Below, one piece after another: positions 1-64,000 of a stretch of DNA of 64,000 nucleotides. How positions within the stretch are numbered: position 1 is the first letter of the stretch; each line of letters starts with the position of its first letter. Made by a program: the position numbers and the translations under genes. Under the pieces are notes generated by a model. The model saw only the letters and a program-made list of their open reading frames with translations. It ran no database searches and had not been told where the DNA came from. The stretch comes from Shinella yambaruensis (GTDB lineage: Bacteria; Pseudomonadota; Alphaproteobacteria; Rhizobiales; Rhizobiaceae). The stretch spans positions 1 through 64,000 of the forward strand of contig NZ_JALJCK010000010.1 in the NCBI RefSeq assembly GCF_022899355.1, read 5' to 3'.

Positions 1-77
1 CGTCGCAAGAAAGCTCATCACGATCCTCAATGCAATGCAGCGCGACAAAACCAACTTCGCTTGAACACAGTTGCCAT

Positions 78-148
78 GAGGGCCGCATCGAGGTTCTCGG
101 CGGCGACATGGCGCGGTCCGCGCATCGGCACGGCGTCTACCCGCGCGC
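78..148 (+). pseudogene. Fragment of RbbA-type ABC ATPase
   Basis: A short open frame encodes EGRIEVLGGDMARSAHRHG, which resembles the segment after the Walker A region in RbbA/YhiH-type export ATPases (a G-R-x-E-V-L-G-G-D-M pattern). Only about 23 codons remain. The frame then runs into unrelated sequence, and permease-like codons begin immediately afterwards in another frame. In intact operons this ATPase precedes the ABC-2 permease, so a large internal deletion probably removed most of both genes. The assignment rests on motif memory alone and is tentative. Confidence 0.35.
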
Positions 149-802
149 ATGTCGCAGGCCTTCACCGGCAGCGGCTATGTTCAGTCGATCGTATCGGTTG
201 AGGTCGGCGAGTTCCCTGCCGGCCACCGCTCGTAAACCGCTCTGCCAGTCTCCCTCAACCTGCGCGCCCGCTTCAACCCGGAGCTCGACAAGGGATGGTT
301 CGGCGCGATAAGCAACGTCATCACCTCGATCACCATGCTGTCGATCGTCCTCACCGGCGCGGCGCTCATCCGCGAGCGCGAGCACGGCACCATCGAGCAC
401 CTGCTGGTGATGCCGGTAACCGCCTTCGAGATCATGGTGAGCAAGGTCTGGTCGATGGGCCTTATCTTGTTGGCGGCGTCCGCCTTCAGCCTGGTCTTCG
501 TCGTGGGAGGCGTGCTCGCCGTGTCGTCAACGGCTCGCTGGTCCTGTTCCTTGCCGAGCGGCACTCGACATCTTCGCCATGACCTGCCTCGGCATCTTTC
601 TTGCTACTGTCGCCGGCTCTATGCCTTGGTTCGCGCTCCTGCTGATGATGATGCGCCGCAACAACTGCTTTCGGGCGGCATCACCCCGCTCGAAATCATC
701 CAGATCATCATGCTCGCGGCGCCCAACGCGCATTTCGTGATGCTGGCGCAGGCCGTGTTATTTCGGAGGGCAGGGCTGGATGTGGTATGGCCCCAAACTT
801 AG
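149..802 (+). pseudogene. Decayed ABC-2 type export permease (YhhJ/RbbA family)
   Basis: From the ATG at 149 the sequence encodes a short permease-like stretch (MSQAFTGSGYVQSIV) that stops near 237. The family signature resumes in other frames: LNLRARFNPELDKGWFG around 250-300, then the core ALIREREHGTIEHLLVMPVT at about 359-418. Further frame disruptions occur near 525-600, and the family C-terminal motif (MLAAPNAHFVMLAQAVLFR, then GLDVVWPQ) ends at a premature TAG at 802. An intact YhhJ-type permease is about 370 residues with six membrane segments. At least three frame changes make this a pseudogene. It belonged to an inner-membrane exporter that normally works with an HlyD-type adaptor; neither partner is intact here. 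Confidence 0.7.
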
Positions 803-844
803 TTCAAGATCGCGCCGATCGTTCGAATCCTTTCAAGAGCGGGG

Positions 845-1858
845 CTATTTTTCCGGGCCGACGAGGCTGAGCTTGCGCAGCACTTCGCGCGGCGCCGGCA
901 TGCGCCAGACGGTCTGGAAACATTCCACGACATTGCGCGCCGTGACGGCAAGGCCGGGCAGCGCGACCCAGGCGGGGGCTAGCCGGCCGAGGAGAGCGGT
1001 CACGACTATGGAAGCGGCGGTCTCGCCCTGGCGGAAGGGTTGCTGGGCGGCGATGGCAACGAGCGGTTCACTGGCGGCGAGTCCGATTGCAGCCTCCTGG
1101 CCAAGGTCCACCGTCGCCATCGAAATCCTGCGGCCCATCGTTTCGAGAACCTGGGCAGCGGTCATTGCCGGCGTGTCCCAGACGACGAAGAGGCCGGCAA
1201 GTCCGGGATGGGCTTCGGCAAGGTTTCGCGTGGTCTTGGCGACTTCTGAAAGGGCAGGGAACCGCCGCATACGCAGCGTCACATCCGGACGGTTGATCTG
1301 CATCCACTTGACGAAGGCGATTTCGCGCTCGTTCGTTGCAAAGAAGTCGGCGTCATAACCAAGTACGCCAACCTCCGCACCATCAGGCAGATGAGGCGAC
1401 AATCCTTCCGCCGCAATCTTGCCGAGCCCGAAATTGTCCGCCGAGACGAGCGAGATATAATCCTTGCCCGGAAGAAGGCCGGTCGGCACGTTGTCGAGCA
1501 GGACGAGCTTTATGCCGGCCGCCGCGACGCGCGCATGCGCCGCTGCCACTTTGGAATTCGCAACGGGCAGCGAGATGATGGCGTTCGGTGCCTCGCCGAT
1601 CAGCCGCTCCAGCGCCTCGATCTGCACCTCCGGCGTGAAGGCGCAATCGACCACATCGATGACCGCGACCCCGCAATTGCCGAGCATGCCGACAATGCCG
1701 GAGAGCTGTTGTTTGGCCCAGTCGCTGGCAAGCGTGTGGAGCACGATCGCGACACGGAAGCCGCTTGCCCGTGCGCGCGCCATGTCTTCCGGCAGCAGCA
1801 GCACCCGCTCGGGCGCCGATGCCCGCTCGCCGTGAGGGCCGAGACCAGTAATCGCCAT
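845..1858 (-). CDS. Signal-less periplasmic-binding-protein-like protein (putative cytosolic sugar sensor)
   Basis: A 337-residue type-I periplasmic-binding fold (RbsB-like). It is clearly paralogous to the exported binding protein at 4266-5387: both carry a DNVPTG motif followed by GKDY and VSADN, an AVWD/VVWD strand, a D-L-G ligand loop, and a C-terminal LPxLxVT segment. Unlike the paralogue it has no signal peptide or lipobox. The N-terminus (MAITGLGPHGERAS) is hydrophilic, so it should stay in the cytoplasm. The start at 1858 follows a strong GGAGGAAG ribosome site; a longer frame to 1921 lacks one. It lies 10 bp downstream of the ROK regulator gene on the same strand, so the two are probably co-transcribed. 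Inference: it senses the same ligand inside the cell and partners or modulates the ROK protein. Confidence 0.75.
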   Translation of the reverse strand: MAITGLGPHGERASAPERVLLLPEDMARARASGFRVAIVLHTLASDWAKQQLSGIVGMLGNCGVAVIDVVDCAFTPEVQIEALERLIGEAPNAIISLPVANSKVAAAHARVAAAGIKLVLLDNVPTGLLPGKDYISLVSADNFGLGKIAAEGLSPHLPDGAEVGVLGYDADFFATNEREIAFVKWMQINRPDVTLRMRRFPALSEVAKTTRNLAEAHPGLAGLFVVWDTPAMTAAQVLETMGRRISMATVDLGQEAAIGLAASEPLVAIAAQQPFRQGETAASIVVTALLGRLAPAWVALPGLAVTARNVVECFQTVWRMPAPREVLRKLSLVGPEK

Positions 1859-1868
1859 TGCTTCCTCC

Positions 1869-3221
1869 TCAAACATCCGGCGGCCGCAGGCTGTTTCCCT
1901 CCATGGTCTTCCTCCGGGCAATCTCGTCCTTCACCTGCTGGAAGAGCGGATGCGCCTGGGGCCGGCCGGCCATGATCCAGTCCCTCAGCATGGCAGGGGC
2001 GAACAGGCCTTCCGTCGCGACGATCGCGGCCCCGACAAGCCCTGACGAACTGCCCATCTGCGAGCGGATGATTTGCAGGTCCCGGCTCACCAGCGGATGG
2101 CAGGCGCCGTAGATCGCCTCGCGCGCGGCGGCAAGAAGGATGTCGTTCGTCTGGGCGATCGAACCCGATAGCACGATGAGTGCCGGGTTCAGCATGTTGG
2201 CCAGCGTCGCGACCACCTGACCGATCAGCCGGCCGCTCTGCGCGAGAATATCGATCGCCGCGGCGTCGCCCATTTGTGCAGCCTGCGCGACTTCGAGGGC
2301 CGTGATCTCGCTACCGCGCCGCATATGCTCGGCAAGGATAGGGCTCGCGCCATGCTCGGCCGCCACCTTGCCGTCCTGGGCGATGTGGTCGGAACCGGCC
2401 ATGGCTTCCAGCGTGCCGGTCCTGTCGCCCACCGTCACCGGAACGGAACCGATAAGGCCAACGGCGCCCTGCGCGCCGCGAAACAGCGCGCCGTCGTTTG
2501 CAAGACCGGCGCCGATGCGTTTGCCGACCTTGACGAACAGCATGGTGTTGCGGCCGCCGCCAGCGCCGGCATGGAGTTCGCCCATCGTCATCGTCTCGAC
2601 ACTGGAGCGCAACCAAACCGGAGCGTCGAAGGCCGCGATGAGCGTCTCGACCAGCGGGAAGCTCTCCCAGCCGGGCAGGACCCCGGGCGTGCTGCGCTGG
2701 AAAAGCGCTTCACCGCCATCCGGCACCGCACCGGGTACGGAAATGGAAATGCCATAGAGCTGCGGATCCGCCTGCCGCTCGAGAATCCAGCGGAAAAGCG
2801 TGATCAGTCGCTCTGCCAGGGCGGAAACCGGCTGGGCCAGCTCGGCTGCCTCATGATGCTCCATGAGCAGGGATCCGGCGAGATCGGCGACGCCGACGCC
2901 GATGGCGGTCTGGTCGAGCGTCGCAACGAGAATGCGGCCGCGATCTGCCGCAAACCGCACGAGGCGCGGCGCGCGGCCGCCGGTGGGGGTGCCGAGCTCG
3001 CTTTCATCGATGAGGCCCAGTTCGCCGAGCGTTCCGAGCCGATCCGCGACGACGGCGCGCCCAAGCTCGCTGTGGCGTTCGATTTCCTGGCGGGTGGTGG
3101 CCTGTTCGGTGCGAACGAGGTTGAGGATGTCGACGAGGCTGGGGGCAGCGGTTTCGGAGACGCGCGGACGGCCTTTGCGGCGGGGATATCCATCAGTTTG
3201 CGCGGTCGCCGTCGTCGGCAT
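1869..3221 (-). CDS. ROK-family transcriptional regulator lacking the zinc site
   Basis: A 450-residue protein with an N-terminal winged helix at about residues 25-75 (TTRQEIERHSELGRAVVADR, then a GRAPRLV wing), followed by a ROK fold. Usual ROK landmarks are altered. The GEIGH histidine is replaced (GAVGLIG, about 252-258), and the cysteine loop CxCGxxGC is absent (PVTVGDRTGTLEAM, about 261-274), so neither the structural zinc nor sugar-kinase activity is expected. The start at 3221 follows AGAAAGGA. The gene is divergent from the TIM-barrel isomerase/ABC operon and probably represses it and itself through the inverted repeat at 3292-3316. The inducer is unknown. Confidence 0.85.
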   Translation of the reverse strand: MPTTATAQTDGYPRRKGRPRVSETAAPSLVDILNLVRTEQATTRQEIERHSELGRAVVADRLGTLGELGLIDESELGTPTGGRAPRLVRFAADRGRILVATLDQTAIGVGVADLAGSLLMEHHEAAELAQPVSALAERLITLFRWILERQADPQLYGISISVPGAVPDGGEALFQRSTPGVLPGWESFPLVETLIAAFDAPVWLRSSVETMTMGELHAGAGGGRNTMLFVKVGKRIGAGLANDGALFRGAQGAVGLIGSVPVTVGDRTGTLEAMAGSDHIAQDGKVAAEHGASPILAEHMRRGSEITALEVAQAAQMGDAAAIDILAQSGRLIGQVVATLANMLNPALIVLSGSIAQTNDILLAAAREAIYGACHPLVSRDLQIIRSQMGSSSGLVGAAIVATEGLFAPAMLRDWIMAGRPQAHPLFQQVKDEIARRKTMEGNSLRPPDV

Positions 3222-3256
3222 GGGTTTTCCTTTCTGGCGGCTTCGCCTTCTTTCCC

Positions 3257-3285
3257 TTGATAATGCCGCTTGTTTCGACTGGCAA
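3257..3285 (-). promoter_or_regulatory. Putative sigma70 promoter for the ROK gene
   Basis: Leftward: a TTGCCA -35 (3285-3280), a 17-bp spacer and a TATCAA -10 (3262-3257), about 36 bp before the ROK start codon. The inverted repeat at 3292-3316 lies directly upstream of the -35. Assigned by eye. Confidence 0.4.
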
Positions 3286-3291
3286 CATCGG

Positions 3292-3316
3292 TCTTTTGCA
3301 TTAAATCTGCAAAAGA
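3292..3316. promoter_or_regulatory. Perfect inverted repeat, candidate ROK operator
   Basis: TCTTTTGCA, a 7-bp AT-rich spacer, then TGCAAAAGA: nine-base arms without a mismatch. It sits between the divergent ROK and isomerase genes, next to the -35 elements of both predicted promoters. This is the expected placement for an autoregulating ROK repressor. No binding data. Confidence 0.6.
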
Positions 3317-3340
3317 GCTAGAAGATATGCGCATAAATAA

Positions 3341-3369
3341 TTGACATCAGGTTTTTCGCGCCGTAAGAC
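3341..3369 (+). promoter_or_regulatory. Putative sigma70 promoter for the rightward sugar operon
   Basis: A consensus TTGACA -35 (3341-3346), a 17-bp spacer and a TAAGAC -10 (3364-3369), about 40 bp before the isomerase start at 3408. The nine-base inverted repeat lies 24 bp upstream of the -35. Confidence 0.5.
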
Positions 3370-3407
3370 GGTCTGCAAGTCACGACGGTCACTGGGAGGA
3401 GGCGCCG

Positions 3408-4220
3408 ATGTCGAACTTCAAGCTCGCCTATCATGCGAACTGCTGGGGCAATCTCGGCGGGGATGCAGTCGGCGTAACCTCGATCACCAATCTCGCTTAC
3501 CGCACCTTCGGTGACATGCGCCGTGCCTTCGCCGACATTGCCGCGGCAGGCTACGAAGGCGTCGAGCTCTTCGACGGCAACCTTCTCGATTTCAGCACTG
3601 ACGACATGCGCTCCCTGCTCGCCGATAATGGGCTCGCGCTGGTGGCGACCTATGCCGGCGGCAATTTCATCTTCGACGATATCCTGCCGGAGGAACTGGC
3701 CCGCGTGGTGCGCGCGGCGGATCGCGCCGCCGAACTCGGTGCACCCCATCTCGTTGTCGGCGGCGGCGCCAAGCGCTTCGACGGCATCCGCGAGGCGGAC
3801 TATCACAAGCTCGCGGCCGCGCTCGACCGGGTGAAGGAGATCGCCGAGGCGCGCGGCCTCACCGCCCATTATCACCCCCATCTTTCGACAATCGTCGAGG
3901 GGCCGGCAGACGTGCGCAAGATCTTCGGGCTAACCGGCATCCATTTCTGCCCGGACACGGCCCATCTCGCGGCCGCTGGCGGTGATCCGACCGCCCTCAT
4001 TCGCGAGCATGCGGCGCGCATCTCCTATGTCCATCTCAAGGGTTTCCAGAAGGAGCCCTTCACCTTCACGCCCATCGACCGTGGCGACGTCCCGACGGAC
4101 GGGATCATCGCAGTCCTTCGGGAGGCCGGCTTTGCCGGCTGGGTTTGTACCGAACTCGATTCCTGGCCTGATCCGCTTGAGGGAGCGAAAGCGAGCATGG
4201 CCTATCTTAAATCGGCCTGA
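3408..4220 (+). CDS. Sugar phosphate isomerase/epimerase-like TIM-barrel protein
   Basis: A 270-residue xylose-isomerase-like TIM barrel (AP endonuclease 2 fold). Visible landmarks are the N-terminal YHANCWG, a GYEGVELFDG strand carrying the first acidic residue, HYHPHLSTIVEG (histidine metal ligands), FCPDTAHLAAAG and VHLKGF, all typical of divalent-metal sugar isomerases or epimerases. It is the first gene of the rightward operon, with GGGAGGAGG 7 bp before the ATG. The next gene encodes the periplasmic binding protein, so the enzyme probably converts the imported sugar or an oxidised product made with the downstream Gfo/Idh/MocA dehydrogenase. Substrate not identifiable from sequence. Confidence 0.85.
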   Translation: MSNFKLAYHANCWGNLGGDAVGVTSITNLAYRTFGDMRRAFADIAAAGYEGVELFDGNLLDFSTDDMRSLLADNGLALVATYAGGNFIFDDILPEELARVVRAADRAAELGAPHLVVGGGAKRFDGIREADYHKLAAALDRVKEIAEARGLTAHYHPHLSTIVEGPADVRKIFGLTGIHFCPDTAHLAAAGGDPTALIREHAARISYVHLKGFQKEPFTFTPIDRGDVPTDGIIAVLREAGFAGWVCTELDSWPDPLEGAKASMAYLKSA

Positions 4221-4265
4221 CGGCCGCGACCGGGGCGGGAGCCCCACTTTCGGGAGGAGAAAGTG

Positions 4266-5387
4266 ATGATGACGAGACGATTCCTGTTGGGTACGGCCGC
4301 CGCGCTGGCGCTTGCTCTTACCTATTCTGCACCGGCTTCGGCCGATCCGGACACCGCGCTGGCGGAGCTCCAGAAGACGGTCCTCTCCAAGGGGCCTTCC
4401 GGCGAAGATCCGTCGCCGGCGTCCGATGTTATGCTGAACGACGAGGAACTCGCCAAGATCAAGGGCATGAACGCGACGGCGGCGATCGTCATGCATTATG
4501 GCGGCAATGACTGGTCGCGCGCCCAGGTCAACGGCCTGCAAACCCAGTTCGCCGCGATGGGCATCAAGGTTCTTGCAGTGACCGATGCGGGCTTCAAGCC
4601 GGAAAAGCAGGTCGCCGATATCGAGACGATCATGGCGCAGAAGCCGAGCGTCATCGTCTCGATCCCGACCGATCCGACGGCGACGGCCGCAGCCTACAAG
4701 GCGGCGGCGGAGGCCGGCACCAAGCTCGTCTTCATGGACAACGTGCCGACCGGCTTTGTGGCCGGGAAGGACTACGTGTCGGTCGTCTCGGCGGACAATT
4801 ACGGCAATGGCGTCGCCTCGGCTCATCTAATGGCGAAGGCGCTGAACGGCGAGGGCGATATCGGCCTGGTGTTCCACGCTGCCGACTTCTTCGTCACCAA
4901 GCAGCGTTACGAAGCCTTCAAGGCAACGATCGCCGCCGATTACCCCAACATCAAGATCGTGGCCGAGCAGGGCATCGGTGGGCCGGATTTCTCAGGCGAC
5001 GCCGATAAGGCGGCGTCTGCGATCCTCACGTCCAACCCAAACATCAAGGGCATCTGGGCCGTCTGGGACGTGCCGGCAGAAGGTGTGATCTCGGCCGCGC
5101 GTGTCGCCGGTCGCGACGACCTCGTCATCACCACCATCGACCTCGGCGAGAACGTGGCGATCTCGATGGCCCAGGGTGGTTTCGTCAAGGGGCTCGGTGC
5201 GCAGCGGCCCTATGATGCCGGCGTGGTCGAGGCCAAGCTCGCCGGCTATGCGCTGCTCGGCAAGGAAGCCCCCGATTTCGTCGCACTTCCCGCTCTCCCG
5301 GTGACGCGGGAGACTTTGCTCGACGGCTGGAAAGCGGTCTATTCCAGTGAAGCGACCGACAACATCAAGACGAGCCTCGGCCAGTGA
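4266..5387 (+). CDS. Periplasmic sugar-binding protein of RbsABC-type importer
   Basis: A 373-residue type-I binding protein (RbsB family). A clear Sec signal (positive start, then LLGTAAALALALTYSAPASA) is probably cut after ASA. Core features are a VMHYGGNDW first strand, the DNVPTG and GKDYVSVVSADN pocket strands, and a TTIDLGENVA hinge region. A GTG at 4263 is also in frame, but GGGAGGAG is best spaced for ATG 4266. It delivers substrate to the RbsA/RbsC-type components at 6661-9163. It is paralogous to the signal-less protein at 845-1858, which suggests both bind the same or related ligands. Confidence 0.88.
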   Translation: MMTRRFLLGTAAALALALTYSAPASADPDTALAELQKTVLSKGPSGEDPSPASDVMLNDEELAKIKGMNATAAIVMHYGGNDWSRAQVNGLQTQFAAMGIKVLAVTDAGFKPEKQVADIETIMAQKPSVIVSIPTDPTATAAAYKAAAEAGTKLVFMDNVPTGFVAGKDYVSVVSADNYGNGVASAHLMAKALNGEGDIGLVFHAADFFVTKQRYEAFKATIAADYPNIKIVAEQGIGGPDFSGDADKAASAILTSNPNIKGIWAVWDVPAEGVISAARVAGRDDLVITTIDLGENVAISMAQGGFVKGLGAQRPYDAGVVEAKLAGYALLGKEAPDFVALPALPVTRETLLDGWKAVYSSEATDNIKTSLGQ

Positions 5388-5395
5388 TGATGGCA

Positions 5396-5423
5396 GGCAC
5401 GGGGCATGATCATGCTCCGTGCC
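5396..5423 (+). terminator. Intra-operon hairpin after the binding-protein gene
   Basis: GGCACGGGGCATGA is followed directly by TCATGCTCCGTGCC, a 14-bp stem with one G-U pair and a tiny loop. There is no clear T run. It lies 9 bp after the binding-protein stop. It probably stabilises or attenuates the message so the binding protein outnumbers the downstream products, a common arrangement in ABC operons. Confidence 0.55.
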
Positions 5424-5497
5424 GCATGGAGTGAGCCGGCCCAGGCCGGCAGATGGAACGCGGCTTGCCTTAGCCGCTATCATTCAGGAGAAACCCG

Positions 5498-6664
5498 ATG
5501 ACCAAAGTGATGAACGTCGCCATGATCGGCGGCGGCTTCATGGGCAAGGCGCATGCCATGGCCTATGCCTCCATGCCGATGTTCTTCTGGCCCGCGCCGG
5601 CCATTCCCCATCGCAAGGTCGTCGTCGACGTGACGGACGGCATGGCGGAGGAAGCACGCCGCCGCTATGGTTTCGAAGAGGCATCCTCGGACTGGCGCGC
5701 TGTCGTCAACCGTCCGGATATCGACGTCGTCGACATCTGCACGCCCAACAATGTGCATGCCGAAATCGCCATCGAGGCGGCGAAGGCCGGCAAGCATATC
5801 ATCTGCGAGAAGCCGCTCGCCCGCACGGTCGAAGAGGCGAGGGCGATGCATGACGCGGTGGAGGCTGCCGGCGTCATCCACATGGTTGCCTTTAATTATC
5901 GCCGCACGCCGGCCGTCGCACTCGCCAGGAAATATATCGAGGAAGGCCGCATCGGCCGCATCCTGAATTTCCGCGGCACCTATCTGCAGGACTGGTCGGC
6001 CGATCCGGATTCACCGCTCTCCTGGCGCTTCCAGAAGAAGATCGCCGGCTCCGGCTCGGTCGGCGACATCGCCACCCATGTGGTCGATCTCGCCCACTAT
6101 CTTGTCGGACCGATCGCCGAGGTGAGCGCGCTCACCACCACCTACAACAAGACGCGCCCCCTCCAGCAGGGCGGCGTCGACAAGCTCGGCGCGGCGGAAA
6201 AAGCCAAGGATGCGGAACGCGGTGAGGTGGATGTCGACGACGAGGTCGTCTCCATGCTGAAATTCGAGGGCGGCGCGATCGGAAGCCTGGAAGCGACCCG
6301 CAACGCCTATGGCCGCAACAACTTCATCACGCTGGAGGTTCACGGCACCAAGGGCTCGATCCATTTCAACTACGAGCGCCGCGACGAGCTGCAGGTGATG
6401 TTCGCCGACGACCCGGCCGATGCCCGCGGCTTCCGCACCGTCTATACGGGTCCGGCGCATCCCTATGGCAATGGCCTCTGGCCGATCCCCGGCCTCGGCA
6501 TCGGTTATTCGGAGACCAAGATCGTCGAATGCTACGATTTCTTCTCGGCAATCGCGAAGAACCGGCTGCCGAGCCCGAACTTCGAGGATGGCCTGTTGAC
6601 GGAACTCGTCGCCGACGCCCTTATCCGCTCGGGTGAGACGGGACAGTGGGAGAAGGTGGGATGA
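5498..6664 (+). CDS. Gfo/Idh/MocA-family NAD(P)-dependent oxidoreductase
   Basis: 388 residues. The N-terminal Rossmann fold has AMIGGGFMGKAHA for dinucleotide binding, CTPNNVHAEIA, and the family signature EKPLART (catalytic Lys of E-K-P). The C-terminal half has GDIATHVVDLAHYLVG, carrying the Asp/His proton-relay pair. Members oxidise sugars, inositols or their derivatives at a ring or acyclic hydroxyl. It lies between the binding-protein and ATPase genes, and its TGA overlaps the ATG of the ATPase gene (ATGA at 6661-6664), so the two are translationally coupled. With the isomerase at 3408 it probably starts breakdown of the imported sugar or cyclitol. Confidence 0.88.
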   Translation: MTKVMNVAMIGGGFMGKAHAMAYASMPMFFWPAPAIPHRKVVVDVTDGMAEEARRRYGFEEASSDWRAVVNRPDIDVVDICTPNNVHAEIAIEAAKAGKHIICEKPLARTVEEARAMHDAVEAAGVIHMVAFNYRRTPAVALARKYIEEGRIGRILNFRGTYLQDWSADPDSPLSWRFQKKIAGSGSVGDIATHVVDLAHYLVGPIAEVSALTTTYNKTRPLQQGGVDKLGAAEKAKDAERGEVDVDDEVVSMLKFEGGAIGSLEATRNAYGRNNFITLEVHGTKGSIHFNYERRDELQVMFADDPADARGFRTVYTGPAHPYGNGLWPIPGLGIGYSETKIVECYDFFSAIAKNRLPSPNFEDGLLTELVADALIRSGETGQWEKVG

Positions 6665-8235
6665 CTGCGAGCGCCGCTGCCGTCCGCATGACCGGCATAA
6701 GCAAGGCCTTCGGCGGGGTGCGCGCGCTGGACGACGTCTCCTTCGAGGTCTTGCCCGGCGAGGTTCATGCGTTGCTCGGCGGCAACGGCGCCGGCAAGTC
6801 GACGATCCTCAAGGTCTTGAACGGCGTGCATCGCCCCGATCAGGGCGCAATCGAAGTCGGCGGCGTACCCCTGACGACACATACACCGGAGGCGTCGCGT
6901 GCCGCCGGCATCGCGATGAACTACCAGGAAATGAGCCTGGTCCCGACTTTGACAGTCGCCCAGAACATCTTCCTGACGCGGGAATGCCGTGACGGCATGG
7001 GGCTCATCGACGACCGGGAAGCCGAGCGGCGCGCGGCAGACATTTTCGCGCTGCTCGAAGTCTTCGTCGATCCGAAAGCCGTGGTCGGGGATCTGGGGGC
7101 CGGCCAGAAGCAACTCACCGAAATCGCCAAGGCGATCTCGCAGGACGCCAAGATTCTGGTTCTGGACGAGCCATCCACGGCGCTCGCCGTTTCCGATGTC
7201 GAGCGGCTCTTCGTCTTCCTGCGCAAGCTGAAGGCCAGGGGCGTGGCGATCATCTATGTCAGCCACCGCATGGACGAGATCGCCCGCATCGCCGACCGCG
7301 CCACGATCCTGCGCGACGGCCGGCATGTCATCACCGCGCCTCTTGGCGAGCTACCGATCGATACGATGATCGAGCACATCGTCGGCAGGCGCTCGAAAGG
7401 GCTCTCCGATGTCGAGCGCGGCCATTCCACCAGGGGCGAGGTGCTGCTGGAGCTCGATCGTGTCAGCGGCGTTCACAAGCCGGAAGACATTTCCCTGACG
7501 CTGCATCGCGGCGAAGTGGTGGGGCTTGCCGGCCTGCTCGGCTCGGGCCGCTCGTCTCTGGCGCGGGTGATCGCCGGCATCGACCCGGCGGCCAAGGGCG
7601 AGATCCGTATCAAGGGCCGCGCCGTCACGATCCGCAAGCCGGGCGATGCGATCGCCGCGGGTGTCGCGCTGGTGCCTGAGGCACGCGCAACGCAGGGCAT
7701 CATTCCCGCCCATTCGGTGGCCTCCAACATGATCCTCGCCGTCATCGACCGGCTGTCCAAGGGCGGTCTCGTCGACACGAAGGCGGCAAACGCCCTGACC
7801 GACGCGCAAATCGAGCGCCTGCGGGTGAAGACGGCGAGCCGCGACCATGCCGTCTCGACGCTTTCGGGCGGCAACCAGCAGAAGGTGGTCATCGGCAAGT
7901 GGCTCGCCACCGATCCGGACATCCTCATCCTCGACGAGCCGACGGCGGGTATCGATATCGGTTCGAAATCCGAGATCATCCGCCTGGTGCGTGAACTCGC
8001 CGCCGCTGGCAAGGGCATCGTCATAATCTCGTCGGAGCTTTCCGAATTGCTGACCGCTTGCGACCGCATTCTCGTCATGTCCGATGGGCGCGTGCACCAG
8101 GATCTGCCGCGCGAAGCGCTGGAGGATCCGTCCGTGCCCGACGACGACCTTGCCCACCGTCTCCAGGCCGCCGAACAGCGCCTGCAGATCGAAATCCAGA
8201 AGGCCCTTTCGGTTCAGGAGGTTTCCCATGGCTAA
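6661..8235 (+). CDS. RbsA/MglA-type sugar ABC transporter ATPase
   Basis: 524 residues with two fused nucleotide-binding domains. The first has Walker A GGNGAGKST, a degenerate signature (GAGQKQL) and Walker B ILVLDEPSTAL. The second has a GSGRS Walker-like loop (LLGSGRSSL, degenerate as in RbsA), an LSGGNQQK signature and ILILDEPTAGID. This asymmetry is typical of the CUT2 family, in which one protein supplies both sites. ATG 6661 overlaps the dehydrogenase stop; a frame extension to 6646 is not needed. The end overlaps the permease start by 8 bases. Confidence 0.93.
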   Translation: MTASAAAVRMTGISKAFGGVRALDDVSFEVLPGEVHALLGGNGAGKSTILKVLNGVHRPDQGAIEVGGVPLTTHTPEASRAAGIAMNYQEMSLVPTLTVAQNIFLTRECRDGMGLIDDREAERRAADIFALLEVFVDPKAVVGDLGAGQKQLTEIAKAISQDAKILVLDEPSTALAVSDVERLFVFLRKLKARGVAIIYVSHRMDEIARIADRATILRDGRHVITAPLGELPIDTMIEHIVGRRSKGLSDVERGHSTRGEVLLELDRVSGVHKPEDISLTLHRGEVVGLAGLLGSGRSSLARVIAGIDPAAKGEIRIKGRAVTIRKPGDAIAAGVALVPEARATQGIIPAHSVASNMILAVIDRLSKGGLVDTKAANALTDAQIERLRVKTASRDHAVSTLSGGNQQKVVIGKWLATDPDILILDEPTAGIDIGSKSEIIRLVRELAAAGKGIVIISSELSELLTACDRILVMSDGRVHQDLPREALEDPSVPDDDLAHRLQAAEQRLQIEIQKALSVQEVSHG

Positions 8236-9163
8236 CGCCTTCTTCGCCAACTGGCGCCAGAACATCATCTATATCGGCTTCGTCGTCATTTTCCTCGTCT
8301 TCGCGGTGACGCTGGCCGACAAGGGGTTCCTCAACCCGAACAACCTGCTCAACATCGTGCGGCAGACGGCGATGATCGCCGTCATGGCGATTGCCATGAC
8401 CTTCGTGCTCTCGGCCGGCGAAATCGACCTTTCGGTCGGCGCGGTCGCAGGCCTTTCGACCGTCACCGTCGCTATGGCGATCGCCGCAGGCGGCCCGCTC
8501 GTCGGCGTCGGTGCCGGCATCGCCACGGGACTTGCGGTCGGCATGCTCAATGGCTGGCTCACCACCCGCATCGGTATCCCGTCCTTTCTCACCACGCTCG
8601 CCATGATGGGCATCGCCAAGGGTGTCGCCATGTGGATATCGGCGACCGCGGCCGTGCCGATCCTGTCGCCCGGCTATGCCTGGCTCTTCGGCGGTGGCAA
8701 TCTCGGACCGGTGCCGGTGCTGCTCGTCTGGATGGCGGTGCTCGGCGGCATCGGACACATCGTCTTGCGTCGTTCGGGCTTTGGCCGACGGGTGCTTGCG
8801 ACCGGCGGCGGCGAGACGGCGGCGCGCTATTCCGGCATCGATACCAAGGCCGTTAAGTTCAAGGTGCTGGTCATCTCGTCCTCGGCAGCAGCACTCGCCG
8901 GCATGCTTTATGCCGGGCGCCTGCAATCCGGCCGCTTCCAGCTCGGCGAGGGCGACGAGCTCTCGGTCATCGCCGCCGCGGTGCTTGGCGGTACCAGCCT
9001 GTTCGGCGGCAAAGGAACCGTCATCGGCACAATCGTCGGCGCATTGATGATTGGCCTCATCAACAACGGCCTCATCCTGATGGGCCTCGAATTCAGCCAG
9101 CAACTGATCGCCCGTGGCGGCATCATCATCCTCGCCGTCGCGCTCAGTCAGAAAAGGAATTGA
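8228..9163 (+). CDS. RbsC-type sugar ABC transporter permease
   Basis: A 311-residue inner-membrane permease with about 8-10 hydrophobic segments. The family signature LSAGEIDLSVGAVAGLS (E-I-D-L-S-V-G) is at about residues 59-75, and the C-terminus has GGTSLFGGKGTVIGTIVGA. ATG 8228 follows CAGGAGG and overlaps the end of the ATPase gene. It forms the homodimeric channel for the CUT2-type importer with the binding protein at 4266 and ATPase at 6661. It is the last intact gene of this operon; only a tiny frame follows. Confidence 0.92.
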   Translation: MANAFFANWRQNIIYIGFVVIFLVFAVTLADKGFLNPNNLLNIVRQTAMIAVMAIAMTFVLSAGEIDLSVGAVAGLSTVTVAMAIAAGGPLVGVGAGIATGLAVGMLNGWLTTRIGIPSFLTTLAMMGIAKGVAMWISATAAVPILSPGYAWLFGGGNLGPVPVLLVWMAVLGGIGHIVLRRSGFGRRVLATGGGETAARYSGIDTKAVKFKVLVISSSAAALAGMLYAGRLQSGRFQLGEGDELSVIAAAVLGGTSLFGGKGTVIGTIVGALMIGLINNGLILMGLEFSQQLIARGGIIILAVALSQKRN

Positions 9164-9166
9164 CGG

Positions 9167-9277
9167 ATGATTGCCACCGTCATCGGCGGCGTCACGGCCT
9201 GCTCGGAAACGCGGGAAGAGTTGTATCGCCTGCTTGCACCCAGATGGCACCAACACACTCCGAACTCCGTTGCCTAA
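9167..9277 (+). pseudogene. Short orphan frame, possible remnant of an operon gene
   Basis: A 36-codon frame beginning MIATVIGGVTACSETREEL starts 3 bp after the permease stop. It has the N-terminal look of an enzyme but ends at a TAA after codon 36. Coupling to the permease stop suggests a former downstream catabolic gene lost by deletion. No family could be assigned. The remaining sequence to 9380 holds nothing recognisable. Confidence 0.3.
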
Positions 9278-9380
9278 ATACGCCTTTCGCGTCGATGCGG
9301 TCGATCCTGTCGTCTTCATTCGACCGGCTCCCTATGTAAACCATCTCGCCCACGATGCAGCTTGGCATTAGGATGCCTTC

Positions 9381-11162
9381 ATGGCTGAGAAAACACCAAG
9401 CAGGCAAACTGCTCAATCGCCCGAGGGGCCATATGAGAACGAGCCCGGTTATGTTCGGGGAACGCTGCAGAAGCAGGATCTCAACCGATTTCTTGATTTC
9501 GTCGTGGCGCTCTATGACGAAAGCGAACGCATATTCGGGTTCCAGATCGCGCAGCGGGATATGCGGCTCGTCATAGAGCTCGTCCGCAACCACTTTTCCG
9601 GGATGCTGGTCACGAAGTCGTCTCTCGCAGCTTCTTCCGGCCTCTCCTACGGCACGGCGATGCGAGCAATCGACGCCATGCTGGAAGCCAAGCTGATCGT
9701 CACGCGGCCGCGAACCTCGACCGGCCTGTCCTACTCGCTTCATCCATCAGGCGACTTGATTTCGCGCTGGCACGCCTTCGCGCATCGTGGTGAGAAGCTG
9801 CTTCGCGATGTCACGTCGGAGGTGCATGGCGACCGGGCGGTCGGGCGGCGACCTGCGTCGGAGGTCACGCCTGGGATCATTCCGCCGCCGGCAGTGCTCA
9901 CGGATAAGCTGTCGCTCGGGCGTGCGCTCCGCATCCTCGTGCATGCGGATACGACCTTCATGGCCATGAGCGCGCTCAAGCGGCAGTTCGAGCTGATCCT
10001 CGGTGTGCCCATCGAAGCGCGCGCTCGCCCGATCGATCCGCTGCATGATGAGATCGTCGCGAACTCGAAGCGGTCGCAATCTCGCTACGACCTGATCGCC
10101 TGCGATCTGCCATGGTTCGGCGAGATGGGGCACCATGGCCGGCTGTTGCCGCTTGACGAGTTGATGGTAGAGAAGCCCGTCGATGTCGGGGACATCTATC
10201 CCGAGGCGCTTGCGAGTTCATGTCATGGCGGCCGGCAGCTCGGCATACCCATGCTGATGACGGGCGAGGTGTTGGCCTATCGAACGGATCTCCTTGAGGA
10301 GAAGTGGATCGCTCCGCCCCGGACCGCAGCGGATGTCATCGAGGCGGCGCGACAGTTGCATGCACCCGGGAAGGGCGTTTTTGGCGTCGTCTGGAACGGC
10401 GGGCGTGGTACCGCATTGGGCCACAGTTTCATCATGATGATGGGCGCTTTCGGCCGTCCTATCGTCGATCTCGAACGGGCCGGGTATGGCTTCGACGTAG
10501 CAGGCGCACATGGCCTTGCGCTCCGCCCAACCTTCCTCTCGGAAGAGGCGAGGCAGACCGTCGATTACATGCGCGAACTGATCGCGTTTTCGCCGCCGAA
10601 CATACTCGACATCACTTGGTTCGAGCGGACCAGCATATATGCCAACGGCAATGCGGCCATGGCTTATTCGCATTCGCTGCTGGCCCATCTCTACGAGACC
10701 GTGCCGCAATCGCCTGCCTATCGCAAGACGGGATATCTGCCGCATCCTGTCGGGCCACATGGCCGGCCAATCGTGCCGGTCGGAGGCTATGCGCTCTGCA
10801 TTCCGGCGAATATCGCCCAGGCCCGCATTCCATCTGTCTGGCAGGCGCTACGCGTACTCACGTCCTCAAATGCAGTGAAGCTCTATCTGATGAATGGAAG
10901 TCTCGCGAGTTCGCGTATCAGCGTCAGCAACGATCCCGAGATCCGCTCGATTTCTCCCTTTATCGGTGCAATCGATGATTTTGCCACACGCGGTTATCTT
11001 GGCATGTGGCCGCGTCCGCCAATCGTCGGCATCCCCGAGATCATCGCCATTGCCGGTGAGGAAATCCATGAACTCCTTGCCGGTCGCAAGGGGGTCGGGC
11101 AGGCGCTGACCGATGCCCAGAACCGCGCCGACGCCGTCATGCGCAAGCAGGGGCATTATTAA
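9381..11162 (+). CDS. Winged-helix regulator fused to a family-1 solute-binding-protein domain
   Basis: 593 residues, no signal peptide. Residues about 55-125 form a winged helix: VTKSSLAASSGLSYGTAMRA as helix-turn-helix, LEAKLIVTRPRTSTGLSYSL as last helix and wing. After a proline-rich linker (about 160-175), residues about 182-560 resemble a complete family-1 extracellular solute-binding protein, with a LGRALRILVHADTTF first strand, YDLIACDLPWFGEMG, GIPMLMTGEVLAYRTDLL, NGNAAMAYSHS and a YALCIPANIA strand. An exported binding protein would need a signal; this one should be cytoplasmic and use the binding domain as effector sensor. It lies upstream of and co-directional with the isomerase/ABC operon at 11440-17515, separated by a 277-bp gap with a perfect inverted repeat, and is its likely regulator. 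Confidence 0.82.
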   Translation: MAEKTPSRQTAQSPEGPYENEPGYVRGTLQKQDLNRFLDFVVALYDESERIFGFQIAQRDMRLVIELVRNHFSGMLVTKSSLAASSGLSYGTAMRAIDAMLEAKLIVTRPRTSTGLSYSLHPSGDLISRWHAFAHRGEKLLRDVTSEVHGDRAVGRRPASEVTPGIIPPPAVLTDKLSLGRALRILVHADTTFMAMSALKRQFELILGVPIEARARPIDPLHDEIVANSKRSQSRYDLIACDLPWFGEMGHHGRLLPLDELMVEKPVDVGDIYPEALASSCHGGRQLGIPMLMTGEVLAYRTDLLEEKWIAPPRTAADVIEAARQLHAPGKGVFGVVWNGGRGTALGHSFIMMMGAFGRPIVDLERAGYGFDVAGAHGLALRPTFLSEEARQTVDYMRELIAFSPPNILDITWFERTSIYANGNAAMAYSHSLLAHLYETVPQSPAYRKTGYLPHPVGPHGRPIVPVGGYALCIPANIAQARIPSVWQALRVLTSSNAVKLYLMNGSLASSRISVSNDPEIRSISPFIGAIDDFATRGYLGMWPRPPIVGIPEIIAIAGEEIHELLAGRKGVGQALTDAQNRADAVMRKQGHY

Positions 11163-11193
11163 AAGCATTGCATCAGTTCTCCTTGATGCCGGG

Positions 11194-11214
11194 TTTTATC
11201 CATCTTGGATAAAA
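11194..11214. promoter_or_regulatory. Perfect inverted repeat, candidate operator
   Basis: TTTTATCC, a 5-bp spacer and GGATAAAA: eight-base arms without mismatch, 32 bp after the fusion regulator's stop and about 225 bp before the isomerase gene. It is the only strong dyad I noticed in this gap, so it is the best candidate site for the fusion regulator or for an operon promoter. Position and symmetry are seen; function is inferred. Confidence 0.45.
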
Positions 11215-11439
11215 TATCGGCTAGTCCAAGTCTGCATCCTATCTTAGCCTCTTCGCATTCGAGCCGCGGAGATGCGGCCGCAGTGGAGGCTGCGGAAACT
11301 GGGAAGGACAAGCCCCTGACGGTCACGGCCGCAGGAGCACCACTAACAGCATGAACAGCAATTGCGCGATGTCGCGCGGGAGACCGGAGCCGGGCGGCAC
11401 CGGCTCATTGGATAATTGTGCCCGGGAGGAGCGATTTCG

Positions 11440-12282
11440 ATGGCGTTCAGATACGCATTCAACACATGGGCCTATTCCAGCTTTCCCGTCTGGGTGCCCT
11501 CCTATTCCATCGAGGAGACGATCCGCCGGATCGCCGATATCGGCTATGACGGCATCGAGATCGGCTGCGCGGCGCCGCATGCGTGGCCGGCGCATCTTTC
11601 CGCCGCCCATCGCCGCGATCTCAAGTCCCTGATGGCCGATCTCAACCTCAAGCCCGTCAGCCTGCTGCCTGCACCCGGCGGTGGCCCCGGCAACAACCCG
11701 GCTTCGCTTCTCGAGGCGGAACGCAGGGCGACGATAGCGCACTACAAGGAAGTCGTGGATCTCGCCCATGACCTCGGGGCCGATCGCGTGCTCTATATCG
11801 CCGGATGGCGGTCCTTCGGCACCGGCTACCAGCAGGCTTGGGACTGGAGCCTGGCAGCGCTCAAGGAAATCGCAGCCCATGCGCGGGAAAAGGGCGTTGG
11901 CATCAGCATTGAGCCGACGTCGGCCGACTCTAACCTTATCGATACGCCAGGACAGGCGTTGTTGCTACGTGAACAGGCCGGCTCGGATTCGGTGAAGGTG
12001 ATGTTCGACACCTACCACGCGCTCTATCGTAACGAGGTGAGTTCGGACTATGTGCGAGAAATGGCCGATCACCTCGATCATGTGCATTTCGCCGACACGG
12101 ATCGACTGCCGCCAGGCGAGGGCACAGTCGATTGGTTCGGTGTCCTGAAGGCCCTCAAGGAAATCGACTTCAACGGCTACGTCACGATGGAAGTCGGCTT
12201 CAGCGGCCGTGATTTCGACCCCGACCGGGTCGCGCGGAGCGCTTTGAACTATCTCAAATCACTAGAGAAAACCCTGGGTTGA
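11440..12282 (+). CDS. Sugar phosphate isomerase/epimerase-like TIM-barrel protein
   Basis: 280 residues with the xylose-isomerase-like TIM barrel fold: YAFNTWAYSSFPVWVPSYS at the N-terminus, GYDGIEIGCAAPHAW, ISIEPTSADSNLID (Glu metal ligand), VMFDTYHALYRNE (Asp and His ligands), HVHFADTDR and GYVTMEVGFSG. This spacing of Glu/Asp/His ligands matches metal-dependent 3-epimerases of the D-tagatose/psicose and inosose-isomerase type. ATG 11440 is preceded by GGGAGGAG, and the longer frame from 11416 lacks a site. It is the first gene of an operon with a family-1 sugar importer. Confidence 0.85.
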   Translation: MAFRYAFNTWAYSSFPVWVPSYSIEETIRRIADIGYDGIEIGCAAPHAWPAHLSAAHRRDLKSLMADLNLKPVSLLPAPGGGPGNNPASLLEAERRATIAHYKEVVDLAHDLGADRVLYIAGWRSFGTGYQQAWDWSLAALKEIAAHAREKGVGISIEPTSADSNLIDTPGQALLLREQAGSDSVKVMFDTYHALYRNEVSSDYVREMADHLDHVHFADTDRLPPGEGTVDWFGVLKALKEIDFNGYVTMEVGFSGRDFDPDRVARSALNYLKSLEKTLG

Positions 12283-12307
12283 TTGGCAGCGGGAGGAGGA
12301 GCCCCCT

Positions 12308-13615
12308 ATGAATCTGGAATTCAATTATCGCAACCTTGCGAAGGCCACCGCATCGGCGCTGATACTCGCCACGGCATCCGGCGCGATGGCGCAGGAAAAC
12401 GTGGTGGTACAGTGGGACCAGTTCTCCAATGCCGGTATCACGGCGGCCGGACCGGCTATGGATGAATTGATCAAGGTCTGCGAAGCATCGCTCAAGGATG
12501 TGAAAATCCTTCGCACCGTCGTTCCCTCGATTGGCATTCGAGAAAGCTATCGTCTGGCCGTGTCCGCCGACAAGACCCCGGACCTCGGCTATACTTGGCC
12601 GGCGGCATCGGTGTTGGCGGGGTATGCCCGCACCGGCAAGGTCGCCCCGCTCGACGACTATTACGAGAAGTACGGCTGGGAGAATGTCGACGCCTTCTAT
12701 CGCGGCCGCAATTCCTACCAGGGCAAGCTCTACGCCGTTCCGATGGAACAGGACCTGATGGGCGTCTACTACAACAAGGCGATGTTCGAGGAACTCGGTC
12801 TCGACGTGCCGAAGACCTATGCCGAATTCAAGGACGTGGTCGAGAAAATCAAGGCAGCGGGCCGCATTCCGATTGCCTTCGGCAACCGCGACCGCTGGCC
12901 GGCCACCAATACGATGAGCCTGATATTGGGCCTCACCGCAGGACGTGCCGGCGAAGAGAAGGTGTTCTTCGGCGACGAGCCCTGGACCAATCCGAAGTTC
13001 AAGCTTGCAGCCGAGACGTTTCGGCAATGGGGCAATGACGGCTACTTCCCGCGTGGCTTCAACGGCATTGGCTATGACGAGGCGAATGCGCTCTTCCTCG
13101 GCGGCCGTGCCGCGATGACGATCACCGGCACCTGGGTGCTGCAGGACATGGCGCGCGGGGCGAAGTTCGATCTCGGCGTGTTCATGCTGCCTCCGATCTC
13201 CGAGGATGCGCCAGCCGGCACGATGTGGGGCGAAGGCTCGCAATGGCAGATTGCGGCAAGTGCTGCACAGAACGTCAAGGACGCGGCGGCGAGCTATGTT
13301 AATTGCCTGACCTCCAAGGAAAATCGGAAGGTCTGGGTCGAGAAGGGCTATCTGGTGCCGATCGGCACGACGCCCGACGAACTCAATGCCTGGAACACGC
13401 TGCCGGTGGTCAAGGACTTCTATGCGGAAGGCTTGAAGACACCGGACACCAATTTCTACGATTTGCACACGACAGTGCCGGAGAGCGTGACGCAGGTGCT
13501 CTATCCCGAACTCCAAAAGCTGATCGGTGGGGAAGCGACGCCGGACGAGTTTCTCGCGGCGATGCAGGCCTCCTGGCAGGCGGCCATCGACAATGGCGAA
13601 CGCTGGGTTCCCTGA
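12308..13615 (+). CDS. Family-1 (CUT1) sugar ABC transporter substrate-binding protein
   Basis: 435 residues with an N-terminal Sec signal (LAKATASALILATASGAMAQ, cut after MAQ). The body has the MalE/UgpB pattern: TPDLGYTWPAASVLAGYARTG, GKLYAVPMEQDLMGVYYNK, EELGLDVPKTYAEF, NALFLGGRAAMTITGTWVL and GYLVPIG. It collects an unidentified sugar or polyol in the periplasm for the permeases at 13679-15354 and the ATPase at 16445. GGGAGGAGG precedes the ATG. A strong hairpin follows the stop. Confidence 0.92.
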   Translation: MNLEFNYRNLAKATASALILATASGAMAQENVVVQWDQFSNAGITAAGPAMDELIKVCEASLKDVKILRTVVPSIGIRESYRLAVSADKTPDLGYTWPAASVLAGYARTGKVAPLDDYYEKYGWENVDAFYRGRNSYQGKLYAVPMEQDLMGVYYNKAMFEELGLDVPKTYAEFKDVVEKIKAAGRIPIAFGNRDRWPATNTMSLILGLTAGRAGEEKVFFGDEPWTNPKFKLAAETFRQWGNDGYFPRGFNGIGYDEANALFLGGRAAMTITGTWVLQDMARGAKFDLGVFMLPPISEDAPAGTMWGEGSQWQIAASAAQNVKDAAASYVNCLTSKENRKVWVEKGYLVPIGTTPDELNAWNTLPVVKDFYAEGLKTPDTNFYDLHTTVPESVTQVLYPELQKLIGGEATPDEFLAAMQASWQAAIDNGERWVP

Positions 13616-13635
13616 CCAAGCCCCGGGATCAACCC

Positions 13636-13659
13636 GGATGGCGGCTCGGGCCGCCATCC
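13636..13659 (+). terminator. Intra-operon hairpin after the binding-protein gene
   Basis: GGATGGCGGC, TCGG loop, GCCGCCATCC: a perfect 10-bp GC-rich stem 20 bp after the binding-protein stop, without a T run. It probably protects or partly terminates the transcript so the binding protein is made in excess over the permeases. Confidence 0.6.
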
Positions 13660-13678
13660 CCAAGCTCTGGACAAGATC

Positions 13679-14539
13679 ATGTATACGAGCCGCCAAGCCT
13701 GGATGTTCGTGCTGCCTGCATTGCTGCTCTATGCCGCCTTCGTCGCGGTACCGATCCTGCAGGTCGCCGCCTATAGCCTTTTTTCGTGGGACAACGGGTC
13801 GATCAAGGCTTTCAGCGGCCTTGCCAATTACGCCCGTCTGGGCACCGACGGCGTCTTTTGGACGGCCTTGGGCCACAATGCGATCTGGGCGATACTCACG
13901 CTCTGCTTTCCGCTGTTGATCGGACTCATCCTGGCGTCGATCCTGGCCGAGCGCTCTCCACGGGTCGTGAAGGTCATGAGCGCCATATATTTCCTGCCGC
14001 GCACCATTCCGCTGGTCGTTGCAGGTATCATCTGGGGTTGGATCTACAATCCCATCTTCGGATTGCTGAATTACGTGCTCGACCTCGTCGGGCTCGGCTC
14101 ATGGGGTGGTGCCTGGCTTGCCGAATCCGGTACGGCACTGATCTCGCTCAACGTCGCAGGCGCATGGACCTTCTACGGTTTTTGCGTCCTGATCTATCTT
14201 TCGGCGATCCAGTCGATCGATCCCTCGCTCTACGAGGCCGCGTCGCTTGATGGCGCAAGCTGGGGCCAGCGGTTCCGCTTTGTCACTGTACCGTTGCTGA
14301 AGAGCACCACGCTGTTCCTCGGTCTCTACTCCGCGATCGAAGCCATGCGCTTCTTCGACCTCGTCTGGGTCACGACCCAGGGCGGCCCGGGCTACGACAC
14401 TGAAGTGCTGACCACGCACATCTACAAGACCTTCTTCCTCGTCGGTGACTTCGGCTACGCCGCGGCCCTTTCGGTCGTGCTGCTCGTCATCGTGCTTACG
14501 GTCGGCGGCTTGAGCTACCGGATTTTGAGGCAGTCATGA
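13679..14539 (+). CDS. MalF/UgpA-type sugar ABC transporter permease
   Basis: 286 residues with about six membrane segments. The first is MFVLPALLLYAAFVAVPILQVAAYSLF in outline. The conserved EAA coupling loop appears as YEAASLDGASWGQRFRFVTVPLL (about residues 180-205). The C-terminus has GGPGYDTEVLTTHIYK, common in CUT1 MalF-type subunits. The ATG at 13679 has only a weak ribosome site. Its end overlaps the partner permease gene by 4 bases. Confidence 0.9.
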   Translation: MYTSRQAWMFVLPALLLYAAFVAVPILQVAAYSLFSWDNGSIKAFSGLANYARLGTDGVFWTALGHNAIWAILTLCFPLLIGLILASILAERSPRVVKVMSAIYFLPRTIPLVVAGIIWGWIYNPIFGLLNYVLDLVGLGSWGGAWLAESGTALISLNVAGAWTFYGFCVLIYLSAIQSIDPSLYEAASLDGASWGQRFRFVTVPLLKSTTLFLGLYSAIEAMRFFDLVWVTTQGGPGYDTEVLTTHIYKTFFLVGDFGYAAALSVVLLVIVLTVGGLSYRILRQS

Positions 14540-15354
14540 CCCGCCCGTCCCGCATTCTCCAACACGTCTTCCTGCTGATCTTCGCGCTCTATGCCCTGAT
14601 GCCGGTCTATCTCGTGCTCCTGGCATCGGTGCGGAGTGAGGCGGACCTCTTCTCCGGCCCTCTCACGCTGCCGTGGCCGATTGACTTCTCCAATTTCCAG
14701 CGCGTCTGGTTCGAGAGCGGCTTCTCGCAATTCGTCGTCAACAGCCTGGTGATCAGCGTCGGCTCCACCGCTCTGGTCATGCTGACGGCGCCGCTCGCTG
14801 GCTTTGCTTTTGCCAAGCTCAAGTTCAAAGGCAAGGAAGCGGTCTTTGCCCTGTTCCTCGCGGGTTTGGTCGTCCCGGCTCCATCGGTGATCGTCGCGCT
14901 CTATGGCGACCTCCAGATGCTCGGCCTGCTCAATACTCGTATCGGCGTCATCCTGCCTCAGGCCGCGCTCCTGCTGCCGTTCTCCATCTTCATGATGCGC
15001 ACGGTGATGGAGGACGTTCCGGACGAATTGCTCGAGGCAGCGACGATCGATGGCGCGACGCTCTTCGAGACCTTCATCAAGGTCGTCGTCCCGGTGGTCA
15101 AACCCGGTCTCCTATCACTGGCGCTGATCGCCTTCCTGTTTTCCTGGCAGGAATATCTACTGCCGCTCGTTGTCATCCAGGACGAAACGCTCAAGCCGCT
15201 GACCGTGGGCGCAGCCACACTTCAGGGACGCTACGGTGTCGACTATGGCGGCATTGCTGCGGCCGGCATCATCGCCTTTGCGCCGATCGTCGTGCTGTTC
15301 CTTGTTCTGCAACGCTCATTCACGCGCGGCCTCACGGCCGGGGCAGTCAAATAA
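14536..15354 (+). CDS. MalG/UgpE-type sugar ABC transporter permease
   Basis: 272 residues and six predicted membrane segments. The periplasmic entry motif is F(V)VNSLVISVGST. The EAA loop is LLEAATIDGATLFETFIKVVVPVVKPGL (about 165-192 in outline), and the family ending RSFTRGLTAGAVK is present. The ATG overlaps the upstream TGA (ATGA at 14536). It forms the heterodimeric channel with the 13679 product. Confidence 0.92.
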   Translation: MTRPSRILQHVFLLIFALYALMPVYLVLLASVRSEADLFSGPLTLPWPIDFSNFQRVWFESGFSQFVVNSLVISVGSTALVMLTAPLAGFAFAKLKFKGKEAVFALFLAGLVVPAPSVIVALYGDLQMLGLLNTRIGVILPQAALLLPFSIFMMRTVMEDVPDELLEAATIDGATLFETFIKVVVPVVKPGLLSLALIAFLFSWQEYLLPLVVIQDETLKPLTVGAATLQGRYGVDYGGIAAAGIIAFAPIVVLFLVLQRSFTRGLTAGAVK

Positions 15355-15377
15355 CCATCGAAATCCGGAGTCATCCC

Positions 15378-16400
15378 ATGAAAGCTGTCTTTCTTCCCGG
15401 CAACAAGCGAGTGGAGATCCGCGCTGTCGAAGTGCCGAAACCGCGTCAGGACGAAGTGCTGGTTCAGGTCAAGGCGTCCTGCATCTGCCGCAGCGATCTC
15501 AGCCTTTATTATGGCAATGCCGTTGTCGGTGGTGACGCGGCAGGCCGTTGTATCACCGGCCACGAACCGGCGGGCGTCATCGTCGAGGTTGGCTCTGCGG
15601 TCCGCCAGTTCAAGAAGGATGACCGTGTCGCGATCCATCTCGCGGTCGGTTGCGGTGTCTGCTCCTATTGCCGCGCAGGCCACTTTCACCTCTGCCGCGA
15701 ATGGACCTGCCTCGGCTTCACCGCCGATGGCGGCAATGCCGAGTATATCGCCGTTCCCGAACGCAACCTGCTGAAACTCCCCGACGACATGTCCTATGTC
15801 GCCGGTGCGATTTCCACCGATGCGTTCGGTACGCTGTGCAGCGCCGCTCGCAAGCTCGGCATCAACGGTCTGAGCACCGTCGGCATATGGGGGCTCGGGC
15901 CAATGGGGTCGGCCGGCGTGCTCGCCGCCAAGGCGCTAGGTGGAAAGGTCATCGCGCTTGATCCGATTGCCGAGCGTCGCGAATTTGCGCTCGGCCTCGG
16001 CGCCGATCTCGCAATTGATCCGACATCAGCCACTGCATGCGAAGAAATCATGGACTTCTCGGGCGGCAAGGGCATCTCGGCAGGACTCGATTGCTCCGGC
16101 AACAGCGCCGCTCAGAACATGGCGCTCGATGTCGCGGCACCTTTCGCCAAAGTGGCCTTCGTCGGTGAGAGCCGCGAGACGACGATCAAGCCGAGCGACC
16201 AGTTGATCCGCAAGCAGGTCACCCTCATGGGCTCCTGGTATTTCGGTGTTGCGGAATATGAGGACATTCTGCGCATCGTAGAGACCGGCAAGATCGATCT
16301 CGAGAGACTCGCGACCCATACGTTCTCGCTCGACGAGGCGGAAACCGCGTTCCGGCTTTTTGACGAGCGCAAGACCGAAAAGGCCGTCTTCGTCATGTGA
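15378..16400 (+). CDS. Zinc-dependent medium-chain alcohol/polyol dehydrogenase
   Basis: 340 residues. Catalytic zinc ligands are Cys37 (ICRSD) and the His62-Glu63 pair (GHEPAG). The structural-zinc lobe has Cys92, Cys95, Cys98 and Cys106 (GCGVCSYCRAGHFHLC). The cofactor domain starts at IWGLGPMGSAGV (G-x-G-x-x-G), consistent with NAD(P). Relatives oxidise sorbitol, xylitol, threonine or similar secondary alcohols. Between the permease and ATPase genes of one operon, it probably oxidises the imported polyol or sugar, with the TIM-barrel protein at 11440 as the isomerising partner. Confidence 0.9.
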   Translation: MKAVFLPGNKRVEIRAVEVPKPRQDEVLVQVKASCICRSDLSLYYGNAVVGGDAAGRCITGHEPAGVIVEVGSAVRQFKKDDRVAIHLAVGCGVCSYCRAGHFHLCREWTCLGFTADGGNAEYIAVPERNLLKLPDDMSYVAGAISTDAFGTLCSAARKLGINGLSTVGIWGLGPMGSAGVLAAKALGGKVIALDPIAERREFALGLGADLAIDPTSATACEEIMDFSGGKGISAGLDCSGNSAAQNMALDVAAPFAKVAFVGESRETTIKPSDQLIRKQVTLMGSWYFGVAEYEDILRIVETGKIDLERLATHTFSLDEAETAFRLFDERKTEKAVFVM

Positions 16401-16444
16401 CGCGGATCAGATCGGTCCTGTAAGTGGAAATTAGGAGGAAAGAC

Positions 16445-17515
16445 ATGGCGACGGTGAGTTTCGACAGGACACGCAAGGCTTTTGGCGCACATGAAGTGCT
16501 CAAAGGTATCTCGCTCGACGTGGCCGACGGTGAGTTCGTCATTCTCGTCGGCCCATCGGGATGCGGAAAATCGACGCTGCTGCGTATGCTGGCCGGCCTG
16601 GAGCAGGCGACTGGTGGCGATATCCGCATCGGTGGCAGAAGCGTGATCGGAGTTTCGCCGAAGGATCGCGATATCGCAATGGTCTTCCAGACTTATGCAC
16701 TCTACCCGCATATGACGGTGTCGGAGAACATGGGCTTTTCGCTCCGGCTTGCCAAGGCGCCGAAGGCGCAGGCCGATGCCCGGATCAAGACGGCTGCCAG
16801 CATGCTCGATCTTGGCCAGTTGCTCGACCGCTACCCCAAGGAGCTATCTGGCGGTCAACGTCAGCGGGTCGCCATGGGCCGCGCCATCGTGCGCGATCCG
16901 AAGGTGTTTTTGTTCGACGAACCCCTTTCGAACCTCGACGCCAAGCTGCGCGTACAAATGCGCGCCGAAATCAAGGCGCTGCATCAGCGGTTGAAGACCA
17001 CGAGTATTTATGTCACCCACGATCAGGTCGAGGCGATGACCATGGCCGATCGTATCGTGGTGATGAATGGTGGAAATATCGAACAAGCCGGCACACCGCT
17101 TGAACTTTATGACAACCCGGCCAATCTTTTCGTCGCGGGGTTCATCGGCAGCCCCTCCATGAACTTCATTGAAGGGATACTGGAAGCGGGCTCGACCTTC
17201 CGCTCCAAGGGCGGGTTCACGATGCCCATGCCGCATGGACTTGCCGCAAAAATGGGTCGCGAGGCGGTTTATGGTATCAGGCCAGAACATGTCGAGATTG
17301 CCCGAAACGGCCGGGAACCCACGCTTAGTCCGACGATTACCGTGGTTGAGCCCATGGGCGCCGAAACCCTGATCCTTGCAGAGTTCGACAGCGATAGCAT
17401 TTCCGTCTCATATCGCGGACGTGACATCTTCAAGCCGGGCGACAAACTGCCAATCGTCATCGACCCGAACCAGGCGCACCTTTTCGACAAGGCTACTGGT
17501 GAGAAGATAAGGTGA
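16445..17515 (+). CDS. UgpC/MalK-type sugar ABC transporter ATPase
   Basis: 356 residues. Walker [11 protein letters not shown]-loop [14 protein letters not shown], signature [12 protein letters not shown], Walker [16 protein letters not shown]-loop [13 protein letters not shown]. The C-terminal TOBE-type beta domain (YGIRPEHVEIA) is typical of CUT1 ATPases. ATG 16445 follows AGGAGGAAAG; the frame from 16424 has no site. It closes the operon that began at 11440. Two more ATPases of this type occur in the window, at 27990 and 63043. Confidence 0.93.
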   Translation: MATVSFDRTRKAFGAHEVLKGISLDVADGEFVILVGPSGCGKSTLLRMLAGLEQATGGDIRIGGRSVIGVSPKDRDIAMVFQTYALYPHMTVSENMGFSLRLAKAPKAQADARIKTAASMLDLGQLLDRYPKELSGGQRQRVAMGRAIVRDPKVFLFDEPLSNLDAKLRVQMRAEIKALHQRLKTTSIYVTHDQVEAMTMADRIVVMNGGNIEQAGTPLELYDNPANLFVAGFIGSPSMNFIEGILEAGSTFRSKGGFTMPMPHGLAAKMGREAVYGIRPEHVEIARNGREPTLSPTITVVEPMGAETLILAEFDSDSISVSYRGRDIFKPGDKLPIVIDPNQAHLFDKATGEKIR

Positions 17516-17583
17516 GACCGTTATAGACTTTGCGGGCCTTCGATTCGTATCTCGTGACGTGGCGAGTTTAGAGACGGGCAAGG

Positions 17584-17960
17584 TCAATGTGTACTCGATC
17601 TCGTACAAGCTCCATTGGGCTCGATATCGCCGTGGCCCTCCTTGTTGAGGACGACGGCTTCGCCATCGAGGATAGCGGTCCCGATGCCGAGCTTGCCGGC
17701 GGCCTCTGCAATCCTGGGAAAACGATGCGTCCAGTCGTGGCCGCCGCGCGTGACAATCCGCACGCCCTTCGGCTCAATATAGATCGCCAGGCGATAGCCC
17801 GTCCCATTTGAGTTCGTAGAGCCAGTCCGGCCCTTCCGGCGGCGTCGGCCGGAGCAGGGCGAGACAGGGCTCGACGCATTCAGGCATCGGATCGAACGGC
17901 AGGCTCGGCTGCTCTGGGTCGCGTCGCGTTTGCAAACCGGACGCGACTGCAGCGTCTCGC
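17584..17960 (-). pseudogene. ligD: Fragment of ATP-dependent DNA ligase D (ligase domain)
   Basis: Leftward, one frame gives SLPFDPMPECVEPCLALLRP and then DWLYELKWDG, the adenylation motif with the catalytic lysine (E-L-K-W-D-G). The frame then shifts by one base in a run of G/C near 17797-17801 and continues as YRLAIYIEPKGVRIVTRGGH followed by the conserved LDGEAVVL segment. Similarity ends around 17640. Only about 110 codons of a protein that is normally 800-900 residues remain. This is a decayed remnant of the non-homologous end-joining ligase. Confidence 0.75.
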
Positions 17961-18015
17961 GGGGCTCATCGTAAAGGGGGATGACGGATTGGCGCTTTCG
18001 ATTCATCGGTGTCCA

Positions 18016-18160
18016 TCACATGCGGAGAGTCCGAACATAGGTGTCTTCAGTGAAGATTTCAGATGCGAGCTTGCCTTTCTCGCTGGCAGCCAGGCTCTTG
18101 TGGAGCGCATGCATGATGTCGATGACATTGCCATCGACGGGCGCTCCTCGCCCTTCAGGT
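18016..18160 (-). pseudogene. Possible Ku C-terminal fragment
   Basis: The leftward frame reads VDGNVIDIMHALHKSLAASEK and ends at TGA 18018-18016. A V-I-D-x-M-x-A-L-x-x-S-L stretch resembles the C-terminal tail of bacterial Ku. It sits just upstream of the LigD remnant in the same orientation, as ku often does. The rest of Ku is missing because the intact sigma-factor gene starts immediately beyond. Weak evidence: one short motif plus context. Confidence 0.3.
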
Positions 18161-19015
18161 CACATGCGCGAGCTTGTCGGGATTGCGCACGAGATAAACC
18201 GTGGCAATCCGCCCGTCGGCATCGAGATCGAGCATCATCACCGTGTCGAGGCCGGTTTCGGAACTGATCAGCACGCCTGCTCCGCCATTCACCTGCGTCC
18301 GGTCGAAACGCCATCCGCCATTGGACGGCTTGCGGGCGATATGCATGAGGAAATCTACGACCTCGGCCGGGCCGCGGAGGACACGGAGCGCCGCGATCAC
18401 CTTGCCACCGCCATCGGAGATCAGCTCGATATCCTCGGCCAGCATCGCCGCCAGCCCCTCGACTGTGTTCGTTTTCACCGCCGTGCCGATCGCCGTCAGC
18501 AGCCGCTCGACATCCGCCTCGCTCGCCGCAAAGCGCGATCGCCCGTCCTTCACGGCCTGCCGTGCCCGCGAGGCCAGCTTGCGGACGACGGCGGGTGACC
18601 GACCGAGCGTCTCGCCGACCGTGTCGAAGTCCATGCCGAACAGGTCGTGCAGGAAGAAGGCGGCGCGTTCGAGCGGCGAAAGCGCCTCGAGCGTGCGCAT
18701 CACCGCGAAGGAGATGTCGAGCTCGCGGTCGCTCGGATTTTCATCCGTCTCGATCACGGGCTCGGGCAGCCATGGGCCGATATAGGTCTCGCGCCGCGCC
18801 TTGATCTGCCTGAGCCGATCGAGCGAGGCATTGGTGACGACCCGTGCCAGCCACGCCTCACGATCCCGCACCACCTCGCTGGCGATGAGCTTGATCGCGG
18901 CCTCCTGCACGACATCCTCGGCATCGGTGACCGCGCCGAGATAGCGGTAGGCGAGCCGCACCAGCCGACGGCGCAGCGCATCGGGCATCGGTCCATCGTT
19001 TCTACCGCCCTGCAC
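18155..19015 (-). CDS. ECF41-family sigma factor with C-terminal SnoaL-like domain
   Basis: 286 residues. Region 2 (LAYRYLGAVTDAEDVVQEAA) and region 4 (LSPLERAAFFLHDLFGMDFD, then SPAVVRKLASRARQAV) form a group 4 sigma factor. The C-terminal extension is NTF2/SnoaL-like. Three ECF41 hallmarks are present: WLPEP at 82-86, DGGGK at 200-204 and NPDKL at 277-281. In the family this extension tunes activity in place of an anti-sigma factor. GTG 19015 overlaps the upstream stop (TAGTG); an ATG at 18988 is an alternative. It is co-transcribed behind the membrane and CxxC-protein genes from a promoter at 19930-19955 that it probably drives. Confidence 0.92.
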   Translation of the reverse strand: MQGGRNDGPMPDALRRRLVRLAYRYLGAVTDAEDVVQEAAIKLIASEVVRDREAWLARVVTNASLDRLRQIKARRETYIGPWLPEPVIETDENPSDRELDISFAVMRTLEALSPLERAAFFLHDLFGMDFDTVGETLGRSPAVVRKLASRARQAVKDGRSRFAASEADVERLLTAIGTAVKTNTVEGLAAMLAEDIELISDGGGKVIAALRVLRGPAEVVDFLMHIARKPSNGGWRFDRTQVNGGAGVLISSETGLDTVMMLDLDADGRIATVYLVRNPDKLAHVT

Positions 19016-19536
19016 TATGCCGCCTCCCGGAATTCCGCGGGCATGATTTCACAGCTCAGCGCCGCGCCGATACCGCGCTTCAGTGTGGGATAGAATTGGC
19101 CAGCCGTCACGGCGGAGGCAAGGCCCCAGAGGCCTCTTTCTCCGAAGCGGCTGCGGACTGCCTCAATCAGTCCCGCAAGCTCCAACGAGTCGGCGAGCAC
19201 GGCGTTCGCATAGTCGGCGGCGAGCCGCATGTCGGCATCGGCAAGACCCGGCCGGGCGATGGAGGCCAGTTGCGCGGTGCTGACGCCCGCCTCCTGCGCG
19301 ATGCGGACCACCAGCATCGCGCAGGAGCCGCATCCGGATGTTCGGGCTGCAATGAACTTCGCCGCATAATAGGGCGCCGCCGACAGGCCAAAGCGCTCCT
19401 GGGTGAAAGGAACAAGCATGCCGAGCTTGAGGAAGCCGCCTGGGCTGAGGTCGGCGAGGTTCTCCATATAGCCGACATCGTAGTCATAACGGGCGCCGAA
19501 CCGACGCACGGCATTCTTCAGGCATTTCCTAAGCAT
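19015..19536 (-). CDS. Carboxymuconolactone decarboxylase/AhpD-like CxxC protein
   Basis: 173 residues, all-helical AhpD-like fold with a redox CxxC motif (SGCGSCAM, Cys69 and Cys72). Proteins of this group (COE: carboxymuconolactone decarboxylase, oxidoreductase or epimerase) are the standard genomic partners and targets of ECF41 sigma factors. The start at 19536 overlaps the upstream gene's end by 8 bases; a longer frame to 19563 adds an unlikely cysteine/proline leader. Likely role: thiol-dependent peroxide or electrophile defence, inferred from family and context. Confidence 0.85.
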   Translation of the reverse strand: MLRKCLKNAVRRFGARYDYDVGYMENLADLSPGGFLKLGMLVPFTQERFGLSAAPYYAAKFIAARTSGCGSCAMLVVRIAQEAGVSTAQLASIARPGLADADMRLAADYANAVLADSLELAGLIEAVRSRFGERGLWGLASAVTAGQFYPTLKRGIGAALSCEIMPAEFREAA

Positions 19537-19906
19537 GGGAGGTCCTCCGCATGAAGACGGCAAACGGCAGCAGCGCCGGCACCACGATCAGGGCGATGTC
19601 CCGCGCGGCATGGCCGGGATCGGAGCCGTGCAGGACCATTTCCGCGAGATGCGGCAGCGCATGGCCGAGCAGGAAGATGCTGGCCACCGCCACCAAAGGC
19701 CGGGCGATGGCGCTGTGCCAGCCGGCCAGACCGAGCGCACAGCCCGCGCTCAGGAAGCCGAGGCCGATGTCTCGGACGAAATGGGCGTTGAACGGGCCGG
19801 TCTCGGTCACACCGGGTACAGTGCCATACCAGAATTGGGGCGCCGCCAGCATGAGGGCGCCATTGAAAAGCTGAAGGGCGGCAAGGGCAAGAAGCAGGGA
19901 TCGCAT
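19529..19906 (-). CDS. Small four-helix membrane protein of the ECF41 operon
   Basis: 125 residues with four hydrophobic stretches, beginning RSLLLALAALQLFNGALML and ending VVPALLPFAVFMRR. Charged residues are few and there are no cysteines or catalytic motifs. It resembles small DUF-type inner-membrane proteins. The start at 19906 follows AGGAGAT; the longer frame to 19963 reads through the predicted promoter. It is the first gene of the three-gene operon and overlaps the AhpD-like gene, so it is a likely ECF41 target. Function unknown. Confidence 0.7.
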   Translation of the reverse strand: MRSLLLALAALQLFNGALMLAAPQFWYGTVPGVTETGPFNAHFVRDIGLGFLSAGCALGLAGWHSAIARPLVAVASIFLLGHALPHLAEMVLHGSDPGHAARDIALIVVPALLPFAVFMRRTSHA

Positions 19907-19929
19907 GAAAATCTCCTTTCGCCGACAAG

Positions 19930-19955
19930 GACGAAAGGAGCCAAGGATTGTGACA
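19930..19955 (-). promoter_or_regulatory. ECF41-type promoter
   Basis: Leftward: TGTCACA -35 (19955-19949), a 15-bp spacer and CGTC -10 (19933-19930), about 24 bp before the first codon of the operon that ends with the ECF41 gene. This matches the -35/-10 pair reported for ECF41 promoters as I recall it. It overlaps a perfect inverted repeat, CTCCTTTCG...CGAAAGGAG (19913-19940), whose near arm covers the ribosome site. Confidence 0.7.
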
Positions 19956-19963
19956 TGCGGCAC

Positions 19964-20461
19964 GGAAATTTCCGCCTTTGCCTCCGCCTGCGATCGTACG
20001 CCACGTCAGAAATCCAGGGCTGCGGTCTGGAGCCCAAGCAAGAATGGCCACGCTCAGCCGCGCAGCTTCACTAAGCCGGCGTGATCGTGATTACTTTTGC
20101 AAACCACGCGACGCAGCGGAGCCGCGCGATTTCGATCAGGATGACGTCAAGTTCCTGCGTAGCTACGCGACAGTGCACGGACCAATCGTTGATCGCTTAT
20201 TGAAGCTGTCTGCGTTGCGCTCAAGCGAAGGGTTGTTAAGTCGGCAGCCCATGCCGGCAGACATCGCGATGGCCGAGGCGGGGGCGACGGGGAATAGGGC
20301 CGCACAGCCACTAGCTTTGCAATCTTTGCAGTTCGGCATCATCATGGACGATGAAATCTTGCCATAACAAGATCGGCAATAAGACCGGCAAACGATTGCA
20401 TAAGATCACGCCTATCGCTCTGTTCATAAAGATGAATTTATCGGTATAGAAATCGGCAAAA
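19964..20461. other. Gene-poor stretch between the ECF41 operon and the Fic remnant
   Basis: Frames here are short, lack ribosome sites and show no family features. The AT-rich last 100 bases (around 20390-20460) may hold the promoter of the lost Fic gene. No repeat or RNA gene recognised. Confidence 0.4.
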
Positions 20462-20680
20462 ATGGTAACGCTCGCGAGCATTGAGCCACTCCTCCCCGAA
20501 AGCAATCGGGACCTGGAAGATCTGACAATCGAGTTGACGTCGGCGGCCAGCCGCTTCGCTGCGCGCCTGCACCCGCTTATGCGGGCTTCTGTCGGCGATT
20601 TGGTGCGTTCGATGAACTTCTACTACTCAAATCTGATAGAGGGGCACAATACGCTCCCGGTCCCGGGCCATGGCAGGTGA
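20462..20680 (+). pseudogene. Truncated Fic-family protein, N-terminal remnant
   Basis: 72 codons with the Fic N-terminal pattern: LEDLTIELTSAASRFAARLH, then VGDLVRSMNFYYSNLIEGHN. The latter corresponds to the inhibitory-helix region (S-x-x-x-E-G) of class II Fic AMP-transferases. Similarity stops at NT, and the frame ends 10 codons later. The catalytic HPFxxGNG loop and the C-terminal winged helix are absent, so no AMP-transferase activity is possible. A deletion joined it to unrelated sequence near 20655. Confidence 0.75.
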
Positions 20681-20684
20681 TTGT

Positions 20685-20723
20685 GACGCTTCGACCGGAC
20701 TTAAGCGTCTCGACCGAAGCGTC
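20685..20723. repeat. Inverted repeat beyond the Fic remnant
   Basis: GACGCTTCG, 21 bases, then CGAAGCGTC: nine-base perfect arms. It lies between the truncated Fic frame and the 3' end of the cupin gene. It may be a terminator stem for the leftward cupin gene or part of a lost element's end. No T run. Confidence 0.4.
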
Positions 20724-20767
20724 TGAGATGACATGGCTGGCGTTTGTTTGGGACGCCGGATGCGGAC

Positions 20768-21931
20768 TTATGGCGCGAACGTCTGTTTCACCTTCTGCGG
20801 CAAGAGCGCCAGCGGCGCGACATAGCCGTTGTGATCGATGGCATAGCCCAACTTCGCCGCTTGCTTGCGAATCTCATCGGACCACACGATCCGCTTCTTG
20901 TGGTCGCCCGCCGTCATCAGCACGAATTCGGCGGTCTGGCTGCCGGTGTTGCGGATCGACCGCCAGGAGTCGGCCGGGAAGGAGTAGAGGTCCTGCGCGT
21001 CGACCGTCTGGGTCAGTTCGGCATCCCCCTCGTTCTGGGTGATCTCGACCGCGCCGGAGAAGACGATCATAACCTGCTTCTCGCGCAGCAGGTGGCGGCC
21101 GATGGAGCCGCCTGCCGGAATGCGGCCCCATTCGATGGACATGCCGTGCGGATTTGAGATCGGCGGAACGTGATCGCGATCCTCGGTGATACCGTGGCCG
21201 AGCACGGGGGCAAGCTCGGCGCCGTGGCCCGGGATGCGACTGTCGAGCAGGGCAGTGGTGGAGAAGACGCGATCATCGCGGCGCACGGCCCGATGGCTCA
21301 TATCCTCGACGGTATATTTGCGCAGGCTCTCGATCTGCTCGCGCGTCATCGGCTCGATCAGTTCGGAATCGTCCGGCTTGGGCTGGCCGTTTTGCGTATC
21401 GACGAGCATATTGTTGCGGGTCAGGTACAGGCCGTGCTCCGCCGCGACTTCGAGGATCCGGGGATGCCAGAGGATGCCGCCCGTGTCGTCGCCGCCGAGC
21501 GCGGTGAAGATCCAGCCGTCGCTGTCGCCGACATTCGTGAAGCCGCGGAAGATCCACGTCGGTATGCTGACCACGTCGCCGGCGGTGCAGACGACTTCGC
21601 CGTCCTTCCCGTCGGCGCCCCAGCGGAATAGCCATGTACCCTTGAAGATCATGAAGACTTCGGCGGTATAGTGGATGTGCAGGTTGTTGGTGATCCCGGC
21701 GGGCATGGCAGCGACGCCGAGGCTGAAGCCGTGCGGCTCCGAGAGGCTGACCTTCTGATCCTTCGACTGGGTCACGCCCGGGCCGATGAGCGAGTAGTTC
21801 TCCTTCAGATGGGAGCCCGGCATCTTGCAATCGATGAAGGCGACGCGTTCCGCCACCATATCCTTGCGGCGGACAAGACGGCGCTGGCTTTCCGCCTCGG
21901 ACACTTGAACGGCGGACGGGGTAGGGGTCAT
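20768..21931 (-). CDS. Two-domain cupin (bicupin) protein
   Basis: 387 residues with two cupin barrels. The first has NNLHIHYTAEVFMIFKGTW, carrying the His-x-His...Glu metal ligands, followed by CTAGDVVSIPTWIFRGFTN. The second (about residues 245-345) is degenerate (GGSIGRHLLREKQVMIVFSG) with one clear His. No signal peptide, so cytosolic. Relatives include metal-dependent dioxygenases, sugar-acid isomerases and binding proteins. The gene is divergent from lacI across two identical operator palindromes, so it belongs to the LacI regulon together with the catabolic operon at 23295-27680. Inference: an isomerase or dioxygenase of that pathway. Confidence 0.8.
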   Translation of the reverse strand: MTPTPSAVQVSEAESQRRLVRRKDMVAERVAFIDCKMPGSHLKENYSLIGPGVTQSKDQKVSLSEPHGFSLGVAAMPAGITNNLHIHYTAEVFMIFKGTWLFRWGADGKDGEVVCTAGDVVSIPTWIFRGFTNVGDSDGWIFTALGGDDTGGILWHPRILEVAAEHGLYLTRNNMLVDTQNGQPKPDDSELIEPMTREQIESLRKYTVEDMSHRAVRRDDRVFSTTALLDSRIPGHGAELAPVLGHGITEDRDHVPPISNPHGMSIEWGRIPAGGSIGRHLLREKQVMIVFSGAVEITQNEGDAELTQTVDAQDLYSFPADSWRSIRNTGSQTAEFVLMTAGDHKKRIVWSDEIRKQAAKLGYAIDHNGYVAPLALLPQKVKQTFAP

Positions 21932-22054
21932 CGAGATCGCTCCTTTGATGCGAGGTTGAGAAAAGGGAAACGACGAGCAGCATTCCTGCCGTCGGTTGCG
22001 CTTGAAGGAGAGCGCATGTCGCCGGATGGGAGGAATTCTGCCGTAGATTTCCTA

Positions 22055-22068
22055 TGCATTCGAATGCA
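22055..22068. promoter_or_regulatory. LacI-family operator, copy 1
   Basis: TGCATTCGAATGCA, a perfect 14-bp palindrome with a central CG, as LacI/PurR-type sites have. It lies about midway between the divergent cupin and lacI start codons. The same 14 bases recur at 22078-22091 and 27941-27954. Confidence 0.85.
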
Positions 22069-22077
22069 CGATATCGC

Positions 22078-22091
22078 TGCATTCGAATGCA
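22078..22091. promoter_or_regulatory. LacI-family operator, copy 2
   Basis: Identical 14-mer TGCATTCGAATGCA; flanking C and G extend it to a 16-bp perfect palindrome. Its centre is 23 bp from copy 1, roughly two helical turns, which would allow side-by-side binding of two dimers. Confidence 0.85.
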
Positions 22092-22217
22092 GGCAATGCT
22101 TTTCTTTGTCTTCCAGTCAGATAAAGTGGAATGGATGAATCGGGTTTGGGCTGCTCAGGCTATGCCGAACCGGGAACCGCATGCCTCTTGCACGCTTGAC
22201 ATTGAGGGATATGTTCG

Positions 22218-23282
22218 ATGGGAACCGACGACGAGATGGATAGAATGCATTCCTCACCGACAGCGCGCCCCAGGCGGGCGACGTCCTACGATGTTGCGCG
22301 CGCCGCTGGCGTCGCGCAGTCGACCGTTTCCAGATGTTTCAAGGACGACGCCAAGATCTCGGCGAAGACGCGCGACCATATCCTCAAGATCGCCAGCGAC
22401 ATGGGATATACCGGCAACGCGCTCGCGCGCTCCCTCATTACCCAGCGCTCGAACGTGGTCGGCGTCATTGTCACCGCCTTCACGATCCGCAACAACCCGG
22501 AACTGATCTATGCGCTCGGCGAAGCCTTGCAGAATGCCGGAAACAGCCTGTTCCTGATGGTTGTCGAAAACGACGATGCCATCGGCGCTTCCTTGCAGAA
22601 GGCGATGGAATATCCGCTGGACGGCCTGATCTGCTGCGCGCAGATGCCCGAGGATTGGATCAGGCAGTTCGCCAACCGCGGTGTGCCGATGGTGTTCTTC
22701 AACCGCCTTGTCGATTCCAGCCTGGTAGATTGCATCACGCTCGACCATGCCGGGGCGGGCAGGCGGATCGCCGAGGCGCTTTACCGGGCGGGGCATCGGT
22801 CCGTCGTATGCGTCCGCGGGCCGGAACGGGCGCCGGTCAGCCAGTTGCGTGTGGATGCGTTCCGCGACCGGATGGCCGAGTTCGGGATAGGGTCGATCCC
22901 CACCGTCTGCACCGATTTCTCCTATGCCGACGGGCGGCGCCGTTTCCTTGATCTGGTTGGCGGCATGAAACGCCCGGACGCGGTGTTCTGCGCCAACGAC
23001 CAGCTTGCCCTGGGCGTCATCGATGCCTGCCGGTTCGATCTGGGATGGCGCATCCCCGAGGACATCTCCATCATCGGCTTCGACGACATCGCCGAAGCCG
23101 GACGACCGAGCTATGCGCTGACGACAGTCCGGCAGCCGATCGTCGACATGGCGGAAACGGCGGCGTCCCTGCTTCTGGCGCGGATCGGCGACCCGGACCT
23201 GCCGCCGCGCCGGATCATGGTGCCCGGAGAACTCATCGAGAGAAGTTCGGCCCGTTTGGCGAACGGATCGCCGCCCGCTTGA
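22218..23282 (+). CDS. LacI-family transcriptional repressor
   Basis: 354 residues. The N-terminal helix-turn-helix reads TSYDVARAAGVAQSTVSRCF (about residues 22-41), and the hinge helix is GNALARSLITQRSNVVGVI. The effector domain is of the type-I binding fold with RPDAVFCANDQLALGVIDA and ISIIGFDDIAEA, both standard in the family. The start at 22218 follows GAGGG; internal ATGs at 22236 and 22245 are possible. Two perfect palindromes between this gene and the cupin gene imply autoregulation. The third, 5.9 kb away, ties the aldolase operon and ABC importer to it. The inducer is probably the transported compound or its first product. Confidence 0.93.
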   Translation: MGTDDEMDRMHSSPTARPRRATSYDVARAAGVAQSTVSRCFKDDAKISAKTRDHILKIASDMGYTGNALARSLITQRSNVVGVIVTAFTIRNNPELIYALGEALQNAGNSLFLMVVENDDAIGASLQKAMEYPLDGLICCAQMPEDWIRQFANRGVPMVFFNRLVDSSLVDCITLDHAGAGRRIAEALYRAGHRSVVCVRGPERAPVSQLRVDAFRDRMAEFGIGSIPTVCTDFSYADGRRRFLDLVGGMKRPDAVFCANDQLALGVIDACRFDLGWRIPEDISIIGFDDIAEAGRPSYALTTVRQPIVDMAETAASLLLARIGDPDLPPRRIMVPGELIERSSARLANGSPPA

Positions 23283-23294
23283 ATGCACGGCCAC

Positions 23295-23939
23295 TTATCT
23301 GAAACGGTCGCCGTAATGCGTTTCGATCGCCTCGACCTGATTGGGTGTCAGGCCGTGATGCGGGATGGTGCGCAGTATCAGGCAAAGCCTTGCCGTTTCC
23401 TCCAGTTCCTCAGCCGCGAAAGCGGCGTCCTTCAGAGTGCGCGCGGCGACGACCGAGCCGTGGTTCGCGAGCAGGAAGGCCGAATGCCGCAATGCCCGTC
23501 CGGAAATCCAGTCGCCGAGGACGGGATCGCCGGGGACGGCGAACGGCAGCAGGGCGACCGCGCCGAGCCGCATCACGGCATAGGGCGTGACGGCGGGCAG
23601 CGCATTGTCCGGATCTATTCCGTCCACCATGGACCAGGCCGTCGCATGGGGCGTGTGAAGATGGACGATGGCGCCGGTCTTCGGCCTGCTGCGGTAAAGG
23701 GCGAGATGCAGCGGCAGTTCCTTGGAAGGCGGCGGCCCGGAACGATGCGTTCCCGCGTCGTCGCACAGGGAAAGGTCATCCGGCTGCAACGAGCCCAGCG
23801 CGTAGCCGCTCGGTGAAATCAGGAAGCCGCCCGAGGCGAGCCGGGCCGAGATGTTGCCCGAACCGCCGCGCGCATGCCCCTGTGCGGCGAGCGCCGCGCC
23901 CTGAGCGCAAAACTCCTGTCTCAATTCGGTTTCCGTCAT
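23295..23939 (-). CDS. Class II aldolase/adducin family protein (OtnC-like)
   Basis: 214 residues. GGSGNISARL near the N-terminus binds phosphate. SKELPLHLALYRSRP carries the catalytic Glu. HLHTPHATAWS supplies two zinc histidines and LLANHGSVVA the third. OtnC-type members decarboxylate 3-oxo-tetronate 4-phosphate to dihydroxyacetone phosphate; others cleave fuculose or ribulose phosphates. ATG 23939 overlaps the stop of the OtnK-like kinase gene (ATGA), so the two are coupled, as otnK and otnC usually are. It is the last gene of the leftward LacI-controlled operon. Exact substrate not certain. Confidence 0.87.
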   Translation of the reverse strand: MTETELRQEFCAQGAALAAQGHARGGSGNISARLASGGFLISPSGYALGSLQPDDLSLCDDAGTHRSGPPPSKELPLHLALYRSRPKTGAIVHLHTPHATAWSMVDGIDPDNALPAVTPYAVMRLGAVALLPFAVPGDPVLGDWISGRALRHSAFLLANHGSVVAARTLKDAAFAAEELEETARLCLILRTIPHHGLTPNQVEAIETHYGDRFR

Positions 23940-25150
23940 CGGCCTTCCAGAACCTCCAGTGCGCGGTGGAAGAAATCCCGACCGCCGAAATTGCCCGACT
24001 TGAGAGCGACCCGCAGGGGACCAGCCGTCAGCGCGGGGACGCCGGGCGCGATCTGCGGGCCGACCTCGAAGCTGGTAATGCCGAGCCCGGTGGCGACCGC
24101 GCCAGAGGTCTCGCCCCCCGCCACGACGAACCGAAGCACGCCGTGCTGGCGCAACGCCGCCGCAAGGCGCGCGAAGGTATTTTCGATTGCGGTGGCCACG
24201 CGCTCGCGGCCATAGGTTTCCTGCGCGGCAGTGACCTCGTCGGCCGGGCTGGACGCGGCGATCAGCGGCGGGCGGTCCTGCTGCAGCACCCATGCCGCCA
24301 GCGTCTCGATGAAGGTGTCGTCGGCGGAGAGCGCTTCGATTACGCTCAGCCGGCGTTGCGGCCCGTCATAGGCGGCGATCTGGCCGAGCGTCGCGGCCGA
24401 GCAACTGCCGGCCATCAGGACGGCCCGGCCATCGACGCCGGTCCAGCGGCCGCGGGCCATGCCCTCTGCGCCAAGTGCACGGGCAAGCCCGCTGCCGATG
24501 GCCGAGCCGCCCGTGACCAGACGCGCATCGAGGACAAGCCGTCCCAATCGATCGATGTCACCGTCGTCGATCGCATCGGCGATGATGAAGCGTGCGTCCG
24601 CTTCGGCCAGCGCCGCTGCGGCATTCTCCGCCCGCAGTACGGCCAGCGGCAGGTGGCCGACTGTCTGCGACGTCTGCCGCGCCAGCCATCGCCGCAGGTC
24701 GGGGTCGGTCATCGGGGTCAGCGGGTGCTGCGCCAGCGGGCTTTCCGACAACAGGCGGTCCCCGACGAACAGGTGCCCCTGATAGACCGTGCGTCCCGTC
24801 GTGGGAAAGCTGGGCACGAACAGGACGCGGTCCGCGCCGAGATCGTCGGCCAGCGCCTCGGCGACGGGACCGATATTGCCCTCGGGCGTCGAATCGAAGG
24901 TCGAGCAATATTTGAACAGAATGCGTTCTGCACCTTGCTTCAAAAGCCAGTCCACCGCCGCGCGCGAGGCGGCGACGGCCTCGGCCACGGGAACCGAGCG
25001 GGTCTTGAGCGCCACGATCGCCGCCGCCTCGTCGGTGGCGGAGGCCGGCAACGGGCCTGCATAGAGGCGGGTGGCAAGCCCCGCCTGCGCAATCATGTTG
25101 GCCAGGTCGGCCGATCCGGTGAAATCGTCCCCGATGGCGCCGATCAGCAT
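23936..25150 (-). CDS. Four-carbon acid sugar kinase (DUF1537, OtnK-like)
   Basis: 404 residues. The N-terminal domain begins GAIGDDFTGSADLANMIAQAG, the substrate-binding signature of this kinase family. FKYCSTFDSTPEGNIGPV and PSFPTTGRTVYQGHL follow. The C-terminal nucleotide-binding domain has FVVAGGETSGAVATGLGI and LKSGNFGGRDFF. Known members phosphorylate D-threonate, L-threonate, D-erythronate or 3-oxo-tetronate at O4. The adjacent OtnC-like aldolase makes 3-oxo-tetronate kinase the best guess. The usual partners OtnI and a tetronate dehydrogenase are not adjacent, and other enzymes occupy their place. Confidence 0.88.
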   Translation of the reverse strand: MLIGAIGDDFTGSADLANMIAQAGLATRLYAGPLPASATDEAAAIVALKTRSVPVAEAVAASRAAVDWLLKQGAERILFKYCSTFDSTPEGNIGPVAEALADDLGADRVLFVPSFPTTGRTVYQGHLFVGDRLLSESPLAQHPLTPMTDPDLRRWLARQTSQTVGHLPLAVLRAENAAAALAEADARFIIADAIDDGDIDRLGRLVLDARLVTGGSAIGSGLARALGAEGMARGRWTGVDGRAVLMAGSCSAATLGQIAAYDGPQRRLSVIEALSADDTFIETLAAWVLQQDRPPLIAASSPADEVTAAQETYGRERVATAIENTFARLAAALRQHGVLRFVVAGGETSGAVATGLGITSFEVGPQIAPGVPALTAGPLRVALKSGNFGGRDFFHRALEVLEGR

Positions 25151-25842
25151 GGGCGGATCTCCTTTTCCTTCAAAAAACCGGCTATCGCCTCGGCACAGGC
25201 CTGCGGTGCCTCCAGCGGCAGGAAATGCCCCGCCCCCTCGATCAGGATCAGCGTGTGTGCTCCGATCCCTGCCGCGCGTTCCGCCCGCTCGTAAGGGGCG
25301 GCCTTATCCTCGCGCCCCGTCACGAACAGGACCGGCGCGCGCGTGGCCGCGAGCATCGGCTCGGCGCCCGGGCGTGTCAGCGCAAGTTCGGTCTGCGCCG
25401 GAAGATGGGCGGCCGCTGCCTCGGCCATGGCGACGATCCGCTCGCCGATGAGCGGGTTGCCGCTCGCCGCCGGGCAGACCATGGCAGGCCACAGCGCGGA
25501 CATGACGGGCCGCGCCCCCCGGCTGGAAACCGCCGCCAGCTGCTCCAGCCGCGCGGCGCGTTTTTCAGGCATGTCGGCGAAGGGATTGGCCGCCAGCAGA
25601 ACAACCGCGCGCGCCCGGATCCGGTCGACGTGGTGGGCTGCGAGGATCGCGCCGAGGGAAAAGCCCAGAACGATGTCCTGCGGTTCCACCGCGGCGAGGT
25701 CTCCGGCGTAATCCTCGACCGAAGGACGGTCGAGCATCACTGTCCGGCAATCTTGCGGCGGAACATTCAGGATATCGAGGACCGGCCTGAAGACGTCGGC
25801 CGTGCAAAGCGTCCCCGGCAGGAGCCACCAGCGCGCCGCCAT
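25144..25842 (-). CDS. Alpha/beta-hydrolase fold protein
   Basis: 232 residues. Oxyanion strand WWLLPGTLCTADVF, nucleophile elbow GFSLG (Ser62) and catalytic His in IEGAGHFLPLEAP near the C-terminus; the acid is probably in FVTGREDKAAP. No signal peptide. ATG 25842 overlaps the aldolase gene's stop, and its 3' end overlaps the kinase gene by 7 bases. Likely a lactonase or esterase opening a sugar-acid lactone or ester within the pathway; inferred from context, as the fold does not fix the substrate. Confidence 0.8.
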   Translation of the reverse strand: MAARWWLLPGTLCTADVFRPVLDILNVPPQDCRTVMLDRPSVEDYAGDLAAVEPQDIVLGFSLGAILAAHHVDRIRARAVVLLAANPFADMPEKRAARLEQLAAVSSRGARPVMSALWPAMVCPAASGNPLIGERIVAMAEAAAAHLPAQTELALTRPGAEPMLAATRAPVLFVTGREDKAAPYERAERAAGIGAHTLILIEGAGHFLPLEAPQACAEAIAGFLKEKEIRPC

Positions 25843-26648
25843 CAATAGCCGCCCTGCGCCGGCGAGCACGCGGCCGTTGCGCCAAGGGTCTCGGCCACCG
25901 CCGCGCGCATGCCGCGGGTAAGGATGCCGAAATCGTTGCCGGGCGTGACCAGAGCGAAGCCCTGCGCCACGCGGCGTGCCGCCTCGGCGCCGTCGGCACA
26001 GAAGATTCCGGCCGGGATTCCCGCGGCCTTGGCCTTTTCCAGCACATGGGCGATGACCTCTTCGGACTTTCGCCGGTCCGGTCCGACGCAGCCGTCGAAG
26101 ACGAAGGCGAGGTCGTTCGGGCCGATATAGATCATGTCGACCCCCTCGACGGCGAGGATCGCGTCGAGGTTTTCGACGGCCGCGACGGTCTCGATCATCG
26201 GGATGACGAGAATCTCGGAATCGGCATGCGCCACATAGTCCGCCCCACCATAAAGCAGGCCGCGGGCAGGCCCGAACGAGCGGATGCCCGTCGGGGGATA
26301 GCGGCAGGCGCGCACCAGTTCCGCCGTCTCTTCGGCGGTGGAAATCATCGGACAGATGACCCCGTAGGCGCCGCTGTCCAGCACGCGCATCATGAATGCG
26401 GGATCGAGCGAGGGAACGCGTACCAGCGGAACCGCGGGGGTGGCGGAAATCGCCTGCAGCATGTGCAGGGCGTCGGTCGGGCCGATCATGCCATGCTGGA
26501 GATCGACGGTTGCGGCATGGACCCCGGCATGTCCCATTCCCTCGGCGGAATAGGACGAGGGGATGGACAGCCAGGCATTGACGATGGTCTGCCCCTCAGC
26601 AAGCCTCTCGCGGAGAGGATTGCGGCGGATGTTCGGTTGATCGTTCAT
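25842..26648 (-). CDS. HpcH/HpaI-family aldolase
   Basis: 268 residues, TIM-barrel class II pyruvate aldolase. TVDLQHGMIG contains the catalytic His region. PLVRVPSLDPAFMMRVLDSGAYGVICPMI is the typical central strand. Metal ligands are Glu in VIPMIETVAAVENLD and Asp in YIGPNDLAF. Members cleave or form 2-keto-3-deoxy sugar acids or 4-hydroxy-2-oxo acids, giving pyruvate plus an aldehyde. It is coupled by a one-base stop/start overlap to the hydrolase gene. Having both this and an OtnC-type enzyme in one operon points to a substrate split twice or to two entry branches. Confidence 0.9.
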   Translation of the reverse strand: MNDQPNIRRNPLRERLAEGQTIVNAWLSIPSSYSAEGMGHAGVHAATVDLQHGMIGPTDALHMLQAISATPAVPLVRVPSLDPAFMMRVLDSGAYGVICPMISTAEETAELVRACRYPPTGIRSFGPARGLLYGGADYVAHADSEILVIPMIETVAAVENLDAILAVEGVDMIYIGPNDLAFVFDGCVGPDRRKSEEVIAHVLEKAKAAGIPAGIFCADGAEAARRVAQGFALVTPGNDFGILTRGMRAAVAETLGATAACSPAQGGY

Positions 26649-26666
26649 GTCGTGCGCTCCCGCGTG

Positions 26667-27680
26667 TCAGTCGTGCGCGCCGGTCTGAAGCAGGATCTGC
26701 TTCCAGATGGCGGTTTCATCGATCAGGGTGAATTCGTTGCGGATCGCCGGGCCGCCGTCGTCGCCGAACGGGCCGAACTCGACATGGCTGATGCCGAGCA
26801 CATAGACCTGCGCCTGCGTCGGCGTGCCGAAGCGGCCCCAGCCGGAATGCTTGCCCCACAGCGACCAGCGGATGGCTGAGCGTGGCGGCATCAGCGGGTC
26901 CTCGCGGCCGATGACGTGCTCGATGCGGAACTCGGCATGGGGGAAGGCGGCCCGCAGGCCCATCCAGAACTGGTCCGCCTGCGCGCGGCCGAACAGCGTC
27001 TCGCCGCCGGGATAGTGCAGGTTGCAGGCGCGGTCGTAGCTGCGCGGGATCACCTCCATGTCTGCGGCCATGATGCGGTTCAGGATCTCGGCGTGGCGCT
27101 GCCCCCATTCGTTGTCGTTGCCGCGGCCGCTATAGGGCCCGGGCACGTCGTTGTCCTTCGTGAGCGGCTTGACGCAACGCTCCGGTCCACCCTCGCGCGC
27201 GATCAGGTCGCGGGTCCAGTCGATCACGTCGAAGCCCATCTGCCGCACGATCGCCGACTGGTCGCGCACCAGCCATTCGTCATAGATCGCGTCGTCGCGG
27301 ATCGCGCAGTCGGCGAGGATGCGATAGGCGAAGTGCTTTCCGGTCGGCGCGCCATACATGCCGGGCCGCGTGTGCCGTGCCCATGAAATCAGCCGGTGCG
27401 AGGACAGGAAGGCGTCGGAGGTCTCGGTCGAGCCGGCCGGGTCCTCGCACCAGATCACGTCCTCGCCCGGCAGTTCCCGGTCCGGAAATTCCGCAAGGGT
27501 CGCCATGGTCGCCGCGATGACATTGGTGTTGTCGACCACCACCGAGGCGGGCGAGCGCACGATCAGCCCCGGGGCATAGTGGCGGCGCAGGCTGCCGATC
27601 TGGCGGTCCTCCCAGATCTGCTGGGTGAGGCCGTTGATGAAATGCGGGACATCCCGCCATTTCGGATCAAAACCTTTCAT
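26667..27680 (-). CDS. Tandem SnoaL-like (NTF2-fold) protein
   Basis: 337 residues with what look like two SnoaL/polyketide-cyclase-like NTF2 domains. The first (about 10-160) starts FINGLTQQIWEDRQIGSLRRHY and has STETSDAFLSSHRLISWARH. The second (about 185-335) starts WGQRHAEILNRIMAADMEVIP and has NLHYPGG, PHAEFRIEHVIGRED and IRWSLWGKHSG. No signal peptide. The start at 27680 follows AAGAGGTACAG; the frame beyond runs through the intergenic region. It is the first gene of the leftward operon, adjacent to operator copy 3. SnoaL-like proteins act as isomerases, dehydratases or hydrolases; its presence in a sugar-acid operon is unusual. Confidence 0.78.
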   Translation of the reverse strand: MKGFDPKWRDVPHFINGLTQQIWEDRQIGSLRRHYAPGLIVRSPASVVVDNTNVIAATMATLAEFPDRELPGEDVIWCEDPAGSTETSDAFLSSHRLISWARHTRPGMYGAPTGKHFAYRILADCAIRDDAIYDEWLVRDQSAIVRQMGFDVIDWTRDLIAREGGPERCVKPLTKDNDVPGPYSGRGNDNEWGQRHAEILNRIMAADMEVIPRSYDRACNLHYPGGETLFGRAQADQFWMGLRAAFPHAEFRIEHVIGREDPLMPPRSAIRWSLWGKHSGWGRFGTPTQAQVYVLGISHVEFGPFGDDGGPAIRNEFTLIDETAIWKQILLQTGAHD

Positions 27681-27940
27681 GACTGTACCTCTTGTCTGTC
27701 CTGTTGCTGGCGAAGGGAAACCACGGCTGTTCGGCGACGCCACGGCCGGCGCCGGCCGGCACATCCTGCGGAAGCCGGGGCGATAAAGCTGGTTGTTTTT
27801 CGTCGTCCGACCCGGGGCCATGGTGCGCTGCCATGCCCCAAGCGCGCCGGATCAGGGCGGGTCCGAACCCTCGCAGGCTCTTTCGCCGTCCTCTCATATT
27901 ATTAGTTGCCAGATATCAAATTCTGTGTCTAGGGTATTTA

Positions 27941-27954
27941 TGCATTCGAATGCA
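27941..27954. promoter_or_regulatory. LacI-family operator, copy 3
   Basis: Exact 14-bp palindrome TGCATTCGAATGCA in the 309-bp divergent region between the SnoaL-like gene (start 27680) and the ABC ATPase gene (start 27990). A half-site GAATGCAC follows at 27961-27968. It lies 36 bp before the ATPase ATG, next to an AT-rich TATTTA, so it probably blocks the rightward promoter. Confidence 0.83.
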
Positions 27955-27989
27955 CAAAGGGAATGCACAGAGGAAGGAGCTCAACCCGA

Positions 27990-29045
<1,056 letters not shown>

Positions 29046-29099
29046 ATCCAACCACCAATGCCGGAAAACGTGCCGGCAGCAAACAGCAGGGGAATCAAA

Positions 29100-30326
29100 A
29101 TGAAACGTCGAAATCTCTTCATCTTCGCCGTCCTTGCCGCGCTCGGCTCCGGACCGGCCAACGCCGCCTGCAGCTTTTCGAACGAGGTGCCGATAAAGGT
29201 CCTCAGCGCCGCCTTCGAGGCGTGGAAGTCGGTGACCGACGCGATGGCCGAATGTGGGAACGTCCAGGCATCGCTGGACCAGGACTTCCGCTTGAAGCAG
29301 TCCGCCGCCTTTGCCGCAAATCCGGCGCTCTACCAGCTCGGCGGCGTGGCCAACAACACGATTCCCCAGTTGCTGAACGAGAAGAGGATCCGGCCGCTGA
29401 ACGATCTGGTCGAGAAGTACGGCCAGCACCTCAAGCCGAACCAGCTCATCAAGGTGGGCGGCGACATCGTGGCCATCGCCATGATGGTGAACACCCAGGA
29501 ATTCGCCTATCGCAAGGACATCTTCGACGAGCTCGGGCTGGACGTGCCCAAGACCTACGATCAGGTCTTCGAGGCCGCCGAGAAGATCCGGCAATCCGGC
29601 AAGGTGGACTATCCGCTCGGCGGCATGACGATGTCCGGCTGGAACATGGCGCTGGAATGGCTCAACGTCTATGCGAGCCTTGCCGGCGACAGCTTCCTCA
29701 ACGCGGACGGCACGCCGAACTTCAACAACGAGAACGGCATCAAGGCGCTCGAACTGCTCAAGCGCGCGAGCGAATACATGGACCCCGAATATCTCGTGTC
29801 GGATTCCACCTTCGTCCAGCAGCAGATGCAGCAGGGCAAGATCGCGATGGCCAACATCTGGGCCAGTCGTGCCGGCGCGGCGGACAACGAGGCCGAATCC
29901 AAGGTGGTCGGCAAGATTTATACGGCTGCGTCGCCCCTGGCCGCCGAGGATGCCAGACCGGTCGCCATGCTCTTCTGGGATGGTATCGTGATCCCCCGCA
30001 ACATCTCCGACGAGGCGGCCGAGGCGGCCTTCCGGGTCGCGATGGAAGGGCTCGATACCGAAATGGTCCAGGCGCACAACGACGATGCCGTCTGGCTGAT
30101 CGAAGGCTACAAGCCCGGCCGGCTTGCCGAAGGCGCGGTCGCCACGGCCAGCGCCCAGCCCAGCCCGATCTCTTATCCCATGACGATCGAGATGGGGCTC
30201 ATCCATTCCGCGATCGGCAATCAGATCAGCGGCTTCTTCACGGGAGCGAAGTCGGCGGAGGCGGCCCTGCGCGCGGCGGAGGAGGAATACGGGACGGCAG
30301 CCCGCGAGGCCGGCCTTCTTCAATGA
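29100..30326 (+). CDS. Family-1 ABC transporter substrate-binding protein
   Basis: 408 residues with an N-terminal Sec signal (RRNLFIFAVLAALGSGPANA, cut after ANA). Mature protein has ALYQLGGVANNTIPQLLNEKRI, VAIAMMVNTQEFAYRKDIF, GLDVPKTYDQV, QQGKIAMANIWASRAGAA and a late strand MLFWDGIVIPRNI, the usual family-1 outline. AGGGGA precedes the ATG 10 bases upstream. It captures the LacI-controlled pathway substrate, probably a sugar acid or derivative given the adjacent kinase and aldolases. Confidence 0.9.
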   Translation: MKRRNLFIFAVLAALGSGPANAACSFSNEVPIKVLSAAFEAWKSVTDAMAECGNVQASLDQDFRLKQSAAFAANPALYQLGGVANNTIPQLLNEKRIRPLNDLVEKYGQHLKPNQLIKVGGDIVAIAMMVNTQEFAYRKDIFDELGLDVPKTYDQVFEAAEKIRQSGKVDYPLGGMTMSGWNMALEWLNVYASLAGDSFLNADGTPNFNNENGIKALELLKRASEYMDPEYLVSDSTFVQQQMQQGKIAMANIWASRAGAADNEAESKVVGKIYTAASPLAAEDARPVAMLFWDGIVIPRNISDEAAEAAFRVAMEGLDTEMVQAHNDDAVWLIEGYKPGRLAEGAVATASAQPSPISYPMTIEMGLIHSAIGNQISGFFTGAKSAEAALRAAEEEYGTAAREAGLLQ

Positions 30327-30394
30327 ACCATTCGCGCGGGCCGCGATGAACGGCGCGGCCCGCGGACAGTTTTCGCAAAAGCAGGGAGAAGACG

Positions 30395-31417
30395 GTGCGC
30401 TTCAGGACATTCGCGGCGTTTGTCGCGCCATCGTTGTTGCTCATGGTGCTGTTCATCGCCGCGCCGCTCACCAGCGTGTTCGTGCAGAGTTTCTTTGTCA
30501 CGCAGCCGCAAATCCAGCGGGTCGAGACCGAGCGCTGCACGGCCGGATTCCTGGAGCAGCAATGCACGACGGAGATCAAGAACGTCCCCGTGCTGGATGA
30601 GAACGGCGCGGTCGTGACGACGACGCGCTTCGTCGGGCTGGACAATTATCGCGCCGTGGTCAGGCCCGACCGCGCCTTCGCCGCGCTGTCGGCATGGGAC
30701 TGGCAGGCCCTGATGTCGATCGATTTCTGGAAGGCGCTGCGTTTCACGCTCACCTTCACGCTGGTGACGTTGCCGCTGGTCGTCGGCCTGGGTCTTGCGA
30801 TCGCGCTGGCGGTCAACAACACCATGCGCTCGATCCGCGGCCCGGTGATCTTCGTATCGCTGCTTCCCTTCATCGTCACGCCCGTGATCGGCGCGCTGTC
30901 GATCCGCTGGCTGTTCGTCGGCGACGGGATCCTGACCCGCGCGATGGAGGCCTGGAGCGGCACCGAGATCGCCATGTTCGCGCAAGGATGGACCATCGAG
31001 CTGCTGATGCTCTTCTACCGCGTCTGGCATGTCGCGCCCTTCGCCTTCGTCATCTTCTATGCCGGATTGCAGACGATGAACCGCGAGACGCTGGAGGCCG
31101 CGATGGTCGACGGCGCCTCGCGCTTCGAGCGGCTGCGCTATGTCATCGTGCCGCATCTGATGCCGCTGATCGTGTTCGTGTCGCTGATCCATCTCATGGA
31201 TGCCTACCGGGTCTTCGAGGAAGTGGTCGGCTTCCGAAGCCAGGCGCATGTCATCTCGCTGCAATGGCTGACCTACGACCTGCTGCAGCCGGACGATGCG
31301 GGCAACCGTGCGGTCAGCCGCGCCTCCGCCTCCGCCATGCTGACCATGATCGGCATCGTCATCCTTCTCGTTCCGCTGCTGCGCAAGTCCTGGCGCGATC
31401 ACAAGGGAGCCCGCTGA
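30395..31417 (+). CDS. MalF-type sugar ABC transporter permease
   Basis: 340 residues starting at GTG 30395 with GGGAGAAGAC upstream. TM1 is followed by an 80-residue periplasmic segment containing two cysteines (about residues 49-58). The EAA loop is LEAAMVDGASRFERLRYVIVPHLMPL in outline. It is longer than typical MalF-type partners (about 290-310), mainly from this loop. It forms the channel with the next gene, whose ATG overlaps its stop (TGATG). Confidence 0.88.
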   Translation: MRFRTFAAFVAPSLLLMVLFIAAPLTSVFVQSFFVTQPQIQRVETERCTAGFLEQQCTTEIKNVPVLDENGAVVTTTRFVGLDNYRAVVRPDRAFAALSAWDWQALMSIDFWKALRFTLTFTLVTLPLVVGLGLAIALAVNNTMRSIRGPVIFVSLLPFIVTPVIGALSIRWLFVGDGILTRAMEAWSGTEIAMFAQGWTIELLMLFYRVWHVAPFAFVIFYAGLQTMNRETLEAAMVDGASRFERLRYVIVPHLMPLIVFVSLIHLMDAYRVFEEVVGFRSQAHVISLQWLTYDLLQPDDAGNRAVSRASASAMLTMIGIVILLVPLLRKSWRDHKGAR

Positions 31418-32568
31418 TGTCCACTGTAAAGGCTTTGCGCCAGCCCGCCTCGCTGCAGATAGTGTCGGCCGGTTTCCTGCTCTTCTGGTGCGTGCTTGCC
31501 CTGTTCCCGATCGCCTGGATCGCGGTCATGAGCATCAAGGCACCGCTCGACGCCTTCGCCGCCAATCCCTTCGACGTGATCCTGGGGCCGGCCACGATCG
31601 CGCAGGGCAACGGATTGACGCTTGCCGATATCGCGGCGGCTCTTCTCGGGGGAGGGCTGGCCATCTGGTTTGCGATCAAGGTCCTGCCGGGGCTGGTCGC
31701 CCGCCACGTGCCGCCCGGCTACAGGCCGCTCGGCTGGATCCTGGCGCTCATCGGCTATTGCATCATCGTGCTTCTGGCGGGGTTCATCCTGCTGCCGCGC
31801 CTGGCGCAGGCGGTGAACGCAGCCATGGCGCTCGATCCGGTCATCGGTTTCACGACGCAGCATTATCATGCCGTCTGGGTGGAGAACGCGTTCTGGCAGA
31901 ATTTCGTCAATTCCGCGATCGTGACGACCGGCGTGGTGACGATCTCGCTGACCGTCGGAACGCTCGCCGGCTACGGGCTGTCGCGTTCGGGCTCGAACCT
32001 CGCCTTCTGGCTGCTGATTGGCGCGCTGGTCTTCAGGGCGCTGCCGCATTCCGTGCTGGTGGCCGGCTATCTTCCGGTCTTCATCAATTCGGCTGAGCTT
32101 CTGCGGCCGCTCCTGGGAGAAAATGCGCCGACCCTCTACGGCCAGCCTCTTGCCGTCATCATCGTGCTGGTGTCGATCAACCAGCCCTTCACGATCTGGA
32201 TGCTACGCTCGTTCTTCCAGAGCATCCCGGCCGAGCTGGACGAGGCGGCGCGCGTCGACGGCTGTACCCATTTCCAGGCGTTCCGAAGGGTCATCATGCC
32301 GGTGATGTGGCCGGGCGTGATCACGACGGGGCTGTTCAGCTTCCTGCTGGCGTATAACGACTTCCTTGTGACCTCGTTGCTGCTCGACCAGTCGGACATG
32401 ACGATGGTTCCGGCGATCGCCGCCTACTTCAACCGCGAGACGACGACGACCGACCAGGTCCAGGCCATCGCGGCGGCCGTTTCGATCACTGCGCCCCTGT
32501 TCCTGCTCGTGATGGCGTTCCAGCGCCAGATCGTGAGCGGGCTCACCGCCGGGGCGGTGAAAGGCTAA
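31417..32568 (+). CDS. MalG-type sugar ABC transporter permease with extra membrane segments
   Basis: 383 residues. After TM1 (about 14-36) comes an insert of about 85 residues carrying two extra hydrophobic helices (about 69-92 and 104-128). The usual MalG body then begins with FVNSAIVTTGVVTISLTVGTLAGY. The EAA loop is LDEAARVDGCTHFQAFRRVIMPVMWPG in outline and the family ending SGLTAGAVKG is present. Standard MalG homologues have six segments and about 280 residues. The start overlaps the upstream stop. Confidence 0.88.
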   Translation: MSTVKALRQPASLQIVSAGFLLFWCVLALFPIAWIAVMSIKAPLDAFAANPFDVILGPATIAQGNGLTLADIAAALLGGGLAIWFAIKVLPGLVARHVPPGYRPLGWILALIGYCIIVLLAGFILLPRLAQAVNAAMALDPVIGFTTQHYHAVWVENAFWQNFVNSAIVTTGVVTISLTVGTLAGYGLSRSGSNLAFWLLIGALVFRALPHSVLVAGYLPVFINSAELLRPLLGENAPTLYGQPLAVIIVLVSINQPFTIWMLRSFFQSIPAELDEAARVDGCTHFQAFRRVIMPVMWPGVITTGLFSFLLAYNDFLVTSLLLDQSDMTMVPAIAAYFNRETTTTDQVQAIAAAVSITAPLFLLVMAFQRQIVSGLTAGAVKG

Positions 32569-32599
32569 GTATGAACATGGGGCCGCCTCCACTTGACGC

Positions 32600-33817
32600 A
32601 TGAGACCAAGGAACTTGGCTGGGTGGGGACCAAGGCTCCTCTGGTCGATCGCGCTTGAAGGATACGGAGAACAATTGAGCAATGGCCGGGATCGCCCGCC
32701 GGACAATCCGTTCGAGGCGGCGGCATCCACCCCACGCCGAGCGACAAATGGACGGAGGGCGATCGGCTGCGGCTGTTGGTTAAAGCGGCAGGCGGGCATC
32801 GCAAATGCCGCAGCCAACGGCTGCTCAGTTTGTCTGCAAGAGGTTGCGATCGTCGGGGGCGGGCCGGTGGCCGTGGTCATCGATCCGGTTGCCCGCAACC
32901 TTCTTGGCGAACGCATCCTCCGCCAGCTGCCCGATGCCCGCCTCATGGAATTCGGCGGCGAGTGCACCGCGGCGGAAATCGCCGCGCGCGCCGCGGAGAC
33001 GGGCGATGCCCGGCTTCTCATCGGCGTCGGCGGCGGCAAGGCGATCGACACCGCGAAGGGGGCCGCGATCGAGCGCGGCCTGCCGGTCGCCATCGTGCCG
33101 ACGATCGCCTCCAACGACAGCCCCACCAGCCATATCGCCGTCGTCTACACGCCGGACCACGCCGTCGAGGGCGTGCGCCGCATGAAGACCAATCCCGTGC
33201 TGGTGCTGGTGGATACTGCCGTCATCGTCGGGGCGCCGCGCCGGTTCCTGGCCGCCGGCATCGGCGATGCGATGTCGAAGCCCTACGAGCTTGCGGGCGC
33301 GCTGGCCGGCGGTGGGCTCAACTTCTTCTCGGGCCGGCCGACGGAACTGACGCAGGCGATCGTCTCCCGCGCGCAGGAGATCCTTCTCGCCGACAGCGAG
33401 GCCGCCATGGCGGCAACGGCGCCCGACGAGGCTTTCGAGCGCGTCGTCGAGGCGGCAGTGCTCCTGAGTGGCCTCGCCTTTGAAAGCGGCGGCCTTTCCA
33501 TTGCCCACGCCATGGTGCGCGGACTGTCGGTCATGCCGGCGCTGGGCGGTCTGCTGCATGGCGAAATGGTCGCGCTCGGCACGCTGACGCAGCTCGCCGC
33601 CGGGCAGGGCAGCGCGGAGGAGATCCGCGCGCTCGCCGGCTTCTTCCGCCGCATCGGCCTGCCCACCGGCTTCAAGGTATTCGACATCACGGCAGAGGCC
33701 GATTTCCGGCGCATGGCCGAGATCGCGCTCGCCGCGCCCTATGCGCCGAACTACTACCGCAAGCTCGATGCCGGCGATCTCGTGCGCGCGATGCGGGCCC
33801 TCGACGAAAGGAACTGA
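32600..33817 (+). CDS. GldA-like iron/zinc-containing dehydrogenase with atypical N-terminus
   Basis: The frame holds 405 codons, but glycerol-dehydrogenase similarity starts only at about codon 87 (GPVAVVIDPVARNLLGERIL) and runs to the end. Landmarks are IGVGGGKAIDTAKGAA (NAD loop), PTIASNDSPTSHIAVVYT, GIGDAMSKPYEL (metal Asp), IAHAMVRGL and LLHGEMVALG (metal His). The family's first 30 or so residues, including the first cofactor strand, are missing. Codons 1-80 are Arg/Pro-rich and resemble nothing known. Either translation starts at an internal GTG near 32867 or the gene is 5'-truncated and inactive. It precedes SDR and Fe-ADH genes in the same orientation. Confidence 0.65.
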   Translation: MRPRNLAGWGPRLLWSIALEGYGEQLSNGRDRPPDNPFEAAASTPRRATNGRRAIGCGCWLKRQAGIANAAANGCSVCLQEVAIVGGGPVAVVIDPVARNLLGERILRQLPDARLMEFGGECTAAEIAARAAETGDARLLIGVGGGKAIDTAKGAAIERGLPVAIVPTIASNDSPTSHIAVVYTPDHAVEGVRRMKTNPVLVLVDTAVIVGAPRRFLAAGIGDAMSKPYELAGALAGGGLNFFSGRPTELTQAIVSRAQEILLADSEAAMAATAPDEAFERVVEAAVLLSGLAFESGGLSIAHAMVRGLSVMPALGGLLHGEMVALGTLTQLAAGQGSAEEIRALAGFFRRIGLPTGFKVFDITAEADFRRMAEIALAAPYAPNYYRKLDAGDLVRAMRALDERN

Positions 33818-33819
33818 CG

Positions 33820-34518
33820 ATGGGAGAGGCAAGGAACGTGGTGGTCACCGGTGGAGGGACCGGCATCGGGCTGGCGACGACCCAGGTGCTTGTCGAGCGC
33901 GGCTGGCAGGTAACGGCTGCCGGGCTGGAGCGGGAGGACGGTTTTCCCGATGCCGCCCGCTTCGTTGAATGCGACGTCACCGATGCCGCCTCGCTGGCCA
34001 AAGTCTTCGAAGGGGTCGAGACGCTCGGCGGGCTCGTGACCTGCGCGGGAACCATCCAGTATGGCAGGGAGTGGGACGCGGCGGTTTTCGAGAAGGTCAT
34101 GGCGGTGAACGTCACCGGTGTCCTTTCCTCCTGCACGGCGGCCCGCGACGCGCTCCAGCGCGGCGGCGGTTCGGTCGTCAACATCGCCTCGATGTGGAGC
34201 TGGTTCGGCAACCCGGTCGCGCCGGCCTACGGCACCAGCAAGGGGGCCGTCGCGGCGCTGACGCGTTCGCTGGCCGTCGCCTGGGGCGCGAGCGGCATCC
34301 GCGTCAACGCGGTGGCGCCCGGCTGGGTGGAGACGCGTATTTCGGAAGGAGCACGGGCGGATGCGGCGCGGCGCGCCCGGATCGACGCGCGCATTCCCCT
34401 GGGGCGGTGGGCCGCCACGGTGGAGATCGCCCGGGTCGTGGCATTCCTGCTGTCGGAAGACGCCTCCTATATCCACGGCGCCATCGTGCCCGTCGACGGC
34501 GGCTATCTGGCGGCCTGA
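33820..34518 (+). CDS. Short-chain dehydrogenase/reductase (SDR)
   Basis: 232 residues, classical SDR. Cofactor motif TGGGTGIG (about 10-17), CDVTD acidic strand, N-x-x-G-type CAGT, catalytic Ser124 (NIASMWS) and Tyr137-x-x-x-Lys141 (YGTSK), VAPGWVETRI substrate loop and C-terminal GAIVPVDGGYLAA. The ATG follows GGAACTGACG 2 bases after the upstream stop and is tightly spaced to the next gene. NAD(P)-dependent oxidation of a sugar or sugar acid is likely. Confidence 0.9.
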   Translation: MGEARNVVVTGGGTGIGLATTQVLVERGWQVTAAGLEREDGFPDAARFVECDVTDAASLAKVFEGVETLGGLVTCAGTIQYGREWDAAVFEKVMAVNVTGVLSSCTAARDALQRGGGSVVNIASMWSWFGNPVAPAYGTSKGAVAALTRSLAVAWGASGIRVNAVAPGWVETRISEGARADAARRARIDARIPLGRWAATVEIARVVAFLLSEDASYIHGAIVPVDGGYLAA

Positions 34519-34522
34519 TCCC

Positions 34523-35683
34523 ATGCAGCCGTTCCAGTTCGACACCGTTGCGAGCCTTGCCGTCGAATGGGGCGGCGCGGCCCATATCGGCGAGAGGCTG
34601 GGCGCCTGGTTTACCGCGCGCAACCTCCTGCTCGTCACGGATGGCGGCCTCAGGGCCTCGGGCGTGCTGGACCCCGCGCTTGCCTCGCTTCAGGCGAGCG
34701 GCTTTACCGTCACCGTGTTCGACGCCGTCGTCGCCGACCCGCCCGAAAGCGTGCTTCTCGATTGCGTCGCGCGCGCCAGGGCCGCGCAGGTCGACATCGT
34801 GCTCGGCTTCGGCGGCGGCTCGTCCATGGACGTGGCCAAGCTCGCCGCCGTTCTCATCCGCTCCGGGCAAAGCCTTGCCAGCCTCTACGGCATCGGCAAG
34901 GTCGAGGGCGGGCGGCTGCCGCTCGTGCAGGTCCCGACCACGGCCGGCACGGGATCGGAAGTGACCAACATCACGATCCTGACAACCGGCGAGACGACGA
35001 AGATGGGCGTGGTCGCCGACCAGCTCTATGCCGACCGCGTGCTGCTCGACGGGGCGCTCACCTGCGGCCTGCCGCCGCTCCACACCGCCGCAACCGGCAT
35101 CGACGCCATGGTGCATGCGATCGAAGCCTATACGTCGCGGCACAGGAAGAACCCGATATCCGATCTTCTCGCCTGCGAGGCGTTGCGGCTTCTGTCCACC
35201 CATCTGGTTGCCGCATGCCGCAACGGTAACGACCGCACGGCGCGCGAAGCGATGCTGCTCGGCGCGACGCTGGCCGGGCAGGCCTTCGCGAATGCGCCGG
35301 TGGCCGCGGTGCACGCCCTGGCCTATCCGCTCGGCGGCCGCTGCCACATCCCGCACGGCCTTGCCAATGCGCTCATGCTGGGGCCGGTGCTCGGCTTCAA
35401 CCTGAAGGCCGCGGCGCCACTCTACGCCCGGCTGGCCGCGCCGGCCGGGGCGGATCTTGCGGGCGCCGGGAGCGAGGAAGGCCTTGCCCGCCGTTTCCTT
35501 GCCCGGATGCTGGAACTGATGGATGCCTCCGGCGCGCCGCGCCGGCTGCGCGATGCCGGTGTGGCGGAAGACATGCTCCCGACGCTCGCGGCGGACGCCA
35601 TGTTGCAGACACGGCTCCTCGCAAACAATCCCGTGCCGCTGGAAGAGGCGGACGCGCTGGCCCTCTACCGCGCAGCCTACTAG
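34523..35683 (+). CDS. Iron-containing alcohol dehydrogenase
   Basis: 386 residues. GFGGGSSMDVAKLAAV (cofactor loop), PTTAGTGSEVTNITIL, and the metal ligands in TGIDAMVHAIEAY (Asp, His) plus HALAYPLGGRCHIPHGLANA (two His). Full length for the group (about 380). ATG 34523 lies 4 bp after the SDR stop. A longer open frame back to 34361 overlaps the SDR gene and is not credible. Related enzymes reduce aldehydes, maleylacetate or lactaldehyde. Confidence 0.88.
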   Translation: MQPFQFDTVASLAVEWGGAAHIGERLGAWFTARNLLLVTDGGLRASGVLDPALASLQASGFTVTVFDAVVADPPESVLLDCVARARAAQVDIVLGFGGGSSMDVAKLAAVLIRSGQSLASLYGIGKVEGGRLPLVQVPTTAGTGSEVTNITILTTGETTKMGVVADQLYADRVLLDGALTCGLPPLHTAATGIDAMVHAIEAYTSRHRKNPISDLLACEALRLLSTHLVAACRNGNDRTAREAMLLGATLAGQAFANAPVAAVHALAYPLGGRCHIPHGLANALMLGPVLGFNLKAAAPLYARLAAPAGADLAGAGSEEGLARRFLARMLELMDASGAPRRLRDAGVAEDMLPTLAADAMLQTRLLANNPVPLEEADALALYRAAY

Positions 35684-35710
35684 CAAGCCCGGCGATTTTC
35701 GCGCGGCTCA

Positions 35711-35724
35711 TTGCTGCATCGCAA
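35711..35724. promoter_or_regulatory. FNR/NnrR-like box before the copper genes
   Basis: TTGCTGCATCGCAA fits TTGCG-N4-CGCAA with one mismatch and lies 78 bp before the DUF2946-like start. It parallels the perfect box at 38809-38824 before the TonB operon. Only pattern and location support it. Confidence 0.4.
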
Positions 35725-35801
35725 ACTGTGCGACAATTCGGCAGGCGGAGAGCCTTTTCATCGCGCTGCCTGGTTGGTAAGCCTTGGCGCGAGAGGTTTC
35801 G

Positions 35802-36194
35802 ATGAACACGCATCTGCAACAGCGCCGGATTGGAATGGTGGCCTTCGCCGTCGCCGTCCTGATGGCGTTGCAGGCGCTTCTCGGCCCCCTTGCCGTTGCA
35901 GCCGCCGCCGGCGCTTCGCCGGTCGATGCCTTCGGCAATCCGCTCTGCATCAGCCATGCCGAGGAGCAGGAACCGGCCTCCGCGCCGGGCAAGGAGCGTT
36001 CCCTCGCTCCCGATTGCTGCACGCTTGCCTGCGGCATGGCCGCGGCCTTCGTTCCGACCCACCGCTCCGTTCCCATCCTGTTCAATCCGCGCGCCCAGCC
36101 ATCGCAGCGGATTCTCGATGGGTATGGCGACATGGTCCCCTCAGCGCACGACGCTCTCCCCGGACATCCGCGCGGCCCTCCCGCCATCGCCTGA
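35802..36194 (+). CDS. DUF2946-like cysteine-containing exported protein
   Basis: 130 residues. One N-terminal hydrophobic segment (GMVAFAVAVLMALQALLGP) serves as signal or anchor. A periplasmic part follows with CISHAEEQ and a CCTLACG cluster that could bind copper. Short proteins of the DUF2946 type lie beside copper-resistance and cytochrome oxidase assembly genes. GAGAGG precedes the ATG at 35802; a frame extension to 35784 has no site. First of three genes with likely copper roles. The 240 bp after it hold no gene. Confidence 0.6.
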   Translation: MNTHLQQRRIGMVAFAVAVLMALQALLGPLAVAAAAGASPVDAFGNPLCISHAEEQEPASAPGKERSLAPDCCTLACGMAAAFVPTHRSVPILFNPRAQPSQRILDGYGDMVPSAHDALPGHPRGPPAIA

Positions 36195-36435
36195 CCGCCG
36201 GGCCGGCACCCGCTGGCGACCGTGACGATGCGCCTGCCCGAGCCATATTGGCCGACGGGGCAGGGGGCGCCGCGAGGCTCCCGTTCTCCACGCACGCATG
36301 ATGCGCATTGCTGTGCCTCCCGGCTCCCGTCCGTCCTGTCGTCGGCGCCCCGCCGGGCGCTCCGCGATCGCGCCTTCCAATTTTTATTCCATCAAACCTT
36401 GCCGGCAGGGATGACCGGCTTCATGGAGACTGACT

Positions 36436-36966
36436 ATGCTGAAAAGAATGCTTGCAACCGTTGCCGTCCTTGCCATCGGTTCCGGAGCCGCCCTTGCCCA
36501 TGTCTCGCTGCAATCGAAGGAGGCGCCGGTCGGTTCGACCTATCGCGCGATCCTCCAGGTGCCGCATGGCTGCGAAGGCAGGCCGACGAATGTGCTCCGC
36601 GTGCAGATCCCGGAGGGCGTGATCGCGGTCAAGCCGCAGCCGAAGGCCGGCTGGACGCTTGAAAAGATCAAGGGCGCCTATGCGAAATCCTACGACTACC
36701 ACGGCACGCCGACCAGCGAAGGCGTGAAGGAAATCGTATGGAGCGGCGGCAGCCTCGGCGATGACGAATATGACGAGTTCGTGCTGCGGGTCTATCTGAC
36801 GAAGGACCTGAAGGCGGGCGAAACGCTGTATTTCCCCGTGGTGCAGGAGTGCCCCGACGGCATGGCCGAGCGCTGGATCGAGATCCCCGCCGAAGGCCAG
36901 TCGGCCGATGATCTCGAGCTTCCCGCGCCCGGCGTGAAGCTGGTCGAGGCCGCAGGCGGCCATTAA
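36436..36966 (+). CDS. YcnI-family (DUF1775) copper-binding periplasmic protein
   Basis: 176 residues. The Sec signal LATVAVLAIGSGAALA is followed at once by HVSLQSKEAPVGS, so a histidine becomes the mature N-terminus. YcnI proteins use that residue with a Trp/Glu site to hold Cu(II). VPHGCEGRPTNVLRVQIPEG is the family signature, and two Trp and a second Cys follow. In Bacillus, ycnI is linked to ycnJ (CopC-CopD). Here the CopCD fusion gene begins 161 bp downstream. Likely role: periplasmic copper chaperone or handover to CopCD. Confidence 0.9.
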   Translation: MLKRMLATVAVLAIGSGAALAHVSLQSKEAPVGSTYRAILQVPHGCEGRPTNVLRVQIPEGVIAVKPQPKAGWTLEKIKGAYAKSYDYHGTPTSEGVKEIVWSGGSLGDDEYDEFVLRVYLTKDLKAGETLYFPVVQECPDGMAERWIEIPAEGQSADDLELPAPGVKLVEAAGGH

Positions 36967-37127
36967 AGGCTGTTCCAGAAAAGGCATGACGCGGTCTTGC
37001 GTGCAAGATTGCGGCGAAAAAGGAGGCGGGGGTGTCTTTGCGATTTGAAGAACGGCGCAAACGCTCTGGCTCCGTGAAGGCCGGCGCCATCGGGGTGCCG
37101 GCCGCATCTGTCGTTCGGAGGGCGTTC

Positions 37128-38726
37128 GTGCGGGACCATCCTGGCCGAGCCTGTATCCAGGTATTCCTGGCCGGCATCCTCTGGTGCTGCCTCGCCGCGG
37201 CGGCGATGGCGCATGCCTCCCTGACGGGGTCGGTGCCGGCGGATGGCGCGGTCGTCGACACGCCGCCGCAAAGCCTCTCGCTGTCCTTCAGCGAGCCGGT
37301 TTCGCCGCTCGTGCTGCGGCTCGTCCTGCCGGACGGGCAGGCAAGGACGCTCGGGACTTTCGTGCTCCGCGACCGCGTGCTTGAGATCGTCCCGCCGGAC
37401 GGCCTCGGCGCTGGCACCCATGTCCTTGTCTGGCGTGTCGTGTCCGAGGACGGGCATCCGGTCGCCGGATCCACGGTCTTTTCGATCGGCGCGCCGAGCA
37501 GCGCGCCGCCCGTCGCCGAAACGGCGGCCGACTGGCCGGTCAGGATCGCGCTGTGGCTTGCGCGGGTCGCGCTCTATGTCGGCCTCTTCTTCGGGATCGG
37601 CGGCCTCTTTTCCGTCCGCTGGCTGATCCCGGGCGGCGCGGATGGCCTGCGCGTCATAAGGGGGGTAACGCTGCTCGGCCTGGCGGCGGCCGTCCTCTCG
37701 CTGGGGTTTCAGGGACTGGATGCGCTCGGCGTTCCGCTATCCGGCCTGATGGACCGGACGGTATGGCAAGCCGGTCTCGCCACGCGTTTCGGCCTCACCG
37801 TCATCGTGCTTCTGGCGGCCTTCTGCCTGGCGGTGGTTGCCTCCTTTCGCGCGGCATTCGCCGGTCGTGCGGCATCCCTTGCGTCTCTCCTCGCCGGAGG
37901 CGGGGCCCTGGCGTTGAGCGGCCATGCAAGTTCGGCCGCGCCGCAATGGCTGACGCAACCCGCCGTCTTCGTGCATGCGATCACGATCGCCGTCTGGATC
38001 GGCGCCCTCCTGCCGCTGGCCTGTGCCGTGCGGCGGGGCGGCGATGCCGGCCGGCAGGCGCTTGACCGGTTTTCGCGCCTGATCCCGGCCTGCGTTGCCG
38101 CGCTGGCCCTTGCCGGCCTGCTGCTTGCCGTCGTCCAGATCCAGGCATTCGGCGCGCTCTTTTCGACGGCCTACGGCGCCGTGCTTCTGGTGAAGATGGC
38201 GCTGCTTGCGGTCCTGTTTTCGCTCGTGGCTCTCAACCGCTGGGTTTTCACCCGGCCCGCCGCGCGCGGGGATCGCGGCGCGACGCGGCGGCTTGTCCGG
38301 TCGATCATCGTGGAGACCATGATCGTCCTTGCGGTTCTTGCCGTCGCCGCGGCCTGGCGGTTCACGCCGCCGCCGCGCGCACTGGCGCTCGCGGCGGCGC
38401 AGCCGGCCTCGATCCATATCCATTCGGACAAGGCGATGGCCGAAATCGCCCTCACGCCGGGTCGCGCCGGCCCGGTCCGGCTATCCGCCGTCATCCTGTC
38501 GCCCGACTTCACGCCCCTCAGCCCGAAGGAGGTCACGTTCGTGCTCTCGAACCCGGAAGCGGGCATCGAGCCGATGCGCCGGCGGGCCGCATTGCAGGGC
38601 GACGGGACCTGGCAGGCCACGGACGTCATCCTTCCCCTGGCCGGGCGGTGGCGCGTGAGGATCGACATTCTCGTCAGCGATTTCGAGCTCGTGCGATTGC
38701 AGGAAACGGTTGAAATCGCGCCATAG
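37128..38726 (+). CDS. CopC-CopD fusion (YcnJ-like) copper import/resistance protein
   Basis: 532 residues from GTG 37128, chosen because GGAGG lies 6 bp upstream; the longer frame from 37032 lacks a site. The signal peptide ends AAAMA, giving mature AHASLTGSVPADGAVV. The CopC domain (to about 130) keeps the His copper brace (AHAS...VSEDGHPVAGSTVF). A CopD domain with about eight membrane helices follows, from WPVRIALWLARVALYVGLFF onward. After the helices a beta-rich periplasmic tail (about 430-530) begins SIHIHSDKAMAEIALTPG. CopC-D fusions move copper across the inner membrane. Confidence 0.9.
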   Translation: MRDHPGRACIQVFLAGILWCCLAAAAMAHASLTGSVPADGAVVDTPPQSLSLSFSEPVSPLVLRLVLPDGQARTLGTFVLRDRVLEIVPPDGLGAGTHVLVWRVVSEDGHPVAGSTVFSIGAPSSAPPVAETAADWPVRIALWLARVALYVGLFFGIGGLFSVRWLIPGGADGLRVIRGVTLLGLAAAVLSLGFQGLDALGVPLSGLMDRTVWQAGLATRFGLTVIVLLAAFCLAVVASFRAAFAGRAASLASLLAGGGALALSGHASSAAPQWLTQPAVFVHAITIAVWIGALLPLACAVRRGGDAGRQALDRFSRLIPACVAALALAGLLLAVVQIQAFGALFSTAYGAVLLVKMALLAVLFSLVALNRWVFTRPAARGDRGATRRLVRSIIVETMIVLAVLAVAAAWRFTPPPRALALAAAQPASIHIHSDKAMAEIALTPGRAGPVRLSAVILSPDFTPLSPKEVTFVLSNPEAGIEPMRRRAALQGDGTWQATDVILPLAGRWRVRIDILVSDFELVRLQETVEIAP

Positions 38727-38808
38727 ATCGCGTTGGGGCCGCTTGGGCGCGCCTTGCGCGGCACTGTCCCGCAATAACATGCGTGAAATACTCAAGTTTT
38801 GACTCTTG

Positions 38809-38824
38809 TTTGCGCCAGCGCAAA
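38809..38824. promoter_or_regulatory. FNR/NnrR-like box before the TonB receptor operon
   Basis: TTTGCGCCAGCGCAAA: seven-base perfect arms around CA, containing TTGCG-N4-CGCAA, the half-site pattern of Crp/FNR-type NO or oxygen regulators such as NnrR. A TGCAAT -10 at 38844-38849 places the start site near 38856-38858, about 40 bp from the box centre, the classic class II activator distance. Confidence 0.6.
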
Positions 38825-38883
38825 GAGCGGCGTTTCCCGGATGTGCAATTCCCATGGCAGGGCAATTGGCGAGCGGGGATATC

Positions 38884-41034
38884 ATGGCGCGCATCGGTGG
38901 ACTTGGTTTCGTTACGGCGGTTCTTCTGGCCGGGACGGCGACGGGGGCTTTGGCACAGTCGGCGACACCCGGCTCGACCACGGTTCTGGACGCCGTCGTG
39001 GTCGATGGCACAAGGTGGAGCGACACGGTCCAGAGGGCGCGCGAGCGCCTGGCGGCCATTCCCGGCGGGGTGGCGGCCATCGGCGGGGAGGAGCCGGCGG
39101 TACGGGCCGTGCCGACACTTTCCGAAGCGCTCGCCCTCGTTCCGGGCGTCGTCGTGCAGCGCTTCTTCGGGGGCAACGACCAGCCGCGGGTGCAGATCCG
39201 CGGCTCAGGCCTGCAGCAGAACCCGGTCGAGCGCGGCATCCTCGTCCTGCGGGACGGCCTGCCGATCAACCGCGCGGACGGGTCCTACATCGTCGGCCTC
39301 GCAAATCCCGGCCAGGCGAGCCTGATCGAGGTCTATCGCGGTTATACCGCCAACCGGCTCGGCGCGAGCGTGCTCGGCGGGGCGATCAACTTCGCCTCGC
39401 CGGTGGAGGCCGGAACGAGCGTTTCGGCGGGCGGCGGAAGTTTCGGCGCGGCGGAGGTTTCCGCCCGCACGGGCTTCGACAGCGACCGCTTCGCCGGCAG
39501 CTTCTCCATCGACAGCAGCCGCCGCGACGGCTTCCGCCGGCACAACGGCTCCCGCCGGACGAGCGTCGGCGGCACGATCGAGGCGGAGATTTCCGACAGC
39601 GTCACGACGCGCGCCTTCATCGGCTATACCGATCTCGGCTTCGACGTTTCCGGTCCCCTGACGCTGAGCGCGCTGAACGCCGACCCGACGCAGATCTCGC
39701 TCGGCCCGCCGACCAGCCTCGGCCCCAATGTCGAGCGCGACAGGCCGCGCCGCGAGGCCACCCAGTTCCTCATCGGCTCGCGCACCTCCATCGTGCTGGA
39801 CGACCACCTGTTCGATATCGGGCTCGGCTACACCTATACCGAGGACATGTTCCGCTTCCCCGTGTCGAGCGGCGTGCGCCGCACGGAGGGCGGCGACCTG
39901 ACCGGCCTCCTGCGCTATGCCTACCAGCCGGATGCGGATGCTCTCCTGCCGCTCTTCGAAACGACGGCGCAATATTCCATCGGCTCGGCCGAGCGGACCT
40001 ACAACATCAATCGCGCCGGCGCCGACGGGCCGGCCTTCTCCCGGAACGATCTCGACGCCAAGACCCTGTCGCTCACGGCCGGCCTCAATGTGCCGGTCGG
40101 CGATGCGGTGACGCTGTCGCCCTCGCTGTCCTACACCTATGCGACGCGCGGAAACGACGATCTCTGGGGCACGGCGACCCGCCCGTGGCTGGGCTTCACG
40201 CCCGGCGGGCCGGTCCTGTCGAGAATTCCGGCGGTCGATACGAGCTATGACCGAAGCTATAGCGGCTGGTCGCCGGCGCTGGCCGCAAGCTGGCGGCCCG
40301 ACGAAAGCAACCTGCTGTTCGCCGCGATCAGCCGCAGCTTCGAGCCGCCGACCCATGACGACCTGCTCGGCACCATGGGCGGCACGCCCAACAGTTCGGC
40401 GACCGGCTTCTCCACGCCTGACCTCGACGCCCAGACCGCGACCACCGTCGAGATCGGCTGGCGGGGCAGCTACGAGACGTGGAGCGTCGATGCCGTCGCC
40501 TACTATTCCTGGGTGGACGACGAGCTTCTCAGCCTGCGTGACAGCAGCGGTTCGCTGCTGGCCGCCGTCAATGCCGACCGGACGATCCATGCGGGACTGG
40601 AGCTCGGCGTCTCCGGCGAGATCGTGCAGGCGCTCACGGGCCGGCTTGCCTATACGTTCCAGGACTTCCGCTTCGACGACGATCCGGTGCGCGGCGACAA
40701 TCGCCTCGCCGGCGCGCCCCGCCATGTCGTCCACCTCGCGCTGCAATATGCGGTGGCGGAGGACTGGGATATCGGCGCGGCCCTGCAATGGGTCCCGGCA
40801 AAGACGCCCGTCGACAACATGAACACGCTCTACGCCGATCCCTATGCGGTCGTCGACCTCAAGACCGAATACCGCATCAGCGAGGCCTTCAGCCTTTACG
40901 GCGCCGTCACCAACCTCTTCGACAAGACCTATGCCTCCTCCACCCTGGTCCTCGACCAGGCGGGCCCCGGGCAGGCGGTCTACCTGCCGGGCGATGGCCG
41001 CGGCTTCTACGCCGGTATCAAGGCGCGTTTCTGA
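38884..41034 (+). CDS. TonB-dependent outer-membrane receptor
   Basis: 716 residues. Signal GGLGFVTAVLLAGTATGALAQ. A TonB-box-like TTVLDAVVV is near the mature N-terminus. The plug domain has VPGVVVQRFFGGNDQPRVQIRGSG, GILVLRDGLPINRADGSYIV and LGASVLGGAINF. The C-terminal barrel ends in GRGFYAGIKARF with the terminal Phe required for insertion. ATG 38884 follows GCGGGGAT. It is the first gene of an operon with a NitT/TauT-type ABC importer and nnrS. The substrate is probably a metal complex, and copper is suggested by the flanking CopCD/YcnI genes. This is inference. Confidence 0.88.
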   Translation: MARIGGLGFVTAVLLAGTATGALAQSATPGSTTVLDAVVVDGTRWSDTVQRARERLAAIPGGVAAIGGEEPAVRAVPTLSEALALVPGVVVQRFFGGNDQPRVQIRGSGLQQNPVERGILVLRDGLPINRADGSYIVGLANPGQASLIEVYRGYTANRLGASVLGGAINFASPVEAGTSVSAGGGSFGAAEVSARTGFDSDRFAGSFSIDSSRRDGFRRHNGSRRTSVGGTIEAEISDSVTTRAFIGYTDLGFDVSGPLTLSALNADPTQISLGPPTSLGPNVERDRPRREATQFLIGSRTSIVLDDHLFDIGLGYTYTEDMFRFPVSSGVRRTEGGDLTGLLRYAYQPDADALLPLFETTAQYSIGSAERTYNINRAGADGPAFSRNDLDAKTLSLTAGLNVPVGDAVTLSPSLSYTYATRGNDDLWGTATRPWLGFTPGGPVLSRIPAVDTSYDRSYSGWSPALAASWRPDESNLLFAAISRSFEPPTHDDLLGTMGGTPNSSATGFSTPDLDAQTATTVEIGWRGSYETWSVDAVAYYSWVDDELLSLRDSSGSLLAAVNADRTIHAGLELGVSGEIVQALTGRLAYTFQDFRFDDDPVRGDNRLAGAPRHVVHLALQYAVAEDWDIGAALQWVPAKTPVDNMNTLYADPYAVVDLKTEYRISEAFSLYGAVTNLFDKTYASSTLVLDQAGPGQAVYLPGDGRGFYAGIKARF

Positions 41035-41050
41035 CGAAAGGACGATGGAC

Positions 41051-42034
41051 ATGACCCTTCCCACCCGCCGTGACGTTCTTGCCGGCCTCTCCGCGCTCGC
41101 GGTCACGACGCTGGCGGCGCCCGCGATCCTCAGGGCCGCCGCGCCGCTGACGCTCTACGGTCCGCCGGCCGCGCCCTCCGCCGTCCTTGCCCATGCGGTC
41201 AAGGGCGGCTTCCTGAAGGACGTTGCGCCCTCGGCGGTCTTCCGCGCCTGGAAGACGCCGGACGAGATGCGCGCCGCCGTTGCCTCCGGCTCCATGGGCG
41301 CCGTGGTGATGCCGAGCTATGCCGCCGCCAACCTGCACAACCGGGGCCTCGGCATCGGGCTCCTCGATGTGCTGACCACCGGCCTCCTCTACGTGGTCTC
41401 GAAGGACGAGAGCCTGAAGACGGTCGCCGGGCTCAAGGGCAGGACGCTCGCCCTGCCGTTCAAGAACGACATGCCGGATTTCGTGATGGCACGGCTTCTG
41501 GCACAGGCGGGGCTGGGAGAGGGCGACGTGACGCTCGAATATACCGCCTCGCCGCCCGAGGCGGTGCAACTGCTCCTGACCGGCCGCGTCGATGCCGCTC
41601 TCCTCAGCGAACCGGCGGCGACCGGCGTCATCATCAAGGCGAAATCGCTCTTCATGACCGTCTACCGCGCCATCGACGTCCAGGCGGAATGGCAGGCCGT
41701 CGCGGGCACGTCGGAGATCCCGCAGGCCGGGCTCGCGCTGACGACCGAGGTGCAGCAGGCGCTCGGCAAGGAAGGCGCCCACGCCCTGCAGACGGCGATC
41801 GAGGCCGCGCTCGCCGATGCGCTGGCCGATCCCGAGGCCGCGGCGAATGCCGTCGCGGACGCGCTCGGTTTCCCGCCGGAGATCATCGCCGCATCCTTCC
41901 CGACCAGCCACCTGAGCGCAATCCCCGCCAGCGCGGCGAGGCAGACCCTCGAAGGCTTCTACGGCGTGCTGGCCAAGGCCAATCCGGCGATCATCGGCGG
42001 CAAGCTGCCGGGCGACGGATTCTATCTGGTGTGA
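41051..42034 (+). CDS. NMT1/THI5-like ABC substrate-binding protein with Tat-like signal
   Basis: 327 residues. The N-terminus LPTRRDVLAGLSALAVTTLAAPAI in outline carries twin arginines and a hydrophobic stretch ending near AAA, so Tat export is likely. The body is NitT/TauT-type: AVASGSMGAVVMPSYAAANLHNRG, LLYVVSKDESLKTVAGLKGRTLALP, PEAVQLLLTGRVDAALLSEP. GAAAGGA fits ATG 41051 better than ATG 41045. It lies 16 bp after the receptor gene and binds the receptor's cargo in the periplasm. Folded Tat export often accompanies metal or cofactor binding. Confidence 0.85.
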   Translation: MTLPTRRDVLAGLSALAVTTLAAPAILRAAAPLTLYGPPAAPSAVLAHAVKGGFLKDVAPSAVFRAWKTPDEMRAAVASGSMGAVVMPSYAAANLHNRGLGIGLLDVLTTGLLYVVSKDESLKTVAGLKGRTLALPFKNDMPDFVMARLLAQAGLGEGDVTLEYTASPPEAVQLLLTGRVDAALLSEPAATGVIIKAKSLFMTVYRAIDVQAEWQAVAGTSEIPQAGLALTTEVQQALGKEGAHALQTAIEAALADALADPEAAANAVADALGFPPEIIAASFPTSHLSAIPASAARQTLEGFYGVLAKANPAIIGGKLPGDGFYLV

Positions 42035-42038
42035 TGCG

Positions 42039-42848
42039 ATGAGCCATGTTCTCGCCGGCCTCGGCTGGACGGGGCGCTATCTGTGGGCCGGATGGGCGGG
42101 CCTTGCCGGCATCTTCTGTTTCCTCGCCGTCTGGCAGGCCGGGCACGAGATCTACGGCTCCTTCATCCTGCCGTCGCCGGCGGAAACGGCAGCAGCCATC
42201 GACGCGCTCGCCGCGCGGCCGGATTTCTGGACGATCCTGTCGCAGAGTGCCGGCCGGGCGCTTTCGGGCTTCGCGCTCGCCGCCGTGACCGGCACGGCGG
42301 CCGGCCTCGTCGCCGGCTATTCCTTCGCCGCCATGCGGCTGATGAAGCCGGTGGTCACGGTCATGCTGGGCGTGCCGCCGATCGGCTGGATCGTGCTGGC
42401 GCTGATCTGGTTCGGCTCGTCCGGCGGCACGGCCGTCATGACGGTGGTCATCGCCTCCGCGCCGCTCTCCTTCGCGGGCGCGCTCGAAGGCGTCGCCAAG
42501 CGCGACCGGCAGCTCGACATCATGGCCCAGTCCTTCGGCGCCTCATGGGCCTACCGGCTGCGCACGATCACCCTGCCGCATGTGCTCTCCTACCTCTTTC
42601 CCGCCTGGACGACGACGGCCGGCAGCGCCTGGAAGGTCACGGTGATGGCGGAGCTTCTCTCCAATTCCGGCGGCATCGGCGGCGAGCTGGCGACGGCACG
42701 CGCGCTTTTCGACATCCCGCTCGTCACGGCTTGGCTGGCGATCACCGTCATCCTCGCGCTCGCCACCGACTATGGCGTGCTGCATGTGGTGCGCGAGGCC
42801 GCGGAGCGCTGGCGCAGCGCCGGCCTTCCCTGGGGCGTGAAGCGATGA
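42039..42848 (+). CDS. SsuC/TauC-type ABC transporter permease
   Basis: 269 residues, about six membrane helices. Pre-TM motif ILPSPAETAAAI, coupling loop with QLDIMAQSFGASWAYRLRTITLPHVL, and AWKVTVMAELLSNSGGIGGEL, all typical of the NitT/TauT/SsuC group. Starts 4 bp after the binding-protein stop; its own stop overlaps the ATPase start. Inner-membrane channel for the TonB-receptor substrate. Confidence 0.9.
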   Translation: MSHVLAGLGWTGRYLWAGWAGLAGIFCFLAVWQAGHEIYGSFILPSPAETAAAIDALAARPDFWTILSQSAGRALSGFALAAVTGTAAGLVAGYSFAAMRLMKPVVTVMLGVPPIGWIVLALIWFGSSGGTAVMTVVIASAPLSFAGALEGVAKRDRQLDIMAQSFGASWAYRLRTITLPHVLSYLFPAWTTTAGSAWKVTVMAELLSNSGGIGGELATARALFDIPLVTAWLAITVILALATDYGVLHVVREAAERWRSAGLPWGVKR

Positions 42849-43597
42849 GGCAAAGCCCCGCGCTCACCTTCTCCCGCGTCGGGCACGCCTTTCTCGGGCG
42901 CAGCCTCTTCGAGGATTTCGACCTTGCCATCGGCAAGGGCGAGGCCGTGGCGCTGCTCGGCCCGTCCGGCAGCGGCAAGACGACCCTCCTGCAGATCGCC
43001 GCCGGCATCGTCGAGCCGGTCAAGGGGCGGGTTTTGCGCGGATACCGCCGTCAGGCGGTGGTGTTCCAGGAACCGCGCCTGCTGCCGTGGATGACGCTGA
43101 CGGACAATATCGCCTACGGCCTTGCGGCAAGGGGCGAGGGGAAGGCGGCGCGCCGCAGGACGGCGGAGCGCCTCGCGCTCTCCGTCGGCCTGGAAGAGGC
43201 TGACTTCACAAAATACCCCGCGGAGCTTTCCGGCGGCATGCGGCAGCGGGCGAACGTGGCGCGGGCGCTCGCCGTCGATCCCGACATGCTGTTCCTCGAT
43301 GAACCGTTCAGCGCGACGGATGTCGGCCTGCGCCGCCATCTTCAGGACCTCCTGATCGCCGCCGCCCGCAGCCGTGGCTTCTCCGTGCTGCTGGTGACGC
43401 ACGATCTTGCCGAAGCGGTCCGCGTGGCCGATCGCATCGCGGTTCTCTCGGGCCGGGACGGACGCATCGCCGCGAGCCGCGCGCTTGCCGGCCGGCCGGG
43501 CGAACGCTCCGAACGGGCGATCTTCGAGCAGGTGGAGGCATGGTCGCGCGATCCCGTCTTCGGCGAGCTCTTCTCGGCGACGGAGCGGGCGCGATGA
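42845..43597 (+). CDS. SsuB/TauB-type ABC transporter ATPase
   Basis: 250 residues. Walker A GPSGSGKTT, Q-loop VVFQEPRLLPWMTLTDNI, signature LSGGMRQRANVARAL, Walker B MLFLDEPFSATD, H-loop VTHDLAEAVRVAD. The Q-loop EPRLLPW form is characteristic of NitT/TauT/SsuB ATPases. ATG 42845 overlaps the permease stop (ATGA), and its stop overlaps the nnrS start. Confidence 0.92.
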   Translation: MRQSPALTFSRVGHAFLGRSLFEDFDLAIGKGEAVALLGPSGSGKTTLLQIAAGIVEPVKGRVLRGYRRQAVVFQEPRLLPWMTLTDNIAYGLAARGEGKAARRRTAERLALSVGLEEADFTKYPAELSGGMRQRANVARALAVDPDMLFLDEPFSATDVGLRRHLQDLLIAAARSRGFSVLLVTHDLAEAVRVADRIAVLSGRDGRIAASRALAGRPGERSERAIFEQVEAWSRDPVFGELFSATERAR

Positions 43598-44787
43598 GGG
43601 AGCGGCCGATCCTTGCCGAAGCGCTGCGGCTGTTCTTTCCCCTGGCCGCCGCCCATGGCGCGCTGCTGCCGTTCCTCTGGGTGGTCTTGGGCGGCTACGA
43701 GCTGCCTTTTTCCTCCGACATCCCGTCCTCGCAGTGGCATGCGCATGAAATGATCTTCGGCACCTACGGCATGGCGCTCGCCGGCTTCCTCGGCTCGGCC
43801 GTGCCGGAATGGACCGATACCAGCCCGCCACGGGGCAGGGCGTTGTTTTGCCTTGCCGCCCTCTGGCTGCCGGCGCGCCTGGTCGGCGCGGTGGGGGCGG
43901 ATGCGCTGAGCCTAGTGGCCGCCGTCTTCGACCTTGCCTTCCTGGTCGCGCTTTCCGCCCTGATCGGCCGGGCGATGCTGGAGCGCCGCACGACGAAGCA
44001 TCTCGCCTTCCTGTTCTGGCTGCTTTCCTTCGCCGCGGTGGCGGCGGGCGTGCGCTACGGCTGGTTCGTCGGCGATGTCGCGCTCTCCGCCCGCCTGCTG
44101 GAAACGGCGCTCTGCATCTTCATCGTGCTGTTTTCGCTGTCCGCCTCGCGCATCAATGTCGTGGTGATCAACCTTGCGCTGGATCCGACCGGCGAGACGA
44201 CGCCCTACAGGCCGCATCCCGGGCGGCGCCATGCGGCCGCGGCGATGACGGTGCTCTACATGGCCTCGGCCCTGATCTTTCCGGAAAGCGGCGTTTCGGC
44301 CTGGCTGGCGCTGGCGGCGGGCGCCGCGTTCCTCGACCGGCTGGCGGAATGGTTCATCGGCCGCCCCGCCTTCAGGACCGAGGTGGTCATTCTCGCCCTC
44401 GGCAATGCCTTTGCCGGCGCCGGTTTCCTGGCGCTCGGCGCAACGCGGCTCGGGCTCGACCTTCCCCCCGTCGCCGGCCTGCACATGCTGTCGGTCGGGG
44501 CGCTCGGCTGCGCGGTGATGGCCGTGCTGGTCATCGCCGGCCTGCGGCATACCGGCCGCGATCTCCTGCATCTGCCAAGGCAGGCCCACGGGGCGGCCTT
44601 GCTGATGGTCGCCGCCGCGTTCGTCCGCGTCCTTCCCGAATTCGCCTTCGCCGCCGGCCTTGCGCCCCTGCACCATGCCATCAGCGCGGTGCTCTGGGCG
44701 GCAAGCTTCGGCGTCTGGCTTCACGGTTTCCTGCCGATGCTGGCCGCGCCGGGCGTCGGCCAGGACGGCGCCTGCAACGGTTCGTGA
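43594..44787 (+). CDS. nnrS: NnrS-family heme/copper membrane protein
   Basis: 397 residues and about 12 membrane helices. The family signature WHAHEMIFGTYGMALAGFL (metal-ligand histidines) lies at about 47-65; SASRINVVVINLAL and GLHMLSVGALGCAVMAVL further match NnrS. The Rhodobacter prototype is a heme- and copper-containing NO-response protein that relieves nitrosative stress and is controlled by NnrR. ATG 43594 overlaps the ATPase stop, so it is translated with the importer. The FNR/NnrR-like box at 38809 fits that control. The 140 bp after it hold nothing recognisable. Confidence 0.88.
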   Translation: MRERPILAEALRLFFPLAAAHGALLPFLWVVLGGYELPFSSDIPSSQWHAHEMIFGTYGMALAGFLGSAVPEWTDTSPPRGRALFCLAALWLPARLVGAVGADALSLVAAVFDLAFLVALSALIGRAMLERRTTKHLAFLFWLLSFAAVAAGVRYGWFVGDVALSARLLETALCIFIVLFSLSASRINVVVINLALDPTGETTPYRPHPGRRHAAAAMTVLYMASALIFPESGVSAWLALAAGAAFLDRLAEWFIGRPAFRTEVVILALGNAFAGAGFLALGATRLGLDLPPVAGLHMLSVGALGCAVMAVLVIAGLRHTGRDLLHLPRQAHGAALLMVAAAFVRVLPEFAFAAGLAPLHHAISAVLWAASFGVWLHGFLPMLAAPGVGQDGACNGS

Positions 44788-44928
44788 CGGGGTTTTGGCC
44801 GGAATGGCGATCCGTTTCGCCCATGGCCGCGGGCGCATCGACGGCCAGCTCAGCCCTGGTTCGATTCCATACGACTGCTGGTGGCCATCAACCCAGCTCA
44901 TGGCGCACGGGAAGCCGCCTGTCCGTCG

Positions 44929-45843
44929 TCAGACCTCGTGCAGCACATGGGCGGCCTTCACCGCCGCCGAGGCGCGGTTTTCCACGCCGAGCTTCACGTA
45001 GATCTGTTCGAGGTGCTTGGTCACCGTGCGGGCGCTGAGGCCGAGGATTTCGCCGATATCCCGGTTCGACTTGCCCTTGGCGATCCACAGCAGCACCTCG
45101 GATTCGCGGTGCGTCAGCGCAAAATGCTGGCGCAGCACCTCGTCCTCGGAAAGCCGGTTTTCGGCGGTGAGGCGGAAGAGATATTCGTCCGCGCCGATCG
45201 CGCCGAGAAAGGCGAGCTGCAGGCTTGCCTGGCCCGCCTGGCGGATCGCGAAACTGTTTTCGCGCACGGTGCCGCGGGTCTTCATCCAGGCGTTGATATG
45301 GGTCGAGACCGCGTCGAGGCCGTCGTCGCTGCCCGTCGCGGCGTTGACGAGGCGGGTCGCCTGCGGCGTCGACCAGCGGATCTTTCCCTCGCCGCTGACG
45401 GCCAGCAGATGCCGGCCCGCCGCATCGAGCGCCACCCGCGCGCTCTGGGCGGAGCGGGCGTTGGAGAGATGCACCCGGATGCGGGCGCGCAGTTCGTCGA
45501 TGTTGATCGGCTTGGTAAGGTAATCGACGCCGCCGGCCTCCAGCGCCCGCACCACGTGCTCCGTCTCGGTGAGGCCGGTCATGAAGACGACGGGCACGGG
45601 GCTGACGGCCGGGTTGGCCTTCAGCTTCAGGCAGGTCTCGAACCCGTCCATGCCGGGCATCACGGCGTCGAGCAGGATGATGTCGGGTGTGATGCGGTCG
45701 ACGATGTTGAGCGCCGCCGTGCCGGATGTGGCGATCAGCACGGAAAAGCCGGATTGCTCCAGCGCCTCCGTCAGGAAGCCGAGCGCTTCGGGGGAATCGT
45801 CGACGAGCAGGACGATGTCGCGCGGGGTGGCCGGTTCCGTCAC
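44929..45843 (-). CDS. Response regulator with LuxR-type DNA-binding domain
   Basis: 304 residues. Receiver domain at about 10-125 with DD pair VLLVDDSPEA, phospho-acceptor Asp59 (IILLDAVMPGMDGFE) and Lys in YLTKPIN. The middle (about 135-225) is PAS-like and unassigned. The C-terminal LuxR helix-turn-helix reads LTHRESEVLLWIAKGKSNRD and then LGLSARTVTKHLEQIY. The GTG start at 45843 overlaps the sensor kinase stop (GTGA), ensuring paired synthesis. Likely target: the urt operon, through the TACG...CGTA dyad at 49484-49499. Confidence 0.9.
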   Translation of the reverse strand: MTEPATPRDIVLLVDDSPEALGFLTEALEQSGFSVLIATSGTAALNIVDRITPDIILLDAVMPGMDGFETCLKLKANPAVSPVPVVFMTGLTETEHVVRALEAGGVDYLTKPINIDELRARIRVHLSNARSAQSARVALDAAGRHLLAVSGEGKIRWSTPQATRLVNAATGSDDGLDAVSTHINAWMKTRGTVRENSFAIRQAGQASLQLAFLGAIGADEYLFRLTAENRLSEDEVLRQHFALTHRESEVLLWIAKGKSNRDIGEILGLSARTVTKHLEQIYVKLGVENRASAAVKAAHVLHEV

Positions 45844-48800
45844 GGGCGGCGTCCTTTCTCCGGGTCCATGGTTTTCAGGAAGGCGTCGTAGCCGGCAAGA
45901 TCGAACACCTGCACATAGGCGCGCACCGCCTCCGTGAAGGGCTGGTGTTTCGGCGTGCGGGCGATTTCGGCCAGTTTCGCCTCTATGCCCCGCACATAGC
46001 CGATCTCGCCGAGCCGGATCAACTCTTCCACGTCGTCCCGTTCCGGGATGACGATATGGGTGCGCGCCGGTTCCTCCGCCCGTGCCTCGCCATGGTAGGT
46101 CCATTCGAGCCCCATGTGGAGCGCGAGCTTGTCGGTAAGCTGGCGCAGGTCGAAGGGCTTGGCCAGCGTGTCGTTGTGCCCGGTCTCGGAGGCGGCGGCC
46201 GAGCCGTCGCCGATATTGGCCGAGAGCATGACGACCGGGCCGGGCTGGCCGAGGGCGCGCAGCCGCTCCACCAGTTCCCAGCCGTTCATGCCCGGCATGG
46301 AGATGTCGATGAGGAAGAGGTCCGGCCTCAGCCCCTCGACGAGGGCGAGGCATTCCGCGCCGCCCTTCGCCGTCAGCACGGTGAAATCGAGCGGCCGCAG
46401 TACCTCCTCCATCAGGTTTCGGTGGTCGGCATTGTCGTCGACGACGAGGATGGTGCGCCGCCGCCCCGTATAGCCCTTGATGTGGCGCACCTTCGGCGCC
46501 GTCGGGCGGTCGACGGCCGAGAGCATCAGCCGCACGCGGAATTCCGTGCCCCTGCCGCGCTCGCTCGTCACGGCGATCTCGCCGCCGAGCGTCTGGGTGA
46601 GCAGGCGCGTGATGGTGAGGCCGAGGCCGAGGCCCGGCATGCGGCCGTGTTCGGCATCGCCGCGCTGGAAGGGCTCGAAGATGCGGGAAAGGTCCTTTTC
46701 GAGGATGCCGCGGCCGCTGTCGGCCACCGTGAAGGTGGCGACCTGGCTGCGATAGGAAACGTCGAGGCGGATCGTGCCGCTGTCGGTGAATTTCAGCGCG
46801 TTGGAGATGAGGTTCACAAGGATCTGGCGCAGGCGCTTTTCATCGGTGCGCACATAGGCCGGCAGGTTTTTCGCGCGCTCATGGGTGAAGGCGACGCCCT
46901 TGGCCTGCGCCTGCGGGCGGAACATTTCGATGATCTGGTCGAGGAAATCGTGGATGTTGATCTCGTTCGAATAGACCTGCAGCTTTCCCGCCTCGATCTT
47001 GGAAATGTCGAGCAGGCCGTCGATGAGGCCGGAAAGGTGATCCGCGCTGCGCTTGATGACGCGGATCGCGCCCTGGCGCTGCGGCGGGATGCTCTCGTCG
47101 CGCTCCAGCACCTGCGCATAGCCGAGCACGGCATTGAGCGGCGTGCGCAATTCATGGCTGAGGCCGACGACGTAGCGGCTCTTGGCGCGGTTCGCCGCTT
47201 CCGCCGTCTCCTTCGCCTGCTGAAGCGCGGCGTCCGTTTTCTTGTGCGCGGCGATTTCCTTCAGGAGAAGCGTCGTCTGGCGCGAGGATTCTTCTTCCGC
47301 GACGACGCGGCTGTCATGCGCCAGCACATAGAACCAGCAGACGACGCCGGCCACCACGGCGAAGACGAAGAAGACCACGGCGATCGTGCGCTCCACCACC
47401 GCCGCCGTCTCCGGCGAGCCGGTGCCGACCTGGTGGGCGATCATCGCGAGGATGACGCCCATGCCGGTGATCGACAGGGCCGTCGCGATGCCGTAGCGGC
47501 CGAGGCGGGTGGCGAGCGCCGTCGTCACCGGCTCCGGCAGGATGGTTTTGGCGACGCCCGCGACCTGCGCGTTGAAGCGCGCCTTCGGCTTGCAGAGGTC
47601 GTGGCAGCGGCTGTCGAGCGAACAGCACAGCGAGCAGATCGGCGCGGCATAGGCCGGGCACCAGGCCATGTCCTCCGGCTCGAACGGGTGTTCGCAGATC
47701 GAGCAGGTGATGGTGTCGCGTTGCGCCCAGCTGCGGCGCGGCTTTCGCGCGAGGTAATATTTGCCGCCCGTCCCCCAGGCGATCAGCGGCGAGGCGAGGA
47801 AGGCCGCGACGGCGGCGATATAGGGGGCGAGCGAGGCGGGGATTTCGCCGAAGGCGCCGAAATGCGCGACGAGGGCGACGACGGCGGAAAAGCTCATCGC
47901 GCCGAGGCCGACCGGGTTGATGTCGTAGAGATGCGCCCGCTTGAACTCGATGCCGGGCGGCGAGAGGCCGAGCGGCTTGTTGACGAAGAGGTCGGCCGAG
48001 ATGGTGCAGAGCCAGGCCATGGCGACGATGGAGAAGACGCCGAGCGTTTCTTCCAGCAGCCGGTAGATGCCGAGCTCCATCAAAAGCAGCGCGATCGCCA
48101 CGTTGAAGACCAGCCAGACGACACGGCCGGGATGGCTGTGCGTCAGGCGCGAGAAGAAATTCGACCAGGCGAGCGAGCCCGCATAGGCGTTCATCACGTT
48201 GATCTTCAGCTGCGAGACCACCACGAAGGCGACCATCAGCAGCAGCGCTGCGCTATCCCACGGCAGCATGTAGCCGAAGGCGGTGTAGTACATCTGCGCC
48301 GGATCGGCCGCGCGCGTCGAGGGCACGCCTGTCGAGAGCGCCAGCACGACGAGGAAGGAACCGGCGATCAGCTTCGGCGCGCCGACGATGACCCAGCCGG
48401 AGCCGGCGAGGAAGACGGCGATGCGGTGGTGCAGCTTCCTCTGCCCGTCCGGCGGCAGGAAGCGCAAAAAGTCGACCTGCTCGCCGATCTGCGCCATCAG
48501 CGCGAAGATGACCGCCGAGGCCGCGCCGAACTCAACGAGGGTGAAGGGCGCATAGGTGCCGGGCGGGCCGGAGGGATGATTGAGGCCCGAATAGGCGAGC
48601 CACGCGCCGACCTTTTCCCAGTCCGCGAAGGCGATGAAGACGAAGGGCAGGATGTTGAGCACGATCCAGAACGGCTGGGTGACGAGCTGGAAGCGCGAGA
48701 TGAGCTGCACGCCGTGCGTGACCAGCGGGATCACCACCACGGAGGAGATGATGTAGCCGATCCAGAGCGGTATGCCGAGCGCCAGCTCCAGCGCGCCGGA

Positions 48801-49211
48801 CATGATCGACGCCTCGATGGCGAAGAGGATGAAGGTGAAGCTCGCATAGATCAGCGAGGTCAGCGTGGAGCCGATATAGCCGAAGCTCGCGCCGCGGGTG
48901 AGAAGGTCGATGTCGACGCCGTGGCGGATGGCGTAGCGGCTGATCGGCAGGCCGACGAGGAGGATCATCAGGCTGGCGACGAGGATGGCGGCAAGCGCGT
49001 TGGTCGTGCCGTAGGACATGGTGATCGCGCCGCCGATGGCCTCCAGCGCGAGGAAGGAGATTGCCCCGATGGCCGTCTGCGAGATGCGGTCGGACGAAAA
49101 GCGCCGCGCGCTCTTGGCGGTGAAGCGCAGCGCATAGTCCTCCAGCGTCTGGTTGGCGACCCAGCGATTGTATTCGCGGCGGATCGGGATGATGCGCTGG
49201 CGTGCGGCCAT
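45840..49211 (-). CDS. NCS1 permease-hybrid histidine kinase fusion
   Basis: 1123 residues in one frame. Residues about 1-490 form an NCS1 nucleobase/cation symporter-like domain of about 12 helices (AIGAISFLALEAIGGAITMS, GVDIDLLTRGASFGYIGS). Residues 503-540 hold eight cysteines (C503, C506, C518, C526, C529, C530, C536, C540), a zinc-finger-like insert. Two more helices follow at about 572-632. HisKA has His686 in LSHELRTPLNAV; the ATPase domain has VNLISNALKFTD and GLGLGLT. A receiver has Asp969 (LFLIDISMPGMNG), and a C-terminal tail follows (about 1045-1123). Inference: the permease part senses or carries a nitrogen compound such as urea, allantoin or cytosine and signals to the adjacent regulator. 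Confidence 0.9.
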   Translation of the reverse strand: MAARQRIIPIRREYNRWVANQTLEDYALRFTAKSARRFSSDRISQTAIGAISFLALEAIGGAITMSYGTTNALAAILVASLMILLVGLPISRYAIRHGVDIDLLTRGASFGYIGSTLTSLIYASFTFILFAIEASIMSGALELALGIPLWIGYIISSVVVIPLVTHGVQLISRFQLVTQPFWIVLNILPFVFIAFADWEKVGAWLAYSGLNHPSGPPGTYAPFTLVEFGAASAVIFALMAQIGEQVDFLRFLPPDGQRKLHHRIAVFLAGSGWVIVGAPKLIAGSFLVVLALSTGVPSTRAADPAQMYYTAFGYMLPWDSAALLLMVAFVVVSQLKINVMNAYAGSLAWSNFFSRLTHSHPGRVVWLVFNVAIALLLMELGIYRLLEETLGVFSIVAMAWLCTISADLFVNKPLGLSPPGIEFKRAHLYDINPVGLGAMSFSAVVALVAHFGAFGEIPASLAPYIAAVAAFLASPLIAWGTGGKYYLARKPRRSWAQRDTITCSICEHPFEPEDMAWCPAYAAPICSLCCSLDSRCHDLCKPKARFNAQVAGVAKTILPEPVTTALATRLGRYGIATALSITGMGVILAMIAHQVGTGSPETAAVVERTIAVVFFVFAVVAGVVCWFYVLAHDSRVVAEEESSRQTTLLLKEIAAHKKTDAALQQAKETAEAANRAKSRYVVGLSHELRTPLNAVLGYAQVLERDESIPPQRQGAIRVIKRSADHLSGLIDGLLDISKIEAGKLQVYSNEINIHDFLDQIIEMFRPQAQAKGVAFTHERAKNLPAYVRTDEKRLRQILVNLISNALKFTDSGTIRLDVSYRSQVATFTVADSGRGILEKDLSRIFEPFQRGDAEHGRMPGLGLGLTITRLLTQTLGGEIAVTSERGRGTEFRVRLMLSAVDRPTAPKVRHIKGYTGRRRTILVVDDNADHRNLMEEVLRPLDFTVLTAKGGAECLALVEGLRPDLFLIDISMPGMNGWELVERLRALGQPGPVVMLSANIGDGSAAASETGHNDTLAKPFDLRQLTDKLALHMGLEWTYHGEARAEEPARTHIVIPERDDVEELIRLGEIGYVRGIEAKLAEIARTPKHQPFTEAVRAYVQVFDLAGYDAFLKTMDPEKGRRP

Positions 49212-49299
49212 GTGTTGCTGTCATTCCCCTCGGTTGTCTGGTGGGCCGTGTTCACCCGGCCCTCTTTGGGTGCGTTGTGGCGCGCCATGTCCCCACTCT

Positions 49300-49378
49300 C
49301 CGTCATCCTCGGGCTTGACCCGAGGATCCACACGGCACCCGCGGCTTTGGATCCTCGGGTCAAGCCCGAGGATGACGG
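49300..49378. repeat. Palindromic intergenic repeat, family A
   Basis: Two 31-base arms (49300-49330 and 49348-49378) are perfect inverted copies around a 17-base loop. Each arm contains its own smaller dyad, CCTCGGG...CCCGAGG. The core CCTCGGGCTTGACCCGAGG resembles widespread rhizobial intergenic palindromes. It lies between the divergent kinase and urtA genes and could also fold as an RNA hairpin. Confidence 0.85.
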
Positions 49379-49483
49379 AGGAGAGGGCGGTGCCCGCCCA
49401 ACACACTGACCTTTCGTAGCACACATGTACCGCCCCCGAAATTCCTGCTGCGCCGCAAAAACTTCCCGCTTCTCCCTCCCATC

Positions 49484-49499
49484 TACGCAATATGACGTA
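49484..49499. promoter_or_regulatory. Candidate response-regulator site upstream of urtA
   Basis: TACGCAATATGACGTA: outer TACG/CGTA arms plus a central ATAT, 12 of 16 positions symmetric. It lies 97 bp before the urtA ATG. LuxR/NarL-type regulators commonly bind such TACG-N8-CGTA dyads; the adjacent two-component pair is the obvious candidate. Confidence 0.45.
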
Positions 49500-49595
49500 T
49501 GTGCAGCGCAGCATGCCGGGCCGATAGTCCCCTCCAGCAACGGCTAAAAAACCAATCCGCCCCGTTGCGGTCAAAAGAACAGAGGGGTTCAGACC

Positions 49596-50888
49596 ATGTC
49601 CATCAAGGCGCGCGCCACCGGCGCACTGCTCGCAGCCATTCTCTCGACGACGGCCTTTCATGGCGCGTTCGCGGCCGACGACACGATCAAGGTCGGCATC
49701 CTGCATTCGCTTTCCGGCACCATGGCGATTTCCGAGACGACCCTCAAGGACGCCATGCTGATGCTCATCGAGGAGCAGAACAAGAAGGGCGGCCTGCTCG
49801 GCAAGAAGCTCGAAGCCGTCGTCGTCGATCCGGCGTCCGACTGGCCGCTCTTCGCCGAAAAGGCCCGCGAGCTGGTCTCGGTCAACAAGGTCTCGGCCGT
49901 CTTCGGCTGCTGGACGTCCGTGTCGCGCAAGTCCGTGCTGCCGGTCTTCGAGGAGCTGAACTCGATCCTCTTCTACCCCGTGCAGTACGAGGGCGAGGAG
50001 AGCCAGCGCAACGTCTTCTACACGGGCGCGGCGCCGAACCAGCAGGCGATCCCCGCCGTCGACTACCTGATGGAGAACGAGGAAGTCGAGCGCTGGGTGC
50101 TTGCGGGTACGGACTACGTCTATCCGCGCACCACCAACAAGATCCTCGAAGCCTACCTGATCTCCAAGGGCGTGAAGCCCGAGGACATCATGATCAACTA
50201 CACGCCGTTCGGCCATTCCGACTGGCAGACGATCGTCTCCGACATCAAGAAATTCGGCTCGGCCGGCAAGAAGACCGCCGTCGTCTCGACCATCAACGGC
50301 GACGCCAACGTTCCCTTCTACAAGGAGCTCGGCAACCAGGGCGTCAAGGCCGAGGACATCCCGGTCGTCGCCTTCTCGGTCGGCGAGGAAGAGCTTGCCG
50401 GCCTCGACACCGGTCCGCTGGTCGGGCATCTCGCCGCCTGGAACTACTTCCAGTCCGTCGACAACCCGGCCAACGCCGAGTTCATCAAGACGTGGAAGGC
50501 GTTCACCAAGAACGACAAGCGCGTCACCAACGACCCGATGGAAGCCCATTACATCGGCTTCAACATGTGGCTGAAGGCCGTGGAAAAGGCCGGCACGACC
50601 GATACGGACGCCGTGCTCGACGCGATGATCGGCGTCTCCGTGCCGAACCTGTCCGGCGGCTATTCCACCATGATGCCGAACCACCACATCACCAAGCCGG
50701 TGCTGATCGGCGAGATCCAGGCCGACGGCCAGTTCGAGACCGTCTGGCAGACCTCCGGCCTCGTCGTCGGCGACGAATGGTCGGATTTCCTGCCGGACTC
50801 CAAGGACCTGATCGCCGATTGGCGCAAGCCCATGGAATGCGGCAACTTCAACGTCGCCACCGGCAAGTGCGGTGGCAAGGGGTCGTGA
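49596..50888 (+). CDS. urtA: Urea ABC transporter substrate-binding protein UrtA
   Basis: 430 residues. Sec signal ATGALLAAILSTTAFHGAFA. Mature IKVGILHSLSGTMAISETTLKD, FGCWTSVSRKSVLPVFEELN, LFYPVQYEGEESQRNVFYTGA and INGDANVPFYKEL are diagnostic UrtA segments (type-I fold, amide/urea group), with PNHHITKPVLIGEIQ near the end. AGAGGGG precedes the ATG. It binds urea or short amides in the periplasm with high affinity. A palindromic repeat occupies the 373-bp gap before urtB. Confidence 0.95.
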   Translation: MSIKARATGALLAAILSTTAFHGAFAADDTIKVGILHSLSGTMAISETTLKDAMLMLIEEQNKKGGLLGKKLEAVVVDPASDWPLFAEKARELVSVNKVSAVFGCWTSVSRKSVLPVFEELNSILFYPVQYEGEESQRNVFYTGAAPNQQAIPAVDYLMENEEVERWVLAGTDYVYPRTTNKILEAYLISKGVKPEDIMINYTPFGHSDWQTIVSDIKKFGSAGKKTAVVSTINGDANVPFYKELGNQGVKAEDIPVVAFSVGEEELAGLDTGPLVGHLAAWNYFQSVDNPANAEFIKTWKAFTKNDKRVTNDPMEAHYIGFNMWLKAVEKAGTTDTDAVLDAMIGVSVPNLSGGYSTMMPNHHITKPVLIGEIQADGQFETVWQTSGLVVGDEWSDFLPDSKDLIADWRKPMECGNFNVATGKCGGKGS

Positions 50889-51009
50889 TCTGAGGGGTTG
50901 AGAGGGAAGGACGGAAAACCCTTCTCCTCAAGCTGAAAGTGCAAGTTTCCCTGGTTCTCTCCCTCAAGGGCAGGGCAATCGCTTATGGAATGTAACCGTC
51001 GCCACGATT

Positions 51010-51148
51010 CTCCTTCTCCCCTGGGGGGAGAAGGTGCCGGCAGGCGGATGAGGGGGAGGTCGCAGGCGCGAAAGATCAAAATGATCCACTCGTCTCACCC
51101 CCTCATCCGACCCTTCGGGCCACCTTCTCCCCCCGGGGGAGAAGGGGA
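51010..51148. repeat. Palindromic intergenic repeat, family B, between urtA and urtB
   Basis: Left half (about 51012-51055: CCTTCTCCCC, GGGGGAGAAGG, CGGATGAGGGGG) and right half (about 51098-51147) are imperfect inverted copies. Each half also folds as a CCTTCTCCCC/GGGGAGAAGG stem. The sequence differs from families A and C. In the urt transcript it would form a large cruciform-like RNA between the abundant urtA message and urtB. Confidence 0.8.
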
Positions 51149-51261
51149 TGCGGCATCGTCCTGCCACATGCCATTGCCCGGCAGGCAGAGAGGGTCTTCC
51201 CGACGAACCGCCATCCCGACGCTCGGGATGGCCACATCACCCAACGCTTCGAGGCCATGAG

Positions 51262-52881
51262 ATGCAAGCGCGGCTCATCCATCGTTTCCTGCAATGCCTG
51301 CTCATTGCCTTCTGCCTCATGGCGACCGATCTCCGCGCCGCCGATGACCTTCGTGCCATGGTCGACGCGCTCGGCGGCGGCAGTTTCCAGCAGAACCAGA
51401 AGCAGGTCGAGGCGCTGGCGAAGACGGGCGACCCCAAGATCGTGCCGGCGCTCGAAGCGCTTGCCGAGGGCGATCTCTACCAGCGCAAGGCCGATGGCAC
51501 CGTGTTCATCGTCAAGCCGGCCGGCGCCAATTTCAAGCTGATCGACGCGCTGACCGGCGATGAGGTTGGCGAGGAGGCCAAGGCCGCGCTGGAAAAGGTC
51601 AAGGTCAACAACGGCTTGCGTCGGGTCATCCGCGGCGCGCTCGGCGGGCTGACGCTAATGAGCCCCGATACTTCCGTGCGTCTTCAAGCCGCCGGCACGA
51701 TCCTGCGCACGCCGACCGCCGACGCGCTCGATGGCGTGGAGACGGCGCTTGCCGCGGAAACCGACGGCGCGGTGAAGGCGATGCTCGAAAAGGCCCGCGC
51801 CGCTGCCATCCTGGTGTCCGATCGCCCCGTGGCGGAGAAGAAGGCGGCCGTCGCCACGGTGGCCCAGACCGGCGGGCGGGATTCGCTTTCGCTGCTCTCC
51901 GCCGCGCTCGCCTCCGCCGACGAAAGCCTGCGTCCCGATATCGAGATCGGCATCCAGCAGATCGAGGACCAGCTTGCGCTCTGGGCGGCCGGCCAGAACA
52001 TCTGGTACGGCCTGTCGCTCGGCTCGGTGCTCTTGCTCGCCGCCATCGGCCTTGCCATCACCTTCGGCGTGATGGGCATCATCAACATGGCGCATGGCGA
52101 GATGGTCATGCTCGGGGCCTACACGACCTTCGTCGTGCAGCAGGTCATCCGCACCTCCTTTCCCGGCCTGTTCGACTGGTCGCTGGCCATCGCCCTGCCG
52201 CTCGCCTTCCTCGTCACCGGCGCGGTCGGCCTCGTCATGGAGCGCGGCATCATCCGCTTCCTCTACGGCCGGCCGCTCGAAACGCTGCTCGCCACCTGGG
52301 GCGTCTCGCTGATCCTCCAGCAGGCCGTGCGTTCGATCTTCGGCCCGACCAACCAGGAGGTCGGCAACCCGTCCTGGATGTCCGGCGCCTTCGAGCTCGG
52401 CGGCCTCACGGTCACCTGGAACCGCATGTGGATCATCCTCTTCTCGCTCGCCGTCTTCGCCTTCCTGCTCTTCCTCCTGAAGAAGACGCCGATGGGCCTG
52501 CAGATGCGCGCCGTCACCCAGAACCGCCGCATGGCCTCCTCCATGGGCATCAGGACGCCGTGGGTCGACGCGCTCACCTTCGCGCTCGGCTCGGGCATCG
52601 CGGGCATCGCCGGCGTCGCGCTCTCGCAGATCGACAACGTTTCGCCCAACCTCGGCCAGGGCTACATCATCGACAGCTTCATGGTCGTGGTCTTCGGCGG
52701 GGTCGGCAATCTCTGGGGCACGCTGGTCGGCGCCTTCTCGCTCGGCATCCTCAACAAGGTGCTGGAGCCCTATGCCGGCGCGGTGCTCGGAAAGATCCTC
52801 GTGCTCGTGCTCATCATCCTCTTCATCCAGAAGCGGCCGCGCGGGCTCTTCGCACTCAAGGGCAGGGCGGTGGAAGCATGA
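51262..52881 (+). CDS. urtB: Urea ABC transporter permease UrtB
   Basis: 539 residues. An N-terminal signal-like segment is followed by a periplasmic/helical extension of about 225 residues (LRAMVDALGGGSFQQNQKQV onward), which is the UrtB hallmark compared with LivH. Then comes the LivH-type channel: LGSVLLLAAIGLAITFGVMGIINMAHGEM in outline, with TWGVSLILQQAVRSIFGPTN and GGVGNLWGTLVGA. GAGG precedes ATG 51262. Stop overlaps the urtC start. Confidence 0.94.
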   Translation: MQARLIHRFLQCLLIAFCLMATDLRAADDLRAMVDALGGGSFQQNQKQVEALAKTGDPKIVPALEALAEGDLYQRKADGTVFIVKPAGANFKLIDALTGDEVGEEAKAALEKVKVNNGLRRVIRGALGGLTLMSPDTSVRLQAAGTILRTPTADALDGVETALAAETDGAVKAMLEKARAAAILVSDRPVAEKKAAVATVAQTGGRDSLSLLSAALASADESLRPDIEIGIQQIEDQLALWAAGQNIWYGLSLGSVLLLAAIGLAITFGVMGIINMAHGEMVMLGAYTTFVVQQVIRTSFPGLFDWSLAIALPLAFLVTGAVGLVMERGIIRFLYGRPLETLLATWGVSLILQQAVRSIFGPTNQEVGNPSWMSGAFELGGLTVTWNRMWIILFSLAVFAFLLFLLKKTPMGLQMRAVTQNRRMASSMGIRTPWVDALTFALGSGIAGIAGVALSQIDNVSPNLGQGYIIDSFMVVVFGGVGNLWGTLVGAFSLGILNKVLEPYAGAVLGKILVLVLIILFIQKRPRGLFALKGRAVEA

Positions 52882-54041
52882 TCACCTCGTTTCTCGCAAA
52901 AGCCCTCGGGCGCAACATCGTCGTCACGGTCGCGATCCTGCTCACGCTCGCCGCCCTCGTGCCCGCGCTGAATCTTCTGACGGCGCCCGATCACCCGCTG
53001 CACGTGCCGACCTATATCGTCTCGCTGTTCGGCAAGTACCTCACCTATGCGCTGTTGGCGCTGGCGCTCGATCTCGTCTGGGGCTTCTGCGGCATCCTCT
53101 CTCTGGGACACGCCGCCTTCTTCGCGCTCGGCGGCTATGCCATGGGCATGTACCTGATGCGCCAGATCGGCGCGCGCGGCTCCTACGGCAATCCGCTGCT
53201 GCCGGATTTCATGGTCTTCCTCAACTGGAAGGAACTGCCCTGGTTCTGGCACGGCTTCGACATGTTCTGGTTCGCCGCGCTGATGGCGGTGCTGGCGCCG
53301 GGCCTGCTCGCCTTCGTCTTCGGCTGGTTCGCCTTCCGCTCGCGCGTCAACGGCGTCTATCTCTCGATCATCACCCAGGCGATGACCTTCGCCCTGCTGC
53401 TCGCCTTCTTCCGCAACGACATGGGTTTCGGCGGCAACAACGGCCTCACCGACTTCAAGGATATTTTAGGCTTCAACATCCAGTCGCAGGGCACGCGCTC
53501 CGCGCTTTTCGCCGCCTCCGCCGTCGCGCTCGCCCTCTCGCTGGTGATCACCTCCGGCATCGTGCGCTCGAAATACGGAAAGATCCTCGTCGGGGTGCGC
53601 GATGCGGAAAGCCGCACGCGCTTCCTCGGCTACCGGGTCGAACATGTGAAACTCTTCGCCTTCGTGGTCTCGGCGATGATGGCGGGCGTTGCCGGCGCGC
53701 TCTATGTGCCGCAGGTCGGCATCATCAATCCCGGCGAATTCGATCCGGCGAACTCCATCGAGGTCGTCATCTGGACGGCGGTCGGCGGGCGCGGCACGCT
53801 GATCGGCCCCATCGTCGGGGCGATCCTCGTCAACGGGGGAAAAAGCGTCTTCACCGCGGCGTTCCCGGAATTCTGGCTCTTCGCGCTCGGCGGCCTCTTC
53901 ATTCTCGTCACGCTCTTCCTGCCGAAGGGCATCGTCGGCACCGTGCGGCAGTTCGTCGAGCGGCGCCGGGAATATCACAAGGCGAAGGCGGCGGAAGAGG
54001 CGCGCGCCTTCGCGGCGGCAGAACCCCAGGCGGCGGAGTGA
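52878..54041 (+). CDS. urtC: Urea ABC transporter permease UrtC
   Basis: 387 residues of the LivM type. LALDLVWGFCGILSLGHAAFFALGGYAMGMYLMR in outline, FGGNNGLTDFKDILGF (UrtC-typical), VRDAESRTRFLGYRVEHVKL coupling region and TAVGGRGTLIGPIVGAI. An Ala/Glu-rich charged tail ends the protein. ATG 52878 overlaps the urtB stop. It pairs with UrtB in the inner membrane. Confidence 0.95.
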   Translation: MITSFLAKALGRNIVVTVAILLTLAALVPALNLLTAPDHPLHVPTYIVSLFGKYLTYALLALALDLVWGFCGILSLGHAAFFALGGYAMGMYLMRQIGARGSYGNPLLPDFMVFLNWKELPWFWHGFDMFWFAALMAVLAPGLLAFVFGWFAFRSRVNGVYLSIITQAMTFALLLAFFRNDMGFGGNNGLTDFKDILGFNIQSQGTRSALFAASAVALALSLVITSGIVRSKYGKILVGVRDAESRTRFLGYRVEHVKLFAFVVSAMMAGVAGALYVPQVGIINPGEFDPANSIEVVIWTAVGGRGTLIGPIVGAILVNGGKSVFTAAFPEFWLFALGGLFILVTLFLPKGIVGTVRQFVERRREYHKAKAAEEARAFAAAEPQAAE

Positions 54042-54046
54042 CCGGC

Positions 54047-54811
54047 ATGAACACGCTCGCAAGCAATGCAAAACCCACCAGCATCCTCTATCTCGACGGC
54101 GTCTCGGTTTCCTTCGACGGCTTCAAGGCGCTGAACTCGCTCTCCTTCGTCATCGAGCCCGGCGAGCTGCGCGCCATCATCGGCCCGAACGGCGCGGGCA
54201 AGACGACGATGATGGACATCATCACCGGCAAGACCCGGCCGGATGCCGGCGAGGTCTTCTTCAAGGGCACGGTCGATCTCACCCAGAAGGACGAGGCGGA
54301 GATCGCCCAGCTCGGCATCGGCCGCAAGTTCCAGAAGCCGACGGTCTTCGAGAGCCACACCGTGTGGGACAATCTGGAACTGGCGCTCAACCGCAACCGC
54401 GGTGTCTTCTCGACGCTGTTCTATCGCCTGACCGCGGAGGACAAGGCCCGCATCGAGGAAATCCTCTCGACCGTGCGCCTGACCAACCGCAAGGACGACC
54501 TCGCCGCCAACCTCAGCCACGGCCAGAAGCAATGGCTGGAGATCGGCATGCTCTTGGCGCAGGAGCCGGAACTGCTGCTGGTCGACGAACCTGTCGCCGG
54601 CATGACGGACGCCGAGACGGCGGAGACGGCGATCCTTTTGAAGGAGATCGCCAAGACCCGCTCGGTGGTGGTGGTCGAGCACGACATGGGCTTCATCCGC
54701 GACCTCGGCGTCAAGGTGACGTGCCTTGCGGAAGGTTCGGTTCTGGCGGAGGGCTCGATCGATTTCGTCAGCGCCGACCAGAAGGTCATCGAGAACTATC
54801 TGGGGAGGTGA
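54047..54811 (+). CDS. urtD: Urea ABC transporter ATPase UrtD
   Basis: 254 residues, LivG type. Walker A GPNGAGKTT, Q-loop GRKFQKPTVFESHTVWDNLELAL, signature LSHGQKQWLEIGMLL (the H-G-Q-K-Q-W-L-E form is UrtD-typical), Walker B LLLVDEPVAGMTDAE, H-loop VVEHDMGFI. ATG 54047 chosen; an in-frame GTG at 54038 overlaps the urtC stop and is an alternative. Followed by a 229-bp gap containing a palindromic repeat. Confidence 0.95.
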   Translation: MNTLASNAKPTSILYLDGVSVSFDGFKALNSLSFVIEPGELRAIIGPNGAGKTTMMDIITGKTRPDAGEVFFKGTVDLTQKDEAEIAQLGIGRKFQKPTVFESHTVWDNLELALNRNRGVFSTLFYRLTAEDKARIEEILSTVRLTNRKDDLAANLSHGQKQWLEIGMLLAQEPELLLVDEPVAGMTDAETAETAILLKEIAKTRSVVVVEHDMGFIRDLGVKVTCLAEGSVLAEGSIDFVSADQKVIENYLGR

Positions 54812-54854
54812 GGGTGTATTCGGTATTTCTGGCTTTGGAATTCGCTGCGGCGAT

Positions 54855-55008
54855 ACCCCCCTCTGCCCTGCCGGGCATCTCCCCCACAAGTGGGGAGATC
54901 GGCAAGTGGCAGAAGCTTTGCTCCCACGCGACGTTCGTAATGGGCGAGGCCTCGCCCCATCCAGTCTCCCCCCTTGTGGGGGAGATGCCCGGCAGGGCAG
55001 AGGGGGGT
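54855..55008. repeat. Palindromic intergenic repeat, family C, between urtD and urtE
   Basis: 36-base inverted arms at 54855-54890 and 54973-55008 (CTCTGCCCTGCCGGGCATCT core, flanked by CCCCC/GGGGG runs) are essentially exact. The 82-base centre contains a second dyad, GGCGAGGCCTCGCC. It fills almost the whole gap between two genes of one operon, so it is transcribed. Confidence 0.85.
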
Positions 55009-55040
55009 GCCAAGGCCTCCGACACCAAGGGAGCCCCCGC

Positions 55041-55736
55041 ATGCTGACCGTCGAAAACGCCAACCTCCACTACGGCGCCGCCCAGGCGCTGCGCGGCATC
55101 TCGCTCACGGCCGAGACGGGCAGGATCACCTGCGTGCTCGGCCGCAACGGCGTCGGAAAATCGAGCCTCTTGCGCGCCATCACCGGCCAGCACCCGCTCT
55201 CCTCGGGCTCGGTGGCCTTCAACGGCGTGAAGCTCGACGGCATGGCGCCCTATGGCCGCGCCAGGGAGGGCATCGGCTATGTGCCGCAGGGGCGCGAAAT
55301 CTTCCCGCTGCTCACCGTCCGGGAGAACCTCGAATCCGGCTACGCGCCGCTGAAGCGTTCGGAGCGCTTCATCCCGAACGAGATCTTCAGCCTCTTCCCG
55401 GTGCTGCACACCATGCTCGGCCGGCGCGGCGGCGATCTTTCGGGCGGCCAGCAGCAGCAGCTCGCCATCGGCCGCGCGCTGGTGACACGTCCGAAAATCC
55501 TCGTGCTCGACGAGCCGACCGAAGGCATCCAGCCGTCGATCATCAAGGACATCGGCCGGGCGATCCGGTACCTGCGCGATTCCACCGGCATGGCCATCCT
55601 GCTCGTCGAGCAGTATCTCGACTTCTGCCGCGAGCTTGCCGATCACGTCTATATCATGGACCGGGGCTCGATCGTACACGAAGGCGCCGCCGCGACGCTT
55701 GACGAACCGGAGGCGCGTCAACATCTGACGGTCTGA
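55041..55736 (+). CDS. urtE: Urea ABC transporter ATPase UrtE
   Basis: 231 residues, LivF type. Walker A GRNGVGKSS, GIGYVPQGREIFPLLTVRENLE, signature LSGGQQQQLAIGRAL, Walker B ILVLDEPTEGIQPSI and LLVEQYLDFCRELADHVYIMDRG. The E-G-I-Q-P-S-I-I form is UrtE-typical. ATG 55041 has a GGGAG upstream. It completes urtABCDE; no urease genes are in the window. A weak GGCCGGC/GCCGGCC stem follows at 55759-55784. Confidence 0.95.
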   Translation: MLTVENANLHYGAAQALRGISLTAETGRITCVLGRNGVGKSSLLRAITGQHPLSSGSVAFNGVKLDGMAPYGRAREGIGYVPQGREIFPLLTVRENLESGYAPLKRSERFIPNEIFSLFPVLHTMLGRRGGDLSGGQQQQLAIGRALVTRPKILVLDEPTEGIQPSIIKDIGRAIRYLRDSTGMAILLVEQYLDFCRELADHVYIMDRGSIVHEGAAATLDEPEARQHLTV

Positions 55737-55941
55737 AACGCCGGCAGGACGGAAGATCGGCCGGCCCGCGGCTTTCAGCCGGCCAATGAGCCTGCGCGAC
55801 ATGACAGCAGCGGGGCGCCCCGCGCGGCAGGGGCAGCCGTGACGGCGAACGTCGCCGTTCATGGCGTTCGCGAAAACGGATTGCCCGGTTGCGATCGACA
55901 GCCGCGCCGCCTAGCCTGCGCGCAAAGTGCAGGAGGTTTTC

Positions 55942-56766
55942 ATGACGCGACGGTTGATTCTCACATTTTCCCTGGCCGGCTGGCTTGCCGGCCTTGCCGT
56001 ATCCGCCAATGCGGTGGAGCTGGAGAAGATCGCGGGCCGCACGATCGAGATCAAGGAGCGGGACTTCGAGAAAGTGCTCGCCGTCGATGGCCGGGAGCTG
56101 CACACGAATGCGATCATCTTCCTGGACGACATCTATGCCTTCGACGGGACGGTCGTGGTGGTCGGCACGAGCTCGGTCGGAGGCAATGCCTGCGAGGGGT
56201 CTCCCTTCGTGCTGTCGTTTCCCGAGAAAGGCGCGCCGAGGATAGACGGTCCCCTGGACAGTTGCACGCCCGTGTCGCACGCGGTGGAGGGCTCGACGCT
56301 GCTGTTTTCGACGGCGAGCGTTCCCGGGCGGGATACGGAGCGATGGCAGTGGAGCGTCGATCGCGGCATGACGCCGCTTGCCCCCGTGGCCTTCCAGCCG
56401 GACGAGGCGCGCGGCTGGAGCAACCTGCGGGAGCGCACCTTCACGCACCCGTCCGACGCCTTCAACAACGCCGAAATCGCAGCAAGCTTCAAGATGGTGC
56501 TCGGCTCGGATTTTACGCAGTTCCAGCAATTGATGGCCGGCGTCGGAAGCGGCCAGTTCAAGGGGGACGATTTCGTCGGCACCGCGTGCCGTCCGCACGC
56601 ATGCCTTGACGAGGCGGGTCTGATCTACCTGTCCTCGAGCGATCGCCGCGCCTATGCGGCCTGGAAGCCGCATGGCGAACGGATCGCGGTGTTTCCCGCC
56701 CCGGTGACGGAATGGCCGGAAAAGGCGAGGGCGGAGTTGAAGGAGTGGGCAAAGCAATGGCCGTGA
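55942..56766 (+). CDS. Exported protein of unknown function
   Basis: 274 residues with a clear Sec signal (RRLILTFSLAGWLAGLAVSANA). The mature part is rich in beta-type sequence and has two to four cysteines (GGNACEGSPFVLSF, LDSCTPVSH, GTACRPHACLDEAG), so disulfides are likely. No catalytic motif recognised. AGGAGG lies 6 bp before ATG 55942. It is separate from the urt operon and followed 43 bp later by a tautomerase gene. Real gene by signal, ribosome site and length; role unknown. Confidence 0.7.
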   Translation: MTRRLILTFSLAGWLAGLAVSANAVELEKIAGRTIEIKERDFEKVLAVDGRELHTNAIIFLDDIYAFDGTVVVVGTSSVGGNACEGSPFVLSFPEKGAPRIDGPLDSCTPVSHAVEGSTLLFSTASVPGRDTERWQWSVDRGMTPLAPVAFQPDEARGWSNLRERTFTHPSDAFNNAEIAASFKMVLGSDFTQFQQLMAGVGSGQFKGDDFVGTACRPHACLDEAGLIYLSSSDRRAYAAWKPHGERIAVFPAPVTEWPEKARAELKEWAKQWP

Positions 56767-56809
56767 AGGTTTCCAAAGACGGCCGGCAGGTTTCAGCGGG
56801 GAGGCGAGG

Positions 56810-57043
56810 ATGCCGCATGTGATCCTCAAGATGATCGAAGGGCGTAGCGAGGAGCAGAAGAGGGCGCTTGCCGAAGCGCTCACCCAGGCCGTAACGGCAT
56901 CGCTGGGGTGCGGCGAAGACCTCGTGTCGGTGGCGATCGAGGACGTCAAGGACGAGGAATGGATGGCGAGGGTCTTCGTGCCGGACATTCAGCAACGGTC
57001 CGATACGATCTACAGGATGCCGGGCTACGGCCCCGAGGACTAG
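56810..57043 (+). CDS. 4-oxalocrotonate tautomerase-family protein
   Basis: 77 residues. After Met removal, Pro1 (PHVILKMIEGRSEEQKRAL) is the catalytic base of the tautomerase superfamily. The helix KRALAEALTQAVTASL and strand VSVAIEDVKDEEW match PptA/4-OT-like members. GGGGAGGCGAGG precedes the ATG. Oligomeric cytosolic enolase-keto tautomerase; substrate unknown. Possibly co-transcribed with the exported protein upstream. Confidence 0.85.
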   Translation: MPHVILKMIEGRSEEQKRALAEALTQAVTASLGCGEDLVSVAIEDVKDEEWMARVFVPDIQQRSDTIYRMPGYGPED

Positions 57044-57094
57044 AACCAGTCGCCAGCCGGTCCATGCCGGCCGGCCGATGGCCCTTTTCTGCGC

Positions 57095-57604
57095 TTACCG
57101 GCGCTGAAGCGTGATCCGGCTTGTCGTCACCATCTTGCCCGACGAGGGGTCGCGGTCCGTCGTCGTGAGCGTCAGGCCGTCATTTCCGGCCTTCGCCACG
57201 GAGAGGTTGGCGCGGCGATCGCCGTTCACCTTCTTTGCCCAGCCGATGGTGAGATTGAGCGCCTCGCCCTTGCGCCGGCCGGAAAGCGACGCCGGTCCGG
57301 AACCGGCTCCGATGTAGGATCCGCGGTAGGTTCCGCCGGAAACCTTGAGATCGACGCCGACGGCCCTCGACACGACGACCAGTCCGCGGCACCGCCCCTT
57401 CAGCGACAATGAATCGCCCGACGTGGTCGAGGCGAATGTGCAACTGACGGTGATCGGCTTTCTGTCCGTGCGCAGGCGGACCTGGCCCTGTCCGGCATAG
57501 TCGCCCGCGAGGCTGTCCAGAAACCGCTCCTCGTTGGCGCTCGTCCCCGTGGGAAACAGCATCGGGACACAGCAGGCCAGAACGGCCGAAACAATACGAT
57601 TCAT
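57095..57604 (-). CDS. Small exported protein of unknown function
   Basis: 169 residues. Signal NRIVSAVLACCVPMLFPTGTSA in outline, then ERFLDSLAGDYAGQGQVRLR, and a beta-rich body with CTFAST and GRCRGLVVVSRAVGVDLKVSGG (one cysteine pair). It resembles rhizobial lipocalin-like periplasmic proteins in layout only. AGAGATG lies before the ATG. Monocistronic, convergent with the tautomerase gene. No function assigned. Confidence 0.65.
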   Translation of the reverse strand: MNRIVSAVLACCVPMLFPTGTSANEERFLDSLAGDYAGQGQVRLRTDRKPITVSCTFASTTSGDSLSLKGRCRGLVVVSRAVGVDLKVSGGTYRGSYIGAGSGPASLSGRRKGEALNLTIGWAKKVNGDRRANLSVAKAGNDGLTLTTTDRDPSSGKMVTTSRITLQRR

Positions 57605-57816
57605 GACATCTCTCCCGCAAACGCAATCAGGCTTCTGAAGGTAACCGCAAAGCGGCCTGCGAAGTTCCGTCCGGATCGCGGTGCCGCGCGGTTCGCGGTC
57701 GGCGATGCCCTGTCGTCGCCATGCGCCTTGGTTATGGATTTTAAAGAAGAAAGCATTTCAGTTTATGGCTGAGATGGCGCAAGGATCAGGTGGAACATAA
57801 TCTGGGAGGAGATGAA
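57605..57816 (+). promoter_or_regulatory. Upstream region of the sulfatase/ABC operon
   Basis: The 300-bp gap before the permease gene has an AT-rich patch around 57729-57771 (TTATGGATTTTAAAG, TTTATGGC) that probably contains the promoter. GGGAGGAG at 57804-57811 is a strong ribosome site but leads only into a 34-codon frame. No clear dyad operator seen. Confidence 0.35.
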
Positions 57817-57921
57817 ATGTCCGGACGGCGGCGTAAGCCTGCCATGGGCGGGAGATTGCCCGGAACGCGCGGCGACGGGATCGCCCGAGCGCGGCAGGGG
57901 TATCTGACGACATGGCGTTGA
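57817..57921 (+). CDS. Possible 34-codon leader peptide before the ABC operon
   Basis: ATG 57817 follows GGGAGGAG by 5 bases, a far better site than that of the permease gene. It encodes a basic peptide (MSGRRRKPAMGGRLPGTRGD...) whose TGA at 57919-57921 overlaps the first codons of the permease gene (ATG 57912). An alternative ATG at 57812 gives a 31-codon frame ending just before 57912. It may couple ribosomes into the permease start or be the stump of a lost gene. Confidence 0.3.
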   Translation: MSGRRRKPAMGGRLPGTRGDGIARARQGYLTTWR

Positions 57922-58829
57922 CATTCTGGCGGCGGTCCAGCGTCTTCGCGAAGACCACCACGCTCCCCTTTCTCGTCCTGATCGTCGGGGTTGGCGGCTA
58001 TTCCTGGGCGCAGGTCGTGCTCATGGCTTTCTCCCATCTGCGCATCGAGGCGGGGGAGTTCGTCTGGCAGCCGGCCGGGTTCGACAATTTTCGCGAGATC
58101 CTCGCCAACGAGCTGGCCATGTACTCGCTGGCGGTCACGGCTCTCTTCGTGGTCGCGACCGTCGTCCTGTCCGTCGTCCTCGGCCTGGTGCTGGCGCTGC
58201 TCGTCCAGCGCAGCAGGCGGCTCAACCGCATCTCGCAGGTCGTCCTATTGTGGCCGGCAATCGTGGCGCCCGTCGTGGTGAGCCTCATCTGGCTCCTGAT
58301 CCTCAGCCCGAACATCGGCGTGCTCAACAAGCTGCTCGATACCGTGCGGCTGCCGACCCAGGACTGGCTCGGCACGGAGGCCGGCGCGATCGTCGCCATC
58401 ATCATCGTCGACGTCTGGCACTGGACGCCGGTCGCCTTCCTCATGCTCTACACGGCGCTCTGCGCGGTCGACGAAGAGGCCATCGAGGCGGCGCGCTGCG
58501 ACGGCGCCAACGAGTGGCAGGTGATCCGCTACATCAAGATCCCCATGCTCATGCCGGCGATCATCGGAACGGTCTTCATCCGGGCGATCATGGGCGTGAA
58601 GGCGTTCGACGAGATGTATCTCCTGACGGCAGGCGGCCCGAACGGCGCCACGACGCTGGTCTCGCTGCATATCCGCGACGTCTTCTTCGACCAGTTGAAC
58701 TACGGCTACGGCTCCGCCTTCAGCGTTCTGCTCGTGGCGCTGATGTCGCTCGCCATCGGCGCGGGCATGCTCGTCAGGCACCTGCGCGCCATCCGGCCCT
58801 TTTCTGCAACGCGTGAGGTGGAAGCATGA
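57912..58829 (+). CDS. MalF/UgpA-type ABC transporter permease
   Basis: 305 residues with six membrane segments. TM1 is LPFLVLIVGVGGYSWAQVV; EAA loop AIEAARCDGANEWQVIRYIKIPMLMP; FDEMYLLTAGGPNGATTLVSLHIR near the C-terminus. The ribosome site is weak (AGGGG about 11 bp upstream), so start use may depend on the preceding short frame. Stop overlaps the next gene (ATGA). Confidence 0.88.
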   Translation: MALTFWRRSSVFAKTTTLPFLVLIVGVGGYSWAQVVLMAFSHLRIEAGEFVWQPAGFDNFREILANELAMYSLAVTALFVVATVVLSVVLGLVLALLVQRSRRLNRISQVVLLWPAIVAPVVVSLIWLLILSPNIGVLNKLLDTVRLPTQDWLGTEAGAIVAIIIVDVWHWTPVAFLMLYTALCAVDEEAIEAARCDGANEWQVIRYIKIPMLMPAIIGTVFIRAIMGVKAFDEMYLLTAGGPNGATTLVSLHIRDVFFDQLNYGYGSAFSVLLVALMSLAIGAGMLVRHLRAIRPFSATREVEA

Positions 58830-59707
58830 CCGCCGGCAGCCATGCCATCAAGACAGGGACCCTTGCCGACGCGCGGCTGCGCCGGCGCAAGGATCTCGCC
58901 GACCTCACCTGCGATGCCGTCCTGGCGCTGCTGCTGCTGCTCTTCATCGCCCCCATCGTATGGATGATCGTGCTTTCCTTCCAGTCGGACCGGGCGATCA
59001 TCTCCATGTTCTGGGAGCTGGACCTGACGCTGGACAACGTGACCGCCATCCTGGCGGACGACCAGCCCTTCCGCGCGCAGCTTGCCAACAGCCTCGTCAT
59101 CGTGGCGGGAACGGTCGTCCTGTGCGGCATCGCCTCGACGCTTGCGGCCTACGGCCTTTCCAAGCTGCGGCTGCCGTGGTGGCTGACCGCCACGGTCGGC
59201 GCCTCCTGCGCCGTGGTCCCGATGCTGCCGCCGATGGCACTCGTGCCGGGTTTCTACGTGACGCTGATCCAGACGGGCCTCCTGGGATCGCTCGCCGGCC
59301 TCATCATCCTCAACACGATCCTCAACCTGCCGTTCGCCACGCTGCTCATGAAGATCGGCTTCGACGAGATCCCGCCCGCGCTGCAGGAGGCGGCCTCCAT
59401 CGACGGCGCGAGCGAGGCGCGATCCTTCTGGACGATCATGCTGCCGCTCGTCACGCCGAGCCTGATCACCAGCTCGCTCTTCACGGCCATCATGACGTGG
59501 AACGAGTTTCTCATGGGGCTGACGATGACGTCCGGCGGCACGACCTCGCCGCTCTCCGTGGGCATCGCATCGCTGGTGCAGCCCTACGAGGTCCGCTGGG
59601 GCCAGCTCTCGGCCGTCGGCAGCCTTGCCGTGGTGCCGATCATGATTGCGAGCGTGCTCGCCAGCAAGCGCATCATTGCCGGCATGACGCGCGGCTCCGT
59701 CAAGTAA
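58826..59707 (+). CDS. MalG/UgpE-type ABC transporter permease
   Basis: 293 residues. After a charged N-terminus comes AVLALLLLLFIAPIVWMIVLSF, then LANSLVIVAGTVVLCGIASTLAAY. The EAA loop is LQEAASIDGASEARSFWTIMLPLVTP, and it ends with ASKRIIAGMTRGSVK, a variant of the MalG tail. Overlaps the upstream stop. It partners the 57912 product. Confidence 0.9.
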   Translation: MTAGSHAIKTGTLADARLRRRKDLADLTCDAVLALLLLLFIAPIVWMIVLSFQSDRAIISMFWELDLTLDNVTAILADDQPFRAQLANSLVIVAGTVVLCGIASTLAAYGLSKLRLPWWLTATVGASCAVVPMLPPMALVPGFYVTLIQTGLLGSLAGLIILNTILNLPFATLLMKIGFDEIPPALQEAASIDGASEARSFWTIMLPLVTPSLITSSLFTAIMTWNEFLMGLTMTSGGTTSPLSVGIASLVQPYEVRWGQLSAVGSLAVVPIMIASVLASKRIIAGMTRGSVK

Positions 59708-59736
59708 ATGCACCGATTGATCTCAGGGAGGAACAG

Positions 59737-61083
59737 ATGATCAAGCAAACCGAAACCGCGCGCCTGCCCCTATCCCGGCGCCAGGTTCTCAAGGGGATCG
59801 CCGCCGCGGGCGCGGCGGGCGTGGCAGGCCTTCCGGCATGGGGGGCGGCCGCCGCCGAGGTCAGGGAGCTGATCGTGCTGACCGGCACGACGCCCTGGCT
59901 GCCGGCCTATCAGAAGGCGGCTGCGGCCTATGAGGCGGAAAAGGGCGTGAAGATCACCTTTCGGCCGTTCCCCTATGGCGGCATGCGCACCCAGATGACC
60001 AACGCGATCCAGAGCAAGAACGCCGCCTTCGACATCTTCCAGCTCGACGAGCCGTGGACCGGCCAGTTCTACGACAACGGCTGGATCAAGCCGATCGACG
60101 AGATCATCGAAGGCTATGCGCTCGATCCGAACATCCTGACCTACGACAACCTGCCGCTGTGGGACAGGCAGCAAAGGCTGGGCGTGGCCGGCGGGCAGGT
60201 GATGGGCCTGCCGATCAACGGCAATGTCGATCTCTTCGTCTACCGCAAGGACATCTACGACAAGCTGGGCCTGCAGGTGCCGCGCACCTGGGACGAGGCG
60301 ATCGAGAACGGGAAGAAGGCGGTAGAGGCCGGGGAGGTCCGATACGGCTATGTCACGCGCGGCCAGCCGACGACGGGCGGCCAGTCGGTCAGCTACGAGT
60401 TCATGCATGTGCTCTACGGCTTCGGCGCGGACTGGTTCACCGTCGACGGCGGCTCGCTCGTGCCGGCGATAAACAGCGAGGCGGCAAAGGCCGCGGCGAC
60501 GACCTTCCGCCGCCTTCTGGAGCTGGGGCCGTCCCGGCCGCAGACGGTCGGGCAGGCGGATTGCATCGCGCTCATGCAGAGCGGCCAGGCCCTGCAGGGA
60601 CATTTCGTGGCGGCCGGCATGCCGCAGCTGGAGGACGAGTCCCGCTCCTCCGTCGTCGGAAAATGCGGCTATGCGGTCGTGCCGGCGGGGTCGCTCGACC
60701 AGCCGGTTCCGGCAAGCGGCGTGTGGTCCCTCTGCGTGCCGGCAGGCCAGGCGCCGGAACGCCAGCGCGCGGCCGCCGAGTTCATCGTCTGGATGCTGGA
60801 AAAGAAGCAGCAGGAGGTCTTTGCCGGCGCGGGCGGCATTCCGACGCGCAAGGACATCGACGTCTCGGGTGCCGGCGCGCTCCGGCCGATCATGGAAGCG
60901 GCGCGCGATTCCGCGCCCCTGGCCCGCGGCTCGATCCGATACGTCTTTGCCGCCCAGATGCTCGAGGCCGTCGAGCCGGTCATCGGCCAGATCGGCTCGG
61001 GCGAGGTGGAGGTTGCCGCGGCGCTCGACGGCCTGCAGGCAAAGCTCGCGGACATCGCCAAGGCAAGCGGTTTTGCGAAGTAG
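59737..61083 (+). CDS. Family-1 ABC substrate-binding protein with Tat signal
   Basis: 448 residues. Twin-arginine signal LSRRQVLKGIAAAGAAGVAG, so export in a folded state is likely. Mature features: LIVLTGTTPWLPAYQKAAAAYE, FDIFQLDEPWTGQFYDNGWI, VMGLPINGNVDLFVYRKDIY, CIALMQSGQALQGHFVA and CGYAVVPAGS. GGGAGGAAC lies 6 bp before the ATG. It binds the substrate that the downstream sulfatase probably desulfates after import. Confidence 0.9.
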   Translation: MIKQTETARLPLSRRQVLKGIAAAGAAGVAGLPAWGAAAAEVRELIVLTGTTPWLPAYQKAAAAYEAEKGVKITFRPFPYGGMRTQMTNAIQSKNAAFDIFQLDEPWTGQFYDNGWIKPIDEIIEGYALDPNILTYDNLPLWDRQQRLGVAGGQVMGLPINGNVDLFVYRKDIYDKLGLQVPRTWDEAIENGKKAVEAGEVRYGYVTRGQPTTGGQSVSYEFMHVLYGFGADWFTVDGGSLVPAINSEAAKAAATTFRRLLELGPSRPQTVGQADCIALMQSGQALQGHFVAAGMPQLEDESRSSVVGKCGYAVVPAGSLDQPVPASGVWSLCVPAGQAPERQRAAAEFIVWMLEKKQQEVFAGAGGIPTRKDIDVSGAGALRPIMEAARDSAPLARGSIRYVFAAQMLEAVEPVIGQIGSGEVEVAAALDGLQAKLADIAKASGFAK

Positions 61084-61210
61084 CGAGGGCTGATCCCGTC
61101 ACGCATGCCGCCGTGGTGCGGCGGGCTGCGTGAACAGGACGGTTCCGGAACGGAGATTTCGAACACCTGCGACTGCCGGCCCCCGGGCCGGCGGAACGAT
61201 CCTGCCGTGC

Positions 61211-61317
61211 CCGGAGCATTTCCAGCCGAAGCGAAGCCGCTTCGGCGTCGGATAATGCGGAAAAACAAGAATCCGGAGCATTTCCGGTGAACTCCGGTTC
61301 ACCGGAAATGCTCCGGA
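61211..61317. repeat. Composite palindromic repeat before the sulfatase gene
   Basis: Two hairpins: GCCGAAGCG/CGCTTCGGC (61225-61246), and a perfect 21-base stem, arms 61272-61292 and 61297-61317, with a 4-base loop. The element CCGGAGCATTTCC occurs in both parts, suggesting duplication of a mobile palindromic unit like those in rhizobial genomes. It lies between the binding-protein and sulfatase genes and would be transcribed. No T run follows, so strong termination is not assured. Confidence 0.8.
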
Positions 61318-61364
61318 ATCCGCCACCCGAGCGATCGGTGGCGCAACCAACTGAGAGAGCATCG

Positions 61365-62969
61365 ATGACCAAGCGTCCCAATATCGTCCTTGTCCTTGCC
61401 GATGACATGGGTTTTTCCGATCTCGGCTGCTATGGCGGAGAAATATCCACGCCGCATCTGGATGGCCTTGCGCGCAACGGCGCTCGTTTTTCGCAGTTCT
61501 ACAACACCGCGCGCTGCAGCCCCTCGCGCGCCTCGCTGATGACCGGCCTTCACCCGCACCAGACGGGGATCGGCGTCCTCACGAACAATGACCTGCCGCG
61601 CGGATATCCCGGCAACCTCAACGGTCGTTGCGCGACGCTGGCGGAAATGCTGAAGGCGGCCGGTTATGCGACATGCCTGTCGGGCAAGTGGCATCTGGCG
61701 ACCGACATGCACACGCCGAACGACACCTGGCCGACACGCCGCGGCTTCGACAGCTTCTTCGGCACGCTGACCGGCTGCGGCAGCTTCTACGCCCCCGGCA
61801 CGCTGACGCGCGGGGAGAGCGACGCCTCGGCGGAAGCGCTGGATCCCGGCTTCTTCTACACGGACGCCATCGCCGCCCATGGTGCCGATTTCATCGCGGA
61901 GCAGGCGGCCGCCGGCAATCCCTTCTTCCTCTACGCCGCCTTCACCGCGCCGCATTGGCCGCTGCATGCGCCCGACGAGGACATCGCCCGCTACGAGGGC
62001 CGCTTCGACGAGGGCTGGGATGCGCTGCGCGAAAAGCGCATGGAGCGCCTCGTCGCGGAAGGCATCCTGCCGGCCGACACCACGCTCAGCGAGCGCGATC
62101 CGACGCAGCCGGCCTGGACGGCCGAGGAACACAAGGCGTGGCAGGCCAAGCGCATGCAGGCCTATGCGGCCCAGATCGAAGGCATGGATCGCGGCATCGG
62201 CCGGATCGTCGAGGCGCTCAAGGCGAGCGGCACGTTCGAGAACACGCTGTTCGTCTTCCTTTCCGACAACGGCGCCTCGCCGGAGGACCTGCCCCAGTTC
62301 GATGTCGAGACCTTCATGCAGCGGGCCGACATCCTGCCGCGGGCGACGCGTGACGGCAGGCCGATGCGCGTGGGCAACACGCCGGACATCGTTCCGGGCG
62401 CCGAAGACACCTATTCGAGCTATGGCCGCGCCTGGGCGAACCTCTCCAACACGCCGTTCCGCTTCTACAAGCGCTGGGTGCACGAAGGCGGGATCGCGAC
62501 GCCGCTGATCGTACACTGGCCGGCTGGCGGGTTTGCGGACGGGGCGATCCTCGATGCGCCGACGCAGCTCGTCGACATCGCGCCGACGATCCTGGACGTG
62601 ACCGGCGCCAGCTATCCGCCGCCGGCGCTCGGCCGCGCGGTCGCGCCGCTGGAGGGGCGGAGCCTGCTGCCGCTCCTGCGCGGCGGGTCGCTGCTTGAAG
62701 CACCGCTTTACTGGGAGCATACGGGCAATGCCGCGATCCGGGTCGGGCGCTGGAAGCTCGTGCGCGAGGAGCCGAACGGCTGGGAGCTCTACGACCTTGC
62801 GGCCGACCGCACGGAGCTCGTCGACCTTGCGGCGGACAATCCCGATATCGTCGCCGACCTTGCGGCCCGGTGGCAGGCCTGGGCTGCCCGGGTGGGCGTC
62901 ATCCCGTGGGACGTGACGGTCGGCATCTATGTCGAGCGCGGGCAGCACCCGAGCCTTGCCGCCGGCTGA
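61365..62969 (+). CDS. Type I (formylglycine) sulfatase, cytosolic
   Basis: 534 residues. Metal ligands Asp13-Asp14 ([12 protein letters not shown]). The formylglycine site Cys51 lies in [11 protein letters not shown] (C-x-P-S-R). [33 protein letters not shown] and [14 protein letters not shown] complete the arylsulfatase fold. There is no signal peptide: [11 protein letters not shown] begins directly at the first core strand, so it acts in the cytoplasm. ATG 61365 has GAGAGAGC upstream; a longer frame to 61287 passes into the palindromic repeat. A formylglycine-generating enzyme must be encoded elsewhere. Likely removes sulfate from the compound brought in by the surrounding ABC importer. 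Confidence 0.93.
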
Positions 62970-62986
62970 TCTGCCGCCGCCATCGG

Positions 62987-63017
62987 GCCGGTCCCCGGTT
63001 GGGACCGGCTTCCCTTT
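62987..63017 (+). terminator. Terminator-like hairpin after the sulfatase gene
   Basis: GCCGGTCCC, 5-base loop, GGGACCGGC: a perfect 9-bp stem followed by TTCCCTTT. It resembles a weak intrinsic terminator or attenuator inside the operon, 17 bp after the sulfatase stop and 25 bp before the ATPase gene. Confidence 0.6.
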
Positions 63018-63042
63018 CAGACTGTCAAGGAGAGTCACGACG

Positions 63043-64000
63043 ATGGCCTCGGTCGAAATTCACAACGTCCAGAAGTCCTACGGCACGCTCAAGGCCCTGC
63101 ACGGCGTTTCCATCCAGATCGACGACGGGGAGTTCGTCACGCTTGTCGGTCCGTCGGGCTGCGGCAAGTCGACCCTCCTGCGCATGCTTGCAGGCCTTGA
63201 GGAGATCAGCGGCGGCACGATACGGATCGCCGAGACCGTCGTGAACGAGCTGCCCCCCAAGGACCGCGACATTGCGATGGTCTTCCAGAACTACGCGCTC
63301 TATCCCCATATGACCGTGGCGGAGAACATGGGCTTCGCGCTGAAGCTCAAGAACACGGACAAGCGCGAAATCCAGGGCAAGGTGGAGCGGGCGGCGCGTA
63401 TCCTCAACCTCGACACGCTTCTGCAGCGCTATCCGCGCCAGCTTTCCGGCGGCCAGCGCCAGCGCGTGGCGATGGGGCGGGCGATCGTTCGCGACCCCAA
63501 GGTGTTCCTGTTCGACGAGCCGCTTTCCAATCTCGACGCGAAGCTGCGCGTTTCCATGCGGGCGGAGATCAAGAGCCTGCACCAGCGCCTCGGAACGACC
63601 ACCGTCTATGTGACGCATGATCAGGTGGAGGCGATGACGATGGCCGACAAGATCGTCGTCATGCGCGACGGCGTCGTCGAGCAGGTCGGTGCGCCGCTGG
63701 CGCTTTACGACAGTCCCGTCAACATGTTCGTCGCCGGCTTCATCGGTTCGCCGGCAATGAATTTTCTGACGGGAGAGATCCGCGACGACGGGTTCCTCGC
63801 CGGCGACGTCCGGCTGCCGCTTGCCGCGCCGGCTCCGGAACTGGTTGGCCGGCGGGCGGTCTACGGCGTCCGGCCCGAACATATCGGCATTGGCGAAGAC
63901 GGCGTTGCCGCGGAGGTCTGCGTGGTGGAGCCGACCGGGGCCGAAACCTATCTCGTCGTAAGGCTCGCGGGGCAGGAGGTCACCTGCGTCGCGCGCGACC
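63043..64000 (+). CDS. UgpC/MalK-type ABC transporter ATPase (cut by window end)
   Basis: The first 319 codons are present. Walker [11 protein letters not shown]-loop [17 protein letters not shown], signature [15 protein letters not shown], Walker [16 protein letters not shown]-loop [13 protein letters not shown] and the start of the TOBE-type domain ([11 protein letters not shown]). The ATG at 63043 has AAGGAG about 11 bp upstream. Expected full length is about 350 residues. It energises the importer formed by the 57912, 58826 and 59737 products. Confidence 0.93.

Follow-up and report, generated by a model that had tools for sequence, protein, structure and literature searches.

A permease-like hybrid histidine kinase beside the urea uptake genes of Shinella yambaruensis and a predicted operator upstream of urtA

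In soil and water, urea is one of the main sources of nitrogen. In Shinella yambaruensis, the gene for a permease-like protein fused to a hybrid histidine kinase lies beside the urea uptake genes urtABCDE, which raises the question of what such a protein senses and whether it controls the neighboring operon. The locus was analyzed within a window of 64,000 nucleotides (the whole stretch of DNA under study), together with relatives of the fusion in other genomes. The neighbor genes and a conserved site suggest that the fusion senses urea or related small amides and turns on the uptake genes. The features of the locus are collected in Table 1.

Table 1. Features of the fusion gene, its regulator gene, and the urt genes (window positions)
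Feature	Position	Strand	Basis
LuxR/NarL-type response regulator, 304 aa, GTG start	44929..45843	-	PF00072 + PF00196 (GerE)
Permease-like hybrid sensor histidine kinase, 1123 aa	45840..49211	-	ORF + full-length relatives
C-terminal receiver (Response_reg), residues 921-1029, Asp969	46125..46451	-	PF00072, 82 bits
HATPase_c, residues 789-897	46521..46847	-	PF02518, 92.7 bits
HisKA, residues 677-742, phospho-acceptor His686	46986..47183	-	PF00512, 60.6 bits
Two further helices before kinase, residues 569-640	47292..47507	-	AlphaFold2 model
Eight-cysteine module, residues 503-540	47592..47705	-	Conservation over 80 family rows
NCS1-like (LeuT-fold) permease domain, predicted receptor, residues 1-490	47742..49211	-	AlphaFold2 model + Foldseek; without Pfam match
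Predicted operator TACGCAATATGACGTA, inverted repeat TACG-N8-CGTA	49484..49499		Conserved upstream of urtA
Conserved GATAGT, -10-like, 23 nt past operator	49523..49528	+	82-99% per base, 71 aligned loci
urtA	49596..50888	+	TIGR03407, 569 bits, over cut-off
urtB	51262..52881	+	TIGR03409, 440 bits, on ORF 51148-52881
urtC	52878..54041	+	PF02653 (ABC-permease) + position
urtD	54047..54811	+	TIGR03411, 384 bits
urtE (by position)	55041..55736	+	ABC_tran PF00005; order as in annotated S. meliloti record

Architecture and ancestry of the fusion protein

The fusion is encoded by one frame of 1123 codons, which starts with ATG and has no internal stop. The ORF, the Pfam profiles, and a structural model agreed with the first-pass annotation that this single frame joins a permease fold, a cysteine cluster, two helices, HisKA/HATPase, and a receiver; His686 and Asp969 were found at the residues it had given, and both PF00512 and PF02518 matched in the HisKA/HATPase profile check that it had proposed. 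With HisKA, HATPase, and receiver on a single chain by Pfam, the protein is a hybrid kinase, and no HPt domain was found by Pfam on the 1123-aa chain. A scan with the permease half confirmed at least 582 relatives, of which the best 80 were kept. At all 80 kept loci (best 80 of at least 582), the match continued through the kinase, and a full-length copy was present in 20 of 61 genomes (S. yambaruensis included); the fusion is therefore not a product of chance. These results confirmed that the observed architecture is real and recurs in full-length relatives, the nearest named one among the best 80 of at least 582 being from Shinella sp. SUS2 (97% across the first 560 residues).

The module between the permease half and the kinase contains eight cysteines (residues 503, 506, 518, 526, 529, 530, 536, and 540), each with a conservation of at least 97% in an 80-row family alignment, and is probably metal-binding. 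After it, the AlphaFold2 model places two helices, both long (residues 569-598 and 600-659). The linker gave no Pfam match over the cut-off, and Pfam may hold no STAC model. A PDB profile search of the N-terminal half was uninformative; among the 60 of 74 matches listed, the mini-G-protein ones, over about 55 positions (best E 0.003), were read as chance. Opposite the kinase, an antisense frame (45726-49409, plus strand) is open for 1227 codons; of nine relatives, eight had shorter antisense frames (71-1013 codons) and one had a longer one (1726), and the frame is probably a high-GC artefact.

The permease half had been described as an NCS1-like transporter. Residues 1-492 matched no Pfam family at E values up to 10, and a PF02133 search of the S. 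yambaruensis genome did not return the fusion; taken as a single sequence, then, the absent match to the Pfam NCS1 model counts against this description. The connection was found through relatives. The family profile reached a stand-alone protein of the phylum draw (L165) at an E value of 4e-41, and L165 itself scored 36.4 bits against the Pfam NCS1 model, with a cut-off of 23.5, so that homology to NCS1 is bridged by this intermediate. In hhalign comparisons, the 80-row family alignment scored 99.9% to L165, 98.2% to L054, and 63% to L031. A direct profile comparison with the true NCS1 protein of the same genome was weak, at 9%, and reached 63% when the alignment was widened.

An AlphaFold2 model of residues 1-660, built from 42 sequences, was of medium confidence (mean pLDDT 68, pTM 0.66). 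The top solved fold in Foldseek was CodB (7qoa, E 9.5e-6, TM 0.65 by target length); the SLC5 protein NIS (7uuz) was third (E 3.4e-5) and Mhp1 (4d1a/2jln) next (E 4.5e-5), with SGLT2, Nramp, and plant DUR3 urea transporters further down. On this medium-confidence model, the LeuT-type fold is nearest to NCS1, and its split from SLC5 is not sharp. The profile search for an SLC5 domain gave zero solute-symporter Pfam matches. The permease half clearly has a LeuT-type fold and likely belongs to NCS1, a placement whose separation from SLC5 leans more on sequence than on fold. The relation to NCS1 thus became visible through the bridging relatives and the fold despite the absent direct Pfam match, and the NCS1-like description stands in this indirect form. 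Its "nucleobase-type" solute was not retained, because the family-wide neighbor genes are those of urea and short-chain amides.

Two other relatives were also observed. A distant stand-alone relative in the S. yambaruensis genome itself (L171:7548-8903; G000:C22) shares 26% identity, and its gene adjoins hydantoinase genes and a gene for an adenine-deaminase-like amidohydrolase. A Streptomyces plasmid relative (L342:9064-10584, 42%) stops after a shortened cysteine stretch, and the kinase is missing in that frame.

Gene surroundings and distribution of the family

The regulator carries a receiver and a GerE helix-turn-helix and is thus of the LuxR/NarL type. Its GTG overlaps the stop codon of the kinase, in keeping with the coupling proposed earlier, and at all 80 kept loci (best 80 of at least 582 relatives) the regulator gene directly follows that of the kinase. 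On the other side of the kinase, UrtA, UrtB, and UrtD were recognized by NCBIfam models; UrtC and UrtE were assigned solely from their domains and gene order. The start codons of the kinase and urtA are 384 bp apart, and the divergent arrangement reported in the first-pass annotation recurs widely: when the architecture was counted beside urtA, as had been suggested there, urtA was divergent in 78 of the 80 kept loci (best 80 of at least 582), at a distance of 0.2-7.8 kb. Two loci depart from this: L126 begins 771 bp from the end of its contig, and L131 has urtA about 9 kb away on the same strand. The interval between kinase and urtA also holds a palindromic repeat (49301-49377) with GGATCCTCGGGTCAAGCCCGAGGATGACG on both arms, and with at most 3 mismatches GGATCCTCGGGTCAAGCCCGAGGATGACG has 71 forward and 71 reverse occurrences genome-wide.

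The N-terminal half was matched in 22 of 289 genomes of a class draw (20 in long frames, 2 weakly) and in 58 of 398 genomes of a phylum draw. UrtA over the cut-off was present in 20 of 20 fusion genomes of the class draw compared with 63 of 289 genomes overall (hypergeometric 4e-15, kinship ignored). All counts given here are inflated by relatedness.

Gene neighborhoods were compared for 70 wider copies (L168-L238 without L171), in stretches of 10.9-19 kb in all that are uneven at contig ends. A marker-protein search found urt, urease, fmd, or allophanate-hydrolase genes near 65 of the 70 and, at the same thresholds, near none of 20 other histidine kinases, hand-picked from the first relative search; since the markers were picked after the neighborhoods had been viewed, the 65 of 70 is not blind, and the contrast with the controls is the evidence rather than the absolute number. 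Formamidase genes accompanied 39 copies, formamidase with AmiS 3, and FmdD only 1; urt genes were seen at 7, urease at 7, urt with urease at 5, and urt with allophanate hydrolase at 3; none of these was found at 5, one of them at a contig edge. Three shorter variants included in the 70 (about 890-900 aa, too short for a receiver) adjoin genes for a formamidase, an AmiS/UreI channel, and an FmdB-like protein. Among the genomes of the phylum draw, the nearest stand-alone relative adjoins genes for a CN-hydrolase, an ANTAR protein, and a Peripla_BP_5 protein, which we read as AmiC-like.

The phylum draw contained four genomes with two full-length copies each (G571, G487, G551, and G693). These have one copy at a urease-type locus and the other at a formamidase locus, and in some of them the urease-side copy belongs to a urease plus urt locus. 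Copies are not always split by solute, since urtA is the neighbor of both copies in G031 and of both copies on a MAG contig (L124, L125). In a FastTree tree of 81 rows, in which 29 of 78 inner branches were unsupported, the fewest changes between amide and urea context numbered 6. Residue 303 was Asp in 4 of 6 urea clades and mostly Glu in the amide rows.

A relative of the permease half is also held in 342 Klebsiella plasmid records, with about 50% identity in those listed. One such plasmid (L341) carries urt-type genes and a formamidase gene; the operator described below lies between its kinase and urtA genes, and a regulator match that lacks annotation follows the kinase. In the listed plasmid rows, the fusion goes by "ATP-binding protein," by "response regulator," or by ArcB, or no gene is listed for it.

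A predicted operator upstream of urtA

Upstream of urtA lies a clear predicted regulatory site, with the operator consensus TACGTCA-N2-TGACGTA about 110 bp before the gene; 71 aligned sites gave the consensus TACGTCAATTGACGTAT. TACG-N8-CGTA was found in 34 of 34 kinase-urtA spacers, window included. Among the close loci with urtA in reach (best 80 of at least 582 relatives), the operator preceded urtA in 78 of 78, searched over 400 bp upstream or 120 bp inside the start of the UrtA match, and the 1.39 Mb of the 80 kept loci (best 80 of at least 582) contained 88 operator-type sites. In the 44 loci with 0.65-7.8 kb between kinase and urtA, the operator lay 101-123 bp (once 171) upstream of urtA in every case and before the kinase in 2. 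An interpretation of the site as the kinase's own promoter element was rejected for the close relatives, because the site stays with urtA when the two genes are separated.

The operator tracks the presence of the kinase. In class genomes that lack the fusion, it was found before urtA in 0 of 40 stretches (one per genome, from 43 with over-cut-off UrtA; G165, G276, and G312 were left out), and in fusion-lacking genomes of the same family in 0 of 11, results that led us to reject a general urtA feature. Six further fusion genomes, from the family and order, have the operator before urtA, and in L331 it is present though urtA is 9 kb from the kinase. The operator is not universal: it is missing before the kinase at 7 of 7 urease-type loci, before urtA beside two copies of 50-53% identity, and before the non-adjacent urtA of the fusion genomes L315 and L318. 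Among 20 urtA genes that fusion genomes carry away from the kinase, 3 had an exact site. The three genomes are related, the distance is about 295 bp in each, and the sites were read as chance; in the shuffle control for non-adjacent urtA, 35 of 3000 carried an exact site. No clear residue rule emerged when helix-turn-helix sequences of regulators from loci with the site were set beside those from loci lacking it.

In the 70 wider loci, the exact operator was located at most 600 bp upstream of the kinase in 40, compared with 10 of 1400 stretches in a base-shuffle control. It was found at 31 of 39 formamidase loci, at the FmdD-only locus (1/1), at 4 of the 5 loci with none of the markers, at 2 of 3 with urt and allophanate hydrolase, and at 2 of 5 with urt and urease. 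Within the same 600 bp, it was found at 0 of 7 urease loci, 0 of 3 loci with formamidase and AmiS, and 0 of 7 urt loci, where urtA is mostly farther away. In three related genomes (L174, L225, and L226), the fusion and an exact operator before it occur with no urea or amide marker in the stretch examined.

Genome-wide scans were also performed. The extended urtA form occurred once in the 6.87 Mb of the S. yambaruensis genome, at 49484 (reversed control, 1 and 2), and the symmetric consensus with two mismatches occurred at 4 places, compared with 11 for the reversed control; the two-mismatch scan of this genome alone proves nothing. The only exact place of the symmetric consensus in the genome lies before ureE in the urease cluster. 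In 18 fusion genomes, at most one mismatch gave 13 places, 5 before urtA, 5 before ureE, and 3 elsewhere, with 1 for the reversed control of the 18 genomes; the ureE-upstream places fell in 5 of 11 genus mates. In 18 fusion-lacking genomes, 3 places were found at this threshold, none beside urtA or ureE (reversed control, 10), and these mates may lack a urease cluster. The sequence at the ureE site (L343 1-3016; G000:C31) has a GGDEF gene between the end of ureC and ureE, followed by the exact operator consensus. The ureE site is only suggestive, because it sits within a hairpin, which after the GGDEF gene may be a terminator.

Proposed mechanism and comparison with known systems

We consider it likely that the fusion is a transporter-derived urea/amide receptor whose regulator would activate urtABCDE. 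The link between a transporter-like sensor kinase and urea uptake, already drawn in the first-pass annotation, was borne out by the divergence of urtA (78/80) and the likely operator before it (78/78). Starting from the observed and conserved architecture, the urea and amide genes around it, and the conservation of the operator, a mechanism can be proposed in which the permease-fold domain would bind urea or a close small amide, with binding rather than transport as the signal. Ligand binding to the permease fold is most likely passed to the kinase, by analogy with CbrA and Ks-Amt5; here the cysteine module and the two helices would relay it and modulate the fused histidine kinase. Phosphate would then pass to the co-encoded LuxR-type regulator, which is predicted to bind TACGTCA-N2-TGACGTA and thereby to activate urtABCDE. 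The GATAGT may act as a -10-like element, and an operator centered about 32 bp before it would be consistent with activation. A broader proposal seems to us evenly balanced between right and wrong, namely that these proteins are widespread proteobacterial receptors for urea and short-chain amides, derived from an NCS1-type permease, coupled through metal-binding cysteines, repeatedly re-aimed between formamide and urea operons, and served by one operator type in many lineages.

Other explanations have to be weighed against this. The sensor might bind a nucleobase, hydantoin, or allantoin, with urea uptake turned on since their breakdown releases urea. CodB (cytosine) is the best solved fold, Mhp1 (hydantoin) is close, and the distant stand-alone relative at 26% identity in the same genome adjoins a hydantoinase gene. 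However, a search of the phylum draw with urea and amide markers showed the fusion flanked by formamidase, urease, AmiS/UreI, and urt genes, and the nearest stand-alone relative is part of an amidase-type cluster; we regard nucleobase-type ligands as unlikely. It also appears improbable that the permease half senses a general cue (nitrogen shortage, ammonium, pH, or membrane energy) and that the regulator merely times the use of urea and amides. Consistent with such a cue, an S. meliloti acid-shift study describes, in the excerpted text, a urea/short-chain-amide-like ABC system in a nitrogen cluster (PMC2651895), and the promoter of the likely orthologue SMb20609 is bound by PhaR according to excerpts of PMC12542648. 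In contrast, the division of copies between urease and formamidase loci in four genomes suggests different solutes rather than one general cue.

We think it very improbable that the operator serves another regulator and that the kinase merely neighbors the urt genes. Several fusion loci are without the site, the pairing of operator and regulator is predicted from sequence, and the urea operon may also respond to general nitrogen control. Nevertheless, the site is absent from 51 of 51 urtA-upstream stretches of fusion-lacking genomes and is common to urt and fmd promoters linked to the fusion.

The fusion is a variant of transporter-kinase sensor, probably for urea and small amides. Transporter-kinase fusions as such are already known; what is new is the likely operator TACGTCA-N2-TGACGTA at urtA. 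The family supplies a receptor, a regulator, and an operator that are testable together in a rhizobium, and its natural paralogues, seemingly differing in solute (urea versus formamide), bear on how a transporter becomes a receptor.

In the open-licence literature, no NCS1-type or urea- or amide-sensing transporter-kinase was found. On S. meliloti pSymB (L340), a kinase-regulator pair adjoins genes for a dicarboxylate symporter and a sensor kinase and then dctD, and by this gene order it is the likely orthologue of the pair described here. The pair would correspond to the locus tags SMb20609/SMb20610, named as histidine kinase and response regulator in the excerpted text of PMC12542648, where SMb20609 is among the targets remaining functionally uncharacterized; smb20602-20605, which resemble urea/short-chain amide transport in excerpts of PMC2651895, would be the urt genes beside it. 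In Methylophilus methylotrophus, fmdCABDEF serves the uptake of formamide and of short-chain amides and urea and is induced by formamide and urea, according to the excerpted text of PMC10781810. Clusters of the fmd type flank many relatives of the fusion, but that excerpt lists a putative positive regulator among the fmd genes and names no permease-like kinase.

Ks-Amt5 likewise uses the fold of a nitrogen-nutrient transporter as the sensor of a kinase, and excerpts of PMC5764959 describe it as binding ammonium without translocating it; it differs in its Amt fold and in its ligand, ammonium. CodB and Mhp1 (PF02133) resemble the permease half in predicted fold and through the bridging relatives, whereas the fusion lacks a Pfam match and has a kinase and an eight-cysteine module attached. 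The SLC5/STAC kinases CbrA, CrbS, and RpuS share the basic plan of a solute-transporter domain fused to a histidine kinase, and RpuS/R controls a transporter gene in Sinorhizobium (excerpts of PMC13022988 and PMC9100948). Compared with these kinases, the fusion bridges to NCS1 by sequence, has CodB as its best fold with the SLC5 protein NIS third, carries a cysteine module between permease and kinase, and is surrounded by urea and amide genes.
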